Below, piece after piece: positions 1-54,428 of a stretch of 54,428 nucleotides of DNA. Each line of letters starts with the position of its first letter. Positions within the stretch are counted from its first letter, which is position 1. Both the position numbers and the translations under genes were made by a program. Location: the NCBI GenBank assembly GCA_030649995.1, contig JAUSEV010000019.1, forward strand, positions 1 through 54,428. Direction: 5' to 3'. This DNA is from Candidatus Uhrbacteria bacterium (GTDB taxonomy: Bacteria > Patescibacteriota > Patescibacteriia > 2-12-FULL-60-25). Under the pieces are notes generated by a model. The model did not search any database, was not told the DNA's origin, and worked only from the letters and a program-made list of their open reading frames with translations.

Positions 1-242
1 AGGGGTGGCGATACCACGGAGTTTCTCGTCGTTAAGCCAGCGTAACATTTGGCTTAGAGCAGACGACTAAACGCCAAACATTTCTCATCTTAACACCAGA
101 GAAATTCCGTGGTTTCCATTGAATAAAATAATTAAAACTTAAATAGCCGCCCCGGTGCACCAAACCCAAAGAGAAGCTTTCTCAAAGTGTCTGACCGAGA
201 CGGCAATTAAAAAAAGCTTCTATTATTTAGATTTGGTGCCTC
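1..242 (-). ncRNA. Structured RNA or long leader, runs off the left edge
   Basis: Read on the minus strand, an RNA would start near 239-242, just after an extended -10 box, and fold into nested helices. Hairpin A pairs 157-164 with 232-239, 173-180 with 213-220 and 189-192 with 198-201. Hairpin B pairs 14-27 with 99-112 (one mismatch), 28-32 with 63-67 and 33-39 with 50-56. No conserved signature of tmRNA, RNase P, SRP or 6S RNA was found. It could be a standalone RNA or the 5' leader of a gene beyond the window. The helices are seen in the sequence; the identity is unknown. Confidence 0.5.
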
Positions 243-245
243 ATT

Positions 246-270
246 AGTATACCACAACTCTGATAGAGTT
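246..270 (-). promoter_or_regulatory. Extended -10 promoter with palindromic box
   Basis: On the minus strand TGGTATACT (extended -10; plus-strand AGTATA at 246-251) lies 6-7 nt before the structured RNA. A perfect 15-bp palindrome, AACTCTGATAGAGTT (256-270), occupies the spacer and -35 area, where a repressor would block polymerase. No good -35 hexamer is present, which suits an extended -10 promoter. The operator role is inferred. Confidence 0.5.
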
Positions 271-389
271 ATCCACTGTCCTATAATAAAAATTCTTCTC
301 TTTTTTGGGCAAAGTAAGACTGATTAAAAATCGCGAGGGGATACGAACCTCCTCCTCTCCTCCCAAAACCTCCGTCTGGAACCCACAAA

Positions 390-586
390 ATTCGAGGGGG
401 AAAAATTTGTATTCGCGTGGCCAATCGTGGGGGAAAAATCCGTGTCTTCGTGTTCAAGCGAGGGGGAAAAATCTTCGGAAACAAGCGAAAAATCTGTACC
501 AATCGTGGGGGAAAATCTTTTTTCGTTCGGGGGGAAAAATCCGTGGGACGCCCTCCGTTTCGCCCGTGAGTTAGTGGGAAAAATCT
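390..586. repeat. Degenerate G5-A5 repeat block
   Basis: A unit close to CGTGGGGGAAAAATC recurs about seven times at irregular spacing (near 393-406, 426-440, 460-473, 484-494, 503-517, 527-541 and 573-585). Several units are preceded by AATCG or TTCG. Open frames exist on both strands, but their products are just translations of the repeat (GKN on plus, DFSP on minus) with no domain, so I do not call a gene. Spacing is too irregular for CRISPR. Confidence 0.6.
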
Positions 587-625
587 TAACTGAAAACACC
601 TCCCGTTTTTCGGAAAGTGTTATCG

Positions 626-700
626 TGGTAGCTCGTAGGGGAATCGAACCCCTATTGACGGCTTGAAAAGCCGCTGTCCTAACCGTTAGACGAACGAGCC
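626..700 (-). tRNA. tRNA-Glu (TTC)
   Basis: Full cloverleaf on the minus strand: acceptor GGCTCGT, anticodon loop TTTTCAA (anticodon TTC), T-loop TTCGATT, and an encoded 3' CCA at 626-628. The first acceptor pair is G-U. Confidence 0.95.
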
Positions 701-806
701 ACGCTGTCAGAGAATACGAGTTTTTACGGCGTGCGTCAAGCGATCATTCTTGACGATATTCAAATTTTATTGTATAAAAGAATCACCATTCAACAGGAGG
801 AAAGCC

Positions 807-1334
807 ATGCGGATGATGAAAATTTTGAGTGTTTTCTGTGTCATGTGGGCGGTCGGGTGCGCGCGGGATGCTCCCTTGCCCAACCCCATCGAGCGTGCTC
901 AGAGCCTCCAGTGCGTCATGCGATGGACCACGCTCGGCACGCAGTGGTTCGAGGAGGAGATGGCCAAGTACCAAGGGCGGTCGTCGCGCGTGCTCATCGC
1001 CTTCTACCGAGCGGACAAGGATGACGTGGGGAGTAACGTCGATTCACCTCTCGACGGTTTCACGGTCATCAAGGAAGAGGACTTGGGCGTCAAAAACCCA
1101 TTCGGCTACCCCGAGTACAACACCACCTTTGCGGTGGATCTCTCACGGGCGACCACGGATCCGCCGGTCAAGGACTTCTTCGGAGACGATGGTCGTCAGC
1201 GACTCAAGCCGGAAGAGAGCATCTGGTTTCACATGGTCGCAGGTGCTCCGGGATCGCCCGTTTCAACCAACACCGCCGTGAGCGTCCAAGGATGGGAGGA
1301 AGACACGGGCGAATGCTGGCTCGCCCATCCGTAA
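807..1334 (+). CDS. Putative secreted lipoprotein, unknown function
   Basis: 175 aa. The start is set by AGGAGG six bases before the ATG. Residues 1-18 form a signal peptide ending in a lipobox (AVGC), so the mature protein should be anchored to the membrane outer face through Cys18. The remainder is soluble, has no domain I recognise and contains only a few Cys. Codon use is C/G-ending, unlike the T-rich neighbours. The gene stands alone: tRNA-Glu lies upstream on the other strand and a strong terminator follows 26 bp after the stop. It belongs to a group of five orphan genes in this window with the same style of ribosome site and terminator. Confidence 0.75.
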   Translation: MRMMKILSVFCVMWAVGCARDAPLPNPIERAQSLQCVMRWTTLGTQWFEEEMAKYQGRSSRVLIAFYRADKDDVGSNVDSPLDGFTVIKEEDLGVKNPFGYPEYNTTFAVDLSRATTDPPVKDFFGDDGRQRLKPEESIWFHMVAGAPGSPVSTNTAVSVQGWEEDTGECWLAHP

Positions 1335-1359
1335 GCCGCTCCTTCATCGTTAGAACTTG

Positions 1360-1392
1360 CCGTACCCATTTGCTTCGAGGTACGGTTTTTTT
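1360..1392 (+). terminator. Rho-independent terminator
   Basis: CCGTACC (1360-1366) pairs with GGTACGG (1379-1385), followed by seven T. Ends the lipoprotein transcript. Confidence 0.9.
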
Positions 1393-1434
1393 GTTTGCCT
1401 ATAAATATAGAACAGGATACTTTATGAGGGAGCT

Positions 1435-2373
1435 ATGGAGTCAAAAACAAGAAACAAGATTCTGCATTATGCTGGTTGGACCATTGTTATCTTTGTGGTG
1501 ATTGTGGATCAAATATTTACTCCGAGTCGGTCTAGAAGAACTTTTGGACAGGGTATTTGGGAAATAGGAAAACTTGTAGTCCTTTCTCAAAAATTGGGAC
1601 CATACGAAGAACAAATCAAGGATTGTGTTACAAAAGCAATTAAGGCGCGTCCCGAAGCGGAAAAAATTATTGGCATCGTTGATTATGGGTGCGCCATAGA
1701 TGTCGCGGTTACGGTTTATCCTAAAGACAAAAAATCAGCTTTGATTATCTGCCGTCGCCATGGATTGTTAAGAGAAGATTCGAATGTCCAGCAGACCGCT
1801 TGCGAGTTATCCTTGAAAGCACGCATGGCCAAGGCGAATGCTTCAACGACTCGAGAGAATATTTTCCCTCCAGAAGCCCTTGGTTCGCTCATTCAAAACA
1901 GGAAGTATGGATACCGTTTTGGTTATCCGCGAGGCAGTCGATTGGTGAACATGGATGATGCGGTACAGAATATCCTTTATTCAAGGAGTGTCTATGTGTA
2001 TGACGCTCATGATAAATTTTTGTTTGGAATTGATGCGTTAGACCCAGAACCACTGCGCTCATATCCGGGGTTTCAGGAAACGATCAAGCGTTATGAATGG
2101 CCACTCTCATCATTTGCTGATTTTATTGAGAAACAAAATTCTCTGAAGAACAATCCCGTTACTACGACAGAAATGATTGGGAAAACAGTCGCTTATGAAT
2201 TTTGGTTTGATGGATCCTTTCATAATGGTGATGCGAGTCAAATCCTTGAACCACCACGTCAAGCATTTTTTTATGTCAAACCATCTCGTGTTATTCTTCA
2301 AATCCGTTTTCCAGCAGGTTTTGAGCCATCAGAAGAAATTTTTGCCAGTCTTGAACTCACGGATGAACGTTAG
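1435..2373 (+). CDS. Membrane-anchored protein, unknown function
   Basis: 312 aa. A GAGGGAG site six bases upstream supports the ATG. One N-terminal transmembrane segment (about residues 11-27) is followed by a large, probably extracytoplasmic, domain I do not recognise. The domain has scattered Cys (near residues 63, 82, 102 and 122) that could form disulfides, and ends in a beta-rich stretch. It precedes the P-type ATPase by 38 bp on the same strand and could be co-transcribed, but nothing ties their functions together. Confidence 0.7.
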   Translation: MESKTRNKILHYAGWTIVIFVVIVDQIFTPSRSRRTFGQGIWEIGKLVVLSQKLGPYEEQIKDCVTKAIKARPEAEKIIGIVDYGCAIDVAVTVYPKDKKSALIICRRHGLLREDSNVQQTACELSLKARMAKANASTTRENIFPPEALGSLIQNRKYGYRFGYPRGSRLVNMDDAVQNILYSRSVYVYDAHDKFLFGIDALDPEPLRSYPGFQETIKRYEWPLSSFADFIEKQNSLKNNPVTTTEMIGKTVAYEFWFDGSFHNGDASQILEPPRQAFFYVKPSRVILQIRFPAGFEPSEEIFASLELTDER

Positions 2374-2411
2374 TTGTTGAAGCTCGAAATCTGTTATGAT
2401 AGGAGAAATTT

Positions 2412-5021
2412 ATGTTTCATCCGGAAATGACCCATCAACCCTTTTGGTCCATGGAGGTTTTGGATGTGTTAAAAGTCCTTAAAACCCCGTTGGAAGGTTT
2501 GTCCGAGGAAGAAGTCTTACGGCGTCGAGCCGTGACCGGTCTCAATCTTTTTCGAGATGGCGCCGGTGACTCCTCTCTTCGGATTTTATTACGTCAATTT
2601 CAGAGTCCATTCATTATCGTTTTATTATTGGCGGCCATTCTCACTTTTGTCTTAAAAGAGTGGGTTGATGCGGCGGTGATTTTAGCCGCCATTACGGCAA
2701 ACACCATTCTTGGATTTTGGCAGGAACAAAAAGCGGAAACCGTTTTAGAAAAGTTAAAATCTTATATCCAAATCCATGTCCGTGTCCGTCGTCGCGGGAG
2801 AGAGAAAGAAGTGGACGCGTCCGAACTTGTTCCGGGAGACGTTATTCGGTTATCACGAGGGGATCGCGTTCCCGCGGATGCCCGTCTTATTCAAGTGACG
2901 GGATTGGAGGTGGACGAATCCGTGTTAACAGGAGAGTCTCTGCCGGTTGTAAAGCGGATCGAATCCGTTGATCTTTCCACCATTTTACCCGAGCGCGTTT
3001 CCATGGTGTATGGAGGGACGTTGGTCCAACAAGGTTTTGCGGAAGCCATGATCACCGTCACCGGTTATCATACGGAATTCGGGAAAATCGCCGCGCTCGT
3101 TAAAGCGGGCGATCAAGACAAAACGCCTTTGCAGAGAGCCGTGCAAAAATTTTCCGCAACCCTCGGGAAAATTTTTCTTTTTTTCATGGGCGTTTTGTTT
3201 TTTTTGGGTCTTGCCGTGGGATATCCGTTGTTTGATATGTTGCTTTTGACGGTCGCGGTAGCGGTATCCGTTATTCCGGAGGGGCTGCCCATCGCTTTGA
3301 CGGTGATTCTCGCCGTCGGAGTCGAGCGTTTGGCCAAGCGTAAGGGAATCGTCAAAAAACTTTTGGCCGCGGAAACTCTTGGCTCAACGAGCATTATCCT
3401 GACGGATAAAACGGGGACGTTGACAAAGGCTCAAATGCAGCTCGTGGCGGTTTTGCCCTATAAGCATGACGAGGAGGCCGAGGCGCAGCAGCATTTGTTG
3501 CAGGATGCCTTGATCAATTTGGAAGCCATGATCGAGAATCCCGAAGATGCGCCCGCAGAGTGGAAGGTGAGTGGTCGGCCTATGGAGGCCGCTTTGGTAC
3601 GAGAGGCAGGAATTCGAGGAGTCCATCTTCCGGTTGTGTTACGAACGGTGACGTTTGTTGAGCGCTTGCCGTTTCGTTCCGACACAAAATATTCGGCTTC
3701 GCTCGTTTCGTCAGGCTCAAAACTTCGTGCCGTGATTTTTGGCGCGCCGGATATTCTTTTGCGATTTACGCATCTTTCCGATCAGGAAAAACGAGAACTG
3801 CATCAAGAGATTGAGCGACGTGCTTTGAGTGGTGAGCGCGTGCTTGGAGTTATTTCAAAAGTGATCACAGATGTGAAGGAATTTGCGCAGAATCATGCGT
3901 GGCATGAATATGTTTTTGAAGGGTTACTCACTTTTCGCGATCCTTTGCGTTCCGGCGTGAAAGAGGCGATCGCGCGCATGGCAAAAGCCGGGGTCAAAAC
4001 GGTGATCGTGACAGGGGATCATCGCGGGACGGCCGAGGCGGTTGCTCGAGAAATTGGATTGATTGATGGAGAGGGCGCGGTCATCACCGGCGATGAATTA
4101 GCCGCGTTTTCTCCGGAGGAATTAGACGGGTTCTTGCCGCGTATACACGTTTTTGCGCGAGTAACGCCGGAACAAAAAATGTTTTTGGTACGTTGGTATC
4201 AGGCGCGAGGGGAAGTTGTCGCTGTGACGGGCGATGGCGTTAACGATGCTCCGGCTTTGCAAACCGCGGACATGGGAGTGGCGGTCGGTTCCGGAACGGA
4301 AGTGGCCAAAAGCGCGGCAGATCTTATTATTTTGGATGATAATTTTTTGACCATTGTCGCGGCTATTGAAGAAGGAAGGAGAATTTTTAGCAATATTCGT
4401 AAAGTGATTGTGTTTCTTTTGTGCAATAGCGCCGACGAATTGTTTTTGATCGGAGGTTCATTGCTCGCCGGCATCGCTCTTCCTTTGAATGCTCTCCAAA
4501 TTTTATTTGTGAATTTTTTTTCCGACAGTTTTCCGGCCGTGGCCTTTGCTTTTGATCGAGAAGGAGACGCGCTAGGCCATAAACCCATGCGCGTACAGAG
4601 CCATCTTCTCGATGGATCTATGCGTTTTTATATTTTGGTGGTTGGAATTTTGAGTAGTGGATTTTTGTTCAGTTTATATATCCTCTTGCTCAAACTCGGT
4701 TTTCCATCCCCCTTGGTTCGAACCTTTATCTTTGCATCTTTTGCGACTTATACTTTGTTTTTGTCTTTTGCCTTACGGAATTTGCGAAAAAGTATTTTTC
4801 AGTATCATCCGTTTTCCAATCGGCATCTCAATATCGGCGTGATGATCGGTGTGGGACTCACTCTGTTGACGCTCTATCTTCCGATTTTTCAAAAAGTTTT
4901 TGGAACCGTTGCGTTGCCAGTCCATTGGCTTGCGGGAGTTTTTGTGGTAGGAGCATTCAATGTGACCGCTTTGGAGCTGGCAAAATGGTACTATCGTCAC
5001 AAAGAACCGCTTCGGGTTTAG
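2412..5021 (+). CDS. P-type cation-transporting ATPase (P2, Ca2+-type)
   Basis: 869 aa, the usual length for P2 ATPases. Domain order: N-terminal cation-ATPase domain (residues ~5-75), actuator domain with TGES (173-176), TM4 with PEGLP, phosphorylation site DKTGT with catalytic Asp332, nucleotide-binding domain, hinge motif GDGVNDAP (607-614) and four C-terminal TM helices. PEGLP in TM4 and the NxxSD motif in TM6 resemble the Ca2+ ligands of SERCA/PMCA pumps, so Ca2+ export is the best guess; other divalent or monovalent cations cannot be excluded. An AGGAG site lies before the ATG. It acts in the cytoplasmic membrane using ATP. Confidence 0.93.
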   Translation: MFHPEMTHQPFWSMEVLDVLKVLKTPLEGLSEEEVLRRRAVTGLNLFRDGAGDSSLRILLRQFQSPFIIVLLLAAILTFVLKEWVDAAVILAAITANTILGFWQEQKAETVLEKLKSYIQIHVRVRRRGREKEVDASELVPGDVIRLSRGDRVPADARLIQVTGLEVDESVLTGESLPVVKRIESVDLSTILPERVSMVYGGTLVQQGFAEAMITVTGYHTEFGKIAALVKAGDQDKTPLQRAVQKFSATLGKIFLFFMGVLFFLGLAVGYPLFDMLLLTVAVAVSVIPEGLPIALTVILAVGVERLAKRKGIVKKLLAAETLGSTSIILTDKTGTLTKAQMQLVAVLPYKHDEEAEAQQHLLQDALINLEAMIENPEDAPAEWKVSGRPMEAALVREAGIRGVHLPVVLRTVTFVERLPFRSDTKYSASLVSSGSKLRAVIFGAPDILLRFTHLSDQEKRELHQEIERRALSGERVLGVISKVITDVKEFAQNHAWHEYVFEGLLTFRDPLRSGVKEAIARMAKAGVKTVIVTGDHRGTAEAVAREIGLIDGEGAVITGDELAAFSPEELDGFLPRIHVFARVTPEQKMFLVRWYQARGEVVAVTGDGVNDAPALQTADMGVAVGSGTEVAKSAADLIILDDNFLTIVAAIEEGRRIFSNIRKVIVFLLCNSADELFLIGGSLLAGIALPLNALQILFVNFFSDSFPAVAFAFDREGDALGHKPMRVQSHLLDGSMRFYILVVGILSSGFLFSLYILLLKLGFPSPLVRTFIFASFATYTLFLSFALRNLRKSIFQYHPFSNRHLNIGVMIGVGLTLLTLYLPIFQKVFGTVALPVHWLAGVFVVGAFNVTALELAKWYYRHKEPLRV

Positions 5022-5049
5022 AGACCCCTTACCCTTCGAGGTTATGTGT

Positions 5050-5078
5050 TTGACATCTGAAAAAAATACCCCTACACT
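5050..5078 (+). promoter_or_regulatory. Sigma-70 promoter of the toxin-antitoxin pair, leaderless
   Basis: TTGACA (5050-5055), 17-bp spacer, TACACT (5073-5078). Only six bases separate the -10 box from the ATG at 5085, so transcription should begin at or next to the start codon. Confidence 0.8.
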
Positions 5079-5084
5079 ATTTTC

Positions 5085-5342
5085 ATGAAAGTTGAATTGG
5101 TTTTAAATAAAAAACAGCAAACGCTTTTCACGAAACGGGCGGCTCGTGAGGGGGTGCAACCGCATGAATATGCGCGTCGGTTGCTGATGGCGTATGCGAA
5201 CGATCAAGGGCTGGTTCTTCCGGTGCCCGTTTTTCCTCTGACCAAAAAAATAAAACGAAGTCTGGAGCTTGCGCTGAAAAGTTATAAAAATGGTACATCG
5301 ATTCGTATCGCTTCCTTTCGCGAATTGTTTTCAATCAGATGA
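5085..5342 (+). CDS. Putative antitoxin of a RelE-type pair
   Basis: 85 aa. The N-terminal half (one strand, then two basic helices) looks like a ribbon-helix-helix DNA-binding fold; the C-terminal half would bind the toxin. The assignment rests mainly on context: its stop overlaps the toxin start by four bases (ATGA) and it has its own promoter with no leader. Antitoxins of this type usually repress their own promoter. No clear operator palindrome is visible. Because the toxin reading frame is interrupted, the antitoxin may now be a free-standing relic. Confidence 0.65.
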   Translation: MKVELVLNKKQQTLFTKRAAREGVQPHEYARRLLMAYANDQGLVLPVPVFPLTKKIKRSLELALKSYKNGTSIRIASFRELFSIR

Positions 5343-5608
5343 TCATTCATCTCCGCGCGTCCATTAAAAAGAAAATTGCTAAATTAGTCAAAAAGTATCC
5401 GGATTTTCTTATTCGATTAGATCAAAAGTTTTCTCTCTTAGCCATCCAGCTTCAGCATCCGTCACTTCGATTACACAAATTACAGAACCGCCAGCCTCCC
5501 ACATGGAGCATTTCCGTGTCGTATGATATATGAGTTCTGTTTGCGTACGTGGAAGATGGTATTGTGATTGTAGATGTTGGAACCCATGAGGAGGTGTATG
5601 GGAAATGA
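5339..5608 (+). pseudogene. RelE/YafQ-type mRNA-interferase toxin, in-frame TGA
   Basis: The frame starts within the antitoxin stop and reads 64 codons to TGA (5531-5533), then continues in the same frame for 24 more codons to the next TGA (5606-5608). Joined, it is a full-length RelE-like toxin (~89 residues): basic helix, HPSLRLHKL, W-S-I-S-V-S-Y-D-I, then VLFAYVEDG and a terminal HEEVYGK. In relatives the interrupted position is usually Arg (Y-D-I-R-V), so a single C-to-T change (CGA to TGA) explains the stop. UGA recoding is excluded because many long genes here end at TGA. The toxin is probably inactive unless read through. Confidence 0.8.
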
Positions 5609-5632
5609 AAGGTTGAATAGAAATAAAAGAAA

Positions 5633-6388
5633 TTAAAATGTTCTAGGGATGAGGAAAGCTCGCTGCCACGCCTCAATCTTTTTGTGATCCCCGCTCAATA
5701 AAATTTTTGGTACGCGCCAAGCCGGTTTTTTTTTCTTTTTTGTCAATCGACCGGAACCTCCCCTAACCCCTCCTTCGTAAGGAGGGGAATAGACTTCAGG
5801 TCTCGTGTATTGCGGATATTCGAGTGTGCCTTTGATCGAATGTGATTCCATGGCGAGCGATTCCTGTTTGCCGAGGACTCCGGGTCGAAGACGTACAACC
5901 GCGTCACTCATGACGAGAGCCGCAAGTTCGCCACCGGTCATCACATATTCGCCGATGGACAGCTCTTCATCCGCAAGATGCTCCGCCACACGTTCGTCCA
6001 CGCCCTCGTATCGTCCGCAGAGAAACACAAGGCGATCATATTTTGAAAGTCGTCGCGCATCCGCTTGCGTAAAAATTTTTCCCTTCGCGCTCGTTAAGAT
6101 AATTCGAATTTTCTTTTTGGGATCGTTTTTCTTTTTTCTTTTTTCTTTTCTCAAGGCCTTGAGCGCTCGATCGAAAGGCTCAACCTTCATGACCATGCCA
6201 GGGCCGCCGCCGAACGGCCGATCATCAACCGTGTGATGACGATCATTCGTCCACTTCCGTAAATCATGCGCTCGAATATCCACCAACTTCTTTTTTTGCG
6301 CGCGCCCTAAAATCGATCCGGTGACATACGGTTCGATCATTTCGGGAAAGATGGTGAGGATGTCGATGCGGAGAGGCTTGCGGTTCAT
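5633..6388 (-). CDS. trmD: tRNA (guanine-N1)-methyltransferase
   Basis: 251 aa. Methylates G37 of tRNAs using SAM; a SPOUT knot enzyme active as a dimer. Visible motifs: N-terminal FPEM, RPFGGGPGMV, CGRYEGVDER, SIGEYVMTGGELA and LEYPQYTRPEVY. The start is placed at MNRKPLRIDI; an upstream in-frame ATG lies inside a heptamer array and would only add repeat-encoded residues. Two oddities: a lysine-rich insertion (about residues 80-93) from a pyrimidine tract, and an extra ~22 residues after PEVY (about 200-222) encoded by a palindromic dispersed repeat at 5756-5789, before the conserved WRVPKILLSGDH. Both insertions stay in frame. Confidence 0.95.
   Translation of the reverse strand: MNRKPLRIDILTIFPEMIEPYVTGSILGRAQKKKLVDIRAHDLRKWTNDRHHTVDDRPFGGGPGMVMKVEPFDRALKALRKEKRKKKNDPKKKIRIILTSAKGKIFTQADARRLSKYDRLVFLCGRYEGVDERVAEHLADEELSIGEYVMTGGELAALVMSDAVVRLRPGVLGKQESLAMESHSIKGTLEYPQYTRPEVYSPPYEGGVRGGSGRLTKKKKKPAWRVPKILLSGDHKKIEAWQRAFLIPRTF
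5756..5789. repeat. Palindromic dispersed repeat inside trmD
   Basis: A CTCC...CTTCGTAAGGAGGGG palindrome of the family also seen at 11524-11611 and 38463-38540. Here it is translated as part of TrmD (SPPYEGG). Confidence 0.8.
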
Positions 6389-6393
6389 ATGGT

Positions 6394-6422
6394 ATGAAGC
6401 ATGAAGCATGAAGCATGAAGCG
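6394..6422. repeat. Heptamer array (GAAGCAT)
   Basis: Four consecutive copies of a 7-bp unit (ATGAAGC) directly upstream of trmD. It supplies a spurious in-frame ATG. Confidence 0.85.
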
Positions 6423-6433
6423 TCAACAAATAC

Positions 6434-6466
6434 AAAACCGCCCCGAGAAATGTCGGAGCGGTTTTT
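6434..6466 (-). terminator. Bidirectional terminator
   Basis: AACCGCTCCGA pairs with TCGGGGCGGTT around an A/T-rich loop, with T-runs on both sides. It follows the KH-protein gene. Confidence 0.8.
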
Positions 6467-6475
6467 ATTTTGATG

Positions 6476-6841
6476 TTAGATTCCGAGATCGCTCAAGTCT
6501 GAATCTTTGACCAATCCGGACTCGCCATGTTCCGCGGCCGGTCGCGGTGGGGCACTGGCCTTTTTTTCCATGTGCTCGCGGCGCGCGCCTTCTGGTTCGT
6601 AAATTTTCATGTTGACGCGGGCGTTGCCTTTGGCGCCGACGATCTTGAGCATAATGCGCAAGGCTCGGGCCGTCTGGCCTTCGCGGCCGATGACATACCC
6701 CATGTCTTCCGGGTTCACGTGAAGCGTCAGAAGCACGCCACGCTCGTCCACCGTCCGTTCGACTTTGACGTCGTCGGAATGGTTCACGATTGATTTAACC
6801 ACATACTCGAGGAACTGCTGTTCCACAAACTGTTCGGCCAT
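6476..6841 (-). CDS. KH-domain RNA-binding protein, KhpA/YlqC-like
   Basis: 121 aa from the chosen ATG. A single type II KH domain covers residues ~5-80 with the GxxG loop IGREG followed by QTARALR, as in KhpA, a small RNA chaperone that pairs with KhpB in many bacteria and affects cell division and translation. Family members are usually ~75-80 aa; this one has a ~35-residue Lys/Ala/Pro-rich, then acidic, tail. The start is uncertain: ATG at 6871 and TTG at 6874 would add 10 or 11 residues, and none has a clear ribosome site. It lies upstream of trmD on the same strand, as ylqC does in many genomes (rpsP-ylqC-rimM-trmD), but a terminator sits between. Confidence 0.85.
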   Translation of the reverse strand: MAEQFVEQQFLEYVVKSIVNHSDDVKVERTVDERGVLLTLHVNPEDMGYVIGREGQTARALRIMLKIVGAKGNARVNMKIYEPEGARREHMEKKASAPPRPAAEHGESGLVKDSDLSDLGI

Positions 6842-6973
6842 AGCAACACTTGTGTCCATCCGTTTTTGCATCAAAAGGGCATCACAGAAGGACGGTCAAT
6901 GTTTAAAACCCGTTTCAGGGCTGAAAAGAGGATAACACAAAACAAAAAAGAAATCAAGTTTTGTCATGAGCAT

Positions 6974-7005
6974 TAAAAAACCCCGGTCGTGCGTGATGGT
7001 CGGGG
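6974..7005 (-). terminator. Terminator of the orphan membrane gene
   Basis: On the minus strand CCCCG and CGGGG enclose a GC-rich loop and are followed by six T (plus-strand A-run 6975-6980). Confidence 0.75.
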
Positions 7006-7025
7006 CGGGGGAGAAGAACGATCGG

Positions 7026-7685
7026 TTAGGCTGCCAAGTTCGGGATTTCGTCGAGCGCGGCGGCTACGGCGGCGATTTCGGTGGACGTTGCCGGTCGTAC
7101 CTTGCCCTGATTCAGAGCGGTGAAGCGTGCGTACTGACGGATTTCTTCGACGATCCGCGTCTTGTCGAGTTCACGGGCGCGCTCGCGGCAGAGCCGTACG
7201 AATCTTTTTCGTATGGGGCCTGCCAGAGTCGGGAAGGAACGAAACTCAAAAGCCGATACCTTGCCAAGATAATATTCCTCGGTCAGATTGTAACGAGCAA
7301 GGATCGCATGCCGATCGTCCACGGTCACGAAATGACCGCCCAAGTCTTGTCGTGGGTGTCGTTCCACCCAGAGCCGGATATTGTGGTGGTTTTTACAGAC
7401 GGCGAGCAGGTTGACAGAGGAAACATCCACGTCCGCACGAAGCATGATTTCGATCACGCAGTCGTGTTTGCCGACCAACGCCGCGACAAGTCCCCGATTT
7501 TCGGCAAGAGGTCGAGCCGCACCGAAGAGGCCAACGTACTTCCGCGCTCGTATCACCATGTTGGCGAGAACAACTTCTCCGTCCAAGCCGATGATGCGGC
7601 GGGAGCGCACATACAGCCGCGCGATGATCAAAAGTCCGAGGGCCACTCCTCCCGCGCCAATCCAAATCATGATCTGCTGTCCCAC
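7026..7685 (-). CDS. Membrane-anchored protein, unknown (PLD-like remnant?)
   Basis: 219 aa. The GTG start at 7685 is fixed by AAGGAGG five bases upstream; a longer frame would ignore this site. An N-terminal transmembrane segment (residues ~5-22) is followed by a cytoplasmic domain. Residues near HFVTVDDRHAILARYN vaguely recall the H-x-K...D motif of phospholipase D enzymes, but the Lys is absent, so any such activity is doubtful. The C-terminal part is helical and basic. Codons are GC-rich, and the gene is monocistronic with its own terminator, like the other orphan genes in the window. Confidence 0.7.
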   Translation of the reverse strand: MGQQIMIWIGAGGVALGLLIIARLYVRSRRIIGLDGEVVLANMVIRARKYVGLFGAARPLAENRGLVAALVGKHDCVIEIMLRADVDVSSVNLLAVCKNHHNIRLWVERHPRQDLGGHFVTVDDRHAILARYNLTEEYYLGKVSAFEFRSFPTLAGPIRKRFVRLCRERARELDKTRIVEEIRQYARFTALNQGKVRPATSTEIAAVAAALDEIPNLAA

Positions 7686-7744
7686 GCTTCCCTCCTTGGT
7701 AAAGGTTCGATGTGAGCATAGGGTGTCATGAAGCGTTACCGGAG

Positions 7745-8872
7745 TCAACCCATCGCACGAAGTTCTCTCGATATTTTATCGGCACTCCAATTCTTAAGAT
7801 CCGTGGACGTTTGATGAGTTGTCGGATCGTTCAAAATCATTTCTATCGCCGCGCTCCACAAATGGGGTTTTGATGGAGGAGCAAAGAGCGTGTTTTGCGG
7901 CGCGGTTTCCGGCAGCGCACCGGCCGTCGAGGCGATACACGGCGTGCCAAAGCGTGCGGCCTCGTGCAATGGCAAGCCAAAACCCTCGTACCAGCTTGGA
8001 TACAAAAACGCGGACGCATGTTTCATCAAAGTAGCGAGGGCGCGATCGGAGGGGTGACCAAGACAGCTTACGGGTGTCAGCTTACAGCTTACAGATTTCG
8101 AACCGACTAATACAAGCTCAACATCTTTGAATTTTGCATTTTGACGGATGGCTTTAACCGCGGCGATCGCGCAGCCGATATTTTTTCTTGGATCGTTTGC
8201 GCCGAGCGCGAGCACGTATCGTTTTCCGATGAGTTGTGGTGGGAGATCAGCCACTGATTCATCATTATTCCTCATTCCTTCTTCCTGCTTCCAGCTTCTT
8301 CCCACAGGGATGACGGTGATGCGTTCTGCCGGGATGTTGAGCAGCCGCATCAAATCCTGTTTCGTCCGTTCAGACACGGCGAAAAGATGAGATGCTTGTT
8401 TTATCAAATTTTCCGCACGCACGAGTTTGTGCCACAAGCTGGTTTTCCATGTGAACCAGCGCGGTTCAATCAAGAATGACAGGTCATGGACGATGAGGGC
8501 ATAGGGCCGTTTGATCGAACCCACCCAGCCGATATTTGGCAGAAGGATCAAATCAAAGTTTTGTCGTTTGAACCAACGATCGAGAGAAAAAAAATTTAAC
8601 GCGCATCCAAGGCTCCAGAGCTTGTTCGGCATGGATACATGATGCCAATCAATTTTATTTGTCATTCCTGCGGAGGCAGGAATCCATCGGTTGACCGACT
8701 GGATCCCCGCCTTCGCGAGGATGACAGATGGGGATTTTATTCCGCTCGTCACAAACACAAATTGAGCATCCGGCATGGCTTCCACCAGAGCGGGGAGGAG
8801 ACCGGCCGCGACTTTTGTCACCCCTCCGGCACGCGGGTCAACGAGAGGCCGAGCGTCGATGAGGATTCTCAT
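7745..8872 (-). CDS. GT4-family glycosyltransferase
   Basis: 375 aa. Retaining GT-B enzyme likely transferring a sugar from a nucleotide sugar to a lipid-linked glycan. The N-terminal acceptor domain begins MRILIDARPL...GGVTK. The C-terminal donor domain has the E-x7-E motif EGFGLPLHE (Glu296/Glu304) and GTPCIAS. Three low-conservation insertions interrupt the fold in frame: residues ~48-71 (VILAKAGIQ...WIPASAGMT), ~193-206 and ~258-271. Each is encoded by a repeat: a dispersed palindrome at 8661-8725 and heptamer arrays at 8256-8298 and 8063-8094. They probably form surface loops. It lies with another GT4 and a WbaP-like transferase. Confidence 0.9.
   Translation of the reverse strand: MRILIDARPLVDPRAGGVTKVAAGLLPALVEAMPDAQFVFVTSGIKSPSVILAKAGIQSVNRWIPASAGMTNKIDWHHVSMPNKLWSLGCALNFFSLDRWFKRQNFDLILLPNIGWVGSIKRPYALIVHDLSFLIEPRWFTWKTSLWHKLVRAENLIKQASHLFAVSERTKQDLMRLLNIPAERITVIPVGRSWKQEEGMRNNDESVADLPPQLIGKRYVLALGANDPRKNIGCAIAAVKAIRQNAKFKDVELVLVGSKSVSCKLTPVSCLGHPSDRALATLMKHASAFLYPSWYEGFGLPLHEAARFGTPCIASTAGALPETAPQNTLFAPPSKPHLWSAAIEMILNDPTTHQTSTDLKNWSADKISRELRAMG
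8063..8094. repeat. Heptamer array (CAGCTTA) in coding sequence
   Basis: CAGCTTA units at a 7-bp period inside the glycosyltransferase gene; read in frame as part of a loop. Confidence 0.75.
8256..8298. repeat. Degenerate heptamer array in coding sequence
   Basis: CCTCATT, CCTTCTT, CCTGCTT and CCAGCTT follow each other at a strict 7-bp period inside the glycosyltransferase gene. Confidence 0.75.
8661..8725. repeat. Dispersed palindromic repeat in coding sequence
   Basis: A ~65-bp imperfect palindrome starting GTCATTCCTG and ending GAGGATGAC, a repeat type widespread in bacterial genomes that translates as AKAGIQ...IPASAGMT. Here it lies in frame inside a glycosyltransferase. Confidence 0.85.
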
Positions 8873-8878
8873 AAAGGC

Positions 8879-8925
8879 GTAATCAGTTACTAGTTACTAA
8901 TGACTCGTTACTCATAATTAGTTAC
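8879..8925. repeat. Heptamer array (AGTTACT)
   Basis: AGTTACT-type units at a 7-bp period fill the gap between the two glycosyltransferase genes and reach the stop codon region of the upstream one. Confidence 0.75.
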
Positions 8926-9999
8926 GCCCTTGATAAAGCTCCGCATTTCTTCCAAAAAGCGTTGTTTGGAAAATCGTTCGGCGTGGGCGCGGATGCGATC
9001 GGAAGAATAGCGGGATGGATCAAAGGACGCGATGGCTCGCGTTAAATCTTCCGTGTTTGAGGCTTCTAAAAATTTTCCGGTTACGCCATCCACCATCGTT
9101 TCCGTGGCCCCACCTTTTCCATACGCGATGACCGGTCGTCCGGCCGCCATGCTTTCCACGGCGGTGATGCCGAAATCTTCCATGTGTGGATGGAGAAAAG
9201 CGATGGCGCGCGCGTACAGTTCGGCTTTGGTTTGATCATCCACGCGGCCTAAAAATTCCGTTTTGGGACCGGCGAGGCGTTCCAACTTTTTCCGTTCCGG
9301 TCCGATGCCGAAAATTTTCAAAGGCCATCCAAGTTCGCGGAACGCTCGCACCACCAAATCAAATCGTTTGTAGGCAACCAACCGTCCTCCGGTCAACCAG
9401 TATTGTCCGGGAGAGGAGACTGGTTGAATCGCCTGCACATCCACCGGCGGATGAATCACCCGTGCGTCGCGTCGGTAATATCGTTGAATGCGGTTTTGCG
9501 ACGTTTGGCTGTTGGTGAGGAGAATATCCGGTCGCTCCGCCGCGTAACGATCCCATTGGCGCAGACGATGAAGAAAAGGCGGGAGGAGCCACTTGATGAT
9601 TTTGGGTTGGGGCAGTTCGTTGACATACCCGAGACGTTCTTGCCACAAAAATCGCGTGGGCGTGTGGCAGTAGCAGATGTGTAAGCCGTGTGGCGCGGCG
9701 ATCACGCCTTTGGCAAAACTTGAAGAGGAAGAAATGACCAGATCGAAATCGGACAGATCAAACGCTTCGGTCGCTTGCGCCATGAATGGCAGATACCATT
9801 GGTACGATTGTGGCGCAAAGGGGAGACGGTTGAGACGCGAAACGCGAATATCCAGCTCACGAAATTTTGGATGTGACGCTTCGGGATCGTAAAACAGAGT
9901 AAAGATCGGCGCTTCCGGATACAGTTCATGCAACGCTAAAAGGGTGCGTTCGGCACCACCGTCTTGGATGAGATAATCATGTACAAGCGCGACGTTCAT
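8908..9999 (-). CDS. GT4-family glycosyltransferase (mannosyltransferase-like)
   Basis: 363 aa, the usual length, no insertions. The N-terminus MNVALVHDYLIQDGGAERTL is typical of WbaZ/mannosyltransferase-type GT4 enzymes. The donor domain has LTGGRLVAYKRFDL, a phosphate-binding loop and E-x7-E as EDFGITAVE followed by GRPVIAYGKGG. It probably adds a sugar to a polyprenyl-linked oligosaccharide in the cytoplasm. It lies between the WbaP-like initiator (52 bp upstream) and the other GT4 gene, all on the minus strand, consistent with one surface-glycan operon. The exact sugar cannot be read from the sequence. Confidence 0.92.
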   Translation of the reverse strand: MNVALVHDYLIQDGGAERTLLALHELYPEAPIFTLFYDPEASHPKFRELDIRVSRLNRLPFAPQSYQWYLPFMAQATEAFDLSDFDLVISSSSSFAKGVIAAPHGLHICYCHTPTRFLWQERLGYVNELPQPKIIKWLLPPFLHRLRQWDRYAAERPDILLTNSQTSQNRIQRYYRRDARVIHPPVDVQAIQPVSSPGQYWLTGGRLVAYKRFDLVVRAFRELGWPLKIFGIGPERKKLERLAGPKTEFLGRVDDQTKAELYARAIAFLHPHMEDFGITAVESMAAGRPVIAYGKGGATETMVDGVTGKFLEASNTEDLTRAIASFDPSRYSSDRIRAHAERFSKQRFLEEMRSFIKGVTNYE

Positions 10000-10051
10000 C
10001 AGTGAAAACCTTAGCAGAATGAAAGAGAGGTGTCATCAAATTTGATCAAGA

Positions 10052-11476
10052 CTAGACCCCTTCTTCCGTTTGTCGATGAGCGATTACGGCCCACGGCGTT
10101 TTGAGTAAAATATACAGATCAAGCCACAATGACCAGTTCTCGATGTACCAAGTATCAAGCCGTACTTCATCTTCAAAATCCAGATTTGATCGTCCGGAAA
10201 TTTGCGCGAGTCCGGTGATTCCCGGTTTTATGGCCAGCACACGGCGGTGATGAGATTTATATTTATTGACTTCTTCGGGCAGATGCGGCCGAGGGCCGAC
10301 AAGACTCATGCGTCCGATCAACACAAGCCAAAGTTCCGGTAATTCATCAATCGACCATTTGCGGATAAAGCGACCGACTCTCGTCACTCGCGGATCATTT
10401 TTAAGTTTGACGAGTGGCCCTCGACGGAGATCGAGATGTGCCAAAGCATCATAGCGGGAAAAATGTTCTCCCTCGCGCATGGAGCGAAATTTGAAATAAT
10501 GAAACGGTTTTCCTCCTTCCCCAATGCGTTCGGTTTTTGTGTGATCAGGCAAGCGGGAAAAAAGGACGCGACCGGGAGAATCAAGTTTTACGGCGATGGC
10601 GGTCAAAAGAAGGATGGGGGAGAGAGCCGTGAGCAGAATGATCGAAACCATCAGATCAAAAAAGCGTTTAGCGATTCGACCCCAGCCATCGAGCGGCGTG
10701 CGTTTGACTTCGATAATGGGAATGCCACCGGCCGTGGAAACTTCTATGCGCGTGAATGATGCGGCAAAAAGATCGGCGAGATAGCGAAAGGTCAGGTGAT
10801 GTTCTTCGGCAAAAGCGATAATATCCAGAGCTTGATTTTTTGGAATTTCCGGATCCGCAAGCAAGATGCCGTCAAGTTTTCCGCGTTCCATCAACCGTTG
10901 CAGTTCCTGTTGAGCCACTTCAGTCCATTGCTTGAGGGTTTTGATGACGGTGTAACCGATCGCAGGATGCGTTTTGTAGAAGTTGGCCAATTCTTGAGCG
11001 GCTCGACTATTGCCGATGATCACAAACCTTTGGTGACCGATGTTGGCGCGTAGGAGGGCGTAACGAATAAGTCGTAAGAGCAGCCGACCAAGCCAAACAT
11101 AAAGAATCGCGATCCCCCATACGGCGACGATGATAAAACGAGAGGTAGTGACTTCTCGACGAAAAAAAACGGTTGCAATGACGACCATGATGCCGGTGGT
11201 GGAAGAAAGAATAATGCGACCAAGTTCGTTCCATGCGCGACGAGCGTGCGTAGAATACAACCCTGCGACGGCAAAGAGAGCCATCCACATGAGAGCAAAC
11301 AGACCAACGCTGATAAGGTAACGGCTAAAAGGGACCTCGGTTAGGATGGGGCGGATGGCGGTAAAAAAGTCTGAAAAACGAAGCGCGTAAGCTGTTACAG
11401 CCGCGCCGAGCAGAGCGAGAAAATCCAAAGGGAGCTTCAAAGCCGTAAAAGACAGATCAATGCGGCGCATATTCAA
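10052..11476 (-). CDS. Undecaprenyl-phosphate sugar phosphotransferase (WbaP/WcaJ-like)
   Basis: 474 aa. Starts lipid-linked glycan synthesis by moving a sugar-1-phosphate onto undecaprenyl phosphate. Four N-terminal TM helices (residues ~10-130), a CoA-binding-like domain (~150-260, VIIGNSRAAQELA), then the catalytic bacterial sugar transferase domain with membrane helix KRFFDLMVSIILL, KFRSM, SIDELPELW, GRMSLVGPRP and GITGLAQISGR. First gene of the minus-strand glycan cluster that continues with two GT4 genes. No flippase or polymerase is in the window. Confidence 0.95.
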   Translation of the reverse strand: MNMRRIDLSFTALKLPLDFLALLGAAVTAYALRFSDFFTAIRPILTEVPFSRYLISVGLFALMWMALFAVAGLYSTHARRAWNELGRIILSSTTGIMVVIATVFFRREVTTSRFIIVAVWGIAILYVWLGRLLLRLIRYALLRANIGHQRFVIIGNSRAAQELANFYKTHPAIGYTVIKTLKQWTEVAQQELQRLMERGKLDGILLADPEIPKNQALDIIAFAEEHHLTFRYLADLFAASFTRIEVSTAGGIPIIEVKRTPLDGWGRIAKRFFDLMVSIILLTALSPILLLTAIAVKLDSPGRVLFSRLPDHTKTERIGEGGKPFHYFKFRSMREGEHFSRYDALAHLDLRRGPLVKLKNDPRVTRVGRFIRKWSIDELPELWLVLIGRMSLVGPRPHLPEEVNKYKSHHRRVLAIKPGITGLAQISGRSNLDFEDEVRLDTWYIENWSLWLDLYILLKTPWAVIAHRQTEEGV

Positions 11477-11477
11477 T

Positions 11478-11508
11478 CATAAAGCATGAAGCATGGAGCA
11501 TGAAACGT
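11478..11508. repeat. Heptamer array (AGCATGA)
   Basis: AGCATGA, AGCATGG, AGCATGA at a 7-bp period directly upstream of the sugar transferase gene; same word as the array before trmD. Confidence 0.75.
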
Positions 11509-11523
11509 CAAACCATTTGTCTT

Positions 11524-11611
11524 CTGAGACCTCCCTTAATCCCTCCTTCGTAAGGAGGGAGATTTGTCGGAATCTGATCCCTCTCCTTACGAAGGAGAGG
11601 CGAGGTGAGGT
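11524..11611. repeat. Two palindromic dispersed repeats
   Basis: Two copies of the CCTCC...CTTCGTAAGGAGG family, opposite in orientation, lie between the divergent sugar-transferase and recombinase genes. Confidence 0.8.
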
Positions 11612-11620
11612 TTGGATCTT

Positions 11621-11647
11621 TTGCGACGCTTGGAAGTGGTCTATACT
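11621..11647 (+). promoter_or_regulatory. Probable promoter of the Xer gene, leaderless
   Basis: TATACT at 11642-11647 lies six bases before the ATG at 11654. The -35 (TTGCGA, 15-bp spacer) is weak. Confidence 0.55.
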
Positions 11648-11653
11648 GGGCGC

Positions 11654-12607
11654 ATGGCAAAACTTTCCTCACATCTACGAACATTTTTGGAGTATTTGGA
11701 GGTCGAAAAGGGACGGTCAATTTTGACCGTGCGGAATTATGAATTTTATTTGCAGCGGTTTATGAAATGGGCCAAAGATCCGGATGCGGACGAGCTGGAT
11801 CAGGATATGATTCATCAATACCGTTTATATCTAAATCGTTTAGCCAGTCGTGGTGAGGGAACCCTCAAAAAAAACACGCAGAATTATCATTTGATCGCCC
11901 TTCGATCATTTTTGAAATTTTTGGCGAGGCGTGACGTGAAAACATTGTCTCCGGAAAAAATTGAGTTGGCAAAACAAGGTTCGCGTGAAGTGGCGTTTTT
12001 GGATGCCAATGATTTGGAACGATTGCTTGAGGCTCCCAATCAATCAAGCGCCTCCACCATCGTCAAGCTGCGCGATCGGGCGATTTTGGAACTGTTTTTT
12101 TCCACCGGTTTGCGCGTGTCCGAACTGGCTAATCTTAAACGCGATCAGGTTAATCTCACGCGCGATGAATTTACGGTGCGTGGCAAGGGCGACAAGTTGC
12201 GCGTGGTGTTTATGTCACATCAGGCGCGACATGCCGTTAAAGCCTATTTGGAGTCGCGAAAAGATGATAGTCAATACTCATTTATTCGACACGATAGGGC
12301 TTCGCAAGGAATCAAGAATCAGGAATCAGGAATGAAGAATGGGATGCATCCATTGACTCCTCGGTCGATTGAACGGCTTGTTCATCATTACGCCGCCGCC
12401 GCGGGCATTGCAAAAAAAATTACGCCGCATACCTTGCGCCATTCGTTTGCCACCGATCTTTTGATGAACGGCGCGGATATTCGAAGCGTTCAATCGCTCT
12501 TGGGCCATGCCTCCATCACGACCACGCAAATCTACACGCACATCACCAACCAACAATTAAAAGACGTGCATCAGGCATTTCATGGAAAACGAAGAGAGGA
12601 GGAGTAG
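11654..12607 (+). CDS. Tyrosine recombinase, XerC/XerD-like
   Basis: 317 aa. Resolves chromosome dimers at dif, presumably with FtsK, or acts as an integrase; CPR genomes often have a single Xer, so the former is more likely. SAM-like N-terminal domain (residues ~5-90), catalytic domain (~110-300) with Arg154 (TGLRVSEL), Lys in GKGDK (~178-181), His259/Arg262 (HTLRH), His285 (LGHAS) and nucleophile Tyr294 (QIYTH). The start is chosen at the ATG right after the -10 box; the 14-codon upstream extension has no support. Residues ~216-230 are encoded by a heptamer array inserted between beta-strands and the HxxR helix. Confidence 0.93.
   Translation: MAKLSSHLRTFLEYLEVEKGRSILTVRNYEFYLQRFMKWAKDPDADELDQDMIHQYRLYLNRLASRGEGTLKKNTQNYHLIALRSFLKFLARRDVKTLSPEKIELAKQGSREVAFLDANDLERLLEAPNQSSASTIVKLRDRAILELFFSTGLRVSELANLKRDQVNLTRDEFTVRGKGDKLRVVFMSHQARHAVKAYLESRKDDSQYSFIRHDRASQGIKNQESGMKNGMHPLTPRSIERLVHHYAAAAGIAKKITPHTLRHSFATDLLMNGADIRSVQSLLGHASITTTQIYTHITNQQLKDVHQAFHGKRREEE
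12308..12343. repeat. Heptamer array (AATCAGG) in coding sequence
   Basis: AATCAAG, AATCAGG, AATCAGG, AATGAAG at a 7-bp period, in frame inside the Xer recombinase gene. Confidence 0.8.
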
Positions 12608-12648
12608 GCTTGTAAGAGAAAAAGATATCTGATACATTTGCCCGATCG

Positions 12649-12750
12649 TATTGGATTTTGTGTCGGGCTATAGCGAAGTTGGTATCGCGCCTCGTTCGGG
12701 ACGAGGAGGCCGTGGGTTCGAGTCCCACTAGCCCGACAGAAAATCCAATA
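12649..12750. repeat. Inverted repeat extending the tRNA-Pro acceptor stem
   Basis: Positions 12649-12670 and 12729-12750 are complementary over 22 bp (one mismatch), so the 7-bp acceptor stem of tRNA-Pro continues for 15 more pairs into the flanks. The 3' arm contains CGACAGAAAATCCAATA (12734-12750), repeated directly at 14879-14895. Confidence 0.85.
12664..12736 (+). tRNA. tRNA-Pro (CGG)
   Basis: Acceptor CGGGCTA/TAGCCCG, anticodon arm CCTCG-TTCGGGA-CGAGG (anticodon CGG), T-loop TTCGAGT, discriminator A. CCA is not encoded. Confidence 0.93.
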
Positions 12751-12924
12751 AACTACCCCGCAGCAGAGCTGGCGGGGTATCAATCCTAAATCAAAACTCT
12801 GTCATTCTGAACGCAATTCTATGGAGTGAAGAATCTCCGGATTCGACCGAAGATCCTTCGTTCCGCAGAGCCTTCACTCAGGATGACAGAGGATAACGCA
12901 GTAGAGCTGCGGAGTATTGACTCA
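12751..12924. repeat. Composite dispersed repeat
   Basis: Three modules in order: a TACCCCGC...GCGGGGTA hairpin (12754-12780), a ~88-bp palindrome from GTCATTCTGA to GGATGAC (12801-12887), and a GCAGTAGAGCTGCGGAGTA module (12898-12920). The same modules occur in reverse-complement order at 38182-38360. Confidence 0.8.
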
Positions 12925-12948
12925 AAGAGGAGAATAAAATATTTGTGT

Positions 12949-13047
12949 CGGGCTATAGCGAAGTTGGTATCGCGCCTCGTGAGGGAGTAAAGAGATTTGG
13001 GGAATCTCTTTACGAGGCCGTGGGTTCGAGTCCCACTAGCCCGACCA
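12949..13047 (+). tRNA. tRNA-Pro copy with enlarged anticodon arm (GGG?)
   Basis: D-arm, T-arm and acceptor stem are identical to the tRNA-Pro(CGG) 290 bp upstream, and here CCA is encoded (13045-13047). The anticodon loop is replaced by a longer insert: CCTCG, then TGAGGGAG, then a 10-bp hairpin with loop TGGGG, then CGAGG. If the inner hairpin acts as the anticodon arm its loop is TTGGGGA, anticodon GGG. Whether it is functional, intron-bearing or dead cannot be told. The stop codon of the serine recombinase lies inside its acceptor arm. Confidence 0.65.
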
Positions 13048-14556
13048 AACGAGACTTTCGGAAAAACCGAGGGTCTTGTTTTTTTGAAGCGAAAACGATG
13101 GGGCAGTTTTTTTGGCCAACGTATCGATAATTTGGAATCCCCCCAACCAATCGAACGATACGGTTTTGGTGAGGAGGGATGGGTTCGTTCCGTTTTTTGC
13201 CACAAACGATTTGATTTCATGAAAATCGTTTGACAGTGCCAATTTTTTGGCTTGGTAGACGTCTTTCCAAAATTCTTTTAAGGGTTCGATCCATGAGATG
13301 CCCTTCTTCGTAAAATCAGACTTCTTTTGGTGAAGCTCGGTTTTTTGTTTGATAAGACCTTCCTTCTTTTTGAGATAGATATCTTTGTCTATGAGGTTGT
13401 CGAGATATGAGTCCACCAGCTTACCGAGCTTCTCATCTGTTTCGAGGATTTTGCGATCAATATTTTCGGAAAAGGAACCACGATTATTTTTTAATTCCTT
13501 TTCCCACTCTGCAATCTTGGCAAGCCCTTCCTGGTAACAGGTATCGGAAATAGCAACCGATTGAAGCTGTTCCTTGATTTGAGTTGCTACATCTTTTTCT
13601 TGTAAATACTTCTGCGAGCACGGCCCTAATCTTTTGGTACAGCGGTAATAACGATACGTGCCGCCGTGACCGCGAGCATGTTGAGCCGTGATGGCCGCTC
13701 CGCACTCCCCGCAGGTGAGAAGACCGCAGAAAGGAAAGTTATGTCCTTCCTTGTGCTTGCGAGGCCGTGATTTGCTTTTAAGGACTTTCTGAACAGCTTC
13801 AAACGTCTTGGTATCAATCAGAGCCGGAAAATTACCCTGATAGGCTTCCCCGTTATGTTCAATGATCCCTAAGTAGGCTTTGTTAGTTAATATTCGGTAG
13901 ATTGGGGACTTCTTCAAGGGCTTGCCGGTACTGCCTACAATACCCCAAAAACTAAGGCGCTCTGAAATGCTTTCAAAGGTAAAATTGCCCGATGAAAATT
14001 CCTTAAATATTTTTGCAAGAATTTTACCTTTGACGGGATCAGGTTGGATATTCCTTATTTTCGGATCATTAATATATCCAAACGGAGCCCGTGTTGGCCA
14101 TTCCCCACGCCGAAGTTTTTGTCGTATGCCACGCTTAACATTTTCCGATAAGTTATCCGAGTAATATTTAGATTGGCCAAAAGCGACTTGTAACATAAAA
14201 AGCCCTTGGGGAGTGGGTTCAAACCAGAAGGTCGGGAATTTCAATGAACTGATTTTTTCAGTATCAATAGAGTAAATAATCTGTCCTCCATCGATAGAAT
14301 TACGGGCTAAGCGGTCGGGGTGCCAAGCAAGAAGTCCGACAGATTCTTTACTCTTCTCTACTTCCAGCATCATTTCATTGAAAATTTCCCGACCGGGCTT
14401 TTTTGCGCTTTTGCTTTCGATGAAAGTTTTGGCAATAACAATATTTTCTCGTTTGGCGAATTCTTGTAATTCAGTAAGCTGAGCTTCTATGCTCATGATC
14501 TGCCTTTCTTCGTCTTCTGTGCTCTTACGAGCGTAGAGAAAATATTGTATTGACAT
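13036..14556 (-). CDS. Large serine recombinase
   Basis: 506 aa. Site-specific recombinase of the integrase/invertase class. Resolvase catalytic domain (residues 1-150) with YARKS and nucleophile Ser12; recombinase domain (~155-265); zinc ribbon with Cys282, Cys285, Cys306 and Cys313; then a coiled-coil (~325-440) and a C-terminal tail. The ATG is preceded by AAGGAG at very short spacing. The last 49 codons lie in a 148-bp sequence repeated in inverted orientation at 14682-14829, and the stop falls in the neighbouring tRNA-Pro. The arrangement suggests a mobile or invertible unit. Confidence 0.93.
   Translation of the reverse strand: MSIQYFLYARKSTEDEERQIMSIEAQLTELQEFAKRENIVIAKTFIESKSAKKPGREIFNEMMLEVEKSKESVGLLAWHPDRLARNSIDGGQIIYSIDTEKISSLKFPTFWFEPTPQGLFMLQVAFGQSKYYSDNLSENVKRGIRQKLRRGEWPTRAPFGYINDPKIRNIQPDPVKGKILAKIFKEFSSGNFTFESISERLSFWGIVGSTGKPLKKSPIYRILTNKAYLGIIEHNGEAYQGNFPALIDTKTFEAVQKVLKSKSRPRKHKEGHNFPFCGLLTCGECGAAITAQHARGHGGTYRYYRCTKRLGPCSQKYLQEKDVATQIKEQLQSVAISDTCYQEGLAKIAEWEKELKNNRGSFSENIDRKILETDEKLGKLVDSYLDNLIDKDIYLKKKEGLIKQKTELHQKKSDFTKKGISWIEPLKEFWKDVYQAKKLALSNDFHEIKSFVAKNGTNPSLLTKTVSFDWLGGFQIIDTLAKKTAPSFSLQKNKTLGFSESLVWSG
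13042..13189. repeat. Left 148-bp inverted repeat of the recombinase unit
   Basis: Reverse complement of 14682-14829 with three mismatches. It contains the tRNA CCA end and the recombinase C-terminal codons. Confidence 0.93.
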
Positions 14557-14681
14557 ACTCCTTGGGTTTTAAGGAATAAAAATGTTAAGCGTGGTGGTTA
14601 AAAATTGGCACTGTCGCGAGCGGTAACGAGCAGGGGCAAAAAACGGAAAGGACTCACGGGACTTAATGGGCGGAGCACATC

Positions 14682-14829
14682 AACGAACCCCTCCCTCCTC
14701 GCCAAAACCGTGTCGTTCGATTGGTTGGGGGGATTCCAAATTATCGATACGTTGGCCAAAAAAACTGCCCCATCGTTTTCGCTTCAAAAAAACAAGACCC
14801 TCGGTTTTTCCGAAAGTCTCGTTTGGTCG
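14682..14829. repeat. Right 148-bp inverted repeat of the recombinase unit
   Basis: Partner of 13042-13189 (145 of 148 bases by eye). Between the two arms lies ~1.49 kb with the recombinase catalytic region. Confidence 0.93.
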
Positions 14830-14895
14830 AATTTACGTGACCCGGTTCGAAGATTTTTCGAACCGGGTCACGCAAATTCGACAGAAAATCCAATA
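14828..14895. repeat. Long hairpin ending in the tRNA-Pro 3' flank repeat
   Basis: CGAATTT (14828-14834) pairs with AAATTCG (14874-14880), and 14836-14851 pairs perfectly with 14857-14872 around a 5-nt loop. It is followed by ACAGAAAATCCAATA, exactly as the acceptor stem of tRNA-Pro(CGG) is. Looks like a recombination or transcription-stop site. Confidence 0.8.
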
Positions 14896-14899
14896 GAAA

Positions 14900-14940
14900 T
14901 AAAAAAGAGGCCGCGTTGAGTTTGAGTCAACGAGGCCTCA
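14900..14940 (-). terminator. Terminator of the FHA gene
   Basis: On the minus strand GAGGCC-t-CGTTGA pairs with TCAACG-c-GGCCTC and is followed by six T. Confidence 0.9.
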
Positions 14941-14956
14941 TGAGGTGAAGGTTCAC

Positions 14957-15991
14957 TTATTCCATCCAGCACCAGAGACAGGTTTCCCTGTTCTCGGTGA
15001 GTCCATCCGGGTTTTGCGGGATGGAGTGGAGATGCCAGCAGTCGTACTCACCGCGTTCGTTCCGCTCCACCCTCGAGATAGGGTACTCCCATCTCTTGAT
15101 GGACTTGCAATCCGACCTCATCTCGCAGGCCGGCTTGCACACGCGCTTGCGCGTTGGCTTGGGTGCGGTGGCGGCATCTTCGGAGGCTACGATCTGAGTC
15201 GGAGGAGGTGCGGGAGCTTTGTACTCGTCGTTTACGATGAAGTCTCCGCACTTCACCAGGAGGAGGGCAACAAAGCCCACTAGCAGGTAGAAGAAGATAT
15301 TTCCACCGTCCGTGAAAGACCAGGAGATTTTGATCCTTTTCCACAGCCTGGCAGAGACCGTACGATGTGGTGTCACTACGGTCGGACTGGTTGCCGCCGG
15401 CGGAGGAGCGGGCAGAGAATCGACAATGACGGTTGCGCTCCTCATCGTCGGACCGGCGGTCCGTATACTCGTGGCCTCTCCGACAGCAGCCGGATCCGCG
15501 TCATCACTTCTGACTACTCTTGGATCCGGAAACGGAGCGCGTGGTGCCGGAGCGACAGGATCTGCCGGCGGGAATCTGCCGGGCACCATGGTGACTGCCG
15601 TTCCCATGGGATCGGCCGGTGCCGCCCTCGGCGTAGCGGGAGCTTCCTCCACGATCGCATCGTTTGTCACAAGGTTGACGACTTCTTCGATCGTGATCGT
15701 GAAGGAGATTTCACCAATCTTGACGGTGTCGCCGCTCTTGACCTCGCTCCGTTCCCCGTTTCGAGAAATTCCGTTTACCAGAATCCCTCTCCCGGAGATA
15801 TCAAGGATGGTCAGCTTCCCATCCTGCAATCTCAAGTTGGCGTGCTGGAGACGGATACTCGAGTGGTCGATGCGAACTTTACAGCTATAGTGCGAACCGA
15901 TGGGTGTCGGTTGTTTTCCAACATCAACTACCTCCTCACGGGGAGGCGCCGTCGATCCGGGATCCTGCAAAAATACGATCCGGATTTTCAT
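14957..15991 (-). CDS. Transmembrane FHA-domain protein
   Basis: 344 aa; start fixed by AAGGAGGA six bases before the ATG. A cytoplasmic FHA domain (residues ~24-103; conserved GSHYSCKVRI, SIRLQHANLRL, GRGILVNG, GDTVKIG) would bind phosphothreonine peptides. A long Pro/Ala-rich linker (~112-210) leads to one TM helix (~231-249) and an external tail with six Cys (285, 289, 295, 318, 338, 341) that could form disulfides. This inside-to-outside layout suggests signalling or anchoring of an envelope complex. No kinase or phosphatase gene is nearby. Monocistronic with its own terminator; GC-rich codons. Confidence 0.85.
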   Translation of the reverse strand: MKIRIVFLQDPGSTAPPREEVVDVGKQPTPIGSHYSCKVRIDHSSIRLQHANLRLQDGKLTILDISGRGILVNGISRNGERSEVKSGDTVKIGEISFTITIEEVVNLVTNDAIVEEAPATPRAAPADPMGTAVTMVPGRFPPADPVAPAPRAPFPDPRVVRSDDADPAAVGEATSIRTAGPTMRSATVIVDSLPAPPPAATSPTVVTPHRTVSARLWKRIKISWSFTDGGNIFFYLLVGFVALLLVKCGDFIVNDEYKAPAPPPTQIVASEDAATAPKPTRKRVCKPACEMRSDCKSIKRWEYPISRVERNERGEYDCWHLHSIPQNPDGLTENRETCLWCWME

Positions 15992-16105
15992 GGTCTCCTC
16001 CTTTCGGGAGTTTGTGTGGTGTCAAAAAAACGATTTTTTCCCCAAAATTCAGACCTTTGCAGACCTTTTCAGGGAACGCATAACTATACAAGGAAAATCA
16101 TCCTT

Positions 16106-16134
16106 TTGTCAAGTCACGCATCATCCGATACTCT
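16106..16134 (+). promoter_or_regulatory. Promoter of gpmI, leaderless
   Basis: TTGTCA (16106-16111), 17-bp spacer, TACTCT (16129-16134), then seven bases to the ATG at 16142. Confidence 0.75.
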
Positions 16135-16141
16135 ATCAACC

Positions 16142-17716
16142 ATGTCCCGTCCAAAACCGGTCATTTTAATCATCATTGATGGATTTGGTGTGGCACCACC
16201 GTCAGAAGGCAATGCCGTGTTTGCGGCACGCATGCCGAATTTTCATAAATACGTGGGAAGTTATCCTGCGATGACGGTTCAGGCTTCCGGAGAGACCGTT
16301 GGATTGTCTTGGGGCGAAATGGGAAATTCAGAAGTGGGACATTTAACGATCGGCGCCGGCAGGATTTTTTATCAAAGTTTGCCGCGCATCAATTTGTCGA
16401 TTCAGAGCGGAGAATTTTATCAAAATTCAGCTTTGAAAAAAGCCTTGGCACACGTCACGACGACCAAAGGGAAATTACATTTGATCGGTCTCACGTCTTC
16501 CGGAGGGGTGCATGCCTCGCAAGAACATCTGTATGCGTTGCTTGAACTTTGTCGTCGTGAAAATTTTGATCGGGTATTTGTGCATGCCGTGCTGGACGGT
16601 CGCGATACGTTGTACAACGCCGCCGCAGGGTTTATTCAAGAACTGGAAAACAAAATAGCGGAATTAAAGGTTGGCGCGATCGCCACTGTTTCCGGTCGTT
16701 ACTATGCCATGGATCGGGACAATCGTTGGGATCGAATCGAGAAAGCTTATCGGGCTATGGCATTGGGGGATGGGCCTATGATGGAAAGTGCCTCGGCCGC
16801 GATTCAGGCTTCGTATGCGCAAGGGATTTATGATGAGCAATTTGTGCCGACGGTGATCGCATCCGGCGGCAACCCCGTTACGAAGATCGAGGCGGGGGAC
16901 AGCGTGATCTTTTTTAATTTTCGTCCTGATCGCGCGCGTGAACTGACCAAGGCGTTTGTCGTGCCGGCTTTTGATAAATTTTCGCGCGAATATATTCCCG
17001 ATCTTTTATTCGCGACCATGACGGAATATGAAAAAGATCTGCCGGTGGAGGTCGCTTTCCCTCCCCACACCATTGAAACGTGTTTGGCGCGTGTTGTGTC
17101 TGATGCCGGACTTCGACAATTGCATATCGCCGAGACCGAGAAGTATGCTCACGTGAGTTTCTTTTTTAATGGCATGCGAGAAGAAGAGTTTCCGGGCGAG
17201 GATCGCGTGATTATTCCTTCCCCGCGCGTTTCCAGTTACGATCAAGAGCCGGAAATGTCCGCGTTTTTGTTGGCCGAGCGCGTGGTCAAAGAAATTTCCG
17301 CGGGAACGTACGATTTTATCGTGATGAATTTTGCCAATCCGGACATGGTGGCTCATACAGGGAATGAGCAGGCAACCATTGTGGCGTGCGAAACCGTTGA
17401 TCAAGCCATCGGTCAGATCGTGGAAGCGGCTTTGGCCGTTGGCGGAGCCGTCGTTATCACCGCGGATCATGGGAATGCGGAAGAGATTAAAAATTTAGTG
17501 ACCGGCGGCATGGATAAAGAACATTCAACCAACCCCGTTCCCTTGGTGATTATCAGCAAAGCACATGAGGGGATTCAAGCGCCGAGCGGAGACGTGATCG
17601 GCGGCGATCTTTCTCTCACGACACCCATCGGCATGTTGGCGGATGTTGCGCCAACGATCTGCAAGTTATTGGAAATTCCGCCTGCGCCGGATATGACGGG
17701 ACAGGCGTTGATATAA
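16142..17716 (+). CDS. gpmI: 2,3-bisphosphoglycerate-independent phosphoglycerate mutase
   Basis: 524 aa (family ~510). Interconverts 3- and 2-phosphoglycerate in lower glycolysis using two Mn2+. Metal ligand Asp13 (IIDGFG), catalytic Ser63 in GNSEVGH, HAVLDGRDT, NFRPDRARE, and the C-terminal metal motifs NPDMVAHTG, ADHGNAEE and KEHSTNPVP are all present. The open frame extends 777 bp upstream, but MSRPKPVILIIIDGFG is the true N-terminus and sits directly behind a -10 box. Confidence 0.97.
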   Translation: MSRPKPVILIIIDGFGVAPPSEGNAVFAARMPNFHKYVGSYPAMTVQASGETVGLSWGEMGNSEVGHLTIGAGRIFYQSLPRINLSIQSGEFYQNSALKKALAHVTTTKGKLHLIGLTSSGGVHASQEHLYALLELCRRENFDRVFVHAVLDGRDTLYNAAAGFIQELENKIAELKVGAIATVSGRYYAMDRDNRWDRIEKAYRAMALGDGPMMESASAAIQASYAQGIYDEQFVPTVIASGGNPVTKIEAGDSVIFFNFRPDRARELTKAFVVPAFDKFSREYIPDLLFATMTEYEKDLPVEVAFPPHTIETCLARVVSDAGLRQLHIAETEKYAHVSFFFNGMREEEFPGEDRVIIPSPRVSSYDQEPEMSAFLLAERVVKEISAGTYDFIVMNFANPDMVAHTGNEQATIVACETVDQAIGQIVEAALAVGGAVVITADHGNAEEIKNLVTGGMDKEHSTNPVPLVIISKAHEGIQAPSGDVIGGDLSLTTPIGMLADVAPTICKLLEIPPAPDMTGQALI

Positions 17717-17726
17717 CACTCTTTTT

Positions 17727-17798
17727 GTCATTGCGAGGAGTTTGACGACGAAGCAATCTCCGATCGGCCAGAGATTGCTTCGTTTCGCTCGCAATGAC
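17727..17798. repeat. Dispersed palindromic repeat
   Basis: GTCATTGCGAG (17727-17737) and CTCGCAATGAC (17788-17798) are perfect terminal inverted repeats; an inner palindrome pairs GAAGCAATCTC with GAGATTGCTTC. A repeat type common in many bacteria. It lies between gpmI and nth and may act as a terminator. Confidence 0.85.
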
Positions 17799-17810
17799 CT
17801 CAATCTTTAC

Positions 17811-18452
17811 ATGATGCAAAAAAATATCGTTCAAGTTATTCGTATCCTGAAGCGTCGTTATACCTCAAAAGGCATGGTGGATTTTGGAAATCCGGAAGAC
17901 ACGTTGATCGCGACATTGTTGTCGGCGCGGACGCGTGATGAGCAGGTGCTGAAAGTTTATCCGGCATTTCGTAAAGCGTTTCCGACGCTCAAACATCTCG
18001 CGCGCGCGAATGTCAAGGACATCGCGGTTAAAATTTCGTCTATTGGGTTATATCGGAATAAAGCAAAAGCGATCAATGCCCTTGCCGGTCGCATCATGTC
18101 TGTCTATGGAGGTCGCGTTCCGAGAACCATGGATGAGTTGCTGACTTTGCCTGGCGTTGGTCGGAAAACCGCGAGTTGCGTGTTGTGGTATGGATTTGGA
18201 AAGCCGGCCATGGCTGTGGATACGCATGTGTTCCGCATCGCTCATCGTTTAGGTTGGGCCAAGGAAAAAACGCCGGAAAAAGTCGAACAAGAATTGATGG
18301 CAGGCGTTCCCAAGCGGCTTTGGGGAGAGGTGAATCGAACCTTTGTGCAATTTGGTCGGGATATCTGTCGGCCAGGGACTCCGCAATGTTGGCGTTGCCC
18401 TGTCGCCAAATGGTGCGCGTTTGAAACGAAAACAAGGAAGAGAAAACAGTAA
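17811..18452 (+). CDS. nth: Endonuclease III
   Basis: 213 aa, the usual length. DNA glycosylase/AP lyase removing oxidised pyrimidines. Helix-hairpin-helix LPGVGRKTA with catalytic Lys119, catalytic Asp137 (AVDTHVFR), and a C-terminal 4Fe-4S site Cys186-x6-Cys193-x2-Cys196-x5-Cys202. The start is taken after the dispersed repeat; the 23-codon upstream extension is repeat-encoded. Confidence 0.96.
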   Translation: MMQKNIVQVIRILKRRYTSKGMVDFGNPEDTLIATLLSARTRDEQVLKVYPAFRKAFPTLKHLARANVKDIAVKISSIGLYRNKAKAINALAGRIMSVYGGRVPRTMDELLTLPGVGRKTASCVLWYGFGKPAMAVDTHVFRIAHRLGWAKEKTPEKVEQELMAGVPKRLWGEVNRTFVQFGRDICRPGTPQCWRCPVAKWCAFETKTRKRKQ

Positions 18453-18518
18453 TGCGTAATACGTAATGAGTAATGCGTCTGCCGCTCATTACTCATTACT
18501 CATTACTCATTACTCATA
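18449..18518. repeat. Double heptamer array, inverted
   Basis: GTAATGC, GTAATAC, GTAATGA, GTAATGC, then four CATTACT units. The halves are complementary, so the RNA would form a hairpin after nth. Confidence 0.85.
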
Positions 18519-18558
18519 GCACATGCTTTATTTTCATTTTTATGTTTTAATGTGTTGT

Positions 18559-19086
18559 ATGAAAGGTGAGATTGAAATTATTCATGGGTTGCAAACGCTG
18601 TTTCAAAGTCCTGCCGGACAGGGGTTTGTGGTTTTTTGCGCTCGATGGTTGATTTTTGTTTTTGTGGTTTTAGTGGCTGCGACCGGTATTCCAAAACAAA
18701 ACAAAGTCTTGCGTTACGCGGCTTATGAAGCGGCTTGCGCCGCGATTTTGGCGCTCTTCATCGCAAAAATTTTGAGCCACAGCATTGGCCGCTTGCGCCC
18801 GTTTTTGGTCGGAGAATCGGTTCTTTTTATTCCTCCTCCTCTATCCGTTTTCGCTTTTCCCTCAAGCCACGCTTCCGTGGCCTTTGCGATCGCGGGCGCG
18901 CTCGCCTATGGAAATCCCACATTGGGTATCATCGGATTCATTATGGCCTTCTTCATCGCTTTCGGTCGCGTTGCTTCCGGAGTGCATTATCCATCGGATG
19001 TTTTTGGCGGGCTCATCGTCGGATTGATTTCTTTTGGAATCGTCAGATTGATTCATCGAGCGATTCGCGCGAAAGAGGTTCATTAA
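18559..19086 (+). CDS. PAP2-family membrane phosphatase
   Basis: 175 aa. Probable undecaprenyl-diphosphate phosphatase (BcrC-like) recycling the lipid carrier for peptidoglycan and glycans. Five to six TM helices; motifs KILSHSIGRLRP (C1), FPSSHAS (C2, His for proton transfer) and GRVASGVHYPSD (C3, catalytic His). The C3 Ser is Gly. ATG 18559 is preferred; an in-frame ATG at 18523 would add 12 residues. Same strand as the MltG-like gene 34 bp downstream. Confidence 0.9.
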   Translation: MKGEIEIIHGLQTLFQSPAGQGFVVFCARWLIFVFVVLVAATGIPKQNKVLRYAAYEAACAAILALFIAKILSHSIGRLRPFLVGESVLFIPPPLSVFAFPSSHASVAFAIAGALAYGNPTLGIIGFIMAFFIAFGRVASGVHYPSDVFGGLIVGLISFGIVRLIHRAIRAKEVH

Positions 19087-19120
19087 AGCATCTCATCCTT
19101 TTTAATGAACCTCACAGACG

Positions 19121-19939
19121 ATGAATATGAAGAAAATTTTGTGGCTGGGCGTTTTCCTTGGAGGATTTTTTTTGATTCTGTGGATTCAGGATAGATTTTT
19201 TCGACCAGAACCACCACCACCGCGGCAAGAAAGTCAGTTGACGATTATTGAGGGATGGACGGTCAACGATGAAATTAAATATCTTCTGCAGGAAAAACAG
19301 GTGACCTCGACCGTGAGCGCGGCCAGCGTGGGGCGTTCGATCAACGCGCAAGCGTTTGATGATCGGTGGCGTACAGAATTTTCTTTTTTGAAATCTTTGC
19401 CAGCCGGTCGTTCCCTGGAAGGATATCTTTTTCCCGACACCTATCGCGTGTGGGATGACCAGTTGCCCGAAGGATTGGTGCGCAAACAGTTGCGTGAATT
19501 TCAAGATCGGTTTGGAGGAGCGACCATCGGATCATCATCAGCTCCGCTCAAGACATTGGATGAGGTAGTGACGTTGGCTTCGATTGTGGAAGGAGAAGTC
19601 AGGAAGCCGGAAGACCGCAAGTTGGTCGCAGGGATTTTTCTGAAACGCCTCAAGGTTGGAATGGCGCTCCAGACGGATGCAACGTTGAGTTATTTTTTAG
19701 GCTCCAATCGCGCGCGCGCGACGGCGGCTGATCTTGCGGTGGATTCGCCTTACAATTCCTATAAATATCCCGGCTTGCCGCCGAGCCCCATCGGTCAACC
19801 CGGTGACGCGTCCATGCGAGCCGTGCTGGAACCCACCAAATCGTCTTATTGGTTTTTTCTGACCGATCGTCAGGGAAAAGTTTTTTATGCCAAAACATTT
19901 GAGGAACATTTGAGGAATAAGCGGAAAGCCGGATACTAA
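19121..19939 (+). CDS. Endolytic transglycosylase MltG-like (YceG)
   Basis: 272 aa, shorter than E. coli MltG (340). Cleaves nascent glycan strands at the membrane and sets their length. One N-terminal TM helix (~6-22), a LysM-like region, then the catalytic domain with SLEGYLFPDTY, ASIVEGE (catalytic Glu157), ALQTDATLSY, SPYNSY and GLPPSPIGQPG. Start at 19121 or ATG 19127; no clear ribosome site. Follows the PAP2 gene; both act on peptidoglycan precursors. Confidence 0.92.
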   Translation: MNMKKILWLGVFLGGFFLILWIQDRFFRPEPPPPRQESQLTIIEGWTVNDEIKYLLQEKQVTSTVSAASVGRSINAQAFDDRWRTEFSFLKSLPAGRSLEGYLFPDTYRVWDDQLPEGLVRKQLREFQDRFGGATIGSSSAPLKTLDEVVTLASIVEGEVRKPEDRKLVAGIFLKRLKVGMALQTDATLSYFLGSNRARATAADLAVDSPYNSYKYPGLPPSPIGQPGDASMRAVLEPTKSSYWFFLTDRQGKVFYAKTFEEHLRNKRKAGY

Positions 19940-19970
19940 AAACACCATCGCGTCAAAACGATGGTGTTTT
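19939..19970. terminator. Terminator after the MltG-like gene
   Basis: AACACCATCG pairs with CGATGGTGTT; T-run at 3' end. Probably serves the MltG-like gene; tRNA-Arg converges from the other side. Confidence 0.85.
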
Positions 19971-19975
19971 CATGG

Positions 19976-20047
19976 TGTCCCCGGTTGGAATCGAACCAAC
20001 ATCAGCGGCTTAGAAGTCCGCGGCACTATCCGTTGTGCTACAGGGAC
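19976..20047 (-). tRNA. tRNA-Arg (TCT)
   Basis: Acceptor GTCCCTG/CGGGGAC, D-arm GCACAACGGATAGTGC, anticodon loop CTTCTAA (TCT), T-loop TTCGATT. No encoded CCA. Confidence 0.93.
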
Positions 20048-20229
20048 AACATATTTTTTGCTCATTCAGCGTATATCAAAAAGAGTCCATTGGTCAAAGA
20101 AACAGACGGTGGTCCAGCGTGGTAGGACGGAACCCTTGCTTTTTTTTGTTTTTATGCTAACCTGATTTCTATCTAAGATAAAAGCCTTATCTTAGAGTCC
20201 TTTTCTCAACTCGATCAAGGAGGTTGAAC

Positions 20230-21591
20230 ATGCGTTTCTTTCGGTCGGTGGTTGTGTGTGTTTTGTGCATGGTTGGTCTGGGCGGATGCGATCCCAAACC
20301 TTCGGAAGAGCCTTCTCTCGATCTCGGCATGAGCGCCAACGATCTCGCGCGTCCGATGCTTCCGGATCAGGCGTGGCCGCTCGATCATGCTTCGCCGGAT
20401 TTTGTCCAGACGCCGGATTTGAGGCGCGGGCAGGATAGCCTTGTGGTCCTTCAAGGCACTCTGGAAATCCGCAACCTCAAGATCATCAAGCCCGACATCC
20501 TCGTGCCGCGACAGCTCCAATCATGGGAACCGTTTCGCACTTTTGATCTGTGCGCTTCGGTCGAAGGTGCGCGGGTGGATCGCTTCCGGATTTTCGCGCA
20601 CCCGTCTCCTGACGCGCTCCACACGGTTGCGGTGGCTCATCTGACGGGGAATCAGTGGCAGGTGGTCGGTTCGTCGGTTCCGAGGATGACCGGTACGGAC
20701 ATCACGCTGGCCGCTCCGGTCACCGTTGCGACAAACACCTGCGAAAGCTTCGCTCTGTGGGGCAAGATCGCCGAAGTTCCTCCCGGTCAGACCGGCGCGC
20801 CGATCGATCTCGTCATGGTTTCCGGTTTTGTGGATCAGCCTTGGGACATGTCGTATGCCAAGACTTGGAACATCAACGCGATGGGCACGGCTTCCGCCTC
20901 CCCGATCTACGTTTCCGGAGAGCCGTGGAATGTGTCCCATTCTGTCGTGCGCAAGACGAAGCCGTTGGTGACCGGCTATCCGATCCAGAACACCACGCTC
21001 CTTGTTGGAGCGCAGATGGATTTGCGCAAGTGGAGCGTGAACGCGGATTCCGCCGGAAATATTTACACGCGCAAGGTGACCTTCCTGTTTTCCGCCATGC
21101 TCGCGCAGGGGAGCTCGCTCACGCTTTCGAACTTCGGCGTACGAAAGGGTGGGACGCCGATTCCCATGAACGACTTCGACGTACGAGATGGAAGCGGACA
21201 GGACATCAAGGCTGGAACGTGGCGCGCCGGAGTGAATAACCGCTTCATCGCGATCTCATTCCGTAATGACCTCATCGCCGCTGCCGGTCAGATCGGACCC
21301 GTCCTTACTCTGTACGCTACCGTGGGCGAGATGTTGCAGCCGGGTGATGTTCTCGTGATCGAGTTCGACAAGAGCGTCGCGAACCATTTTTCGACAGGCT
21401 TCCTTTCCGGCGATCAGGTGATGGAGGGAGGACTGATCGGTCCGCATCTCGATTCCGGTCAGAAGCCGGGTGGGCCGTTCTCGCGTTCCGCCTTCCTCTG
21501 GTCAGACGGTTCCGACTTTAACAGCGGTCGGCACTGGATTACGGAAGCGCGAGTGGAGAGCTTCTCTTCCAAGCAGGTGTTGGTGCGTTAA
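20230..21591 (+). CDS. Secreted lipoprotein with CPR-type surface domain
   Basis: 453 aa; the start is set by AAGGAGG six bases before the ATG. Signal peptide and lipobox LGGC (Cys20), then an acidic Pro/Asp-rich linker (DLG...DLA...PDQ repeats, residues ~25-75). The remainder is beta-rich: a region with NINAMGTASASPIYV and a C-terminal part ending in FLWSDGSDF...ITEARVESF, which resembles the end of many CPR surface proteins. Function unknown; cell-surface attachment is inferred. Monocistronic, own terminator, GC-rich codons. Confidence 0.78.
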   Translation: MRFFRSVVVCVLCMVGLGGCDPKPSEEPSLDLGMSANDLARPMLPDQAWPLDHASPDFVQTPDLRRGQDSLVVLQGTLEIRNLKIIKPDILVPRQLQSWEPFRTFDLCASVEGARVDRFRIFAHPSPDALHTVAVAHLTGNQWQVVGSSVPRMTGTDITLAAPVTVATNTCESFALWGKIAEVPPGQTGAPIDLVMVSGFVDQPWDMSYAKTWNINAMGTASASPIYVSGEPWNVSHSVVRKTKPLVTGYPIQNTTLLVGAQMDLRKWSVNADSAGNIYTRKVTFLFSAMLAQGSSLTLSNFGVRKGGTPIPMNDFDVRDGSGQDIKAGTWRAGVNNRFIAISFRNDLIAAAGQIGPVLTLYATVGEMLQPGDVLVIEFDKSVANHFSTGFLSGDQVMEGGLIGPHLDSGQKPGGPFSRSAFLWSDGSDFNSGRHWITEARVESFSSKQVLVR

Positions 21592-21616
21592 CCCTCCGCT
21601 CGTTCTCGATCTTCAT

Positions 21617-21644
21617 TCCATGTCGCAAGGCATGGATTTTTTTT
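21617..21644 (+). terminator. Rho-independent terminator
   Basis: TCCATG (21617-21622) pairs with CATGGA (21631-21636), followed by eight T. Confidence 0.88.
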
Positions 21645-21715
21645 GCGCGGTCGCTTGTCAAAAAAATATTTTTACGATATAACATCTTGGCTTTGCTTTG
21701 GTAAAGCTGTTTCTA

Positions 21716-21791
21716 TGGTGGTCGTAGTTCAATGGTAGAACACCGCTCTGTGGCAGCGGCCACGTGGGTTCGATTCCCATCGATCACCCCA
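21716..21791 (+). tRNA. tRNA-His (GTG)
   Basis: Acceptor GTGGTCG/CGATCAC with the His-specific extra G at -1 (21716) and discriminator C (21788), anticodon loop CTGTGGC (GTG), and encoded CCA (21789-21791). Confidence 0.95.
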
Positions 21792-21794
21792 GTC

Positions 21795-21824
21795 AAAACG
21801 CTCTCTTCACGGAGAGCGTTTTGT
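21795..21824 (+). terminator. Terminator after tRNA-His
   Basis: AAAACGCTCTC (21795-21805) pairs with GAGAGCGTTTT (21812-21822) and runs into TTTTG. Confidence 0.8.
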
Positions 21825-21838
21825 GATCTAGAAAAATC

Positions 21839-21898
21839 ATGTTGCATCATTTGACAACGTATGCAACATATGTTACATTTCATTCTATGAATGCAACA
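21839..21898 (+). promoter_or_regulatory. Promoter and ATGTTGCAT operator of the HTH/Doc module
   Basis: TTGACA (21851-21856), 17-bp spacer, TACATT (21874-21879), then seven bases to the ATG. ATGTTGCAT (21839-21847) and ATGCAACAT (21861-21869) are a perfect inverted repeat straddling the -35 box; a third half site ATGCAACA lies at 21891-21898, inside the first codons. This layout fits autorepression by the HTH protein (inference). Confidence 0.75.
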
Positions 21899-22147
21899 AA
21901 GAAGATTTTTTCTATTAAAGAAGTAGCTGATCTATTGGGCGTTGATCGTATTACGGTTTATCGTTGGGTTAAATCTGGAAAAGTGAAGGCGGAGATGATC
22001 GGAGGAGCGTATGTCATTTCTGTTGTAGACCTTCCTCATCATTTTATCGGCGGTTTATCCGAAGACAAAAAAATTCAAATTCGAGATGCGGTTGCACAAG
22101 CTCTCGAACAGTACGGAGAAACATTTCGCGCACTTGCCCAAGAGTAA
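21887..22147 (+). CDS. HTH DNA-binding protein, probable antitoxin/autoregulator
   Basis: 86 aa. Residues ~8-50 form a MerR/excisionase-type winged helix-turn-helix (FSIKEVADLLGVDRITVYRWVKSG...AEMIGGAYVI). The C-terminal ~35 residues are an acidic helix that could neutralise the Doc toxin encoded two bases downstream. Most Doc toxins pair with Phd; an Xis-type HTH partner is less usual. The start follows a -10 box directly. A longer frame from 21839 would cover the operator and is rejected. Confidence 0.8.
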   Translation: MNATKKIFSIKEVADLLGVDRITVYRWVKSGKVKAEMIGGAYVISVVDLPHHFIGGLSEDKKIQIRDAVAQALEQYGETFRALAQE

Positions 22148-22149
22148 AT

Positions 22150-22590
22150 ATGGAGTATCTGACATTGGTTGAAGTTGAATTTGTCGCACATGAACTGGCT
22201 CAACAGATGATGAGTGGAGATGAACCGATCCCACCGTTTACTTCTCGTTACTCTGATCGGCTTGAAAGCTGTTTGTCCACACCTCAACAAACTTATGACA
22301 AACGAGAACTCTATTCAACGTTATTGGACAAAGCCTCGATTCTTTTTTATCTCATGATAAAAAGCCATCCATTTAAAAATGGAAACAAACGAGTTGCGAT
22401 CATGACCTTGATTTATTTTCTTTATAAAAATAAAAAATGGTTGCAGATGCCCGATATGGTTTTGTATCAGTTTGCAAAAAATGTCGCTGCGGGTGAAGCA
22501 AGAAAAAAAGATGACGAGGTCGCTTCTGTTAAAGCTTTCTTGAAGCCGCATATCGTGGACTACCGGCCGATCAAAGTGAATACTCGTTAA
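22150..22590 (+). CDS. Doc-type (Fic-fold) toxin
   Basis: 146 aa. The Fic/Doc signature HPFKNGNKR (residues 73-81) is intact. In Doc the corresponding His acts in phosphorylation of EF-Tu, halting translation; classical Fic enzymes AMPylate. The short length and the lack of the Fic ATP-site extension favour Doc. It begins two bases after the HTH gene, so the two are translated together. No inhibitory helix (S/T-x3-E-G/N) is visible in the toxin itself, so neutralisation would have to come from the partner. Confidence 0.88.
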   Translation: MEYLTLVEVEFVAHELAQQMMSGDEPIPPFTSRYSDRLESCLSTPQQTYDKRELYSTLLDKASILFYLMIKSHPFKNGNKRVAIMTLIYFLYKNKKWLQMPDMVLYQFAKNVAAGEARKKDDEVASVKAFLKPHIVDYRPIKVNTR

Positions 22591-22614
22591 TATTCACCAT
22601 CAATACGATACATG

Positions 22615-22670
22615 GGGATCGGGGGGTCATGTCCCAACTCCTTCACGGTGGATATTTTATAAAAATCCTA
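22615..22670. repeat. Direct repeat copy A (~55 bp)
   Basis: GGGGATCGGGGGGTCATGT...CGGTGGATATTTTATAA; matches 24157-24210 over ~55 bp with roughly ten differences. The two copies bracket the small frame and the zinc-ribbon gene. Confidence 0.75.
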
Positions 22671-22686
22671 ACGTTTCATCAGGATT

Positions 22687-22809
22687 TTGAAGCAGACGGA
22701 ATTTGAGGCAAAGAGACGTGAACGTTATCTGAAAGGAGGGAATGGGCGAGAGGCGCTTAAAATCCAATTAAGTGAGACGCTAAAACGGTTGCGATACAAA
22801 CATTTGTGA
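22687..22809 (+). pseudogene. Small open frame, probable gene remnant
   Basis: A TTG-initiated frame of 40 codons encodes a basic, helix-forming peptide (FEAKRRERYLKGGNGREALKI...LRYKHL) and ends four bases before a good terminator. The composition looks coding, but no start with a ribosome site exists, so it may be the 3' end of a lost gene. No family recognised. Confidence 0.4.
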
Positions 22810-22812
22810 CCC

Positions 22813-22847
22813 AACAAAAAACTCTCAATTTTTCGAGGGTTTTTGTT
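22813..22847 (+). terminator. Rho-independent terminator
   Basis: AACAAAAA-ACTCTC pairs with GAGGGT-TTTTGTT across a short T-rich loop. Confidence 0.75.
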
Positions 22848-22896
22848 ATGACCCCTAGCGAGAGTTGAGCTGAAGAGTTACTCTTATTGAGATTTT

Positions 22897-24030
22897 ATGG
22901 CAGAAAAATCATCCTCAATACAATGCGAGCAATGTGGCGGTTGGCATCCGACCGAAGCGCACGCGCAATACGAAACAAAAGTTTGTGAAAAGCGTGTGGC
23001 CGAAATCAAGGCTCGCCCAGATTCGGCGTATCGTTTTGATGCGCTTGGATTCACACCAGACAAGAAAGGAAAAATTGACCCGTGGATGCATGAAGTAATT
23101 GAGAAGGCAAAAGATCTTGGGGACGATTTACAGGATGCAGATTTATATATTCATTTTGGACCCATTGAAGCAGGGGTTCGCGGCAAAGAATTTCCGAGTA
23201 CTTTATCGATGATCACACAAGACTCATTTGTAGAAGGGACGTATATTAGTCGCCATATTTCTGGTGAGTCGATGATGCGCAAGGCACACTGGAGCAGTAA
23301 AGCACCGATTGAAATTTTAGAATTGCAAGAACGTTGGGTAAGAACAAGGAGTCAAGAAGATTTGAAAAGTTATCAGCAGAAAATCCAAAATGAACTCAAC
23401 AAAATTATAAAAATAAATGAGGGGATAATTACCTCTGATCCAAAGAGTCATTTTGATTATCAGAAAGATAAAGAAAGGGCCAATAATTTAATAAAAAAGG
23501 CAACCGATTTGCTCTCGAGATTAGATACTGCTGAAGGAAGAAAAGCATCTGTATATCTTATACAGATAGCGCAACCCGGCACAGCGAGTGGGCCTGGAGG
23601 AGAAGAGGTGGGAGTTATATTCAGTGTTGGTGATGCTGTATTTGAAGAGCCGAGCTTTTATTTCAAAAGAGATGGCGGCGAAGGAGGGCTTAGCAGTCGG
23701 TTATCATTCGTTCATGCAACACCAGTTGCGATTTATTACAAAGAGAAACTCGTGATTTGGTTTGGTAGGGATTATGCTGATTGGCGGCACAATCCAGAAA
23801 ATCAAACCGTTGGGAGCGGTCCAAATCCTGTGAGCGAGGAAGCAAGAGAGTTTTACAAAAAGTTTATCCATGCGCTTTATCTTCCTCATGGTTCTATTGA
23901 AGAACAGCAAAGGATGTTGGAGCGTGTGCTGGATATGACCAAGGATCATCCTGAGCAACGTCTGCCAATTTACAATTTTTACGGCAAACTCGTGTGGCCG
24001 AGACCACCCTCTCTTAAATCCGGAATATAA
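22897..24030 (+). CDS. Zinc-ribbon-containing protein of unknown function
   Basis: 377 aa, no signal peptide. N-terminal Cys pair CEQCGGWHP (residues ~10-18) with a further His and CEKR could hold zinc. The middle (~55-240) has a helical, charged segment (residues ~150-225, likely coiled-coil) between two alpha/beta parts. I do not recognise the family. Base composition is more A/T-rich than the housekeeping neighbours, and the gene is flanked by direct repeats (22615-22670 and 24157-24210), which hints at acquisition as a cassette. A strong hairpin follows. Confidence 0.75.
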   Translation: MAEKSSSIQCEQCGGWHPTEAHAQYETKVCEKRVAEIKARPDSAYRFDALGFTPDKKGKIDPWMHEVIEKAKDLGDDLQDADLYIHFGPIEAGVRGKEFPSTLSMITQDSFVEGTYISRHISGESMMRKAHWSSKAPIEILELQERWVRTRSQEDLKSYQQKIQNELNKIIKINEGIITSDPKSHFDYQKDKERANNLIKKATDLLSRLDTAEGRKASVYLIQIAQPGTASGPGGEEVGVIFSVGDAVFEEPSFYFKRDGGEGGLSSRLSFVHATPVAIYYKEKLVIWFGRDYADWRHNPENQTVGSGPNPVSEEAREFYKKFIHALYLPHGSIEEQQRMLERVLDMTKDHPEQRLPIYNFYGKLVWPRPPSLKSGI

Positions 24031-24089
24031 ATCGTCGCATCGTTGATCCTCTTAAAAACAGTTCTCACTTCCTCTACCACGGCACCCCA

Positions 24090-24124
24090 CGTAAAAACCT
24101 TATATTTATTGTAAGGTTTTTACG
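24090..24124. terminator. Strong bidirectional hairpin terminator
   Basis: CGTAAAAACCTTA (24090-24102) is perfectly complementary to TAAGGTTTTTACG (24112-24124). It separates the convergent zinc-ribbon and NUDIX genes. Confidence 0.85.
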
Positions 24125-24156
24125 TTAAGGTCCACGTGGCAGGCCACTGATCAAAG

Positions 24157-24210
24157 GGGGATCGGGGGTCATGTTCCAGTTGCTTCGCGGTGAATATTTT
24201 ATAAGAACTC
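24157..24210. repeat. Direct repeat copy B (~55 bp)
   Basis: Counterpart of 22615-22670. It ends just after the NUDIX stop codon. Confidence 0.75.
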
Positions 24211-24221
24211 TCGCGTGCATC

Positions 24222-24644
24222 TTAACACTCAACTACAGCCTCTTTGAATCCCCCATGTTTTAATTTGTCCAACGTCATGGGGATGAGCCAGCGTAAATTG
24301 TTGATGACATTTTTTGGGAGCTTTTCTACGTCAAACCATTCGACTCGTTCTTCCTCAAGACTTTTTGCGTCGGTTAGGTCTCCTGTGTAGATGTAACCAA
24401 ACACTTCCATCGTCCACGTCGCAGAGTGCAGCGTTCCAATGTATATCCAATCGGAAGGTTCGGTATTTAATCCTGCTTCCTCTTTTATCTCTCGTTGAAT
24501 GCCGCGGATCCCGTCTTCTTCATCCTCCATTTTTCCACCCAGCCCATTTAATTTTCCCACCTGCCAATCCGGTTTGAGCTTATGCATGAGCAGCACTTTA
24601 TCCAAAGAAGCGTTGAATATGAAGCCAAGAGTGTATTTCTTCAT
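24222..24644 (-). CDS. NUDIX hydrolase (8-oxo-dGTPase-like)
   Basis: 140 aa. Nudix box G-x5-E-x7-REUxEExGU is complete: GGKMEDEED...QREIKEEAGL (about residues 36-59). The N-terminal KKYTLGFIFN and KLNGLGGK resemble MTH1/MutT-type enzymes that clean the nucleotide pool of oxidised purines; the actual substrate cannot be told. Divergent from the leader RNA and HD gene. Confidence 0.9.
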   Translation of the reverse strand: MKKYTLGFIFNASLDKVLLMHKLKPDWQVGKLNGLGGKMEDEEDGIRGIQREIKEEAGLNTEPSDWIYIGTLHSATWTMEVFGYIYTGDLTDAKSLEEERVEWFDVEKLPKNVINNLRWLIPMTLDKLKHGGFKEAVVEC

Positions 24645-24675
24645 AGGGAAGATCCTACCACATAGCTCTGACTGT

Positions 24676-24704
24676 TTGACGATTTGTCAAAAATAGGGTA
24701 TATT
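24676..24704 (+). promoter_or_regulatory. Strong sigma-70 promoter of the leader RNA / HD gene
   Basis: TTGACG (24676-24681), 17-bp spacer, TATATT (24699-24704); start near 24711. Unlike the leaderless genes, it lies ~250 bp before the ATG. Confidence 0.85.
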
Positions 24705-24710
24705 GTGTAT

Positions 24711-24897
24711 GTAGGTTCTTTACAATAGTTACTGTCGCTCGCAGACCAATGAGCCGTCGTCTTCTTCCGCCTTGGGCGGATAGGCAAACAGGGAAATCTG
24801 CTGTGAACCACATGAAGAACGATGACTAACCGCAGGCGGTTGGGAGATTTCATTCAGCTTTTTGCTGGATCAAATCTTTCAGCCGCTTTTTGTTTTT
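24711..24897 (+). ncRNA. Structured leader / sRNA with attenuator-type terminator
   Basis: The ~187-nt transcript has a central stem-loop region (GTCGTCTTCTTC near 24756 with GAAGAACGATGAC near 24814; CCGCC-TT-GGGCGG hairpin) and ends in an elaborate terminator: GCGGTT/AGCCGC, AGATTT/AAATCT, CAGC/GCTG, then TTTTTGTTTTT (24836-24897). CCAA (24746-24749) plus GCC (24753-24755) can pair with GGC (24835-24837) plus TTGG (24840-24843), which would break the terminator. That is the logic of a riboswitch or attenuator for the HD gene 65 bp further on; an independent small RNA is also possible. No known riboswitch consensus was recognised. Confidence 0.6.
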
Positions 24898-24961
24898 CAA
24901 AGGTCGTCCGCCAAAGAGCGGGGAGAACAAATCGGCTTCTCACTCTTTAGCAATTACCATT

Positions 24962-25936
24962 ATGAAAAACACTCAAAATAATTCAGAACAACTGACAAAA
25001 CTTGCCGAGGACTTGGTGCATGAACGTATCAAGGGAACTCGAAAAGGATTACCAAACGAGCCAAACTATCGGCACTCCTTTCGCGTGCGCGAAATGGTGC
25101 GCGATTGTCATCTGGGACTTGAAAAAGACGATGATCTTTTCATCGCCGCACTCCTGCATGACATCATGGAAGATGGCAGCGTCTCGTTCGAGGAGCTGGC
25201 AAAAATGGGTTTCACGAAACGAACGATAGAGCTCGTACGTCTCTGTTCGCACGACATGAGCATAGAAGACAAAACAGAGCGCTGGATAGGAATGATCGCG
25301 CGTCTCATGGGAACGAAAAACGATGATGCGTGGCGCATCAAGCTCGCCGACCTTGCCGATAATCTCGCGCAGTCCGCAGGCCTGTCGCTCGAAAACAGGA
25401 TGTTCATGATTGAGGTCAAGGCACCTCTACTGTTGCGGCTGGCTCATGTCCAAAACTCGGCCTACTACATGCTGAAAGACGAGATGGAGAAGCAGAAAAC
25501 AGAGCTGGCAAAAACCCGTGAAGCGCAGGAAGACAATGGCCAAACGCTCAAGCGATTGGCAGAACATCGCAAAGCACCAACACAGTGTCATCTCTGGAAA
25601 AAAGAACAGGTCACGAATGATGATCTGTATTTCGTGGGATTCGACATCTTGTATACCTTCTATGACGACGGCCATTTGAGCCGCAGGCTCATCAAGTGTA
25701 AAGAGTGCGGACAACTCTATTTCAAAGAGTTCTACGAAGAAATTGATTGGGCTGATGGTGACGATCCACAGTATGTGACGTGCATCCCCGTTTCAGACGA
25801 ACCAGAAGCATGGCTCATAAGCAAGACGAGCATCATGGATATTTTGCGGTTCCAGCCGTGCCTTCGCAGCGACTGGCCGAAGGGCGGAATAAAGACAACA
25901 TATTGGGTTGGCCGCAATAAAGAAAATCAACAATAA
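24962..25936 (+). CDS. HD-domain hydrolase, RelA/SpoT-hydrolase-like
   Basis: 324 aa. The N-terminal HD domain (residues ~25-170) has H in YRHSFRVREM, HD in AALLHDIMED and a distal D in IKLADLADNL, the metal-binding set of (p)ppGpp hydrolases and related phosphohydrolases. A coiled stretch (~175-215) links to a C-terminal domain with a CKECGQLYFKEF knuckle and further Cys, possibly a zinc ribbon. Domain order does not match Rel/Spo synthetases, so a single-domain hydrolase is more likely. A 250-nt structured leader precedes it. Confidence 0.8.
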   Translation: MKNTQNNSEQLTKLAEDLVHERIKGTRKGLPNEPNYRHSFRVREMVRDCHLGLEKDDDLFIAALLHDIMEDGSVSFEELAKMGFTKRTIELVRLCSHDMSIEDKTERWIGMIARLMGTKNDDAWRIKLADLADNLAQSAGLSLENRMFMIEVKAPLLLRLAHVQNSAYYMLKDEMEKQKTELAKTREAQEDNGQTLKRLAEHRKAPTQCHLWKKEQVTNDDLYFVGFDILYTFYDDGHLSRRLIKCKECGQLYFKEFYEEIDWADGDDPQYVTCIPVSDEPEAWLISKTSIMDILRFQPCLRSDWPKGGIKTTYWVGRNKENQQ

Positions 25937-25940
25937 TAAT

Positions 25941-26066
25941 ATGAACAAGTACAAAATTACTGCACAGCCATTGATCGGCGAAGGCAATACGGAATATGTC
26001 GTGGAAGCTGATTCGGAAGAACAGGCCAAAGAGATACCGTGTACGATGAAAAATGAGGATGGATAA
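25941..26066 (+). CDS. Small acidic protein, unknown (41 aa)
   Basis: Begins four bases after the HD gene and is probably translated with it. Sequence pattern KYKITAQPL...EYVVEADSEEQAKEI resembles small CPR proteins of strand-helix type. Function unknown. Confidence 0.6.
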   Translation: MNKYKITAQPLIGEGNTEYVVEADSEEQAKEIPCTMKNEDG

Positions 26067-26077
26067 CGGTGAACTGT

Positions 26078-26106
26078 TTGAGCAGACAGAGAAGTTCTGG
26101 TATAGT
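26078..26106 (+). promoter_or_regulatory. Promoter of the 26.1-kb ncRNA
   Basis: TTGAGC (26078-26083), 17-bp spacer, TATAGT (26101-26106), placing the start at 26113, exactly the first base of the RNA's closing stem. Confidence 0.8.
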
Positions 26107-26112
26107 TTTCGG

Positions 26113-26367
26113 GGATAGCGAGAGTTGGTATTTTTTGGTCGAAAGATCGAAAACAGTGTCGTGCAATAAGTCCGCCATCCGTCTTGTACGGTGGATTCGT
26201 CTCGCGGCGAAAGGTGCGGTGAAAAGCGGCGGTGACTTACGGGTATACCAAGAGCCCTAACTATCGGGGAGGCGAACAAAGGCACGCAACAAACAAGATC
26301 GTGGTGATGACCTTCAAGTAACTGGCTATCCAACAAAGAACTCCCCACGCGGGAGTTTTGTGTTTTG
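26113..26367 (+). ncRNA. Structured ncRNA gene, unknown class (~255 nt)
   Basis: The closing stem pairs GGATAGC (26113-26119) with GCTATCC (26325-26331). Inside are TTGGTAT (26125-26131)/ATACCAA (26245-26251); AAGTC (26168-26172)/GACTT (26234-26238) holding a CCGT/ACGG hairpin and a GC-rich purine region; and AAGG-CACG (26279-26286)/CGTG (26300-26303)-CCTT (26311-26314). A terminator hairpin follows. The frame is closed in all directions, so no protein. It lacks the RNase P CR-I, SRP GGAAG, tmRNA TTCGA and 5S signatures. The downstream cupredoxin gene has its own promoter, so this is a separate gene. Confidence 0.7.
26339..26367 (+). terminator. Terminator of the ncRNA
   Basis: AACTCCC (26339-26345) pairs with GGGAGTT (26351-26357), followed by TTGTGTTTTG. 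Confidence 0.85.
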
Positions 26368-26460
26368 AGAAATAGTGAGTGGCGCGATGGGGTATGCCTT
26401 ACGCGGCGACCTTCTCATGCAAATCTGGGATGTAGATGGTGGCACCCCGACACAATCTCC

Positions 26461-26488
26461 TTGTCAACCAAGGAGATTTTGTTATACT
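26461..26488 (+). promoter_or_regulatory. Promoter of the cupredoxin gene
   Basis: TTGTCA (26461-26466), 16-bp spacer, TATACT (26483-26488). Confidence 0.75.
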
Positions 26489-26529
26489 ACAAACGACAAA
26501 CTTTATTTATTCCCTTTTTTCAAAAGCTT

Positions 26530-26961
26530 ATGCGTACACTTTTATTGGCAGGTTTTTTGGTGGCGGTGATGGGTGTGGGTTGTACGGGACCGTTATCACC
26601 GGCGGCGTCAGTTGAGCCATCACCTGCGCCAGCTCCAGCACCCGTTACACCACCCACATCTGAAAAGCCGGAAAAGTCGGTTCCCAAGAGTGTGGCCGTT
26701 GAGATCAAGGACAGTGCTTTTTCCCCACAGATGATCGCGATCAATCCCGGCGACACAGTGGTGTGGACCAACAAGGGCAAGTTTGATCATACTTCGACAG
26801 GACTCAATGGACCGCTTCTGTGGGACTCCGGCAATATCAAATCCGGCGAATCTTATCACCGTGTTTTTGCGGCAGAGGGGCGATATGAGTATCGTTGCGG
26901 GATTCATCCGAATATGACGGGCACGGTGATTGTGGGTAAGATCATTCCATCGGCTCCCTAA
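26530..26961 (+). CDS. Cupredoxin lipoprotein (plastocyanin-like)
   Basis: 143 aa. Lipobox signal peptide (GVGC, Cys18), a Pro/Ala linker (~20-52), then a plastocyanin-like beta-barrel (~55-140). Type-1 copper ligands are visible: His in FDHTSTG and Cys, His, Met in YRCGIHPNMTG. Probably a surface-anchored electron carrier or copper handler; no partner oxidase is in the window. The start is the ATG before the signal peptide; the longer frame has no support. It shares WDSG...CGIH-x2-M-x-GTV with the cupredoxin domain of the 40430-41269 product. Confidence 0.88.
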   Translation: MRTLLLAGFLVAVMGVGCTGPLSPAASVEPSPAPAPAPVTPPTSEKPEKSVPKSVAVEIKDSAFSPQMIAINPGDTVVWTNKGKFDHTSTGLNGPLLWDSGNIKSGESYHRVFAAEGRYEYRCGIHPNMTGTVIVGKIIPSAP

Positions 26962-26967
26962 CAATCT

Positions 26968-27771
26968 ATGCATACAAAGAAAATTATCGGTGTCGTGGTT
27001 GGTGTTATCTGTTTTATTTTGATTCTCATCATCAATCCCTTTGTGACCGTATCCGCGGGTCAGCGCGGGGTGGTTTTGAATTGGGGGGCATTTAATGGAC
27101 GGATTCTCGATCCGGGTCTTCATATGCGAATGCCGATCGCTCAATCGGTTGTAAAAATGGATGTCCAGACACAGAAACTCGAAATAGCGGCATCCGAGGC
27201 GTATTCTCACGATCTTCAAAATGTGAAAATTCATTCCGTGGTCAATTATAATTTAGATCCGAAAGAGGTTGGTTTGATTTATCAACAATATGGTTTGGAT
27301 GTCGAGAGCCGAATTCTTTACCCGAATCTTGAGGCTGCGGTAAAACAGACGGTCGCCAAATATAGCGCGGAAGAACTTCTCTCCAAGCGCGGAGAAGTGG
27401 CTACTGAAATTGAATTGGCTTTTAGGCAAGCCATTCCACACGCGTTTCTCGTGACAAAATACGCGTTGGTCAATGAAGCGTTTTCCGATGCGTTTGAAGC
27501 CGCGATTGAGCAGAAGCAGATCGCGCAACAAAATGCGGAGAAAGCGAATAATGACTTGAAACGCATTAAAATCGAGGCGGAACAGCGCGTCTCACAAGCC
27601 ACGGCCGAAGCCGAAGCCATCAAGATTCAGGCGCAGGCCATTCAACAGCAGGGAGGAGCATCCTACGTCAACTTAAAGGCCGTGGAAAAATGGGACGGAC
27701 ATCTGCCGGCGCAAATGATTCCGGGCGGGGCACTGCCATTTCTCAACCTTCAAACGCAAGGGTTGAGGTAA
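26968..27771 (+). CDS. SPFH/prohibitin-family membrane protein
   Basis: 267 aa. N-terminal TM helix (~7-25) and a band-7 domain (~25-190: GQRGVVLNWG, LDPGLHMRMP, DVQTQKLE, YSAEELLSKRGEV), then an Ala/Gln/Glu-rich coiled-coil (~185-230) and GGASYVNLKAVEKWDG...LPFLNL, as in prohibitins. Forms ring scaffolds in the membrane, often regulating proteases such as FtsH. Six bases after the cupredoxin gene, probably one operon. Confidence 0.92.
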   Translation: MHTKKIIGVVVGVICFILILIINPFVTVSAGQRGVVLNWGAFNGRILDPGLHMRMPIAQSVVKMDVQTQKLEIAASEAYSHDLQNVKIHSVVNYNLDPKEVGLIYQQYGLDVESRILYPNLEAAVKQTVAKYSAEELLSKRGEVATEIELAFRQAIPHAFLVTKYALVNEAFSDAFEAAIEQKQIAQQNAEKANNDLKRIKIEAEQRVSQATAEAEAIKIQAQAIQQQGGASYVNLKAVEKWDGHLPAQMIPGGALPFLNLQTQGLR

Positions 27772-27782
27772 GTTGATGTCAT

Positions 27783-28139
27783 ATGTTTTTTCAACCGAAG
27801 CGCGTGGAGAAGCCTTGGGGATATGAGGTGTGGTTTGCTCATGCGGAAAATTATGTCGGCAAAATCATTCACATCAATCAAAACTGTCAGTTAAGTTTGC
27901 AGTATCATGTGGAAAAAGATGAAACCCTTTATTGTTTCAAGGGACAGGCATTTTTGGTGTATGGAAAGGACGACACTTTGATCGAAGAGTCCTTCAAAGA
28001 AGGGCGGTCGTTTCGTGTGTATCCGGGAACAAAGCATCGGCTCAAAGCCGGTGAAGGCGGATGTGATATTCTGGAAGCTTCCACGGCACAGGTTGACGAT
28101 GTCGTTCGTCTTCAAGATGACTACGGCCGTCTTGGGTAG
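27783..28139 (+). CDS. Cupin, mannose-6-phosphate isomerase-like
   Basis: 118 aa, a single cupin barrel. KPWGYEVWFA, LQYHVEKDETLY (metal His/Glu), PGTKHRL and VDDVVRLQDDYGR match the C-terminal domain of type II phosphomannose isomerases. It may isomerise a sugar phosphate for surface glycans. Follows the SPFH gene by 11 bp. Confidence 0.88.
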   Translation: MFFQPKRVEKPWGYEVWFAHAENYVGKIIHINQNCQLSLQYHVEKDETLYCFKGQAFLVYGKDDTLIEESFKEGRSFRVYPGTKHRLKAGEGGCDILEASTAQVDDVVRLQDDYGRLG

Positions 28140-28148
28140 AAGATATTT

Positions 28149-28343
28149 ATGGATGGGACGATTCGAAAAGATATTCACCCGGGCTTACCCGTCGTCATCG
28201 TTGAAAAACAAGATCAAGGCACCGGAAAATCCACGTGCGGGATTGTTAAAGATATTTTAACCAGCGCGCCCGTACATCCTCGAGGCATCAAAGTCAGATT
28301 GGAAACAGGAGAGGTCGGAAGAGTGCAGTATATTGAAGTGTAA
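28149..28343 (+). CDS. YwbE-family protein
   Basis: 64 aa. Matches the YwbE/DUF2196 pattern: IRKDIHPGLPVVIVEKQDQ, TCGIVKDILT, HPRGIKVRLE and GEVGRVQYI. A small beta-barrel of unknown role. Last gene of the 26.5-28.3 kb operon. Confidence 0.9.
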   Translation: MDGTIRKDIHPGLPVVIVEKQDQGTGKSTCGIVKDILTSAPVHPRGIKVRLETGEVGRVQYIEV

Positions 28344-28430
28344 AGATCGTCTCAGTTCCGTTTCAGTTCTGACAATTGGCCGCTGTTGATAGTTGAAGAA
28401 AGTAGCTCTACTTTAACCGATAAACACCTA

Positions 28431-28459
28431 TTGACAGAAAGTCAAACAATCAGTATATT
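28431..28459 (+). promoter_or_regulatory. Strong promoter of the ZIP transporter
   Basis: TTGACA (28431-28436), 17-bp spacer, TATATT (28454-28459); start near 28466. Confidence 0.88.
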
Positions 28460-28468
28460 GAATTCATA

Positions 28469-28512
28469 AAGTCTCCTGTGCCTGCCCTTAGGGGGAGTGT
28501 GCAGGACTTTTT
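28469..28512 (+). promoter_or_regulatory. Terminator-like leader hairpin before the ZIP gene
   Basis: AAGTC-tc-CTG (28469-28478) pairs with CAGGACTT (28502-28509) and runs into TTTTT, with an inner CCCT/GGGG helix. It starts three bases after the predicted transcript start and ends just before the ATG. A metal-responsive attenuator is inferred; it could also merely stabilise the mRNA. Confidence 0.6.
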
Positions 28513-28516
28513 CGTT

Positions 28517-29260
28517 ATGGTAGATTTTAGTTCTATGCAACCCATTCTTTTTGCCATCGCTACATTTTTTTCAACGCTCATTGGCGGGTTGTTTGCGATT
28601 CGATTCAAGACAAAACTGCATCTCATCATGGGATTCACCGCCGGCGTGCTGCTCGGGGTTGTCAGTTTTGATATTTTCCCGGAGATCATCAACCAAGTTC
28701 ATGAACATCATATTCCATCCATTGAACCGATGATCGCTCTTGTTATCGGTTTTCTGTTGTTTCATATTTTGGAAAAAGCCATGGTCATCCATCATGCGCA
28801 CGAAGGGGATTACGCCGATCACAAACATCCGCATGTGGGTGTCGCGTCCGCGCTCGCGCTTGTCGGTCATAGTTTTATGGATGGCGTCGGTATCGGTTTG
28901 GGTTTTCAAATAAATCCGGCGGTTGGACTTTTGGTTGCCATCGCCGTTATCGCGCATGACTTTACCGACGGCATGAACACGGTCACCCTCATGTTGCATC
29001 ACAACAATACGGCAAAAAAGTCGAAACGGTTTTTGTTATTAGATGCCGCGGCCCCTGTTTTGGGTGCTCTCTCCACATTATTTTTTCAGGTCTCCCCGCA
29101 TTTCCTTGTATGGTATCTCGGTTTTTTTGCCGGATTTCTTTTGTACATTGGCATCAGCGATATTTTACCGGAAGCACACAGCAAACACAGCTCATTTAAA
29201 CTGATCGGGTTGACGATCATCGGTACGGCTTTCATTTTTTTCGTCACACGATTTACATAG
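28517..29260 (+). CDS. ZIP-family metal transporter
   Basis: 247 aa with eight TM helices. Takes up Zn2+, Fe2+ or Mn2+ into the cytoplasm. TM4 HSFMDGVGIGLGF and TM5 AHDFTDGMNTV carry the metal-binding His and Asp residues; a His-rich loop (HHAHEGDYADHKHPH, ~88-102) lies between TM3 and TM4. Alternative start ATG 28535. Preceded by a strong promoter and a leader hairpin, as expected for metal control. Confidence 0.9.
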   Translation: MVDFSSMQPILFAIATFFSTLIGGLFAIRFKTKLHLIMGFTAGVLLGVVSFDIFPEIINQVHEHHIPSIEPMIALVIGFLLFHILEKAMVIHHAHEGDYADHKHPHVGVASALALVGHSFMDGVGIGLGFQINPAVGLLVAIAVIAHDFTDGMNTVTLMLHHNNTAKKSKRFLLLDAAAPVLGALSTLFFQVSPHFLVWYLGFFAGFLLYIGISDILPEAHSKHSSFKLIGLTIIGTAFIFFVTRFT

Positions 29261-29277
29261 TTATGATATAGTGGCTC

Positions 29278-29322
29278 TATTCACTATTCACTATTCATTA
29301 TTCTTACTTCTTGATTCTTCCC
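29278..29322. repeat. Heptamer array (ATTCACT)
   Basis: ATTCACT, ATTCACT, ATTCATT, then degenerate units at a 7-bp period, directly before the next gene. Confidence 0.8.
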
Positions 29323-29323
29323 T

Positions 29324-29650
29324 ATGAATACCTTGTTTCGCGTTCTCGGTTCCATTTATTTTTTGATTTGGTCGATTATCGGTATCGGCGTCTTGATCGC
29401 TTTATTCGCCGGATTTGTGTTTGTGAAGCAAGGAGGTCCTTCGCAAATGATGAGTTCTTTTTTACCCATGATGGGAGGCGGCGGTTCCGGATCACAAGAG
29501 CAAGATCAGGTTTCCGCCGAGTTAAAGGCCTGCGCCGTAAAAATTCTGGGGGAAAAACGCACGAATGAATTGTTGAACGGTTCCCAACCGTCCGCAAGTG
29601 AAATGCAAAAGTTAAGTGCCGGTTGCAGTAATTTTTTACCAAAAAAATAA
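29324..29650 (+). CDS. Small membrane protein, unknown
   Basis: 108 aa. One TM helix (~8-34), a Gly-rich linker and a short soluble helical tail containing two Cys. Family not recognised. Followed ten bases later by arfB. Confidence 0.65.
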   Translation: MNTLFRVLGSIYFLIWSIIGIGVLIALFAGFVFVKQGGPSQMMSSFLPMMGGGGSGSQEQDQVSAELKACAVKILGEKRTNELLNGSQPSASEMQKLSAGCSNFLPKK

Positions 29651-29659
29651 CTCGCTATT

Positions 29660-30097
29660 ATGTCTCCATTTGAAAAAGGATGGAGCGATCCACCCATGTT
29701 ACCTCGAGAAATTCCCGCGGGCGAACTCCGTTTTACGTATGTGGGCTCTCGCGGTCCCGGGGGTCAAAATGTGAATAAAACCGCGACCAAGGTACAGGTG
29801 CGCTGGCATATAGAAAGCTCAACGGGGTTTACGATGGAAGAAAAACAGATCTTACAAACTCGCCTTAAAACCAACGAGGCGGGGGAAATGGTATTATCGT
29901 GTGACGAAACTCGGTCGCAACCGCAAAATAAAAAGAAGGTGATCGCGCGACTTCACGCGCTCGTGACGGAAGCTCTCAAGCCGGAAATTGAGCGCATAGC
30001 CAGCCGTCCGACCAAAGGCTCGCAAGAACGCCGCGTCACGGAGAAAAAACATCGTGGTGCCATAAAATCAAAACGAAGAAAACAGGAGTGGGAGTAG
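29660..30097 (+). CDS. arfB: Alternative ribosome-rescue factor (ArfB/YaeJ-like)
   Basis: 145 aa. A release-factor catalytic domain with the GGQ motif (residues 34-36, SRGPGGQNVNKT) and no codon-recognition domain, then a basic C-terminal tail (KKHRGAIKSKRRKQ) that in ArfB enters the empty mRNA channel. Hydrolyses peptidyl-tRNA on stalled ribosomes. The first 12 residues may be untranslated if ATG 29696 is used. Confidence 0.92.
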   Translation: MSPFEKGWSDPPMLPREIPAGELRFTYVGSRGPGGQNVNKTATKVQVRWHIESSTGFTMEEKQILQTRLKTNEAGEMVLSCDETRSQPQNKKKVIARLHALVTEALKPEIERIASRPTKGSQERRVTEKKHRGAIKSKRRKQEWE

Positions 30098-30105
30098 AAA
30101 AAAAT

Positions 30106-30687
30106 TCATTTTTTATCTATCATAGCAAATTCCTCGACCGCTTCATCCAGATGTTCTCGCCGATCGATCTCCGCATATTCAAGAATGGCTTTAGCGACTG
30201 CGTTTGGATGTGGAATATCCTCAAACAAAAAACGCGGTTGTTCGCCGGCTGTTTGAATTTCCACGTGGCCGTAATCAAGCATCATGTGGATGAATCCTTT
30301 GACGCTCGAAGTGACATCTTGAATCCGATAGAGCCGTAATTCCGAGATCGTGCGACTGAATAATCCCGTCTGTTCGATATTGAGAATGCGTTTGGTCGTG
30401 ACAATCCACATGTCGAGATCGTAATCAATATAATTTTGAAACAAAAAGAGCCAAGCGAATAAAAAGAAAATGGATCCGGCTATAACGAGGATCGCTACGG
30501 TTGTTGGATCGCCAAGGATTTCCGGTTGAAAACGGACAAGATATTGCTGAATCAAAAAAGGAGCCACAATCAACACGATCATGCTCGTGATCAGACTGAA
30601 TAAGGTGATGTAGTGCCGCCGAAGAGCAAAGATCACTTTTTCATCCGGAATGGCATTTGGGAGATGTTTGAGGCTTAACATAGTCAA
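30106..30687 (-). CDS. Bacterial PH-domain membrane protein
   Basis: 193 aa. Two TM helices (~28-85), then a bacterial pleckstrin-homology domain (~90-165: YDLDMWIVTTKRILNIEQ, GLFSRTISELRLYRIQDV). YdbS/YvbH-type domains of unknown role. Its start overlaps the stop of the upstream gene by four bases. Confidence 0.85.
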   Translation of the reverse strand: MTMLSLKHLPNAIPDEKVIFALRRHYITLFSLITSMIVLIVAPFLIQQYLVRFQPEILGDPTTVAILVIAGSIFFLFAWLFLFQNYIDYDLDMWIVTTKRILNIEQTGLFSRTISELRLYRIQDVTSSVKGFIHMMLDYGHVEIQTAGEQPRFLFEDIPHPNAVAKAILEYAEIDRREHLDEAVEEFAMIDKK

Positions 30688-30932
30688 AGGTTAAATAATG
30701 ACAAGACCCCTTGTAACGGTTGGACGGACTGCGACCAATCAACCGTCAGAAAATAATGGATGGTAAAGAACGAAACAATGAGGGTCACGCCTAAAAAAAG
30801 GATGGTTGATCCGTAAGTGGAGAAGTCGGCCAGCCCGAATTTAAGATTCATCAAAATCGTTAATGAGGAAAAAATAATGAAGATCGCCAAGAGAACGATC
30901 CAGACGATGATGAGCCAAAGCAGGGGAATCAT
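30684..30932 (-). CDS. Small two-TM membrane protein
   Basis: 82 aa with two hydrophobic helices (~3-30, ~41-64). Translationally coupled (ATGA overlap) to the PH-domain gene, so they likely work together. Family not recognised. Confidence 0.75.
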   Translation of the reverse strand: MIPLLWLIIVWIVLLAIFIIFSSLTILMNLKFGLADFSTYGSTILFLGVTLIVSFFTIHYFLTVDWSQSVQPLQGVLSLFNL

Positions 30933-30940
30933 AGGGTAGC

Positions 30941-30970
30941 CGTAAGCTGAAACCTGTCAGCTGAAAGCTC
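30941..30970. repeat. Heptamer array (AGCTGAA)
   Basis: AGCTGAA, ACCTGTC, AGCTGAA at a 7-bp period; it overlaps the ruvB stop codon and last codons. Confidence 0.65.
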
Positions 30971-31991
30971 CACCAAGTATACGTTGTTGTTGCGGGGGAG
31001 TGAAGCCGAGATGATGATAGGCGGATTCCGTGGCAACACGACCGCGCGCGGTGCGAGCCAAAAAACCTTCTTGCAACAAAAACGGTTCTATCACTTCTTC
31101 TAAGGTGGCAATTTCTTCCGCCGTCGCAGCGGCCAAGGTGGTGAGTCCGACGGGCCCGCCTTGAAATTTTTCGATGATCGCTCGCATGACGCGACGATCG
31201 GTTTCGTCCAAACCGCGCGGATCAATTTCCAACGCATCCAAAGCCCGTTCGATCACACTTTGATCGAGACGCCCTTGCGCTTTGACTTGCGCGTAATCGC
31301 GCACGCGTTTAAGCAGACGATTGCCGATGCGCGGGGTTCGTCGTGATCGTTGGCCGATCATTTCAAGCGCGGCTTGTTCCATAAAAATGTTGAGTAGATG
31401 GGCGCTGCGTTTGATGATTTGTACCATTTCGTCAGGTTGATAAAAATCAAGATGATAGGTTACGCCAAAACGATCGCGCAGAGGAGCGGAAAGCAACGAA
31501 AGTCGCGTGGTCGCGCCGATGATCGTAAATCGCTTCAGATCCAGCCGCAAGGTGCGCGCAGTCGGCCCCTTCCCAATCACGATATCAAGAGCGTAATCCT
31601 CCATGGCCGGATAGAGAATCTCCTCGATCGAATGGTTTAGTCGGTGAATCTCATCAATAAATAAAACATCGCCTTCCTCCAGATTGGTAAGAATGGCGGC
31701 GAGATCGCCCACGCGCTCCAATGCCGGTCCGCTTGTGACTTTGAGGTTGGCCTCCATCTCATTGCCGATGACGTGTGCGAGTGTTGTTTTGCCTAATCCC
31801 GGAGGGCCGTACAAGAGCACATGTTCGCACGGCTCCCCTCGACCCTTGGCCGCTTCCAAAAAAATTTGCAGATTGTCTTTGACTCGCGCTTGACCGATGA
31901 ATTCTTGGAGGCGTTTTGGGCGCAAAGCAAGATCAAGGCCTTTGTCGGCATCCTGAAGATCGGCGGTGGTAAGACGAGCATCGGTTTCCAT
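30957..31991 (-). CDS. ruvB: Holliday junction branch-migration helicase RuvB
   Basis: 344 aa, the usual length. AAA+ motor that with RuvA migrates Holliday junctions. Walker A GPPGLGKT (62-69), Walker B DEIH (113-116), sensor I GATTR, arginine finger region LRDRFG, and C-terminal winged helix ([13 protein letters not shown]). The start is ATG 31991, right behind a -10 box; the 15-codon extension is not supported. Confidence 0.97.
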
Positions 31992-31997
31992 GGGAGT

Positions 31998-32026
31998 AGT
32001 ACATCGCGTCGCCGCCCTTTCGTCAA
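31998..32026 (-). promoter_or_regulatory. Promoter of ruvB, leaderless
   Basis: On the minus strand TTGACG (32026-32021), 17-bp spacer, TGTACT (32003-31998), then six bases to the ATG. Confidence 0.75.
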
Positions 32027-32069
32027 CTTCATCCAATCATGTTATGCTCTGCGCATCCGATGTAAAGAT

Positions 32070-32717
32070 ATGAATTTTTTGCGCTCCGCCATTGAATTAT
32101 TTTTGCATTTAGACAAGCATTTGTCCGTGATCATTGGTCAGTATGGAACGTGGACTTATGCGATTTTGTTTTTGATTATTTTTTGTGAGACCGGTTTGGT
32201 GATCACCCCGTTTTTACCCGGCGATTCGCTGCTCTTTGCCGCCGGAACATTCGCCGCCATTGACTCGCTGCACATTGGATGGCTCATTCTGGTTTTGACG
32301 ATCGCGGCTGTTTTGGGAGATACCGTAAATTATTGGATCGGACATCGCATCGGTCAAAAAGCTTTTTCCGGTCGTTATGAACGGTTCTTGAAAAAAGAAC
32401 ATCTGGAACGGACGCAGTTGTTTTATCAAAAATACGGAGGCAAGGCGATTGTGCTCGCAAGATTTTTGCCGATCATCCGCACCTTTGCCCCCTTTGTGGC
32501 GGGTATCGGTTCCATGCATTATTCAAAATTTTTGATGTATAACGTGATTGGCGGTATCGCTTGGGTTGTTCTTTTTACGGGCGGCGGTTATTTATTTGGC
32601 AACTTACCATTTGTGCGGCAACATTTCTCCTGGGTCGTGTTAGGCATCATCATCCTCTCGATCCTTATGGTCGTAATCGAGTGGTGGCGGTCGCGACGAC
32701 CATCTGGCGTGGTATAA
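32070..32717 (+). CDS. DedA-family membrane protein
   Basis: 215 aa. Hydrophobic helices with the DedA signature: ETGLVITPFLPGDSLLFAAG, GDTVNYWIGHRIG, FLPIIRTFAPFVAG and a conserved acidic/arginine pair. DedA proteins flip lipids such as undecaprenyl phosphate or PE back across the membrane. The start is ATG 32070; the longer frame overlaps the ruvB promoter and is rejected. Confidence 0.93.
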   Translation: MNFLRSAIELFLHLDKHLSVIIGQYGTWTYAILFLIIFCETGLVITPFLPGDSLLFAAGTFAAIDSLHIGWLILVLTIAAVLGDTVNYWIGHRIGQKAFSGRYERFLKKEHLERTQLFYQKYGGKAIVLARFLPIIRTFAPFVAGIGSMHYSKFLMYNVIGGIAWVVLFTGGGYLFGNLPFVRQHFSWVVLGIIILSILMVVIEWWRSRRPSGVV

Positions 32718-32765
32718 ATTTTTGTGATACAACCGAGGTCGATGGAGATCAATCAAATCGATCAC

Positions 32766-32849
32766 GCCCGGGTGGCGGAACTGGTATACGCGGCGGACTT
32801 AAAATCCGTAACCCGAAAGGGTGTGAGGGTTCGATTCCCTCCCCGGGCA
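32766..32849 (+). tRNA. tRNA-Leu (TAA)
   Basis: Acceptor GCCCGGG/CCCGGGC, anticodon loop CTTAAAA (TAA), long class II variable arm (ACCCGAAAGGGT), T-loop TTCGATT. No encoded CCA. Confidence 0.95.
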
Positions 32850-32907
32850 AATTCTCATCGTATGAAAAAGCCACTAAAATTCAATTTTTACTCATTAACA
32901 AATATTT

Positions 32908-34086
32908 ATGAAAAAAATATTAAAAAGTAAAACAGTTCATGTTGGAGCAGCATTTGGAGTCCTTGCTGTGGTTGGAGTAATGTTATTTCAGGGATCTATA
33001 CCTAGTGACGCTCGCCAAGTGAAGTTTAATACCATTTCGCCAAACCAAGGCGTCGTTGGAACGGAAGTTGTAATATCCGGTTCCGGATTCACGGTGTCTG
33101 TTCAAGGAATTGTCGGCACGAAAGTAAATGACAAAGTGTACGCCCCGGGCAATTATGTGCTCGTAAAAGATGAGCTGATCAATCAGCCACTCATTTCGCC
33201 GGATGGCAAAACGCTCACGGTCAATCTTGATCTTGTCTCCGCAGCCGCAAAGAGGGAGTGCGACCAAAAATTCAGTAAGAAGAACCCGCAACCGTGTAAA
33301 GTGCCGGTGAAGGTCATAAACGCCTACGGCAAGCCGAGCAACGCCGTTGAGTTTACTTTTATCGGTCGCGAGGATAACAAACTTACCTATACGATTACGG
33401 TAACGCAAGCTCCAAACGGCACAATTACCCCCGGCACGACTTCAGTTACAAGCGGAAGCAGCCAAATATTTACGCTCACTGCAGCAACAGGATATCAAGT
33501 AGCAGGTGTTATTGTAGATGGCGTAGATTGGGGCGGCAGTAATTTACCCCAGCAAACGTTCATATTAAACGATATTACATCTGCATATTCACTCACGGCA
33601 AGGTTTTCCCCTGTATCTATAACTCAATCTTGCTCGCTTACGGTCTCCATTGCCCCGACAACTCCTCCAGCACAAAATATAAGTCCCGGTCAAAGTGGGG
33701 TTAATCTGGTGAAATTCAATGCAACTTCGAATTGCGACGGTACCTTGAAGAGCTTCGCTGTGTCGCTCTTACCGATGCTAACCAACTACCAAAATATTTC
33801 CACTCTGCGCCTTTACGACGACGTGAGTGGAGTGCAACTCGGCACTACTCAAAGTGTTACCACCGCTGGTATGAACTTTCCCTCTATCAACACACCGCTT
33901 ACTGCCAATCAAGTACGGGTATTTAGAGTTGTTGGTGATGTCAGTCCTTCGGCTATTATTGGTTCGACGGTCTACGGTGTTTTCGGCGGATCTTCTGGTG
34001 TTACTGACGTTATTGGTTCAAACGGAGTGATCGGTAATAACGCATCAGGAAATCTTATTTCCGGCAATACTATGACAATACGTTGA
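32908..34086 (+). CDS. Secreted surface protein with IPT/TIG and InlB-type repeats
   Basis: 392 aa. N-terminal signal/TM helix (~11-28). Then an IPT/TIG-like Ig fold (~38-150; FNTISPNQGVVGTEVVISGSGF), a divergent InlB B-repeat (~155-236; ITVTQAPNGTITPGTTSV...GYQVAGVIVDG), and a C-terminal beta domain (~240-392; SLTVSIAPTTPPAQNI, ISTLRLYDD, VRVFRVVGDV) of a type seen in CPR surface proteins. Likely exposed adhesin or fibre subunit. Base composition is A/T-richer than its neighbours. Confidence 0.8.
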   Translation: MKKILKSKTVHVGAAFGVLAVVGVMLFQGSIPSDARQVKFNTISPNQGVVGTEVVISGSGFTVSVQGIVGTKVNDKVYAPGNYVLVKDELINQPLISPDGKTLTVNLDLVSAAAKRECDQKFSKKNPQPCKVPVKVINAYGKPSNAVEFTFIGREDNKLTYTITVTQAPNGTITPGTTSVTSGSSQIFTLTAATGYQVAGVIVDGVDWGGSNLPQQTFILNDITSAYSLTARFSPVSITQSCSLTVSIAPTTPPAQNISPGQSGVNLVKFNATSNCDGTLKSFAVSLLPMLTNYQNISTLRLYDDVSGVQLGTTQSVTTAGMNFPSINTPLTANQVRVFRVVGDVSPSAIIGSTVYGVFGGSSGVTDVIGSNGVIGNNASGNLISGNTMTIR

Positions 34087-34140
34087 TTCTTGTTAATGAA
34101 TTTTCTGTTTATTTTTTCGCTGTAAAAATACAGTAGAGGT

Positions 34141-34659
34141 ATGAAAAAACCGTCTTCTTCATTCATCATTGCCTTTTTGATCCTCGTCGCGTTTGTGATC
34201 TGGTTGGGTGTGAGATTTTTTCCGATGCTCGCGCCTCAACCATCACCCGCGATCAGTCCCGTCAACAGCGTTGCCACATCCACAGGCATTTTGAGTCACG
34301 GAAAATTGACGGATAAAATCAAACTCCCCATTTTGACCTTGAAGCAGGATCAAGCGCAGGCCAAGGCCAAAGGGGCGAGCTGTTATGATATTGCGTATGA
34401 GGATCGCGCGATCGCTCCGACCAATCAACCTTTGTCCGCGGCTCTTCAGGAGCTTGGCACCATCAATGGTGTGTTTTTTGATCGCGTGGAACTTCAGGGC
34501 ACGATCGCGGTGATTTATCTTAAAGGCGGCATCACGCAGAACGATCATTGTGGCGTGGATCTGATCCGTCAAAAAATCAACAAGGCCGCGTTTCAGTTTG
34601 ACGACGTGAATGTGACAAAAATTATCCTGAATGGACAATCGGTCAAGTCGGTTGATTGA
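34141..34659 (+). CDS. Membrane-anchored protein, unknown
   Basis: 172 aa. One N-terminal TM helix (~7-28), a short linker, then a compact alpha/beta domain with two Cys (near 81 and 140) that could pair outside the cell. TACAGT at 34129-34134 lies six bases before the ATG, again suggesting a leaderless start, though AGAGG could also serve as a ribosome site. The C-terminal part (GTINGVFFDRVEL...IAVIYLKGG) slightly resembles GerMN-type domains; weak. Confidence 0.65.
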   Translation: MKKPSSSFIIAFLILVAFVIWLGVRFFPMLAPQPSPAISPVNSVATSTGILSHGKLTDKIKLPILTLKQDQAQAKAKGASCYDIAYEDRAIAPTNQPLSAALQELGTINGVFFDRVELQGTIAVIYLKGGITQNDHCGVDLIRQKINKAAFQFDDVNVTKIILNGQSVKSVD

Positions 34660-34669
34660 GTTCCCGATC

Positions 34670-34736
34670 TGAAACCCCCTCAATCCCCCTTATCAGGGGG
34701 ACGTCGGAAAACCCCCTGATAAGGGGGAAGGGGGTT
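34670..34736. repeat. Paired palindromic repeats (CCCCCT...AGGGGG)
   Basis: CCCCTTATCAGGGGG and CCCCCTGATAAGGGGG form inverted copies that fold into a long hairpin; related in form to the other CTCC palindromes. Confidence 0.75.
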
Positions 34737-34750
34737 TCCGATCGGATAAA

Positions 34751-34782
34751 CAAAATCTCCCGATGGATATCGAGAGATTTTG
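34751..34782. terminator. Bidirectional terminator
   Basis: CAAAATCTC (34751-34759) pairs with GAGATTTTG (34774-34782). It serves the convergent genes on both sides. Confidence 0.85.
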
Positions 34783-34829
34783 TCGAGACGTCTCACTTAT
34801 TACGGTCCCGGATCCGGAGTAAACATAAC

Positions 34830-35051
34830 TTAAACCTTTTTGGTGCACCCTTTGCACATCTTCATGGTGAGCATGGCCAAAGCGGACAGACCCACGAGGA
34901 CAAAGATGACGCGCACGAGCATGGGCCATGCGCCGAAGATAACGGTTACGGCATCAAACTTCACGAGGCCGATAAGACCCCAGTTGAGGGCGCCAATGAT
35001 CACGAGGACCCAGGCGACTTTGTGTACGCCGCAGCATTGACCGTTCATCAT
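34830..35051 (-). CDS. DUF378 small membrane protein
   Basis: 73 aa with two TM helices. KVAWVLVIIGALNWGLIGL is the DUF378 (YuzA) signature. Function unknown. Starts with MNGQCC and ends in a Cys-containing basic tail. Confidence 0.9.
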   Translation of the reverse strand: MMNGQCCGVHKVAWVLVIIGALNWGLIGLVKFDAVTVIFGAWPMLVRVIFVLVGLSALAMLTMKMCKGCTKKV

Positions 35052-35206
35052 AGTAAATAAAGATTAAGACTTAAAAAACAACAAAATTATAGCATTTTTT
35101 TTGAAAAAAAACAAAAACAGAGGCTGTGTATAACCCTGTATTTTCCCGAATCACCCTTTAGAAGGAAGAGTAAAGAAAAAAATGGTGAGAGGATGTGAAT
35201 TGAGGT

Positions 35207-35231
35207 AAAAAAAAGGAGCGTGAGGAGCTCC
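35207..35231 (-). terminator. Rho-independent terminator
   Basis: GGAGC pairs with GCTCC around TCCTCAC, then eight T on the minus strand. Confidence 0.88.
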
Positions 35232-35254
35232 CTGAAGAGAAAAACAGTGCTGGG

Positions 35255-35683
35255 TCAGTTCCGGTAGAACGCGTCTCCGTGACCGAGAAGGTGCCATGCG
35301 ATGATGCCGAAGCCGATCTTGTGCGCGATGCCAAAGCGTTCCTCCGCTGCCACCACCAAGCGGAAGAAGTGAGCATGGGGGCTGTGTCGCGGTGCGGTGC
35401 TCCAGAGCACCACCCTTTCGATAAAGATCTCGACGGCGAGGACAGCCGGTGCACCCTTAGCTTGTGCATCCATCATCTTGATGTAGACCTGATGGACGCA
35501 AGAGGCTCGCATGGCAGAGGCGAGCGCGCGGGTCAAGAACCTGCGTTCTACGATGCGTAATTTATCCCCTCGATGCTTGAGAATGCCGGACAGAAATCCG
35601 ATCTGACTGGCGGCCGACCCTAAATCACCGGGGCTGGATTCCTCCTTGAGGAACGGGGAAAACCCTCCAATTTCTCTTTTCAT
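35255..35683 (-). CDS. Orphan soluble protein, unknown
   Basis: 142 aa; ATG 35683 is fixed by AGGAGG five bases upstream, so the longer frame from 35740 is rejected. No signal peptide. Rich in Ala, Arg and hydrophobic residues with predicted helices (RALASAMRASCVHQVYIKMM...). Family not recognised. GC-rich codons and own terminator, as in the other orphan genes of the window. Confidence 0.65.
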   Translation of the reverse strand: MKREIGGFSPFLKEESSPGDLGSAASQIGFLSGILKHRGDKLRIVERRFLTRALASAMRASCVHQVYIKMMDAQAKGAPAVLAVEIFIERVVLWSTAPRHSPHAHFFRLVVAAEERFGIAHKIGFGIIAWHLLGHGDAFYRN

Positions 35684-35771
35684 GTACTCCTCCTCGTGAG
35701 GAATTCTCCTCGAATCTTTTTTAACATGAATATCACCCATTGTCCAACATCCTTTTGTTGGATAGAGATTG

Positions 35772-36689
35772 TTACGCTTTCCCCGCGCTTCCGAACAGTT
35801 TCATTTTTCGTTTGGCGACTTGGGTCATCAAATCGTTGGCCGGTTCGAGGAGTTTGCGCGGATCGATCGCTTTTGGCAGATCAGCCACGGCTTTTCGGAT
35901 GCCGGCGGTAAAAGCGATGCGCAAATCCGTGTCGATGTTCACTTTTGCCACTCCGCATTGAATGGCTGTTTGGATATCTTGATCGAGCACGCCGCGTGCG
36001 CGTCCGAGTGAGGCTCCATAATGTTCCGCGAGTTTTGTCACATCTTCCAACACACCTGATGCGCCGTGCAGAACAAGCGGGATCGTTACGCGTGCGGCGA
36101 TCTCTTTGAGCCGCTGGATATCAAGATGAGTTTTTCCTTGGAATTTATAGGCGCCATGCGAGGTGCCGATGGCGACCGCGAGCGAATCGCAACCGGTCGC
36201 TTCCACAAAAGCCGCGGCCTGATCCGGATTGGTCAGAGCGGCGTCTCGCGCATCCACGTTCACCAGATCCTCGATGCCTGTGAGTACACCGAGTTCCGCT
36301 TCCACGGAAATTTTTTTCGCATGCGCCCAACCGACCACGCGTTTCGTCATCACCACATTTTTTTCGTAGGGGAGCGCAGATCCATCAAACATGATACTGG
36401 TGTAACCGGAACGGATGGCCTGGCGGATCACCTTCAAATCCTTTCCATGATCCAAATGCAACACGACGGGGATCGGTGCTTCCGCAGCCACGCACGCCAT
36501 GGCGATGAGATAATCCATGCCGGCGTATTCAATCGCGCCTTCACTCGTTTGTACGATCACAGGCGACTTCATAGCGATCGCCGCCTCGATCACCGCCTTC
36601 AAAATTTCCAGATTATTGATGTTAAACGCCGGAACCGCGTATTTTTTCGCGCGGGCTTTCTTCAGAAGGGGAAGAGCGGGGAGGAGCAT
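35772..36689 (-). CDS. fba: Fructose-bisphosphate aldolase, class II
   Basis: 305 aa. Zn-dependent; cleaves fructose-1,6-bisphosphate to triose phosphates. Motifs in order: YAVPAFNINN, LHLDHGKD (catalytic Asp and Zn His), SIMFDGS, EAELG, GTSHGAYKF (Zn His), VLHGASG (Zn His) and KVNIDTDLR. It begins two bases after the PfkB kinase stop, so one operon. Confidence 0.96.
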   Translation of the reverse strand: MLLPALPLLKKARAKKYAVPAFNINNLEILKAVIEAAIAMKSPVIVQTSEGAIEYAGMDYLIAMACVAAEAPIPVVLHLDHGKDLKVIRQAIRSGYTSIMFDGSALPYEKNVVMTKRVVGWAHAKKISVEAELGVLTGIEDLVNVDARDAALTNPDQAAAFVEATGCDSLAVAIGTSHGAYKFQGKTHLDIQRLKEIAARVTIPLVLHGASGVLEDVTKLAEHYGASLGRARGVLDQDIQTAIQCGVAKVNIDTDLRIAFTAGIRKAVADLPKAIDPRKLLEPANDLMTQVAKRKMKLFGSAGKA

Positions 36690-36691
36690 AT

Positions 36692-37666
36692 TTACAACAG
36701 CTTCGGTTTGATCTTTGAAAATTTTTTCAACACTTTTTTTATTTCATGGGCATGCAGCAATCCCGCTTGCGGGCCGATTTTTTGCACCACGCTCCACGCG
36801 TTTGCAGTGCCATAGCGCATGGCCATCGGCAAGGCTTGTTCGGAAAAGAGTCCATAAAGCATGCCGATGGTAAAGCTGTCTCCGGCGCCGGTGCGTTCTT
36901 TGACGGGCCCGGGAAAAATCGGGCAGAACCAAATTTTGTGTCCGTCCGTAGCATAGGATCCTTTGTCGCCATCGGTGATGGCAACGCGTTTGGCTCCCAT
37001 GTGAATAAAACTCATGAGCATATTTGGAATGGGCCGTTCCCCGTCTTCCAACAGTCGGGTAGCCTCCTCTTTGTTGAGGATAAACAGATCGGAGCGACCG
37101 ATGACGGGTTTGAGGCTCTTTAACCCTCGATGCAGTTGATGCGTGCCAGGGTTGCATGCGAGTTTGGTCGAGGAATGTTTTTTGAGATGCATCAAAAGTT
37201 GTTTTTCCATTTTTTCATGTTTTTTTCCGAGAGAGGTGTAGTAGAACCATTTAGTCGTTGGGAGAGCCGGTAATCGATAGACACGCGGCTGATGATAGAC
37301 GAGAATCGTCCGTTCGCCATGAAAATTTAACACGGTCGAGTAATTGGTTTCGCGTTTTCGATCAACTTGTACGTAGGCGGTGGAGATTTTTTCTTTTTTC
37401 CAGCTTTTGATGATGTCCTGTCCCACATCATCATTGCCGACAATGCTGACGATCGCGGTTTGCAGACCAAATCGGCTTCCGCCGACCGCCGCGTTTGAGG
37501 CGTTTCCGGCTCCAGGGACTTTGATGACGGATTCCACCGGAATTTTTTCTGCATACTCCAAACACAAAAGACATTGAGGCTTATTGAGTTGGCAGGACAA
37601 CGTGGCCTCGTGGATATGTAAAAAAACATCCAGGGTTGAGTCTCCAATGGTGATCAGGTCAATCAT
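36692..37666 (-). CDS. PfkB/ribokinase-family sugar kinase
   Basis: 324 aa. N-terminal GDSTLDVFL, sugar-binding GAGNASNAAVGGSRFG, and ATP/anion hole GAGDSFTIGMLYGL with the catalytic Asp. The start at MIDLITIG follows the family; an ATG 24 bp upstream is possible. Coupling to fba suggests a sugar or fructose-6-phosphate kinase feeding aldolase, but ribokinase or adenosine-kinase-type activity cannot be excluded. Confidence 0.9.
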   Translation of the reverse strand: MIDLITIGDSTLDVFLHIHEATLSCQLNKPQCLLCLEYAEKIPVESVIKVPGAGNASNAAVGGSRFGLQTAIVSIVGNDDVGQDIIKSWKKEKISTAYVQVDRKRETNYSTVLNFHGERTILVYHQPRVYRLPALPTTKWFYYTSLGKKHEKMEKQLLMHLKKHSSTKLACNPGTHQLHRGLKSLKPVIGRSDLFILNKEEATRLLEDGERPIPNMLMSFIHMGAKRVAITDGDKGSYATDGHKIWFCPIFPGPVKERTGAGDSFTIGMLYGLFSEQALPMAMRYGTANAWSVVQKIGPQAGLLHAHEIKKVLKKFSKIKPKLL

Positions 37667-37733
37667 AGAAATAGTCAAAAGCTTTTCCACATGATATCAT
37701 ATTTCTGATTTTAATTCTTATTTGTCAATAAAT

Positions 37734-38066
37734 ATGAGTAAAGCACCGTCCTCTCATCTTCGCGCAGGACTCGTCGCTGGCGCGATTTTGGGCTTAGCCA
37801 CAGGGTTATTTTTGCAATCGCGTCAGGGAAAGAAGTTAACAAAGGACGCTCAAAAAAAAGCGGTACAGTTACAAGCGCAAGTGATGAAAAAATTGAAGGG
37901 CATCGAGAACATGAGCAAAGCCAAGTACACGGAGATCGTGGATCATGTACTCGCGTACTACACAAAAACACGAGAGATTGCGAACACGGAAGTGCCGCAG
38001 GTGAGGAGCTATCTCTTGGCTCGGTGGAAGGAGATTGAGAGGGAGTTTAAACAGGTAGGGAAGTAG
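37734..38066 (+). CDS. YtxH-like membrane-associated protein
   Basis: 110 aa. A glycine-rich TM segment (~10-30: LVAGAILGLATGLFLQSRQGKKLT) is followed by a charged helical tail, the YtxH pattern of small envelope-stress proteins. Start at ATG 37734; the TTG extension from 37722 is not supported. Confidence 0.8.
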   Translation: MSKAPSSHLRAGLVAGAILGLATGLFLQSRQGKKLTKDAQKKAVQLQAQVMKKLKGIENMSKAKYTEIVDHVLAYYTKTREIANTEVPQVRSYLLARWKEIEREFKQVGK

Positions 38067-38573
38067 AAAGGAGAGAATAGAAAAAAGAGAAAACGTCACC
38101 TCCTCTTTACTAAAGAGGGAGGTCAGACGGAGCTCTCTCAAAAGAGAGAGGGTCTGATCAGAATCTTTTTTATTCTCTTTTAGAGTCAATACTCCGCAGC
38201 TTGCTGCGTGAGCCATCTGTCATCCTGAGTGAAGTCCGACGAAACGAAGGATCTTCGACCGATCGGATCCGAAGATTCTTCACTCCATCGAATTACGTTC
38301 AGAATGACAGCATTTGGGTTGAAGGGTGATACCCCGTCAGCTTTGCTGCGGGGGAGTTTATCAACCCCCAAAGCGGGTTCAATACCCCGCCACTTGTGGC
38401 GTCTGTCTCCCGAACCTCACCCCGCCCTCTCTCTTCGAGTCCGAGCCTCAGAGTCGATGACCTTCGTAAGGAGAGGGTTCTGAAGGTTCTGATCGGATCT
38501 GACCTCCCTCCTTACGAAGGAGGGAATGAGGGAGGTGGTAGCCCGATACCCCGTCCGCTTGCGGCGGGGTAGT
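38067..38573. repeat. Gene-free block of stacked dispersed repeats
   Basis: No gene. In order: CTCTTTACTAAAGAGGG and CTCTCAAAAGAGAG palindromes (38095-38155); the composite repeat in reverse order (38182-38360); a GATACCCCG...GCGGGG pair (38328-38402); two CTTCGTAAGGAG palindromes (38463-38540); and a last TACCCCG hairpin (38545-38578) touching the transketolase stop codon. Confidence 0.85.
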
Positions 38574-39557
38574 TTATTTTCTCCTTAAAACTTTTTTTAC
38601 CGCTTTTTTTATAGATTCTACTCCCATGCCGAAATGTTCGATCAGTTCTTGCGGGGATCCGGATTCGCCAAAACGATTTTGCACGCCGATAAATTCGATC
38701 GGTGTTGGATATGTTTTAGCAAGATATTCGGCAATGGCTCCTCCCAGACCTCCTGCGATTTGATGTTCTTCGACGGTGACGATGGCGCCGCATTTTTTTG
38801 CCGCTTGTAAAATCGTTTTTTCATCCAGCGGTTTGATGGTGTGAGAATTTATGACCATCACGTCCATTCCATCTTTCATCAATTCTTCCGCCGCTTTTAA
38901 GGCGTTATACAGGAGCGGACCGCAGGCGATGATGGCTACATCTTTTCCCTCGCGAAAAATTTCCGCTTTGCCAATCTCAAACGGCGTTTTTTTCGTGGTG
39001 AATACAGGACTTTTTTCTCGCGCAAAACGGACGTAGCAGGGCCCGATCATTTTTGAAATCGCGATCGTCGCTTTCCTCGCTTCGATCATATCGCACGGAG
39101 CGATGACGGTCATGTTTGGGATTACACGGGTAATCGCGATATCTTCGATGGCTTGATGAGTGGCACCGTCAGGACCGACGGACACGCCGGCATGGCTGCC
39201 GATGATTTTTACATTGACGTTGTTCAAACAGATGTTGGTGCGTACCTGTTCCCATGCGCGTCCGGGACAGAACATCGCGTAGGATGTGATAAAAGGAATT
39301 TTGCCGGCGAGCGCCATTCCGGCACCGAGCGCCGCAAGCAACTGTTCGTGCACGCCCATTTGGACAAACCGATCGGGAAATTGGTTTTTGAAATCTAAAT
39401 TTCTGGTGGATTCGGTGAGATCCGCGCACAAGACAACGACACGCGGATCGAGTTTTGCCGCGTCCACGATTCCCAAGCCATATCCGTCACGCGTCGGTTT
39501 TTGCGGGAGGTTTGGATCAAAGAGATCTTCAATCAGATGATGAGCAAGGGCACTCAT
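38574..39557 (-). CDS. Transketolase, C-terminal subunit
   Basis: 327 aa. Carries the pyrimidine-binding and C-terminal domains: LTESTRNLDF, RFVQMGVHEQLL (catalytic Glu), FITSYAMF, SHAGVSVGPDGATHQA and the TPP-binding region. Together with the N-terminal subunit, whose stop it overlaps by four bases, it forms a split transketolase of the non-oxidative pentose phosphate pathway, common in CPR, Firmicutes and Archaea. Confidence 0.95.
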   Translation of the reverse strand: MSALAHHLIEDLFDPNLPQKPTRDGYGLGIVDAAKLDPRVVVLCADLTESTRNLDFKNQFPDRFVQMGVHEQLLAALGAGMALAGKIPFITSYAMFCPGRAWEQVRTNICLNNVNVKIIGSHAGVSVGPDGATHQAIEDIAITRVIPNMTVIAPCDMIEARKATIAISKMIGPCYVRFAREKSPVFTTKKTPFEIGKAEIFREGKDVAIIACGPLLYNALKAAEELMKDGMDVMVINSHTIKPLDEKTILQAAKKCGAIVTVEEHQIAGGLGGAIAEYLAKTYPTPIEFIGVQNRFGESGSPQELIEHFGMGVESIKKAVKKVLRRK

Positions 39558-40417
39558 ATTTGATGCTCGGCTTTAAGTTTTTGTTCAATCACTCGCAGTT
39601 CTTCGATCGCCTGTTCCGCCTGGCCGGGTTTGAACGGTTGACTGTGCCACAGATAATTGTTTTCCATGTAAGAAACTCCACGACCCGGAATGGTATGCGC
39701 GATGATACAGATCGGTTTTTCATGGATCGTTTTTGCCGTATCAAAAGCCAGCGCCACATCGCGGATATCATTGCCGTTACATTCAATCACGTGCCAGTTG
39801 AACGCTTCATATTTTTCCCGCAAAGGTTCGAGCGGCATGATCTGTTCTGTGTCACCATCAATTTGGATGTGATTACGATCCACTACGCACACCAGATTAT
39901 CGAGTTTGTTTTTTCCGGCAAAGAGTACGGCTTCCCAGTGCAAGCCCGCTTCATGCTCTCCATCAGACGTGAGGCAGTACGTTCGCCAATCTTTTTTATC
40001 CATGCGCGCGGCATAGGCGAGTCCGACCGCTTGACCCAATCCGGATCCCAAAGGGCCGCTCGTGGTTTCCGTTCCGGGAAGTCTCATTCGCTCCGGATGT
40101 CCTTGCAATCGGGAACTGAATTTTCTTAAAGTCATCAATTCTTTGATGGGAAAATATCCTGCCTCTGCCATGGCCGCATAACGCACAGGGCAGATGTGTC
40201 CGTTCGAGAGGATCAGGCGATCGCGTTCTTCCCATTCAGGATTTTTTGGATCGTGATGGAGTATGTGAAAATAGAGAACCGCAAACACATCTGCCATGCC
40301 AAGAGGCCCTCCTTGATGACCGCTTTTTGCCTCGGCCACCATCTCAATCACATGCTGACGCAGTTTATTGGCGATCAGTTCAAGTTCCTTGATTTTCGCG
40401 TCGTGAAGATGAGGCAT
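39554..40417 (-). CDS. Transketolase, N-terminal subunit
   Basis: 287 aa. TPP pyrophosphate-binding half: SGHQGGPLGMADVFAVLY, LSNGHICPVRYAAMAE, GPLGSGLGQAVGLAYAARMD and the TPP motif SDGEHEAGLHWEAVLF through RNHIQIDG. Transfers two-carbon units between sugar phosphates together with the C-terminal subunit. Confidence 0.95.
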   Translation of the reverse strand: MPHLHDAKIKELELIANKLRQHVIEMVAEAKSGHQGGPLGMADVFAVLYFHILHHDPKNPEWEERDRLILSNGHICPVRYAAMAEAGYFPIKELMTLRKFSSRLQGHPERMRLPGTETTSGPLGSGLGQAVGLAYAARMDKKDWRTYCLTSDGEHEAGLHWEAVLFAGKNKLDNLVCVVDRNHIQIDGDTEQIMPLEPLREKYEAFNWHVIECNGNDIRDVALAFDTAKTIHEKPICIIAHTIPGRGVSYMENNYLWHSQPFKPGQAEQAIEELRVIEQKLKAEHQI

Positions 40418-40429
40418 GAGGCGTAATGA

Positions 40430-41269
40430 TCAATTCACCACATTGACCGTCCCCTGCATCACTGTGTGAATTCCACAGTAATAGTCAAAGGAGCCAACCG
40501 TATTAAAGGTACGTTTATACGTTTGGCCGGGTTGGATTGCGCCTGAATCCCATGCTGGGGCAATCAGTGCACATGGCCCTGGACCAGTCGGTGAACAATA
40601 CTTTCCCTCTGTGACTCTATGTGCCATGTTGTCGTTATTCGTCCATGTGACTTCTGTGCCTTTTTTGAGAGTGGTCGTAGTTGGAACAAAGCCGTTGTTG
40701 ACACTTCCGATCGTGATCGTAATTTTTGTTTCATCCAGTTGTTTGTCTTGAGCAATGGTCGCGGTTTGAGTCATCACATCGGATGGTTTGTAATCTGAAG
40801 CGGTTTGGATGGGGGTGCCGAGACGATAGTTTACGAAAAAAGCGTCCGGAAGATCATCAACCTGATTTTTCCAGCTGATGCCGTAGAGCGTAAGCGCCAA
40901 TTGTTCTGAAGTGATGTGGCGCAGGAAACCACCTTGATCCACGACGTAGGTTTTTGGATCGGTGGTGACTTTTACCATTTTTCGTCCGGGACGATAGGTT
41001 ACGTTGCCTCCCAAAGGAATGGTGGCCAGATGGCCGTCAGAGATCGTTTTTACTCCGGAAAAATCCGGGTACCAGGTGAAATACGTTTTCGCATTTGGGA
41101 AGACAAACCGTTTTCCGTTTGCGGCAAAGTAATACACGGTATCGCCCGATCCCTTAATGAGATCACCGGCGTTAAAGGCACCGATGGTGGCGGCATGCCC
41201 GGCAAGAGGGGCTACGAACATAGCTAACATTCCTAACAGGGCGGTTCCGCGGTGAAGATGATGTTTCAT
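40430..41269 (-). CDS. Secreted CPR-domain protein fused to a cupredoxin
   Basis: 279 aa. Signal peptide (~1-26), then the CPR-type domain (~30-150: GDLIKGSGDTVYYFAANGKR, YFTWYPDF, GNVTYRPG, TDPKTYVVDQGG, DLPDAFFVNY), a linker, and a C-terminal plastocyanin-like domain (~180-279) with copper ligands His (MAHR) and Cys-His-Met (YYCGIHTVMQGTV). Shares its first domain with the 41681-43111 product and its second with the 26530-26961 product. The start is ATG 41269; the longer frame overlaps the next gene. Confidence 0.85.
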   Translation of the reverse strand: MKHHLHRGTALLGMLAMFVAPLAGHAATIGAFNAGDLIKGSGDTVYYFAANGKRFVFPNAKTYFTWYPDFSGVKTISDGHLATIPLGGNVTYRPGRKMVKVTTDPKTYVVDQGGFLRHITSEQLALTLYGISWKNQVDDLPDAFFVNYRLGTPIQTASDYKPSDVMTQTATIAQDKQLDETKITITIGSVNNGFVPTTTTLKKGTEVTWTNNDNMAHRVTEGKYCSPTGPGPCALIAPAWDSGAIQPGQTYKRTFNTVGSFDYYCGIHTVMQGTVNVVN

Positions 41270-41334
41270 AAGAATGAAAAATAAAGAATAAGCCTCGTTG
41301 AATCTAAGGTTATGATAGTCCAATCCGTGTATTT

Positions 41335-41676
41335 TTACAAGCTGTTTTTTGTTTGTGACTCTTCTTGAATCACGCCTCGCAATAAGAGGGTATAGTTTAT
41401 GAGGTCGATCATCGTGTCTTCCGTTTTTTCGTTCATGGGTTGTTTTCCGTTGCCGATCAATTGCGACAATCGTGCCATCCTCATTCCGAGGAGCGTCAAC
41501 AAACTTTGTGCTGGAGTGATACCGGCCAGTTCGGCGGAGGATTTGAAATTGGAAAATGCGTCGGTGACTTCCGAATAATCGTGATTTTTTTTGGACAAGA
41601 TGACCAGACAACGATCTAAAATGGCACGCGTTTCTTGCAGGAATTGATCGAAGTCTGTCACCGGCTTGTCTGTCAT
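41335..41676 (-). CDS. Nmad1/DUF1599-like protein
   Basis: 113 aa, helical. Pattern KNHDYSEVTDAFSNFKSSAELAG, GMRMARLSQL and ETEDTMIDLINYTLLLRG matches the DUF1599 / nucleotide-modification-associated family, relatives of MazG-like nucleotide hydrolases, with acidic residues for Mg2+. Starts five bases after the upstream surface gene. Confidence 0.78.
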   Translation of the reverse strand: MTDKPVTDFDQFLQETRAILDRCLVILSKKNHDYSEVTDAFSNFKSSAELAGITPAQSLLTLLGMRMARLSQLIGNGKQPMNEKTEDTMIDLINYTLLLRGVIQEESQTKNSL

Positions 41677-41680
41677 ATCT

Positions 41681-43111
41681 CTATCGTGGATTGATGGTGA
41701 TAGTTGTTGAGGTGGCCGCATTTTCTAATCCAGTCGTATCTGCCGCTTTGCCGACAAAGTTAACGGTTCGAGGGTTTGACCATGGACCGGCCGTGACCAC
41801 GCATACCACGCTATCGCAATGTTTGAGTTTGGCTCCATCCAGCCACACTTCGGTCCAGTTGATCCCATCATCATCCGTGGCAGATACGCTCACATCCACC
41901 GTTTCACCGGGATACATGGTTGTTTTTCCTACGATCATGGTCAAATACGGATGATCGTTATCAACGACGCGAAAAGTTTCTGTGTTGCTTTTTTGCGTAA
42001 AGCCGTTGGCATCTGTCGCGATGCCGTAGATCGTGTGGACCGTGCCGGTCGGGCTCGTTTCTTGAGTCGCGTAACGGCAGATTTGAACATTGGTGCAACC
42101 TTTGATATTTCCTCCATCAATAAAAATATCCAGATACTTCGCGATAAAACTTTGAGTGGCTTCCAAAATAATTTCACGCGTGGCATTTGGTTTGACTTCC
42201 GGACGGGAAACGCTGATCAAAATTCCACCGCTTCCTCCGGCGCCAACCTCGAGGCTTGATGTGGTATAGATATGATGATTGTCGATCCATGTAACGTCCA
42301 CGGCCATTTCATAACTTGGTTTGGTGTTTGAGACGGGGATGAGCACATCAATCGCGCAGGGGACGTACTCGCAGGTGCGTTGCAAGGAGCTGTTAAAAAA
42401 GATTTTGAGTTGACTGATGCTCGCGGAAGGATTGGCGCTCGCCGTAAGCGTGATGGTATCCCCGGCGCGGGGAGTGGCATTTGAAGGAGTGACGGAACCG
42501 GTGTAGGTCGTTGTCGGTGGGGGAGGGGTTTGCGCTGTGCCGGTCGTTGATGGAGGAGGAGTGATGACAGGAACGGGTAACGGTGTTGGGAGATTGGCTT
42601 GAATGGAGACTGTAATAATTTGTTCTTGAGAGGGAGAGAAATCATTCGTTGACTTGATGGAGGCGCCGATGGAATAGTTCACGAAAAACGCATCCGGAAT
42701 ATCGTCCACCTTTTTTGCCCAGTCTGTCCCATAGAGCGCGGCTGCCACCTGTTCCGTTTCCACCCAACGCAAAGTCCCATAACGGCCAACGGCATAGACT
42801 TTTGGATCCGTGGTGATTTTGATGAGTTTTATTCCGGGTCGGTACGTAACATTGCCGCCCAAGGGATAAGAGGCGAGTCCGGAATCAGAAATGGTTTTGA
42901 CGGACAAAAAATCTCCGTACCAACTAAAATAGGTTTTATCCGTAGGAAAGACATAGCGCTTTGCATCATTCGCTACATAATATACGGACGATCCGGAAGC
43001 TTTAATGAGATCTCCCGGGCCGATGTCGCCTGGGTAGGGCGAAGCCAGAACCGGAGAAGCGATGGATAGCGTAGCAACGATGCTGGCGAAAGAAAAAAGA
43101 ATATGACGCAT
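41681..43111 (-). CDS. Secreted CPR-domain surface protein with Ig-like repeats
   Basis: 476 aa. Signal peptide (~1-23), the CPR-type domain (~30-150: GDLIKASGSSVYYVANDAKR, YFSWYGDF, GNVTYRPG, TDPKVYAVGRYG, DIPDAFFVNY), a Pro/Thr linker (~175-205), then three beta-sandwich repeats (~206-295, ~298-385, ~386-476) with paired Cys (RTCEYVPCA, GCTNVQIC, HCDSVVC). Probably exposed, perhaps cell-wall- or glycan-binding. Confidence 0.82.
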   Translation of the reverse strand: MRHILFSFASIVATLSIASPVLASPYPGDIGPGDLIKASGSSVYYVANDAKRYVFPTDKTYFSWYGDFLSVKTISDSGLASYPLGGNVTYRPGIKLIKITTDPKVYAVGRYGTLRWVETEQVAAALYGTDWAKKVDDIPDAFFVNYSIGASIKSTNDFSPSQEQIITVSIQANLPTPLPVPVITPPPSTTGTAQTPPPPTTTYTGSVTPSNATPRAGDTITLTASANPSASISQLKIFFNSSLQRTCEYVPCAIDVLIPVSNTKPSYEMAVDVTWIDNHHIYTTSSLEVGAGGSGGILISVSRPEVKPNATREIILEATQSFIAKYLDIFIDGGNIKGCTNVQICRYATQETSPTGTVHTIYGIATDANGFTQKSNTETFRVVDNDHPYLTMIVGKTTMYPGETVDVSVSATDDDGINWTEVWLDGAKLKHCDSVVCVVTAGPWSNPRTVNFVGKAADTTGLENAATSTTITINPR

Positions 43112-43132
43112 ATGAAGAATAGTGTAGATCGT

Positions 43133-43783
43133 TTATGGTTGTTGAACAAGTTTTGATTGAAGATGTTTGATGAAGCCGGCTGGATGTGGCTGTTTGAATA
43201 TCCCGCTCCCCATGTACAGATACGTCACGCCTCGTTTGGTCAAGGAGCGAGCGTTTCGATTTTCCACACCCCCGTCAAATCCTATGGGGAGTTTTGGCGC
43301 GAGGTGTTTGAGCGCATCGATTTTTTTGAGCGTAGCCGGAATCAATTTTTGGCCACTCCACCCGGGATGAACGCCAAGAATCAACACCGTATCAAGTTTG
43401 CGGAGAAACGGAACCAGCGCGGCGACCGGCGTTTCCGGAGATATGGCTAAGCCCGCTTGCAATTTTTGTTTATGACAACCGGCGATCAACCGAGCGTGAT
43501 CCACGGGCGCTTCCACGTGCCAGACGGCGCGTTTGAAATTTTTTATGGCACGCCAAGATTGAATGTAGCTCGCAGGATCATTCACCATGAGATGGAGTTC
43601 AATCGAGGGTCTGATCTTGATTCGTCGCAAGGGTTCGGGATCGTTCCAGCCGGTGCTTGCGACCAACGTTCCATCCAGAATATCAATTTGAATCTCGCGC
43701 GCCGCAGGTTCGACCAAGCGGATTCTCGCGAGCAACTCATCGGCACTCTCCGTCAGAATCGCCGGAATGATTTTTGGGGGCAT
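43133..43783 (-). CDS. rpe: Ribulose-phosphate 3-epimerase
   Basis: 216 aa TIM barrel. Interconverts ribulose-5-phosphate and xylulose-5-phosphate. Conserved features: ILTESADELLARI, QIDILDG (metal Asp), ELHLMVNDP (His), GVHPGWSGQKLIPATLKKI and GFDGGVENRNA (Asp). Six bases after rpiB. Confidence 0.93.
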   Translation of the reverse strand: MPPKIIPAILTESADELLARIRLVEPAAREIQIDILDGTLVASTGWNDPEPLRRIKIRPSIELHLMVNDPASYIQSWRAIKNFKRAVWHVEAPVDHARLIAGCHKQKLQAGLAISPETPVAALVPFLRKLDTVLILGVHPGWSGQKLIPATLKKIDALKHLAPKLPIGFDGGVENRNARSLTKRGVTYLYMGSGIFKQPHPAGFIKHLQSKLVQQP

Positions 43784-43788
43784 AAGCC

Positions 43789-44235
43789 TTATGCGTCTAA
43801 TTGTTTGACGCGTCTTAAGTGGCGGGCGGCGTTCAAGGGTTTGGTTTTGAGCCAGGTGTCAACAATTTTTTTGGCCAGCTCCGGTTTTGTCACCCTTCCG
43901 CCAAGCACGAGTATGTTGCCGTGATCGTCTTGCCGTGACATCACCGCATCTTGAGTGGTTCTCGCCACGATCGCGCGCACGCCTTTAAAGCGATTCGCGG
44001 CAATATCCATCCCATAGCCGGAGCCGCAGATCAGGATAGCTTGTTGGTTTAAGTGTTTGGAGATAAGTCGCGCGACGTGTTTTGCAATCGGCGGATAATC
44101 GTCACCGGCACGAAAAATTGGTGTCAGGTCCCGAATATTGTATCCCCGTTTGATCAAATACATTTTTATTTTTTCTTTAAGCGCAAACCCAGCGTGATCG
44201 GCGGCGATCAGCAACGGGGAAAAATCTTTGAACAT
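43789..44235 (-). CDS. rpiB: Ribose-5-phosphate isomerase B
   Basis: 148 aa, RpiB/LacAB family. PLLIAADHAGFALKEKI with the base Asp-His, DYPPIAKHVA, LICGSGYGMDIAANRFKGVRA (catalytic Cys) and DDHGNILVLGGR. The start at MFKDFSPLLIAAD follows the family. Together with rpe, transketolase and fba it completes a non-oxidative pentose phosphate set on this strand. Confidence 0.93.
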   Translation of the reverse strand: MFKDFSPLLIAADHAGFALKEKIKMYLIKRGYNIRDLTPIFRAGDDYPPIAKHVARLISKHLNQQAILICGSGYGMDIAANRFKGVRAIVARTTQDAVMSRQDDHGNILVLGGRVTKPELAKKIVDTWLKTKPLNAARHLRRVKQLDA

Positions 44236-44312
44236 AGATGACACCAGAATAGCACACAAGATCAATTTTTTCTTGACCTTTTTTTAAAAGCCACGCATTC
44301 TAGAGAGACTTT

Positions 44313-47261
44313 ATGTCTGACCTTCCTTCATCCGCCGAACCTTCGCGCGAACCGGTCTTCCCGAAAATTGAGGAGGAAATCGCGGCGTATTGGAAAAAGC
44401 ACCATATTTTTGAGCGTTCGATCGAGGAACGGCCGGAAAACAAGGGCTTTGTTTTTTATGACGGCCCGCCGTTTGCTACAGGGCTGCCGCACTACGGCCA
44501 TCTTTTGCAATCAACCATCAAAGACGTGGTGCCGCGCTATTGGACCATGAAGGGTTTTCGCGTGCCGCGTCGTTGGGGGTGGGATTGTCATGGTTTGCCT
44601 ATCGAAAATTTGGTGGAACAAAATTTGAAATTTGTTTCCAAAAAAGAAATCGAAGCGTATGGGATTGAAAAATTCAACGAGACCTGTCGGCTTTCGGTTT
44701 TTGGATATGAAAAAGATTGGGCGAAGTATATTGAGCGCCTTGGCCGTTGGGTGGATTTTGAAAATTCCTACAAGACCATGGATAATAACTATATCGAGTC
44801 GGTGTGGTGGGTTTTTTCCGAACTGCACAAAAAAGGCTATATCTATAAAAATGTTCGCGTCTCGTTGTTTTGTCCGCGCTGTTCCACTCCCTTGTCAAAT
44901 TTCGAGGTGGCCATGGGTGACTCTTACGTCGAATATGAAGATCCGGCGATCTTTATAAAATTTCCGGTCGAGGGCGAGAAAAAGACTTTTTTCTTGGCTT
45001 GGACGACGACTCCTTGGTCTGTGCCTGCCATCACCGGACTCGCGGTCCATCCTGATCTCATGTATATCGCGGTAAAATTGGACCATACGGAAGAGATCTT
45101 GATTTTTGCGGAAACGCGGCAGACGGATATTTTAAAACAATGTTATCCGCTTAAGTCTGACGGGATAAAATTTGAAATTCTCCATCGTTGGAAGGGGACG
45201 GAACTGGTCGGCAAGCATTTTGAGGCACCCTATCATTTTTTGCCGATTGATGGAGATCCTTATCGCGTCGTAATGGGGAAGCACGTGACATCGGATGTGG
45301 GGACAGGAATCGTTACGACGGCACCCGCTTTTGGTGAAGAAGATTTGCAAACCGCGCGCGAAAATCATTTACCTATTTTGTTTACCGTAGATGATGAGGG
45401 GCGGCTCATGAAAGAATGCGGACCGTTTGGCGGCGTAAAAGCCAAAGACGCCGATCGTTTGATCGTGGATGATCTTGCCGCGAAAGGTTGGATTTATCGC
45501 GAAGACAAAATTCGACACAGTGTTCCCATTTGTTGGCGTTGCAACACTCTTTTGCTCTACAAGGCGCAGCCGGCGTGGTTTATTGATGTCACCAAATTAA
45601 AATCCAAGTTGCTCAAAACCGCCAAGAAGATCAACTGGCATCCGGAACATTTTAAGGACGGCCGATTCGGCAAGGGTCTGGCCGTGGCGCCGGATTGGAA
45701 TATCTCCCGCGCGCGGTATTGGGGATCGCCCATGCCAGTGTGGGAATGCGATTCGTGCGAGGAACGAACCATCGTCGGATCCATCGGAGAGCTGCAACAA
45801 CTCGCCAAACCGGAAACATGGCCCAAGGATATCGACCTCCATCGTCCCGCGATCGATCACGTCGTGATTGCCTGCGCTTGCGGAGGGGAGCAGCGCCGCA
45901 TTCCCGAGGTGTTTGATTGTTGGATGGAATCAGGGAGCATGCCGGTTGCCTCTTGGCACTATCCGTTTGAAAATAAGAAATGGTTTGACGAAAATTTTCC
46001 CGCGGATTTTGTCGCCGAAGCGCAGGATCAAACGCGCGGTTGGTTTTACACGTTGCATGTTTTGGCGACGGCGCTGTTTGACAAGCCGGCCTTCAAAAAC
46101 GTGATCGTGAGCGGATTGGCGTTGGCCGAAGACGGAAAAAAAATGTCGAAGAAGCTCAAGAACTATCCGGATCCGTGGCAGGTGTTTACCACGTACGGCG
46201 CGGATGCGCTGCGCTATTATTTTGTAAGTTCGCCGGTGGTTGAGGCCGACGCTTTGAATTTTTCCGAACGTGATTTGCAAAACGTGATGCGCGGATTCAT
46301 CAACTTATTGTGGAATGTGAAAACGTTTTATACGACCTACGGTGGCAGCGAGGCGCGTCAAACCATGCCACGCAGCGTGCATATTTTAGATCGTTGGATT
46401 TTGGCACGGTTTATGCAAACGCTCCGTCAAGTAACGGAAGAGATGGATCGGTATGAGCTCGCGCGTGCGAGCCGCCCTTTGCGTGAATTTGTGGATGATC
46501 TCTCGACGTGGTGGTTGCGACGTTCGCGCGATCGCATGAAATCGGAAAATGCGTTTGAACGGGGAGATGCGCTCAAAACGTTGCGTGAAATTTTGGAAGA
46601 ATTTTCCAAAGTGTCGGCGCCGTTTATACCGTTTATCGCGGAAAAAATTTATTTGGATGGAGGCGGACAAAAGGCTTCGGTGCATTTGGAGAAATGGCCG
46701 AAGTTTGAATCGCGCGTGTTGGACGAGCGGTTGCTTGAGGATATGCGTTGGGTGCGCGAAGTCGTCTCCAAAACGCACGAGGCCAGGGTGAATGCCAAAA
46801 TTCCGGTGCGGCAGGCACTCCGCGCGCTCACCATCGCTCTAAAAGATGATGCGCTCATGCATCGTTTGCATACGCAAGAAGACCTGTTGCGTTTGATTCG
46901 TGATGAGGTGAATGTGGAAACGATCGAACTGCAACATCAGGCTGATTTGTCGGAAGCGTGGAAGATCGAATTGGATACAATCATCACTCCCGAACTCAAG
47001 CGCAAGGGAATGCTGCGGGAATTTGTTCGTCACGTTATGGATTTGCGCAAAAAAGCCGGATTGCGGCCGCAAGATCGAGTCTCACTCATGTATCTCATTG
47101 CGACGGGCGAGGGTCGCGAGGCCGTCACTGCTGGATTAGAATCGTTACAGCGAGAGTTGAAAGCCAACCATCTTGAGCGGATCGAATTGCCGCCAGAAAA
47201 TGTTTTGGCCACGAGCGAGGGGACGATTGGCGGCGAAAAAATCGTTTTTTATCTTACATAA
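44313..47261 (+). CDS. ileS: Isoleucyl-tRNA synthetase
   Basis: 982 aa. Class I synthetase with HIGH motif HYGH (residues 60-63) in PPFATGLPHYGHLL, CP1 editing domain (~190-395: TTPWSVPAITGLAVHPDL), KMSKK (610-614), anticodon-binding region after ~680 and a C-terminal helical domain. The WDCHGLPIENLVE pattern and absence of the bacterial C-terminal zinc finger fit the eukaryote-like IleS2 type common in CPR. Followed by a terminator. Confidence 0.97.
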   Translation: MSDLPSSAEPSREPVFPKIEEEIAAYWKKHHIFERSIEERPENKGFVFYDGPPFATGLPHYGHLLQSTIKDVVPRYWTMKGFRVPRRWGWDCHGLPIENLVEQNLKFVSKKEIEAYGIEKFNETCRLSVFGYEKDWAKYIERLGRWVDFENSYKTMDNNYIESVWWVFSELHKKGYIYKNVRVSLFCPRCSTPLSNFEVAMGDSYVEYEDPAIFIKFPVEGEKKTFFLAWTTTPWSVPAITGLAVHPDLMYIAVKLDHTEEILIFAETRQTDILKQCYPLKSDGIKFEILHRWKGTELVGKHFEAPYHFLPIDGDPYRVVMGKHVTSDVGTGIVTTAPAFGEEDLQTARENHLPILFTVDDEGRLMKECGPFGGVKAKDADRLIVDDLAAKGWIYREDKIRHSVPICWRCNTLLLYKAQPAWFIDVTKLKSKLLKTAKKINWHPEHFKDGRFGKGLAVAPDWNISRARYWGSPMPVWECDSCEERTIVGSIGELQQLAKPETWPKDIDLHRPAIDHVVIACACGGEQRRIPEVFDCWMESGSMPVASWHYPFENKKWFDENFPADFVAEAQDQTRGWFYTLHVLATALFDKPAFKNVIVSGLALAEDGKKMSKKLKNYPDPWQVFTTYGADALRYYFVSSPVVEADALNFSERDLQNVMRGFINLLWNVKTFYTTYGGSEARQTMPRSVHILDRWILARFMQTLRQVTEEMDRYELARASRPLREFVDDLSTWWLRRSRDRMKSENAFERGDALKTLREILEEFSKVSAPFIPFIAEKIYLDGGGQKASVHLEKWPKFESRVLDERLLEDMRWVREVVSKTHEARVNAKIPVRQALRALTIALKDDALMHRLHTQEDLLRLIRDEVNVETIELQHQADLSEAWKIELDTIITPELKRKGMLREFVRHVMDLRKKAGLRPQDRVSLMYLIATGEGREAVTAGLESLQRELKANHLERIELPPENVLATSEGTIGGEKIVFYLT

Positions 47262-47289
47262 AAATACTCCTTTGCAAGGAGTATTTTTA
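47261..47289 (+). terminator. Terminator of ileS
   Basis: AAAATACTCC (47261-47270) pairs with GGAGTATTTT (47278-47287). Confidence 0.9.
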
Positions 47290-47366
47290 TGGTGCAGCCA
47301 GGACGATTTGAACGTCCGACCCCTTCCTTCGGAGGGAAGTGCTCTATCCAGCTGAGCTATGGCTGC
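47290..47366 (-). tRNA. tRNA-Arg (CCG)
   Basis: Acceptor GCAGCCA/TGGCTGC, D-arm GCTCAGCTGGATAGAGC, anticodon loop CTCCGAA (CCG), T-loop TTCAAAT, and encoded CCA (47290-47292). Confidence 0.95.
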
Positions 47367-47453
47367 GTGAGGCGCAGCTTACCGCGTCTTTTCATTTTCT
47401 GACAACTTTTTTTTCTGTCGTGAATCATGTATACTTGATGGAGCTATTTTTCT

Positions 47454-48770
47454 ATGCCGAAAATTCTTCCATCAAAAAAACTCGATACAGCCAAGATTCC
47501 CGCTCCTCTTCCGGAAGATTTTGTGAAAACGATGCAGGCCAGTTTGCAGAGTACTCGAGAGCAACACATGGTTCGCGGGATCGAAGAGTTGGAAAAACTC
47601 GATTCCATTACGGCATTGGTGGATGCCCTCGTTTTTAAGGCGCTTGAGGCGGGCGCTTCGGATATTCACGTTGATCCCCAAGGGGAAATCCTGTTGATTC
47701 GTTTTCGTATTGATGGAGTGTTGCATGATGTCTTATCGTTGAAAAAGGCCTTTCAGCCTTTGGTGACTACCCGTATTAAAGTGTTGGCGGGACTTCGCAC
47801 GGACGAACATCTTGTCCCACAGGATGGGAGATTTGGGATGGAGGATGACGATGGCAACAAGGTGGAAATTCGTGTCTCCATCATCCCGACGTTTTATGGG
47901 GAGAACGCGGTGTTGCGTTTGCTGGTTGGCGGCACGCATGTGATTCAACTGGAAGATTTGGGGCTTTCCGCGCGCGATCTCGCCCTTGTGCATCGATATA
48001 TTTACAAACCATACGGAATGATTTTGGCGACCGGTCCCACCGGTTCCGGCAAGACAACGACCCTGTACTCCGTGCTTCGTATTTTAAATACGCGAGAAGT
48101 TTCCATTGTGACCATCGAAGATCCGATTGAGTATGCGGTTGATGGGATCACGCAGTTGCAAGTGAATCCGCAAACAGGATTTACGTTTGCTTCCGGATTG
48201 CGTTCCATTGTTCGTCAGGATCCGAACATTGTGATGGTGGGAGAAATTCGTGATCAAGAAACCGCGGGGATTGCCGTAAATGCCGCTATGACCGGTCATC
48301 TACTGCTTTCGACGCTGCACACGATTGATGCGGCTACCACTCTGCCTCGTCTTTTGGATATGGGGATCGAACCGTTTCTCATCGCTTCCACCGTCAACAT
48401 TCTTATCGGTCAACGATTGGTTCGAAAGTTATGTGTGGATTGTCGTGTGTCAGCAACGCTCTCTGCCGAAGAACGCATGGCTCTCTCCGGCAGTATTTCC
48501 GAAGAGCGTTTGCGTTCATTAAAACAGGTGTGGCGTCCGGGAGGGTGTGATCATTGCGCGCACAGCGGATATACCAAGCGCATCGGCATTTACGAAGTTT
48601 TGGAAATGAGCGAAAAAATTCGTCCGCTCGTTATGCGTCGGGCTAATGCGGAAGAGATCCGTACGGTGGCGCGCGAAGAGGGGATGACGACCATGTTTGA
48701 TGATGGGCTTCAAAAAGTCATGACAGGAATGACTTCGCTCGCGGAATTGATTCGCGTTATTAAGGATTAA
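47454..48770 (+). CDS. pilB: Type IV pilus assembly ATPase PilB (short form)
   Basis: 438 aa; lacks most of the N-terminal domain of proteobacterial PilB (~560). Walker A GPTGSGKTT (from residue 194), Asp box, Walker B VGEIRD, His box TGHLLLSTLHT and a zinc-binding tetra-Cys motif (CVDC...CDHC). Powers pilus extension at the inner membrane; no PilT retraction ATPase is in the window. Starts the operon that continues with pilC. Confidence 0.94.
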   Translation: MPKILPSKKLDTAKIPAPLPEDFVKTMQASLQSTREQHMVRGIEELEKLDSITALVDALVFKALEAGASDIHVDPQGEILLIRFRIDGVLHDVLSLKKAFQPLVTTRIKVLAGLRTDEHLVPQDGRFGMEDDDGNKVEIRVSIIPTFYGENAVLRLLVGGTHVIQLEDLGLSARDLALVHRYIYKPYGMILATGPTGSGKTTTLYSVLRILNTREVSIVTIEDPIEYAVDGITQLQVNPQTGFTFASGLRSIVRQDPNIVMVGEIRDQETAGIAVNAAMTGHLLLSTLHTIDAATTLPRLLDMGIEPFLIASTVNILIGQRLVRKLCVDCRVSATLSAEERMALSGSISEERLRSLKQVWRPGGCDHCAHSGYTKRIGIYEVLEMSEKIRPLVMRRANAEEIRTVAREEGMTTMFDDGLQKVMTGMTSLAELIRVIKD

Positions 48771-48785
48771 GGCGAGTCCCAACAT

Positions 48786-49880
48786 ATGGCGTCATCACCT
48801 TTGCTAAACGCAAAAAATGCTGCGCCTCGATTTATGCATATCGGGGTTCAGGAGAAGATTTTATTTTTAAAACATTTGGACGTGATGTTGCAAGCGGGTA
48901 TTCCCTTACGCGAAGCGTTGGAAGCGATCGGGGAGCAGACCGCCTCTAAAACGGTCCGAGCGATTATTGTCGCCGCTGTCGCGGATTTATCCAACGGTCG
49001 GCCGCTGCACGTCTCTTTGGCAAAATTTCCTCATTTGTTTGATCCATTCTTCATCAACATCATAAGCGTGGGCGAAGCATCGGGAACGCTGACCGCTTCT
49101 TTGCAATATCTCGCTCTTCAGATGGAGCAAGCGCAAGAGATTCGTGGTCGAGTGGAGTCGGCGCTGCTCTATCCGGCCATTATTTTTTTGGGAGCGATCG
49201 GCGTGGCCATTTATTTAGCCTTTTTTTTATTGCCACAGCTCTTGCCGCTTTTTTCCTCTTTGCAAGTCACTCTGCCGCCCACTACCCGTTTTCTTATAGC
49301 CTCCGCCGGAATTTTACAGCGATTTTGGTTGTGGTTTGTGATTGGATTATTGATTATTTTGGTCGGTTTCTGGGCGCTGTATCATTATTTTTTTCGCGTT
49401 CGTTTTTTTGTGCATCGAGTGATTCTTTCCGTTCCCATTCTCGGATTTCTCTCTCGAGAATTACAAATTGCTCAATGCGCGCGTATTTTGGGAACGCTCC
49501 TCACGAGCGGAGTCAAAGTTGTACCGGCTTTACGCGTCACCGCTCATTCCATGACCAATCTTATTTATCAACGTGAGTTCGAAGAAATCGCCACTTCCGT
49601 GGAACGCGGAGAAACGATCGGTCATGATATTATCAAACATCCACATCTGTTTTCTCGCACCGCGGTGACGATGATCGCGGTGGGAGAGCGCACCGGAAGC
49701 CTGCCGCAAAGTTTGTTGGCTCTCGCCGAATTTACCGAACAGGAGGTCAAAACCATGACCGGGCGGTTGACAACGTTGATTGAGCCTCTCGTGTTGATTT
49801 TTGTTGGATTGCTGGTTGGATTTGTCGCGCTGTCCATCATCACGCCGATTTATCAATTGACCCAAAACATCGCTCAATAG
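48786..49880 (+). CDS. pilC: Pilus inner-membrane platform protein PilC
   Basis: 364 aa, GspF/PilC family. Two GspF domains (~15-140, ~220-350), each followed by TM helices (~115-140, ~165-190, ~335-360). MLQAGIPLREALEAIGEQT and AVTMIAVGERTGSLPQSL are signature stretches. Transfers rotation from PilB to the growing pilus. 15 bp after pilB. Confidence 0.93.
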   Translation: MASSPLLNAKNAAPRFMHIGVQEKILFLKHLDVMLQAGIPLREALEAIGEQTASKTVRAIIVAAVADLSNGRPLHVSLAKFPHLFDPFFINIISVGEASGTLTASLQYLALQMEQAQEIRGRVESALLYPAIIFLGAIGVAIYLAFFLLPQLLPLFSSLQVTLPPTTRFLIASAGILQRFWLWFVIGLLIILVGFWALYHYFFRVRFFVHRVILSVPILGFLSRELQIAQCARILGTLLTSGVKVVPALRVTAHSMTNLIYQREFEEIATSVERGETIGHDIIKHPHLFSRTAVTMIAVGERTGSLPQSLLALAEFTEQEVKTMTGRLTTLIEPLVLIFVGLLVGFVALSIITPIYQLTQNIAQ

Positions 49881-49886
49881 AGACTT

Positions 49887-50348
49887 ATGAAAAAGGCGAT
49901 TTGTGCGCGGCGGATCTCTCAAGGATTTACTTTGTTGGAAATGATGTTGGGGATCAGTCTCTCTGTTTTGTTATTGACGACGGCGGTGTGGGCTTTAAGC
50001 AACCAGGTCGTTCGATTGAGTAGCATGCGGGAGACGCGAGAAGCGGTGCGTCATGAATTGGAATTTGCGCGAGATGATACGATCTCCGGAACGCGAGATG
50101 CGAACTGGGGGGTGGCGTTTTTCCCGCATCTCATCGTTCGTTTTCAGGGCGATGGGTATGCCGCTCGCGTATCGGGATTTGATCGTGCCACCACGATTGA
50201 TCCGTCGATCACCCTTTCCGGAGCGAGCGAAATAAATTTTCGCCGTCCCGAAGGCGTTCCGACGGCTTCTGGAACGGTGATGATCAAAATTGATTCTCAA
50301 ACGGCCGTGATCACGGTGAATGAGGCTGGAATGGTAGAAGCTCCTTGA
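49887..50348 (+). CDS. Type IV prepilin-like protein (minor)
   Basis: 153 aa. Prepilin leader ending G|FTLLEMM followed by a hydrophobic helix (~14-38), cleaved by PilD/GspO. C-terminal beta domain with the GspH-like pattern SASGTVMIKID. Six bases after pilC. Confidence 0.85.
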   Translation: MKKAICARRISQGFTLLEMMLGISLSVLLLTTAVWALSNQVVRLSSMRETREAVRHELEFARDDTISGTRDANWGVAFFPHLIVRFQGDGYAARVSGFDRATTIDPSITLSGASEINFRRPEGVPTASGTVMIKIDSQTAVITVNEAGMVEAP

Positions 50349-50351
50349 GAT

Positions 50352-51797
50352 ATGAAAAGGATGACTCGACGATTTTGTCTTGCCCCGGCTCAATCCATTT
50401 TGGAAGTGGTGGTGGCTGCGGCTTTGTTTGCGGTGATCGTAAGTTCATTGGTGCCATTTTTGCACAATCTGGTTGGCCGATCCTCTCGAGAAGGGAGCTT
50501 GGATCAAGGTTTGTCACTCGCGCAAGAAGGGCTGGAAGCGGCCCGCGGAATTCGCGATCGTGATTGGACGGCGCTCGCCGTTGGTGATCATGGGCTTACT
50601 CTCGCGTCCAACACATGGGGATTTCAGGGAACGTCGGATACGGTTGCCGGTTTTATTCGCGCCATCACCGTGAGTGAGATCACTCCCAACGAACGACAGG
50701 TGGCGGTCAATGTTCGATGGATGGAACCTGACGCACGCATGAAGAGCGTGACCCTCACGACCATGTTAGCCGACTGGAGAAATATTACGACAGGAGGATC
50801 GAATCTGTTATCGGGGAATTGGCAAAATCCTCAAACCCTCGGTTCGATGGATGTGGGACCGGGGAATTCCGCCACCGCGCTCGCGGTTCGATCAAAGATC
50901 GTGTATCTCACCGCGACCGCGTCGGACAGCAAGAAAAATGATTTTTATATTGTGGATGCCACCGATGGAACGCACCCGATTGAGAAAGGAAGTTTGAATA
51001 CCGGACCGGGTTTACAAGCCGTGGCCATTTCCGGAAATTACGCCTATGTCGCCAATAGCGATAAAACCGCGCAACTCCAAATCATTGATATTTCAAATCC
51101 AAGCGCGCCGCAGTTGGTGAGCTCATTGCGTTTGACCGGCAACGACGAAGAAGGCTTAAGCGTGGCCGCGAGCGGAACCACCGCGTACATTGGAACTTTT
51201 CAAGCGTCAGGACCGGAATTTTTTGTGGTTGATGCGAGCGACCCGGTCAATCCTTCCCTCAAGGGATCCATCGAGGTCGGAGAGGATGTGGGAGACATAA
51301 CGATTTTTCAAAACCGTCTTTTTTTGGCAACGGCCAAAGATAGCGGCGAATTGATGGTCATGAATGTCAACGACCCGCTCTTCCCGGCTCTCACGGCCAC
51401 GATCGATATCCTTGGCGACAGCGAAAATGGCACCGGCATCTACGTGAACGTCCAAGATCATCATGCATACATCACGCGCACGGTTGGCGGCAACCATCTG
51501 ACTCATCATGAGTTGGCGATTTACGATGTTTCAAATCCGGATGCCCCGATTTTTCTCGGTTCACGTAATTTTGCTGATGATGTGAATACGGTTTTTGCGG
51601 CAGACAATTTGGTTTTTTCGGGTACCGGAAATTCAAATGAGGAATTCCAGATTTTTGATGTGACGGATCCGGCCAACCTCGTGTATGAGGTCGGTTTGAA
51701 TTTTTCGCAAATAGCAAGCGACATCGCGTTTGAAAACAATATCATTTATGTCGCCGTTCGTTCGAATGACGCCCTGCGAATTATTACTTCGCAATAG
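50352..51797 (+). CDS. Prepilin-like protein fused to LVIVD propeller domain
   Basis: 481 aa. Prepilin-type N-terminus (AQSILEVVVAAALFAVIV, ~13-35; cleavage before Gln or after Ala is atypical, as the usual Gly-Phe is missing). Residues ~36-150 look like a PilV-type pilin head (SREGSLDQGLSLAQEGLEAARGIRD). Residues ~165-475 carry six to seven repeats of the LVIVD type (YIVDATDGTHP, IIDISNPSAP, FVVDASDPVNP, IYDVSNPDAP, IFDVTDPANL), expected to form a beta-propeller. Likely an adhesive tip subunit of the pilus. Confidence 0.85.
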   Translation: MKRMTRRFCLAPAQSILEVVVAAALFAVIVSSLVPFLHNLVGRSSREGSLDQGLSLAQEGLEAARGIRDRDWTALAVGDHGLTLASNTWGFQGTSDTVAGFIRAITVSEITPNERQVAVNVRWMEPDARMKSVTLTTMLADWRNITTGGSNLLSGNWQNPQTLGSMDVGPGNSATALAVRSKIVYLTATASDSKKNDFYIVDATDGTHPIEKGSLNTGPGLQAVAISGNYAYVANSDKTAQLQIIDISNPSAPQLVSSLRLTGNDEEGLSVAASGTTAYIGTFQASGPEFFVVDASDPVNPSLKGSIEVGEDVGDITIFQNRLFLATAKDSGELMVMNVNDPLFPALTATIDILGDSENGTGIYVNVQDHHAYITRTVGGNHLTHHELAIYDVSNPDAPIFLGSRNFADDVNTVFAADNLVFSGTGNSNEEFQIFDVTDPANLVYEVGLNFSQIASDIAFENNIIYVAVRSNDALRIITSQ

Positions 51798-51800
51798 CCT

Positions 51801-52295
51801 ATGACTTTTCGTCGGCCCAGTGGTTTTACGCTTCTCGAGACGGTTTTGTACGCTTTTTTGTTGGCGTTGTTCATCGGAAACGCTGCGCTCTTGGCGCGTT
51901 CTTTGTTTATGACACGCACAAAACTGCAGTCAAATTTTATTCTGGAAGAAAACATGCGTTTTGCCATGACACGCATCACTTCTCGCATCCGTGCGGCCGA
52001 TGATATCTTCATTCCATCTGTGGCGACCACGAGCAGTTCCCTTGTTCTCACCATGAGTGGCGCTGCGGAGAATCCAACCACCATCACTTCGACGAGTGGA
52101 ACCATCACGATCAGCCAAGGAGTCGGCGCCGCCGTTTCGCTCACCTCTCGAGAGATACAAATCACCTCGCTGATCTTTACGCGTCTGACGGCAACGCCAC
52201 CACAAGTACGGATTGAGGCGGTCGGCAGAATACGTCAAAATACCGCTCTGCAACCACCCCTCACCATGACGCAGACCATAACCATCCCTCGTTGA
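51801..52295 (+). CDS. Prepilin-like minor pilin (PilW/GspJ-type)
   Basis: 164 aa. Leader S-G|FTLLETVLYAFLLALFIG, hydrophobic helix (~8-32), then a beta domain (LTMSGAAENPTTITSTSG, SLIFTRLTATPPQVRIEAVGRI), similar to GspJ/PilW. Three bases after the propeller-pilin gene. Confidence 0.85.
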   Translation: MTFRRPSGFTLLETVLYAFLLALFIGNAALLARSLFMTRTKLQSNFILEENMRFAMTRITSRIRAADDIFIPSVATTSSSLVLTMSGAAENPTTITSTSGTITISQGVGAAVSLTSREIQITSLIFTRLTATPPQVRIEAVGRIRQNTALQPPLTMTQTITIPR

Positions 52296-52299
52296 TTGT

Positions 52300-52719
52300 A
52301 TGTTTTTTTTCAAGAATTTGTTTCCTCGACGAGCCCGTTCCGGATCAGCTTTGTTATTAACCGTTTTAGTTTTGTCCGTCATCGTTTTACGTCTGGTCGT
52401 CGCAAGCAGTGCGGCCTTTATACAAATTGAGCAGCGGTCAATCGCTTCACGAAATAAGAAAGTGGCGGAAGCCGGAGCCGTGGCTTGCATGGAGCATGCC
52501 ATGAATGCGCTTGGAAGAAATCCTGGGTATGGAGGGGGAGAGGTTTACACAGGCGCAATCACGCCTTGCACCGTTCGTCCGGTGGAGGTTGGCGCCGGAA
52601 CATGGGTGTTAAAAAGTGAGGCGACAGTTGGTATGCAGACCTCGCGTTTGCAAGTCAGGCTTTCGGCACTCGTTCCTCCACAGATCGCATCTTGGCAAGA
52701 AGTGGCGAGTTTTCCATAA
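52300..52719 (+). CDS. PilX-like minor pilus protein
   Basis: 139 aa. The N-terminus SGSALLLTVLVLSVIVL followed by AAFIQIEQRSIASRN resembles PilX-N proteins; the C-terminal domain has three Cys. Part of the pilus operon. No canonical Phe after the cleavage site. Confidence 0.78.
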   Translation: MFFFKNLFPRRARSGSALLLTVLVLSVIVLRLVVASSAAFIQIEQRSIASRNKKVAEAGAVACMEHAMNALGRNPGYGGGEVYTGAITPCTVRPVEVGAGTWVLKSEATVGMQTSRLQVRLSALVPPQIASWQEVASFP

Positions 52720-52794
52720 AAAAGAGACAAAAAATCACTCTTGTAGTATCATGTATCCTTGTGGATAAACTTATTTTTTAATTATTTTTTCTCT

Positions 52795-53250
52795 ATGAAG
52801 AAAAGATCATTCGCCGGGTTTACGCTTATTGAGCTTTTAATCGTGATTGCCATCATTGCCATCTTGGCAGCGGCGGTGATCGTGGCCCTGAATCCGGCTC
52901 GTCAATTTTCGCAAGCGAGGAATTCCACCCGTTCCACGCATGTGAATACTATCTTAAGCGCCATTCAACAGAATGCCGCTGACAACGCAGGAGTCTTTAC
53001 CTGTGCCGCGGGCGCGGTTCCCGTAACATCAACAGCCATGAAGTCCAGTGGTGGCTATGACGTTTGCGGTTGCATCGTGCCCACGTTCCTGTCCTCGCTG
53101 CCATTTGATCCTTCGGCTACCGGCGCAAAATATACCAGCTGTTCGGATTATGATACGGGGTATCAAATCAACCGTGATACCACGAGCAGCCGTATCACCG
53201 TTTCCGCTTCTGCGGCAGAATTGAGCAAGGTGATCAGCGCCTCGCAATAA
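52795..53250 (+). CDS. Type IV pilin, probable major subunit
   Basis: 151 aa. Canonical prepilin: MKKRSFAG|FTLIELLIVIAIIAILAA with Glu5 of the mature protein. The C-terminal domain has a Cys-rich region (FTCAAG, YDVCGCIV, TSCSDYDTGY) likely with disulfide bonds. It sits 75 bp after the minor pilins and has its own terminator, consistent with stronger separate expression. Confidence 0.93.
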   Translation: MKKRSFAGFTLIELLIVIAIIAILAAAVIVALNPARQFSQARNSTRSTHVNTILSAIQQNAADNAGVFTCAAGAVPVTSTAMKSSGGYDVCGCIVPTFLSSLPFDPSATGAKYTSCSDYDTGYQINRDTTSSRITVSASAAELSKVISASQ

Positions 53251-53265
53251 AAAAAACGCTTGGCT

Positions 53266-53303
53266 AAAACCTCGCTTCGAGAAACATCGGAGCGGGGTTT
53301 TTG
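53266..53303 (+). terminator. Terminator of the major pilin gene
   Basis: AAAACC-t-CGCTtCG pairs with CGgAGCG-GGGTTTT and is followed by TTTTTG. Confidence 0.88.
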
Positions 53304-53350
53304 TATAGGTGCGTGAGGAGGATTGACCTGTCATTATATTTGACAAAACG

Positions 53351-54428
53351 GAGCTAATAGACATTTCGTGTTGGTTTTTGTCCCTGTCGGAGAGCCAAAT
53401 ACCAGCTGGCGAGAGCCAGCTTTTTGGTGGTTGAAATTCCACGATGACATCGAAACAATTCTTTGAGGCGGCTGTTGAGTCCGCCCTCAACATGATTGGA
53501 AGTTCTTGGGACAGATGGATCCGTCACAAACCGAAAAAGGTCCGGGATGGCGTTGCGCAGAAGAGAGCGTGTGCCTCGAAGTTTGCGATGCGTATACCAC
53601 CATCTTCCACTGAAACTATATGTCCGTTCTTTGAGGAATGTGGTGTGCCGACGGTTCCAATAACGGAAAGCTCGGATCCACCGTCGCTTTTGTCGTTTGG
53701 TACGGATATCAGACAGGCATCGGACGAGAATAAGAAGTTCTCGTCCCGCTTTTGTTTTTGGATTCTGTGTGAGCCAACCGCATGCCTGACGCATGACATG
53801 GATGAGACAGCGCTGAATCTTCGTATGAGGCCAAATCTCATGAATCGCCTTTAACATGCCTCTTTGGCCGTCACAAACGACAAAGGAAGGTTCAAAGACC
53901 TTCTGCAGCTCCGCAAGAAACATCGTCCAAGACGTATAGCATTCCCGAGGGGCAGGCATCCAAGAAACAGGACGAAGACGATCTCCGTCTCCGGCAATAA
54001 GCAACATGCATTGTCGTGGGACGACGGAAGTGGCGTCGAGGACAAGGACACGGACACTCGATTCAAGACGCGGTACTGGTGGACGAAGCCAGAATGGCGT
54101 GAACCACCGGAAAAGTGTTTTCACCGTGATGTGTTGATTGGTCGTTAATGCTTGCAAGGTCGTTTTCGTGGTGAGCCACCTCACAAACAAAAACAACCGT
54201 TCGCGTTCACGGTTGTCTTTGCGTTTTCGTGTTCCTGAAATTCGACAATATTTGCAGAACCAACGTGTCGAACCTGCAGCCGTCTTTCCCCATTTACTCA
54301 TCGACTTGTGACAGGTCGGGCAATGTTTTTTTGTGACGATTAGGGATCATATTCCCTAATTATTTCAGAACGGAGCTACATCTACAAGAAAAACAACTAA
54401 ATCACCAACACGAAATGTCTATTAGCTC
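53351..54428. mobile_element. Insertion sequence, IS256/IS1249-like, complete
   Basis: A perfect 25-bp terminal inverted repeat, beginning GAGCTAATAGACATTTCG, occupies 53351-53375 and, inverted, 54404-54428. The element is 1078 bp with one transposase gene. A TTAGGGA/TCCCTAA hairpin (54340-54359) sits just inside the right end. The window ends exactly at the IS border, so the target duplication cannot be checked. Confidence 0.92.
53354..54301 (-). CDS. IS1249-like DDE transposase
   Basis: 315 aa from ATG. RNase H-like core with catalytic Asp in VLVLDATS, second Asp in VVCDGQRGM, and Glu in SNHVEGGLNSRLKELFRCHRG, typical of IS256/MULE-type and IS1249 transposases. The frame stays open upstream of the ATG for 15 codons that encode CPTCHKS, which with CKYC (residues ~17-20) completes a zinc ribbon, so the natural start is probably further up. 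No ATG/GTG/TTG lies there; ATC at 54340 is a candidate. Confidence 0.88.
   Translation of the reverse strand: MSKWGKTAAGSTRWFCKYCRISGTRKRKDNRERERLFLFVRWLTTKTTLQALTTNQHITVKTLFRWFTPFWLRPPVPRLESSVRVLVLDATSVVPRQCMLLIAGDGDRLRPVSWMPAPRECYTSWTMFLAELQKVFEPSFVVCDGQRGMLKAIHEIWPHTKIQRCLIHVMRQACGWLTQNPKTKAGRELLILVRCLSDIRTKRQKRRWIRAFRYWNRRHTTFLKERTYSFSGRWWYTHRKLRGTRSLLRNAIPDLFRFVTDPSVPRTSNHVEGGLNSRLKELFRCHRGISTTKKLALASWYLALRQGQKPTRNVY

Follow-up and report, generated by a model that had tools for sequence, protein, structure and literature searches.

A putative tRNA-targeting serine recombinase element that retains an inverted copy of its own gene end

Results

A serine recombinase gene between inverted repeats at a tRNA gene

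We analysed a stretch of DNA of 54,428 nucleotides, hereafter the window. Two tRNA genes on the plus strand mark the left side of the locus. The upstream one, tRNA-Pro(CGG), is located at 12664-12737. The second gene (12949-13047, 285 bp downstream) was called tRNA-Ser by ARAGORN and had an Rfam tRNA score of 48 bits; both of its halves were near-identical to tRNA-Pro(CGG), and it is referred to here as tRNA-Pro-like. Its 38-nt anticodon-arm region consists of CGTGAGGGAG, a hairpin and CGAGG. Similar odd tRNA-Pro-like fragments form an array around the same tRNA-Pro(CGG) in an element-free genome of the same genus (L183, positions 632-975). The spacer between the two tRNA genes (12747-12900) is a dispersed repeat of about 150 bp; it occurs in more than 20 copies in the window genome, and a search of two other genomes from the genus showed none.

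A large serine recombinase gene (13036-14556, minus strand) encodes 506 aa with Resolvase (PF00239, 1.2e-20), Recombinase (PF07508, 1.6e-12) and Zn-ribbon (PF13408, 1.3e-10) domains. The catalytic Ser12 is intact, and R10, S12, R82 and R85 were invariant in the 11 members compared, the window protein included. The 148-nt inverted repeat of the original prediction was recovered at 13042-13189 (arm A, minus strand) and 14682-14829 (arm B, plus strand), with 145 of 148 positions identical (98% complementary) and mismatches at 13159, 13170 and 13180. Arm A is the 3' end of the recombinase gene. The prediction had placed both the C-terminal codons and the stop in this arm; the codons are there, but the reading frame passes the arm by 3-6 bp into the opposite-strand tRNA-like gene, and its stop (13036-13038) lies 3 bp outside the arm. 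The last codons and the stop are therefore provided by antisense tRNA sequence, and the true C-terminal tail is absent. Arm B repeats this 3' end in inverted orientation and keeps the frame of the gene. It was correctly predicted to read outwards: a plus-strand ORF (14605-14919) contains arm B followed by the tail NLRDPVRRFFEPG, which inversion of the segment would add to the gene.

Three short cores were located at the junctions. Core 1 (CGAC, 13042-13045) lies at the end of the occupied tRNA gene, within attL, and the sequence is common to attL, attP and attR; the tRNA 3' end forms the B half of attL, and arm A is the attP half joined to it. Core 2 (GTCG, 14826-14829) is the crossover region of an intact internal attP. 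Next to it is a 49-bp palindrome (14830-14878, plus strand), here called the R segment, which comprises a 22-nt piece coding for the C-terminal tail, GATTT, and the same piece inverted (21/22 identical). It registers as an inverted repeat of 14826-14851 with 14857-14882. We had considered this hairpin (14826-14882) as a mere terminator, and this reading was dropped, since it equals the tail piece plus an inverted tail piece ending in a core. Core 3 (CGAC, 14879-14882) and the displaced tRNA 3' flank (14879-14895, plus strand) constitute attR, the right end of the element. The 17-base direct copies noted originally, CGACAGAAAATCCAATA, were found here and at 12734-12750. The element in the window thus measures 1,837 bp, and its R segment contains only the palindrome. 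With no cargo, and with a C-terminal piece that runs out in a palindrome and has no normal stop of its own, this copy may represent a degenerate remnant.

A tyrosine recombinase gene (11612-12607) near the locus was examined as a candidate integrase and rejected, because its 3' end also precedes tRNA-Pro in an element-free genome of the same genus; it is probably the host XerC/D. To the right, the iPGM ORF (15365-17716, 783 aa) begins with about 255 residues that nearly all of 40 genomes from the same family lack. This stretch overlaps an opposite-strand FHA-domain ORF (14957-15991), and the true iPGM start is probably near 16130.

Target tRNA genes, cores and empty sites

When the 3' half of the interrupted tRNA gene was joined to the right flank of the element, the predicted empty site (attB) matched the neighbouring tRNA-Pro(CGG) and its 3' flank in 45 of 45 bases; the latter is an unoccupied twin of the target site. 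Relatives lacking the element also had the target tRNA unoccupied. In L182, of the same genus, a lone tRNA-Pro(CGG) lies between an xer-type gene and the FHA/iPGM locus, and in L238, of the same genus as the L055 host, the target tRNA-Glu is free. Since attL, an internal attP and attR can all be placed and the empty site is predicted exactly, there is strong support for one of the two alternatives first offered for this locus, that of an integrated element with a duplicated end.

Across the related loci described below, attL, attP and attR had in common only CCA(C), CGAC or similar cores of 3-5 bp, which match the 3' end of each particular target tRNA, and no target-site duplication was found beyond the shared core. 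We also tried to recognize attR by the longest direct repeats between the tRNA and the right flank. This was useless, since chance matches of 8-13 bp occurred in nearly all loci; the search fails because the core is only 3-5 bp. Some target tRNA genes have no encoded CCA (attL of L067, L073 and L083), and there the arm supplies CCA after integration (GGTCCAC followed by TGC gives GGTCCACCA).

The recombinase gene is cut within its coding sequence

In most loci, arm B runs in frame outwards into a conserved tail, such as WW followed by CLLEKVRTHFEQNPD and a stop, with LLEKVRTHFEQNPD as the conserved tail type, and arm A runs into antisense tRNA. This indicated that the gene is cut at a core within its own coding sequence and that its true 3' end lies beyond arm B. 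We then computed the proteins of the different arrangements: the present gene encodes 506 residues, the gene in the inverted segment would encode 534, ending in …SLVWSNLRDPVRRFFEPGHANSTENPIEIKKRPR, and that in a circle 550. A flip between the arms would therefore keep the gene open and give it a different tail, as had been proposed, with the conserved tail replacing the tRNA-derived one.

The tail motif (V/I/A)RTx(F/Y) is widely conserved, and the tail is therefore of importance to the element. Cutting removes no more than the final ~12-20 residues. The catalytic domain of serine recombinases is N-terminal, and the cut protein could for these reasons still be active; tail loss might either inactivate the enzyme or change its site preference. 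Between the two recombinase copies of the window genome, dN/dS was 0.15 over 455 codons. The value reflects purifying selection and indicates an enzyme that stayed functional for most of the time since the copies diverged.

The arrangement is conserved in a recombinase clade

The original prediction had suggested looking for the same arrangement at other tRNA genes, and one more copy exists in the window genome itself: a different contig (C27) carries it at tRNA-Pro(GGG), with a protein 73% identical. The two arms of this copy match each other at 100% over 97 bp up to the contig end, which falls inside arm B, and match those in the window at only about 75%. We assembled 105 related recombinase loci, consisting of 80 from the genome collection, further copies in those hosts and loci from same-family genomes; many come from metagenome bins, and the host names of single loci are uncertain. 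The inverted repeat was present in 82 of the 105 loci. Together with the additional copy in the window genome, this recurrence goes beyond what chance would produce. This conserved arrangement excluded the scenario in which the right arm is an unrelated, decayed second gene, and we rejected that candidate.

Measurements were made on 52 loci with complete arms and a recognized tRNA or tmRNA. The median arm was 124 bp, with a within-element arm identity of at least 95% in 47 loci. The arm overlapped the tRNA 3' end by 4-6 nt in 48 loci, and the recombinase stop lay beyond the arm in 51. At least 16 different tDNA types were occupied; the targets included Ala, Ser, Pro, Leu, Gln, Gly, Val, Asn, Glu, Cys, Arg, Lys, Asp, His, Tyr, Thr and tmRNA. 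One genome (G047) harboured at least six copies (L201, L202, L205, L208, L209 and L107), each at a different tRNA gene; their arms of 112-158 bp were near-perfect and differed from copy to copy.

The hosts include Patescibacteria, Bacteroidota, Bdellovibrionota, Myxococcota and others, and within the class of the window genome, 80 of 381 sampled genomes gave a strong match. The repeat-bearing recombinases formed one clade in a quick tree (87 rows, SH-aLRT 96). The repeat was absent from all 13 outgroup recombinases scored and was not detectable in seven rows inside the clade, four of which are visibly broken or odd (L051, L100, L104 and L110). Several outgroup recombinases likewise end in antisense tRNA, suggesting that the gene-end attP may predate the inverted copy. 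No close relatives were found in plasmids and phages, with only 22-30% matches among the matches listed; viral contigs yielded two fragments of 117-120 residues and two distant (21-24%) matches.

A second tail copy at the far end of the element, and cargo

If a circle integrates at a core within the gene, an inverted tail copy is expected at the far end of the element, beside the chromosomal flank. Such a copy was found as predicted, adjoining the core and the flank. In the larger relatives, it was mostly 110-315 bp long and mostly 95-100% identical, with cargo in between: 226 bp and 100% in L083 (a complete genome), 272 bp and 100% in L055, 286 bp and 99.7% in L067, 304 bp and 99.7% in L073, 269 bp and 95.5% in L101, and 132 bp and 98.5% in L105. 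It was shorter or more diverged in L061, L072, L082, L081 and L057, and it was not found in 4 of 16 long-flank loci (L107, L091, L032 and L108). A class-wide search later added three loci with both repeat sets (L241, L245 and L246). We had also entertained a transposon with terminal inverted repeats, and this was rejected once the far-end tail copies were found.

Measured element sizes were about 3.0-11.8 kb. The cargo of complete elements included a HinP1I-like restriction enzyme with a C5 methylase and Vsr, a DpnII-like enzyme with N6/N4 methylases, OLD/Gabija-like ATPase-TOPRIM proteins, a ThsB-like TIR protein, XRE-type regulators and transporters. No replication or partition genes were recognized among the cargo ORFs inspected. 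In Patescibacteria, the cargo of islands from this family (L133, L134, L138, L185 and L191) comprises compact genes for restriction-modification and of the OLD/Gabija-like and ThsB-like kinds; an XRE-type or LexA-like regulator often precedes them.

Orientation of the recombinase segment

We designated as state 2 the arrangement in which the 3' end of the gene abuts the tRNA, and as state 1 that in which the gene starts on the tRNA side and points away. State 2 was found in 70 loci and state 1 in two, L035 at tRNA-Leu and L098 at tRNA-Glu; the tRNA-side arm copy is clear in L035 (…NRRLLDKAVLLDLKKPW…VWW) and weak in L098. About 14 loci found later were all in state 2. If the two attP copies were equivalent, both states should arise equally, yet 70 stand against 2, which suggests that state 1 is unstable or turns into state 2. 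At a contig end of L062, the far-end tail is joined to the arm, as it would be in a circle; that genome has two near-identical elements, and the junction may be an assembly effect. The other alternative first offered for this locus, a self-inverting integrase unit, is compatible with the anatomy, and the relative L035 has the opposite orientation; inversion itself stays a prediction, and no genome among those examined had both orientations.

Discussion

Read in the orientation of the tRNA, the integrated order would be tRNA, core 1, arm A as the reversed gene end, the reversed recombinase gene, arm B, core 2, tail, R segment with cargo, inverted tail, core 3 and flank, and this anatomy was observed in the window and its relatives. 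We consider it highly probable that it represents an integrated mobile element of one recombinase family, which targets the 3' end of tRNA genes, has its recombinase gene cut on integration and keeps an inverted second attP. The excised circle would contain two inverted attP sites, each consisting of an arm, a core of 3-5 bp matching the tRNA 3' end and a conserved C-terminal piece. One of these sites would lie inside the recombinase gene near its 3' end, and in circular form the gene would be uninterrupted. On recombination between this attP and the 3' end of the tRNA gene, the element would be integrated and the recombinase gene cut, giving state 2 as in the window; the cut gene would lose its last conserved codons and take a tail and a stop from the antisense tRNA, and the second, inverted attP would remain in the element and preserve the lost end in full. 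If the other attP were used instead, or if the segment between the arms were inverted, the gene would be whole and directed away from the tRNA (state 1). That recombination takes place at these cores is deduced from the sequence junctions together with the established chemistry of large serine recombinases. State 2 may be locked or altered in activity, and inversion may unlock it. We tentatively extend this to a self-resetting suicide integrase, a possibility we take seriously without favouring it: the orientation of the recombinase segment would both record and set whether the island is locked, with the tail lost, or mobile, with the tail restored.

Several other explanations were weighed. 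The inverted repeat might have no switching role and be an old duplication of the gene end that hitchhikes, homogenized by gene conversion or by palindrome correction in the circle. Homogenization is needed in any case, since arms are at least 95% identical within 47 of 52 elements and only about 75% between the elements of the window genome, and it requires no switch. However, arm B is still joined in frame to the conserved tail in nearly all members, the far-end copies are nearly as identical as the arms, and retention of the repeat across many phyla suggests use. We regard this explanation as unlikely, although it is the strongest of the competitors. Less probable again, in our judgement, is a role of the inverted att sites in copy-number amplification or in inversion within a free circle, in the style of the yeast 2-micron plasmid. 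The topology is alike, with two head-to-head target sites in long inverted repeats and a recombinase gene that enters one of them; but large serine integrases normally do not carry out attP × attP recombination, and the cargo ORFs inspected contained no recognized replication gene.

The remaining two explanations deserve very little weight. A phase-variation switch, non-mobile and acting on the recombinase gene alone, would account for the promoter and gene between inverted repeats, the tail swap on flipping and the opposite orientations in different genomes, but it is very improbable given copies at 16 or more tDNA types with cargo, attR and an exact empty site, and the ratio of 70 to 2 is not expected of a balanced switch. 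Slightly more improbable still is a transposon with terminal inverted repeats, or two decayed recombinase insertions lying head to head. When the window alone is read, the repeat does appear terminal; in the relatives and in the window, however, the element extends past arm B as far as a third core. Outside the shared core no target site is duplicated, the same layout recurs among the relatives, and purifying selection acts on the recombinase.

The preferred reading, an integrated element with its gene cut at an internal attP, has parallels in known systems. In enzyme architecture, in the reaction of attP with attB to give attL and attR, and in the very short shared core, the family resembles the elements of phiC31, Bxb1, TndX and Ccr/SCCmec; to our knowledge, in these named large serine integrase elements attP adjoins the integrase gene, and a second, inverted attP is lacking. 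In insertion sequences with terminal inverted repeats, the repeats are the ends, whereas this element passes arm B to core 3. The archaeal 'suicidal' integrases (SSV1-type, pTN3 and pT26-2) have attP within the integrase gene, which is split on integration at a target such as a tRNA gene; they are described as tyrosine recombinases and exclusively archaeal, and the persistence of such elements is an open puzzle (PMC8371274). The present family likewise has attP inside the integrase gene and partitions the gene at integration, but its enzyme is a large serine recombinase from bacteria that loses no more than a short tail at the C-terminus, and the element retains the gene end in full as an inverted copy; in the SSV type, the catalytic part is in Int(C) and there is no inverted spare. 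The yeast 2-micron (Flp/FRT) circle has two inverted repeats with head-to-head recombinase sites and two unique segments (PMC6594588). Two such repeats, the arms and the far-end repeats, are also seen here when read in the integrated form. In contrast, the 2-micron circle is an autonomous nuclear plasmid with a tyrosine recombinase whose identical FRTs recombine together, and the present element has a serine integrase and is chromosomally integrated. Islander-type tRNA/tmRNA islands occupy the tDNA 3' end, restore the target and carry cargo including defence genes (PMC4383910). The tDNA target, its restoration and a known empty site are shared features, but Islander-type islands usually have a tyrosine integrase and longer displaced tDNA fragments, and here the shared core is 3-5 bp. 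Within the open-access literature, we found no paper on split serine integrases or this layout and no published bacterial or serine-integrase counterpart; as open-access text was what was searched, this is weak evidence for novelty.

These results point to an independent, serine-based self-disrupting integrase that is widespread in bacteria and is repeatedly associated with restriction-modification and other anti-phage genes. The element family explains the frequent assembly breaks at tRNA genes in these genomes, and its Patescibacteria islands may provide a catalogue of defence genes for tiny genomes. The family offers many serine integrases with predictable tRNA target sites. The built-in spare could solve the persistence puzzle of self-disrupting integrases, and this family makes that question directly testable.

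Follow-up and report, generated by a model that had tools for sequence, protein, structure and literature searches.

What is encoded between an HD-domain gene and a cupredoxin gene in a 54,428-nucleotide stretch of DNA from Candidatus Uhrbacteria, here called the window, and does it belong to any known kind of RNA? The genomes of Patescibacteria are very small, and not many of their regulatory RNAs have been studied. The first-pass annotation of the window had placed here an independent structured noncoding RNA gene of no recognized class, with a promoter, a closing stem, long-range internal stems, and a terminator. As judged from its sequence features, the locus is an independent structured RNA gene lying between two genes and equipped with its own promoter and terminator (Table 1). 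The explanation that best accounts for the data as a whole, to which we give a probability of about 0.6, is a previously uncatalogued, independently transcribed class of structured RNA, possibly a ribonucleoprotein (RNP) RNA carried as accessory cargo.

Table 1. Coordinates of the RNA gene, its predicted elements, and its upstream neighbor in the window
Feature	Position	Strand	Details
HD-domain gene, upstream	24890-25936	+	Pfam HD, 3.5e-05; immediate neighbor, common to the window and isolate UCB1
Sigma-70-type promoter (predicted)	26078-26106	+	-35 TTGAGC, 17-nt spacer, TG-extended -10 TATAGT
Structured RNA body	26113-26331	+	Delimited by the outermost bases of closing stem P1; ~220 bases
P1, 5' strand	26113-26119	+	Pairs with 26325-26331; extension A26121-U26323, G26122-C26322
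P2, 5' strand UUGGUAU	26125-26131	+	Long range; partner AUACCAA 26245-26251
P3 hairpin	26132-26153	+	26132-26140 with 26145-26153
P4, 5' strand	26154-26162	+	Partner 26226-26234
J4/5 conserved internal loop, 5' side GCAAUAAGU	26163-26171	+	Faces UGAAAA 26220-26225
P5, 5' strand CCGCC	26172-26176	+	Partner 26214-26219
Optional insertion, P6 and P7	26177-26210	+	P6 26177-26183/26190-26196; P7 26197-26201/26206-26210
P8 three-pair hairpin, conserved UUACG-type loop	26235-26244	+	
Variable 3' domain with P9 and another hairpin	26255-26324	+	Missing from the 115-nt minimal form
Rho-independent terminator hairpin AGAACTCCCCACGCGGGAGTTTT	26337-26359	+	

The predicted promoter matched 9 of 12 consensus bases, with TG preceding the -10 hexamer. 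Across the 13 members of the class described below, the match to TATAAT averaged 4.46 of 6 positions at -13 from the first P1 base and at most 3.2 at other offsets. The hexamer of the window itself lies 1 base closer to the start than that position, and the gap between the -10-like hexamer and the RNA start was a constant 6 to 7 nt in all members. A terminator hairpin followed P1 at the same place in 13/13 members. The downstream cupredoxin gene was correctly credited with a promoter of its own, a promoter-like site (TTGTCA-16-TATACT) at 26461-26488. Because promoter position and terminator hairpin were conserved in all 13 members and the neighboring genes changed, the RNA is probably encoded by an independent gene. 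Among the 645 cells of paired positions in the 13-member alignment, 98 were G-U and 13 were A-C; since G-U was frequent and A-C rare, selection would act on the sense-strand RNA and neither on DNA nor on the antisense strand. Together with the promoter and the terminator, the G-U pairs point to transcription of the gene. The locus 26113-26359 thus combined covarying helices with a promoter and a terminator of its own, as expected of a structured independent noncoding RNA.

Covariation was analyzed in a MAFFT alignment of the 13 members made from sequence only, with no structure input, and was compared with shuffles and with pairing partners slid along the alignment. Double-sided changes were found in 26 of the 57 modeled pairs, against a shuffle mean of 13.2 and 6 to 11 with slid partners. 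The modeled P1-P9 pairing accounted for 92.4% of cells (39 to 47% with slid partners), and the covariation score was 0.290 (0.07 to 0.09 with slid partners). The alignment shows one fold, conserved in the predicted pairing of all members through compensatory mutation. The strongest helices were P3 (compensatory changes in 8/9 pairs), P4 (6/8), P1 (4/9, with 100% of cells paired), and P2 (2/7, 95.6% paired). The 7-bp closing stem is present, as are long-range internal stems (P2, P4, and P5). P5 was paired in 95.4% of cells and P8 in 97.4%. Two pairs of P7 were compensated; P6 hardly varies and hence gives no covariation test. P9 as modeled was paired in 69% of cells, which leaves its register uncertain.

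Helices P2, P3, P4, and P8 would meet in a four-way junction, which in the window sequence has no unpaired bases. Conserved unpaired bases were located in J1/2 (GAGAG/GAG), J4/5 (AAUAAGU/GAAAA), and the P8 loop, and in J4/5 the positions A26165, U26167, and A26222-A26224 were invariant in the 13 members; over the whole molecule, invariant bases showed no significant concentration at unpaired positions (17/32 versus 33/83, P = 0.21). The class ranged from 115 to 280 nt, with minimal forms of 115 to 154 nt, in which the 3' domain is reduced or missing, and longer forms that have it. Seven of the 13 members carried the P6/P7 insertion and 6 had a short loop in its place, independently of the size form. 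In single-sequence folding, the window RNA was mildly unusual relative to shuffles (z = -1.9), a value at which homologues were needed to exclude chance; five relatives gave z = -4.1, -3.3, -3.5, -2.2, and -2.3. The unaided minimum-energy fold of one member (G550, locus L072) contained P1-P5, P8, and a P9, and that of the minimal member from G528 retained P1, P2, and P3 and paired the P4-P8 part differently. An alternative helix of 26167-26171 (UAAGU) with 26235-26239 (ACUUA) was 92% paired with two compensated pairs, a signal matched by shuffles in 24 to 36 of 500 trials. This helix would exclude P8 and probably P4 too, and we treat it as a lead.

In BLAST searches of relatives, one strong homologue was found, with 90% identity from position 26112 up to and including the terminator. 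It lies in the nearest relative, Candidatus Uhrbacteria isolate UCB1 (G012, contig QEVR01000003.1), which belongs to another genus of the family. With a two-member model of window and UCB1, full-length members were obtained from two more families of the class (G225 at 131 bits and G334 at 80 bits), and a four-member model, R2, yielded members in eight further genomes elsewhere in the phylum at 73 to 138 bits, with two copies in one; R2 had been built before those eight genomes were known. In all, the covariance model grown from the window added 12 full-length members, which came from 11 other Patescibacteria genomes of several families and several other classes. The final model, R3, scored all 13 members at 90 to 195 bits, being built from those same 13, and the RNA body of the window at 191.7 bits, with start and end points shared by the homologues. 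One genome (G555) held two full copies and a partial third comprising the 3' half and terminator (L081, about 11080-11180). Weak model matches at L063 (18 bits), L064 (13 bits), and L078 (21 bits) lay in coding sequence or were partial and were dropped, and the BLAST near-matches L026-L030 were rejected as coding or chance. Among the latter, L029 (G033) contains the stretch TAGCTATCGGGGAGGGGAACA.

The distribution was patchy. In a sample of the phylum, 9 of 380 genomes carried a credible member (10 reached the threshold, one of them doubtful), that is, about 2%; one class had a member in 4 of 13 genomes and another in 1 of 373. These counts are lower bounds, as the many-genome searches used strict filters. 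A scan of genome contigs matched UCB1 alone, exact-pattern scans of viral contigs gave no match, and neither did BLAST searches of phage, plasmid, and Escherichia coli collections. Between the window and UCB1, the RNA was 91% identical, compared with 75% for the RNase P RNAs of these genomes and 74 to 75% for the adjacent HD gene where alignable. The identity of the RNA fits strong constraint or a later exchange of the RNA alone. The tree of the members had branching without resolution, and transfer events are uncountable from it.

The RNA was searched against the 4,227 models of Rfam 15 at gathering thresholds and then at E values up to 10. At gathering thresholds, only tRNAs were found in the window and at ten member loci. 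At E up to 10, three members, the window among them, gave nothing credible; the window had just a 12-bit chance match to sR42, and the best score on other members was 17 bits, far below the cutoff. No match to SRP RNA or 6S RNA was obtained in the window at E up to 10, nor to the raiA motif (RF03072) in the window and other members. No structured RNA class of Patescibacteria or Uhrbacteria turned up in literature searches of open-license papers. The class is well supported, and it has no match to an Rfam family and no described relative in the open-license literature searched. None of the three refuting outcomes named in the first-pass annotation was observed: Rfam gave no significant match, the helices covaried, and the RNA is conserved in other genomes. 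Fold, homologues, and the lack of an Rfam match support the proposal of a new RNA class, which is refined here to a patchy class and not a phylum-wide one.

In the wider sense, the class is one more orphan structured RNA of bacteria, a group that includes raiA/ModT and ROOL/GOLLD. The raiA motif, or ModT RNA, is likewise a stand-alone structured RNA of ~200 to 260 nt with a housekeeping-type promoter, but it occurs in Bacillota and Actinomycetota, in >2,500 species (PMC11706538), whereas the RNA described here has a patchy distribution among Patescibacteria. GOLLD and ROOL are also ornate orphan RNAs of patchy occurrence, although they are larger, at ~650 to >800 nt, and borne by phages or prophages, often near tRNA islands (PMC12286853), in contrast to the 115 to 280 nt of the present RNA and its lack of matches in phage and viral collections.

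Neighboring genes were listed within about 4 kb at 13 loci, and the nearest were scanned with Pfam. At most loci, a same-strand gene ended just upstream of the RNA. The neighbors encoded HD (window and UCB1), FtsK-like and PrsW-like, SWIM and SHOCT, DUF167 and SHOCT, HIT and DUF3800, macro domain, PIN and PLD, DpnI, and SIR2-like proteins; HD recurred twice and SHOCT occurred near members of three genomes, and none was constant. Several members adjoined restriction, toxin-antitoxin-like, or other defense-like genes. In a PADLOC control with 10 ordinary proteins of the window, 2 matched models as well; such matches are thus unspecific, and the association of the RNA with defense genes is at most suggestive. 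The order of HD gene and RNA was kept in the UCB1 locus (L057), and the downstream YwbE gene was also common to the window and UCB1. Twelve other relatives had no RNA at their YwbE loci, and the genes surrounding YwbE were arranged differently among the 10 relatives examined. YwbE loci lacking the RNA and differing gene order indicate that the RNA is accessory. The interval from tRNA-His to YwbE (DUF2196) is itself variable, with ~80 bp in one relative (G028) and 6.4 kb in the window (21718-28343), where it holds HTH/Fic, HD, RNA, cupredoxin, SPFH, and cupin genes.

Short sequences also recurred around the RNA. A 26-nt motif, GARRAATAGTGAGTRGCRNGGTGGGG, was located directly 3' of the terminator in the window (26367-26392) and UCB1 (L057, 8775-8800) and directly 5' of the RNA promoter in G550 (L083, 422-448, minus strand) and G738 (L085, 1676-1702, minus strand); the motif and the RNA 5' end have GGAATAGTGAG in common. 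The RNA 3' end was faced by a conserved coding tail of short length (WGAVVEEVRTVF..NDATIYIPDMREK) in UCB1 (L057, 8804-8896, minus strand), with a remnant in the window (26402-26443, minus strand), a relative in G550, and a second copy in the window (24009-24089, minus strand) after a 377-aa gene (22897-24030). Its substitutions fell mainly at third codon positions. A short convergent ORF tail (TIYIPD) lay 3' of the RNA in the window, UCB1, and G550.

In the proposed function, the RNA would act in trans, because no downstream gene was constant, and would form an RNP with a protein whose gene lies in another part of the genome. The conserved unpaired bases, located in internal loops rich in purines and in one small hairpin loop, suggest an RNP, ligand, or catalytic core. 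The more specific proposal, an RNP RNA binding a protein encoded elsewhere and carried as horizontally exchanged accessory cargo, we place at roughly even odds. The patchy distribution suggests that the RNA spread horizontally within variable gene neighborhoods; repeated loss may also account for the patchiness. A bolder and doubtful version holds that this is a Patescibacteria-specific four-way-junction RNA of an accessory RNP, possibly of a defense or mobile-element system, that passes between distant lineages and toggles, speculatively, between P4/P8 and the UAAGU-ACUUA helix.

The RNA gene, with or without a neighbor, might instead be mobile in itself or belong to a cassette system, with the RNA serving the movement or maintenance of the element. 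The patchy distribution, the two copies and partial third in one genome, the changing side on which GARRAATAGTGAGTRGCRNGGTGGGG stands relative to the RNA, and the shared TIYIPD tail are consistent with such an element. Against it, no recombinase, transposase, or reverse transcriptase was constantly adjacent among the nearest genes scanned with Pfam within ~4 kb of the 13 loci, most genomes had one copy, no terminal repeats were seen, and the phage, plasmid, and viral collections were without a match. We consider this explanation unlikely.

A base-pairing small RNA, or a guide or antitoxin RNA that finds its targets by complementarity, would also have a stand-alone gene with a terminator, and defense- or toxin-like genes were found near several members. 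However, the 115-nt minimal form is largely paired, hairpin-loop sequences vary, and no gene is constantly adjacent, unlike in toxin-antitoxin or CRISPR-like systems. Judged by conservation and predicted pairing, few conserved bases would be free as an antisense or guide stretch, and unpaired A-rich segments occur in the variable 3' domain of some members. Such a role appears quite improbable.

Riboswitch-terminator leaders likewise consist of a fold followed by an intrinsic terminator, and at many loci a codirectional gene lay downstream, as expected if the RNA were a cis-acting riboswitch or attenuator controlling that gene through the terminator. The downstream genes were, however, mostly unrelated and at several loci distant or on the opposite strand, the next gene of the window has its separate promoter-like site, and on inspection the terminator and P1 had no strand in common, hence no antiterminator was evident. 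Control in cis is thus very improbable.

The RNA might also be a diverged paralogue of a known RNA, for instance RNase P RNA, which the short stretches AAGUCC and GGUGCGGUGAAAAGC resemble. This origin is largely refuted, as RF00010 found the genuine copy on another contig of the genome (G000:C6:20476-21108, 109 bits) and left the present locus unmatched at E up to 1, no Rfam RNase P match appeared at E up to 10, and BLASTN against the RNase P RNA loci of relatives gave chance-level matches. The genuine tmRNA was likewise located elsewhere (G000:C21:73609-74033, RF00023/ARAGORN test), and ARAGORN detected no tmRNA in the window; since the genome encodes both RNAs elsewhere, both identities were excluded for the locus. 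The RNase P RNA match of this genome (L054) spans about 630 nt, with several inserted hairpins that resemble one another and are of the type CCCCCGTCGCGTAAAGCTTTGGGGG.

Between two genera, the RNA is more tightly conserved than RNase P RNA, yet it is present in only a few percent of genomes; it is probably useful enough to be retained once acquired. The alignment and model can be put to direct use in probing, in pull-down, and in searches of metatranscriptomes.

Other repeated elements were seen in the window. At 12657-14829, a tRNA-Pro and a neighboring tRNA-Ser call have identical 5' and 3' parts, and an ORF at 13039-14556, by sight serine-recombinase-like, is bounded by 148-nt inverted repeats that are 98% complementary. 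The palindromic repeat CCTCCTTCGTAAGGAGG, REP- or MITE-like, occurs several times in both orientations (5756-5786, 11529-11561, and 38504-38536). At the contig end (53351-54428), an ORF between perfect 25-nt inverted repeats is probably an insertion sequence.
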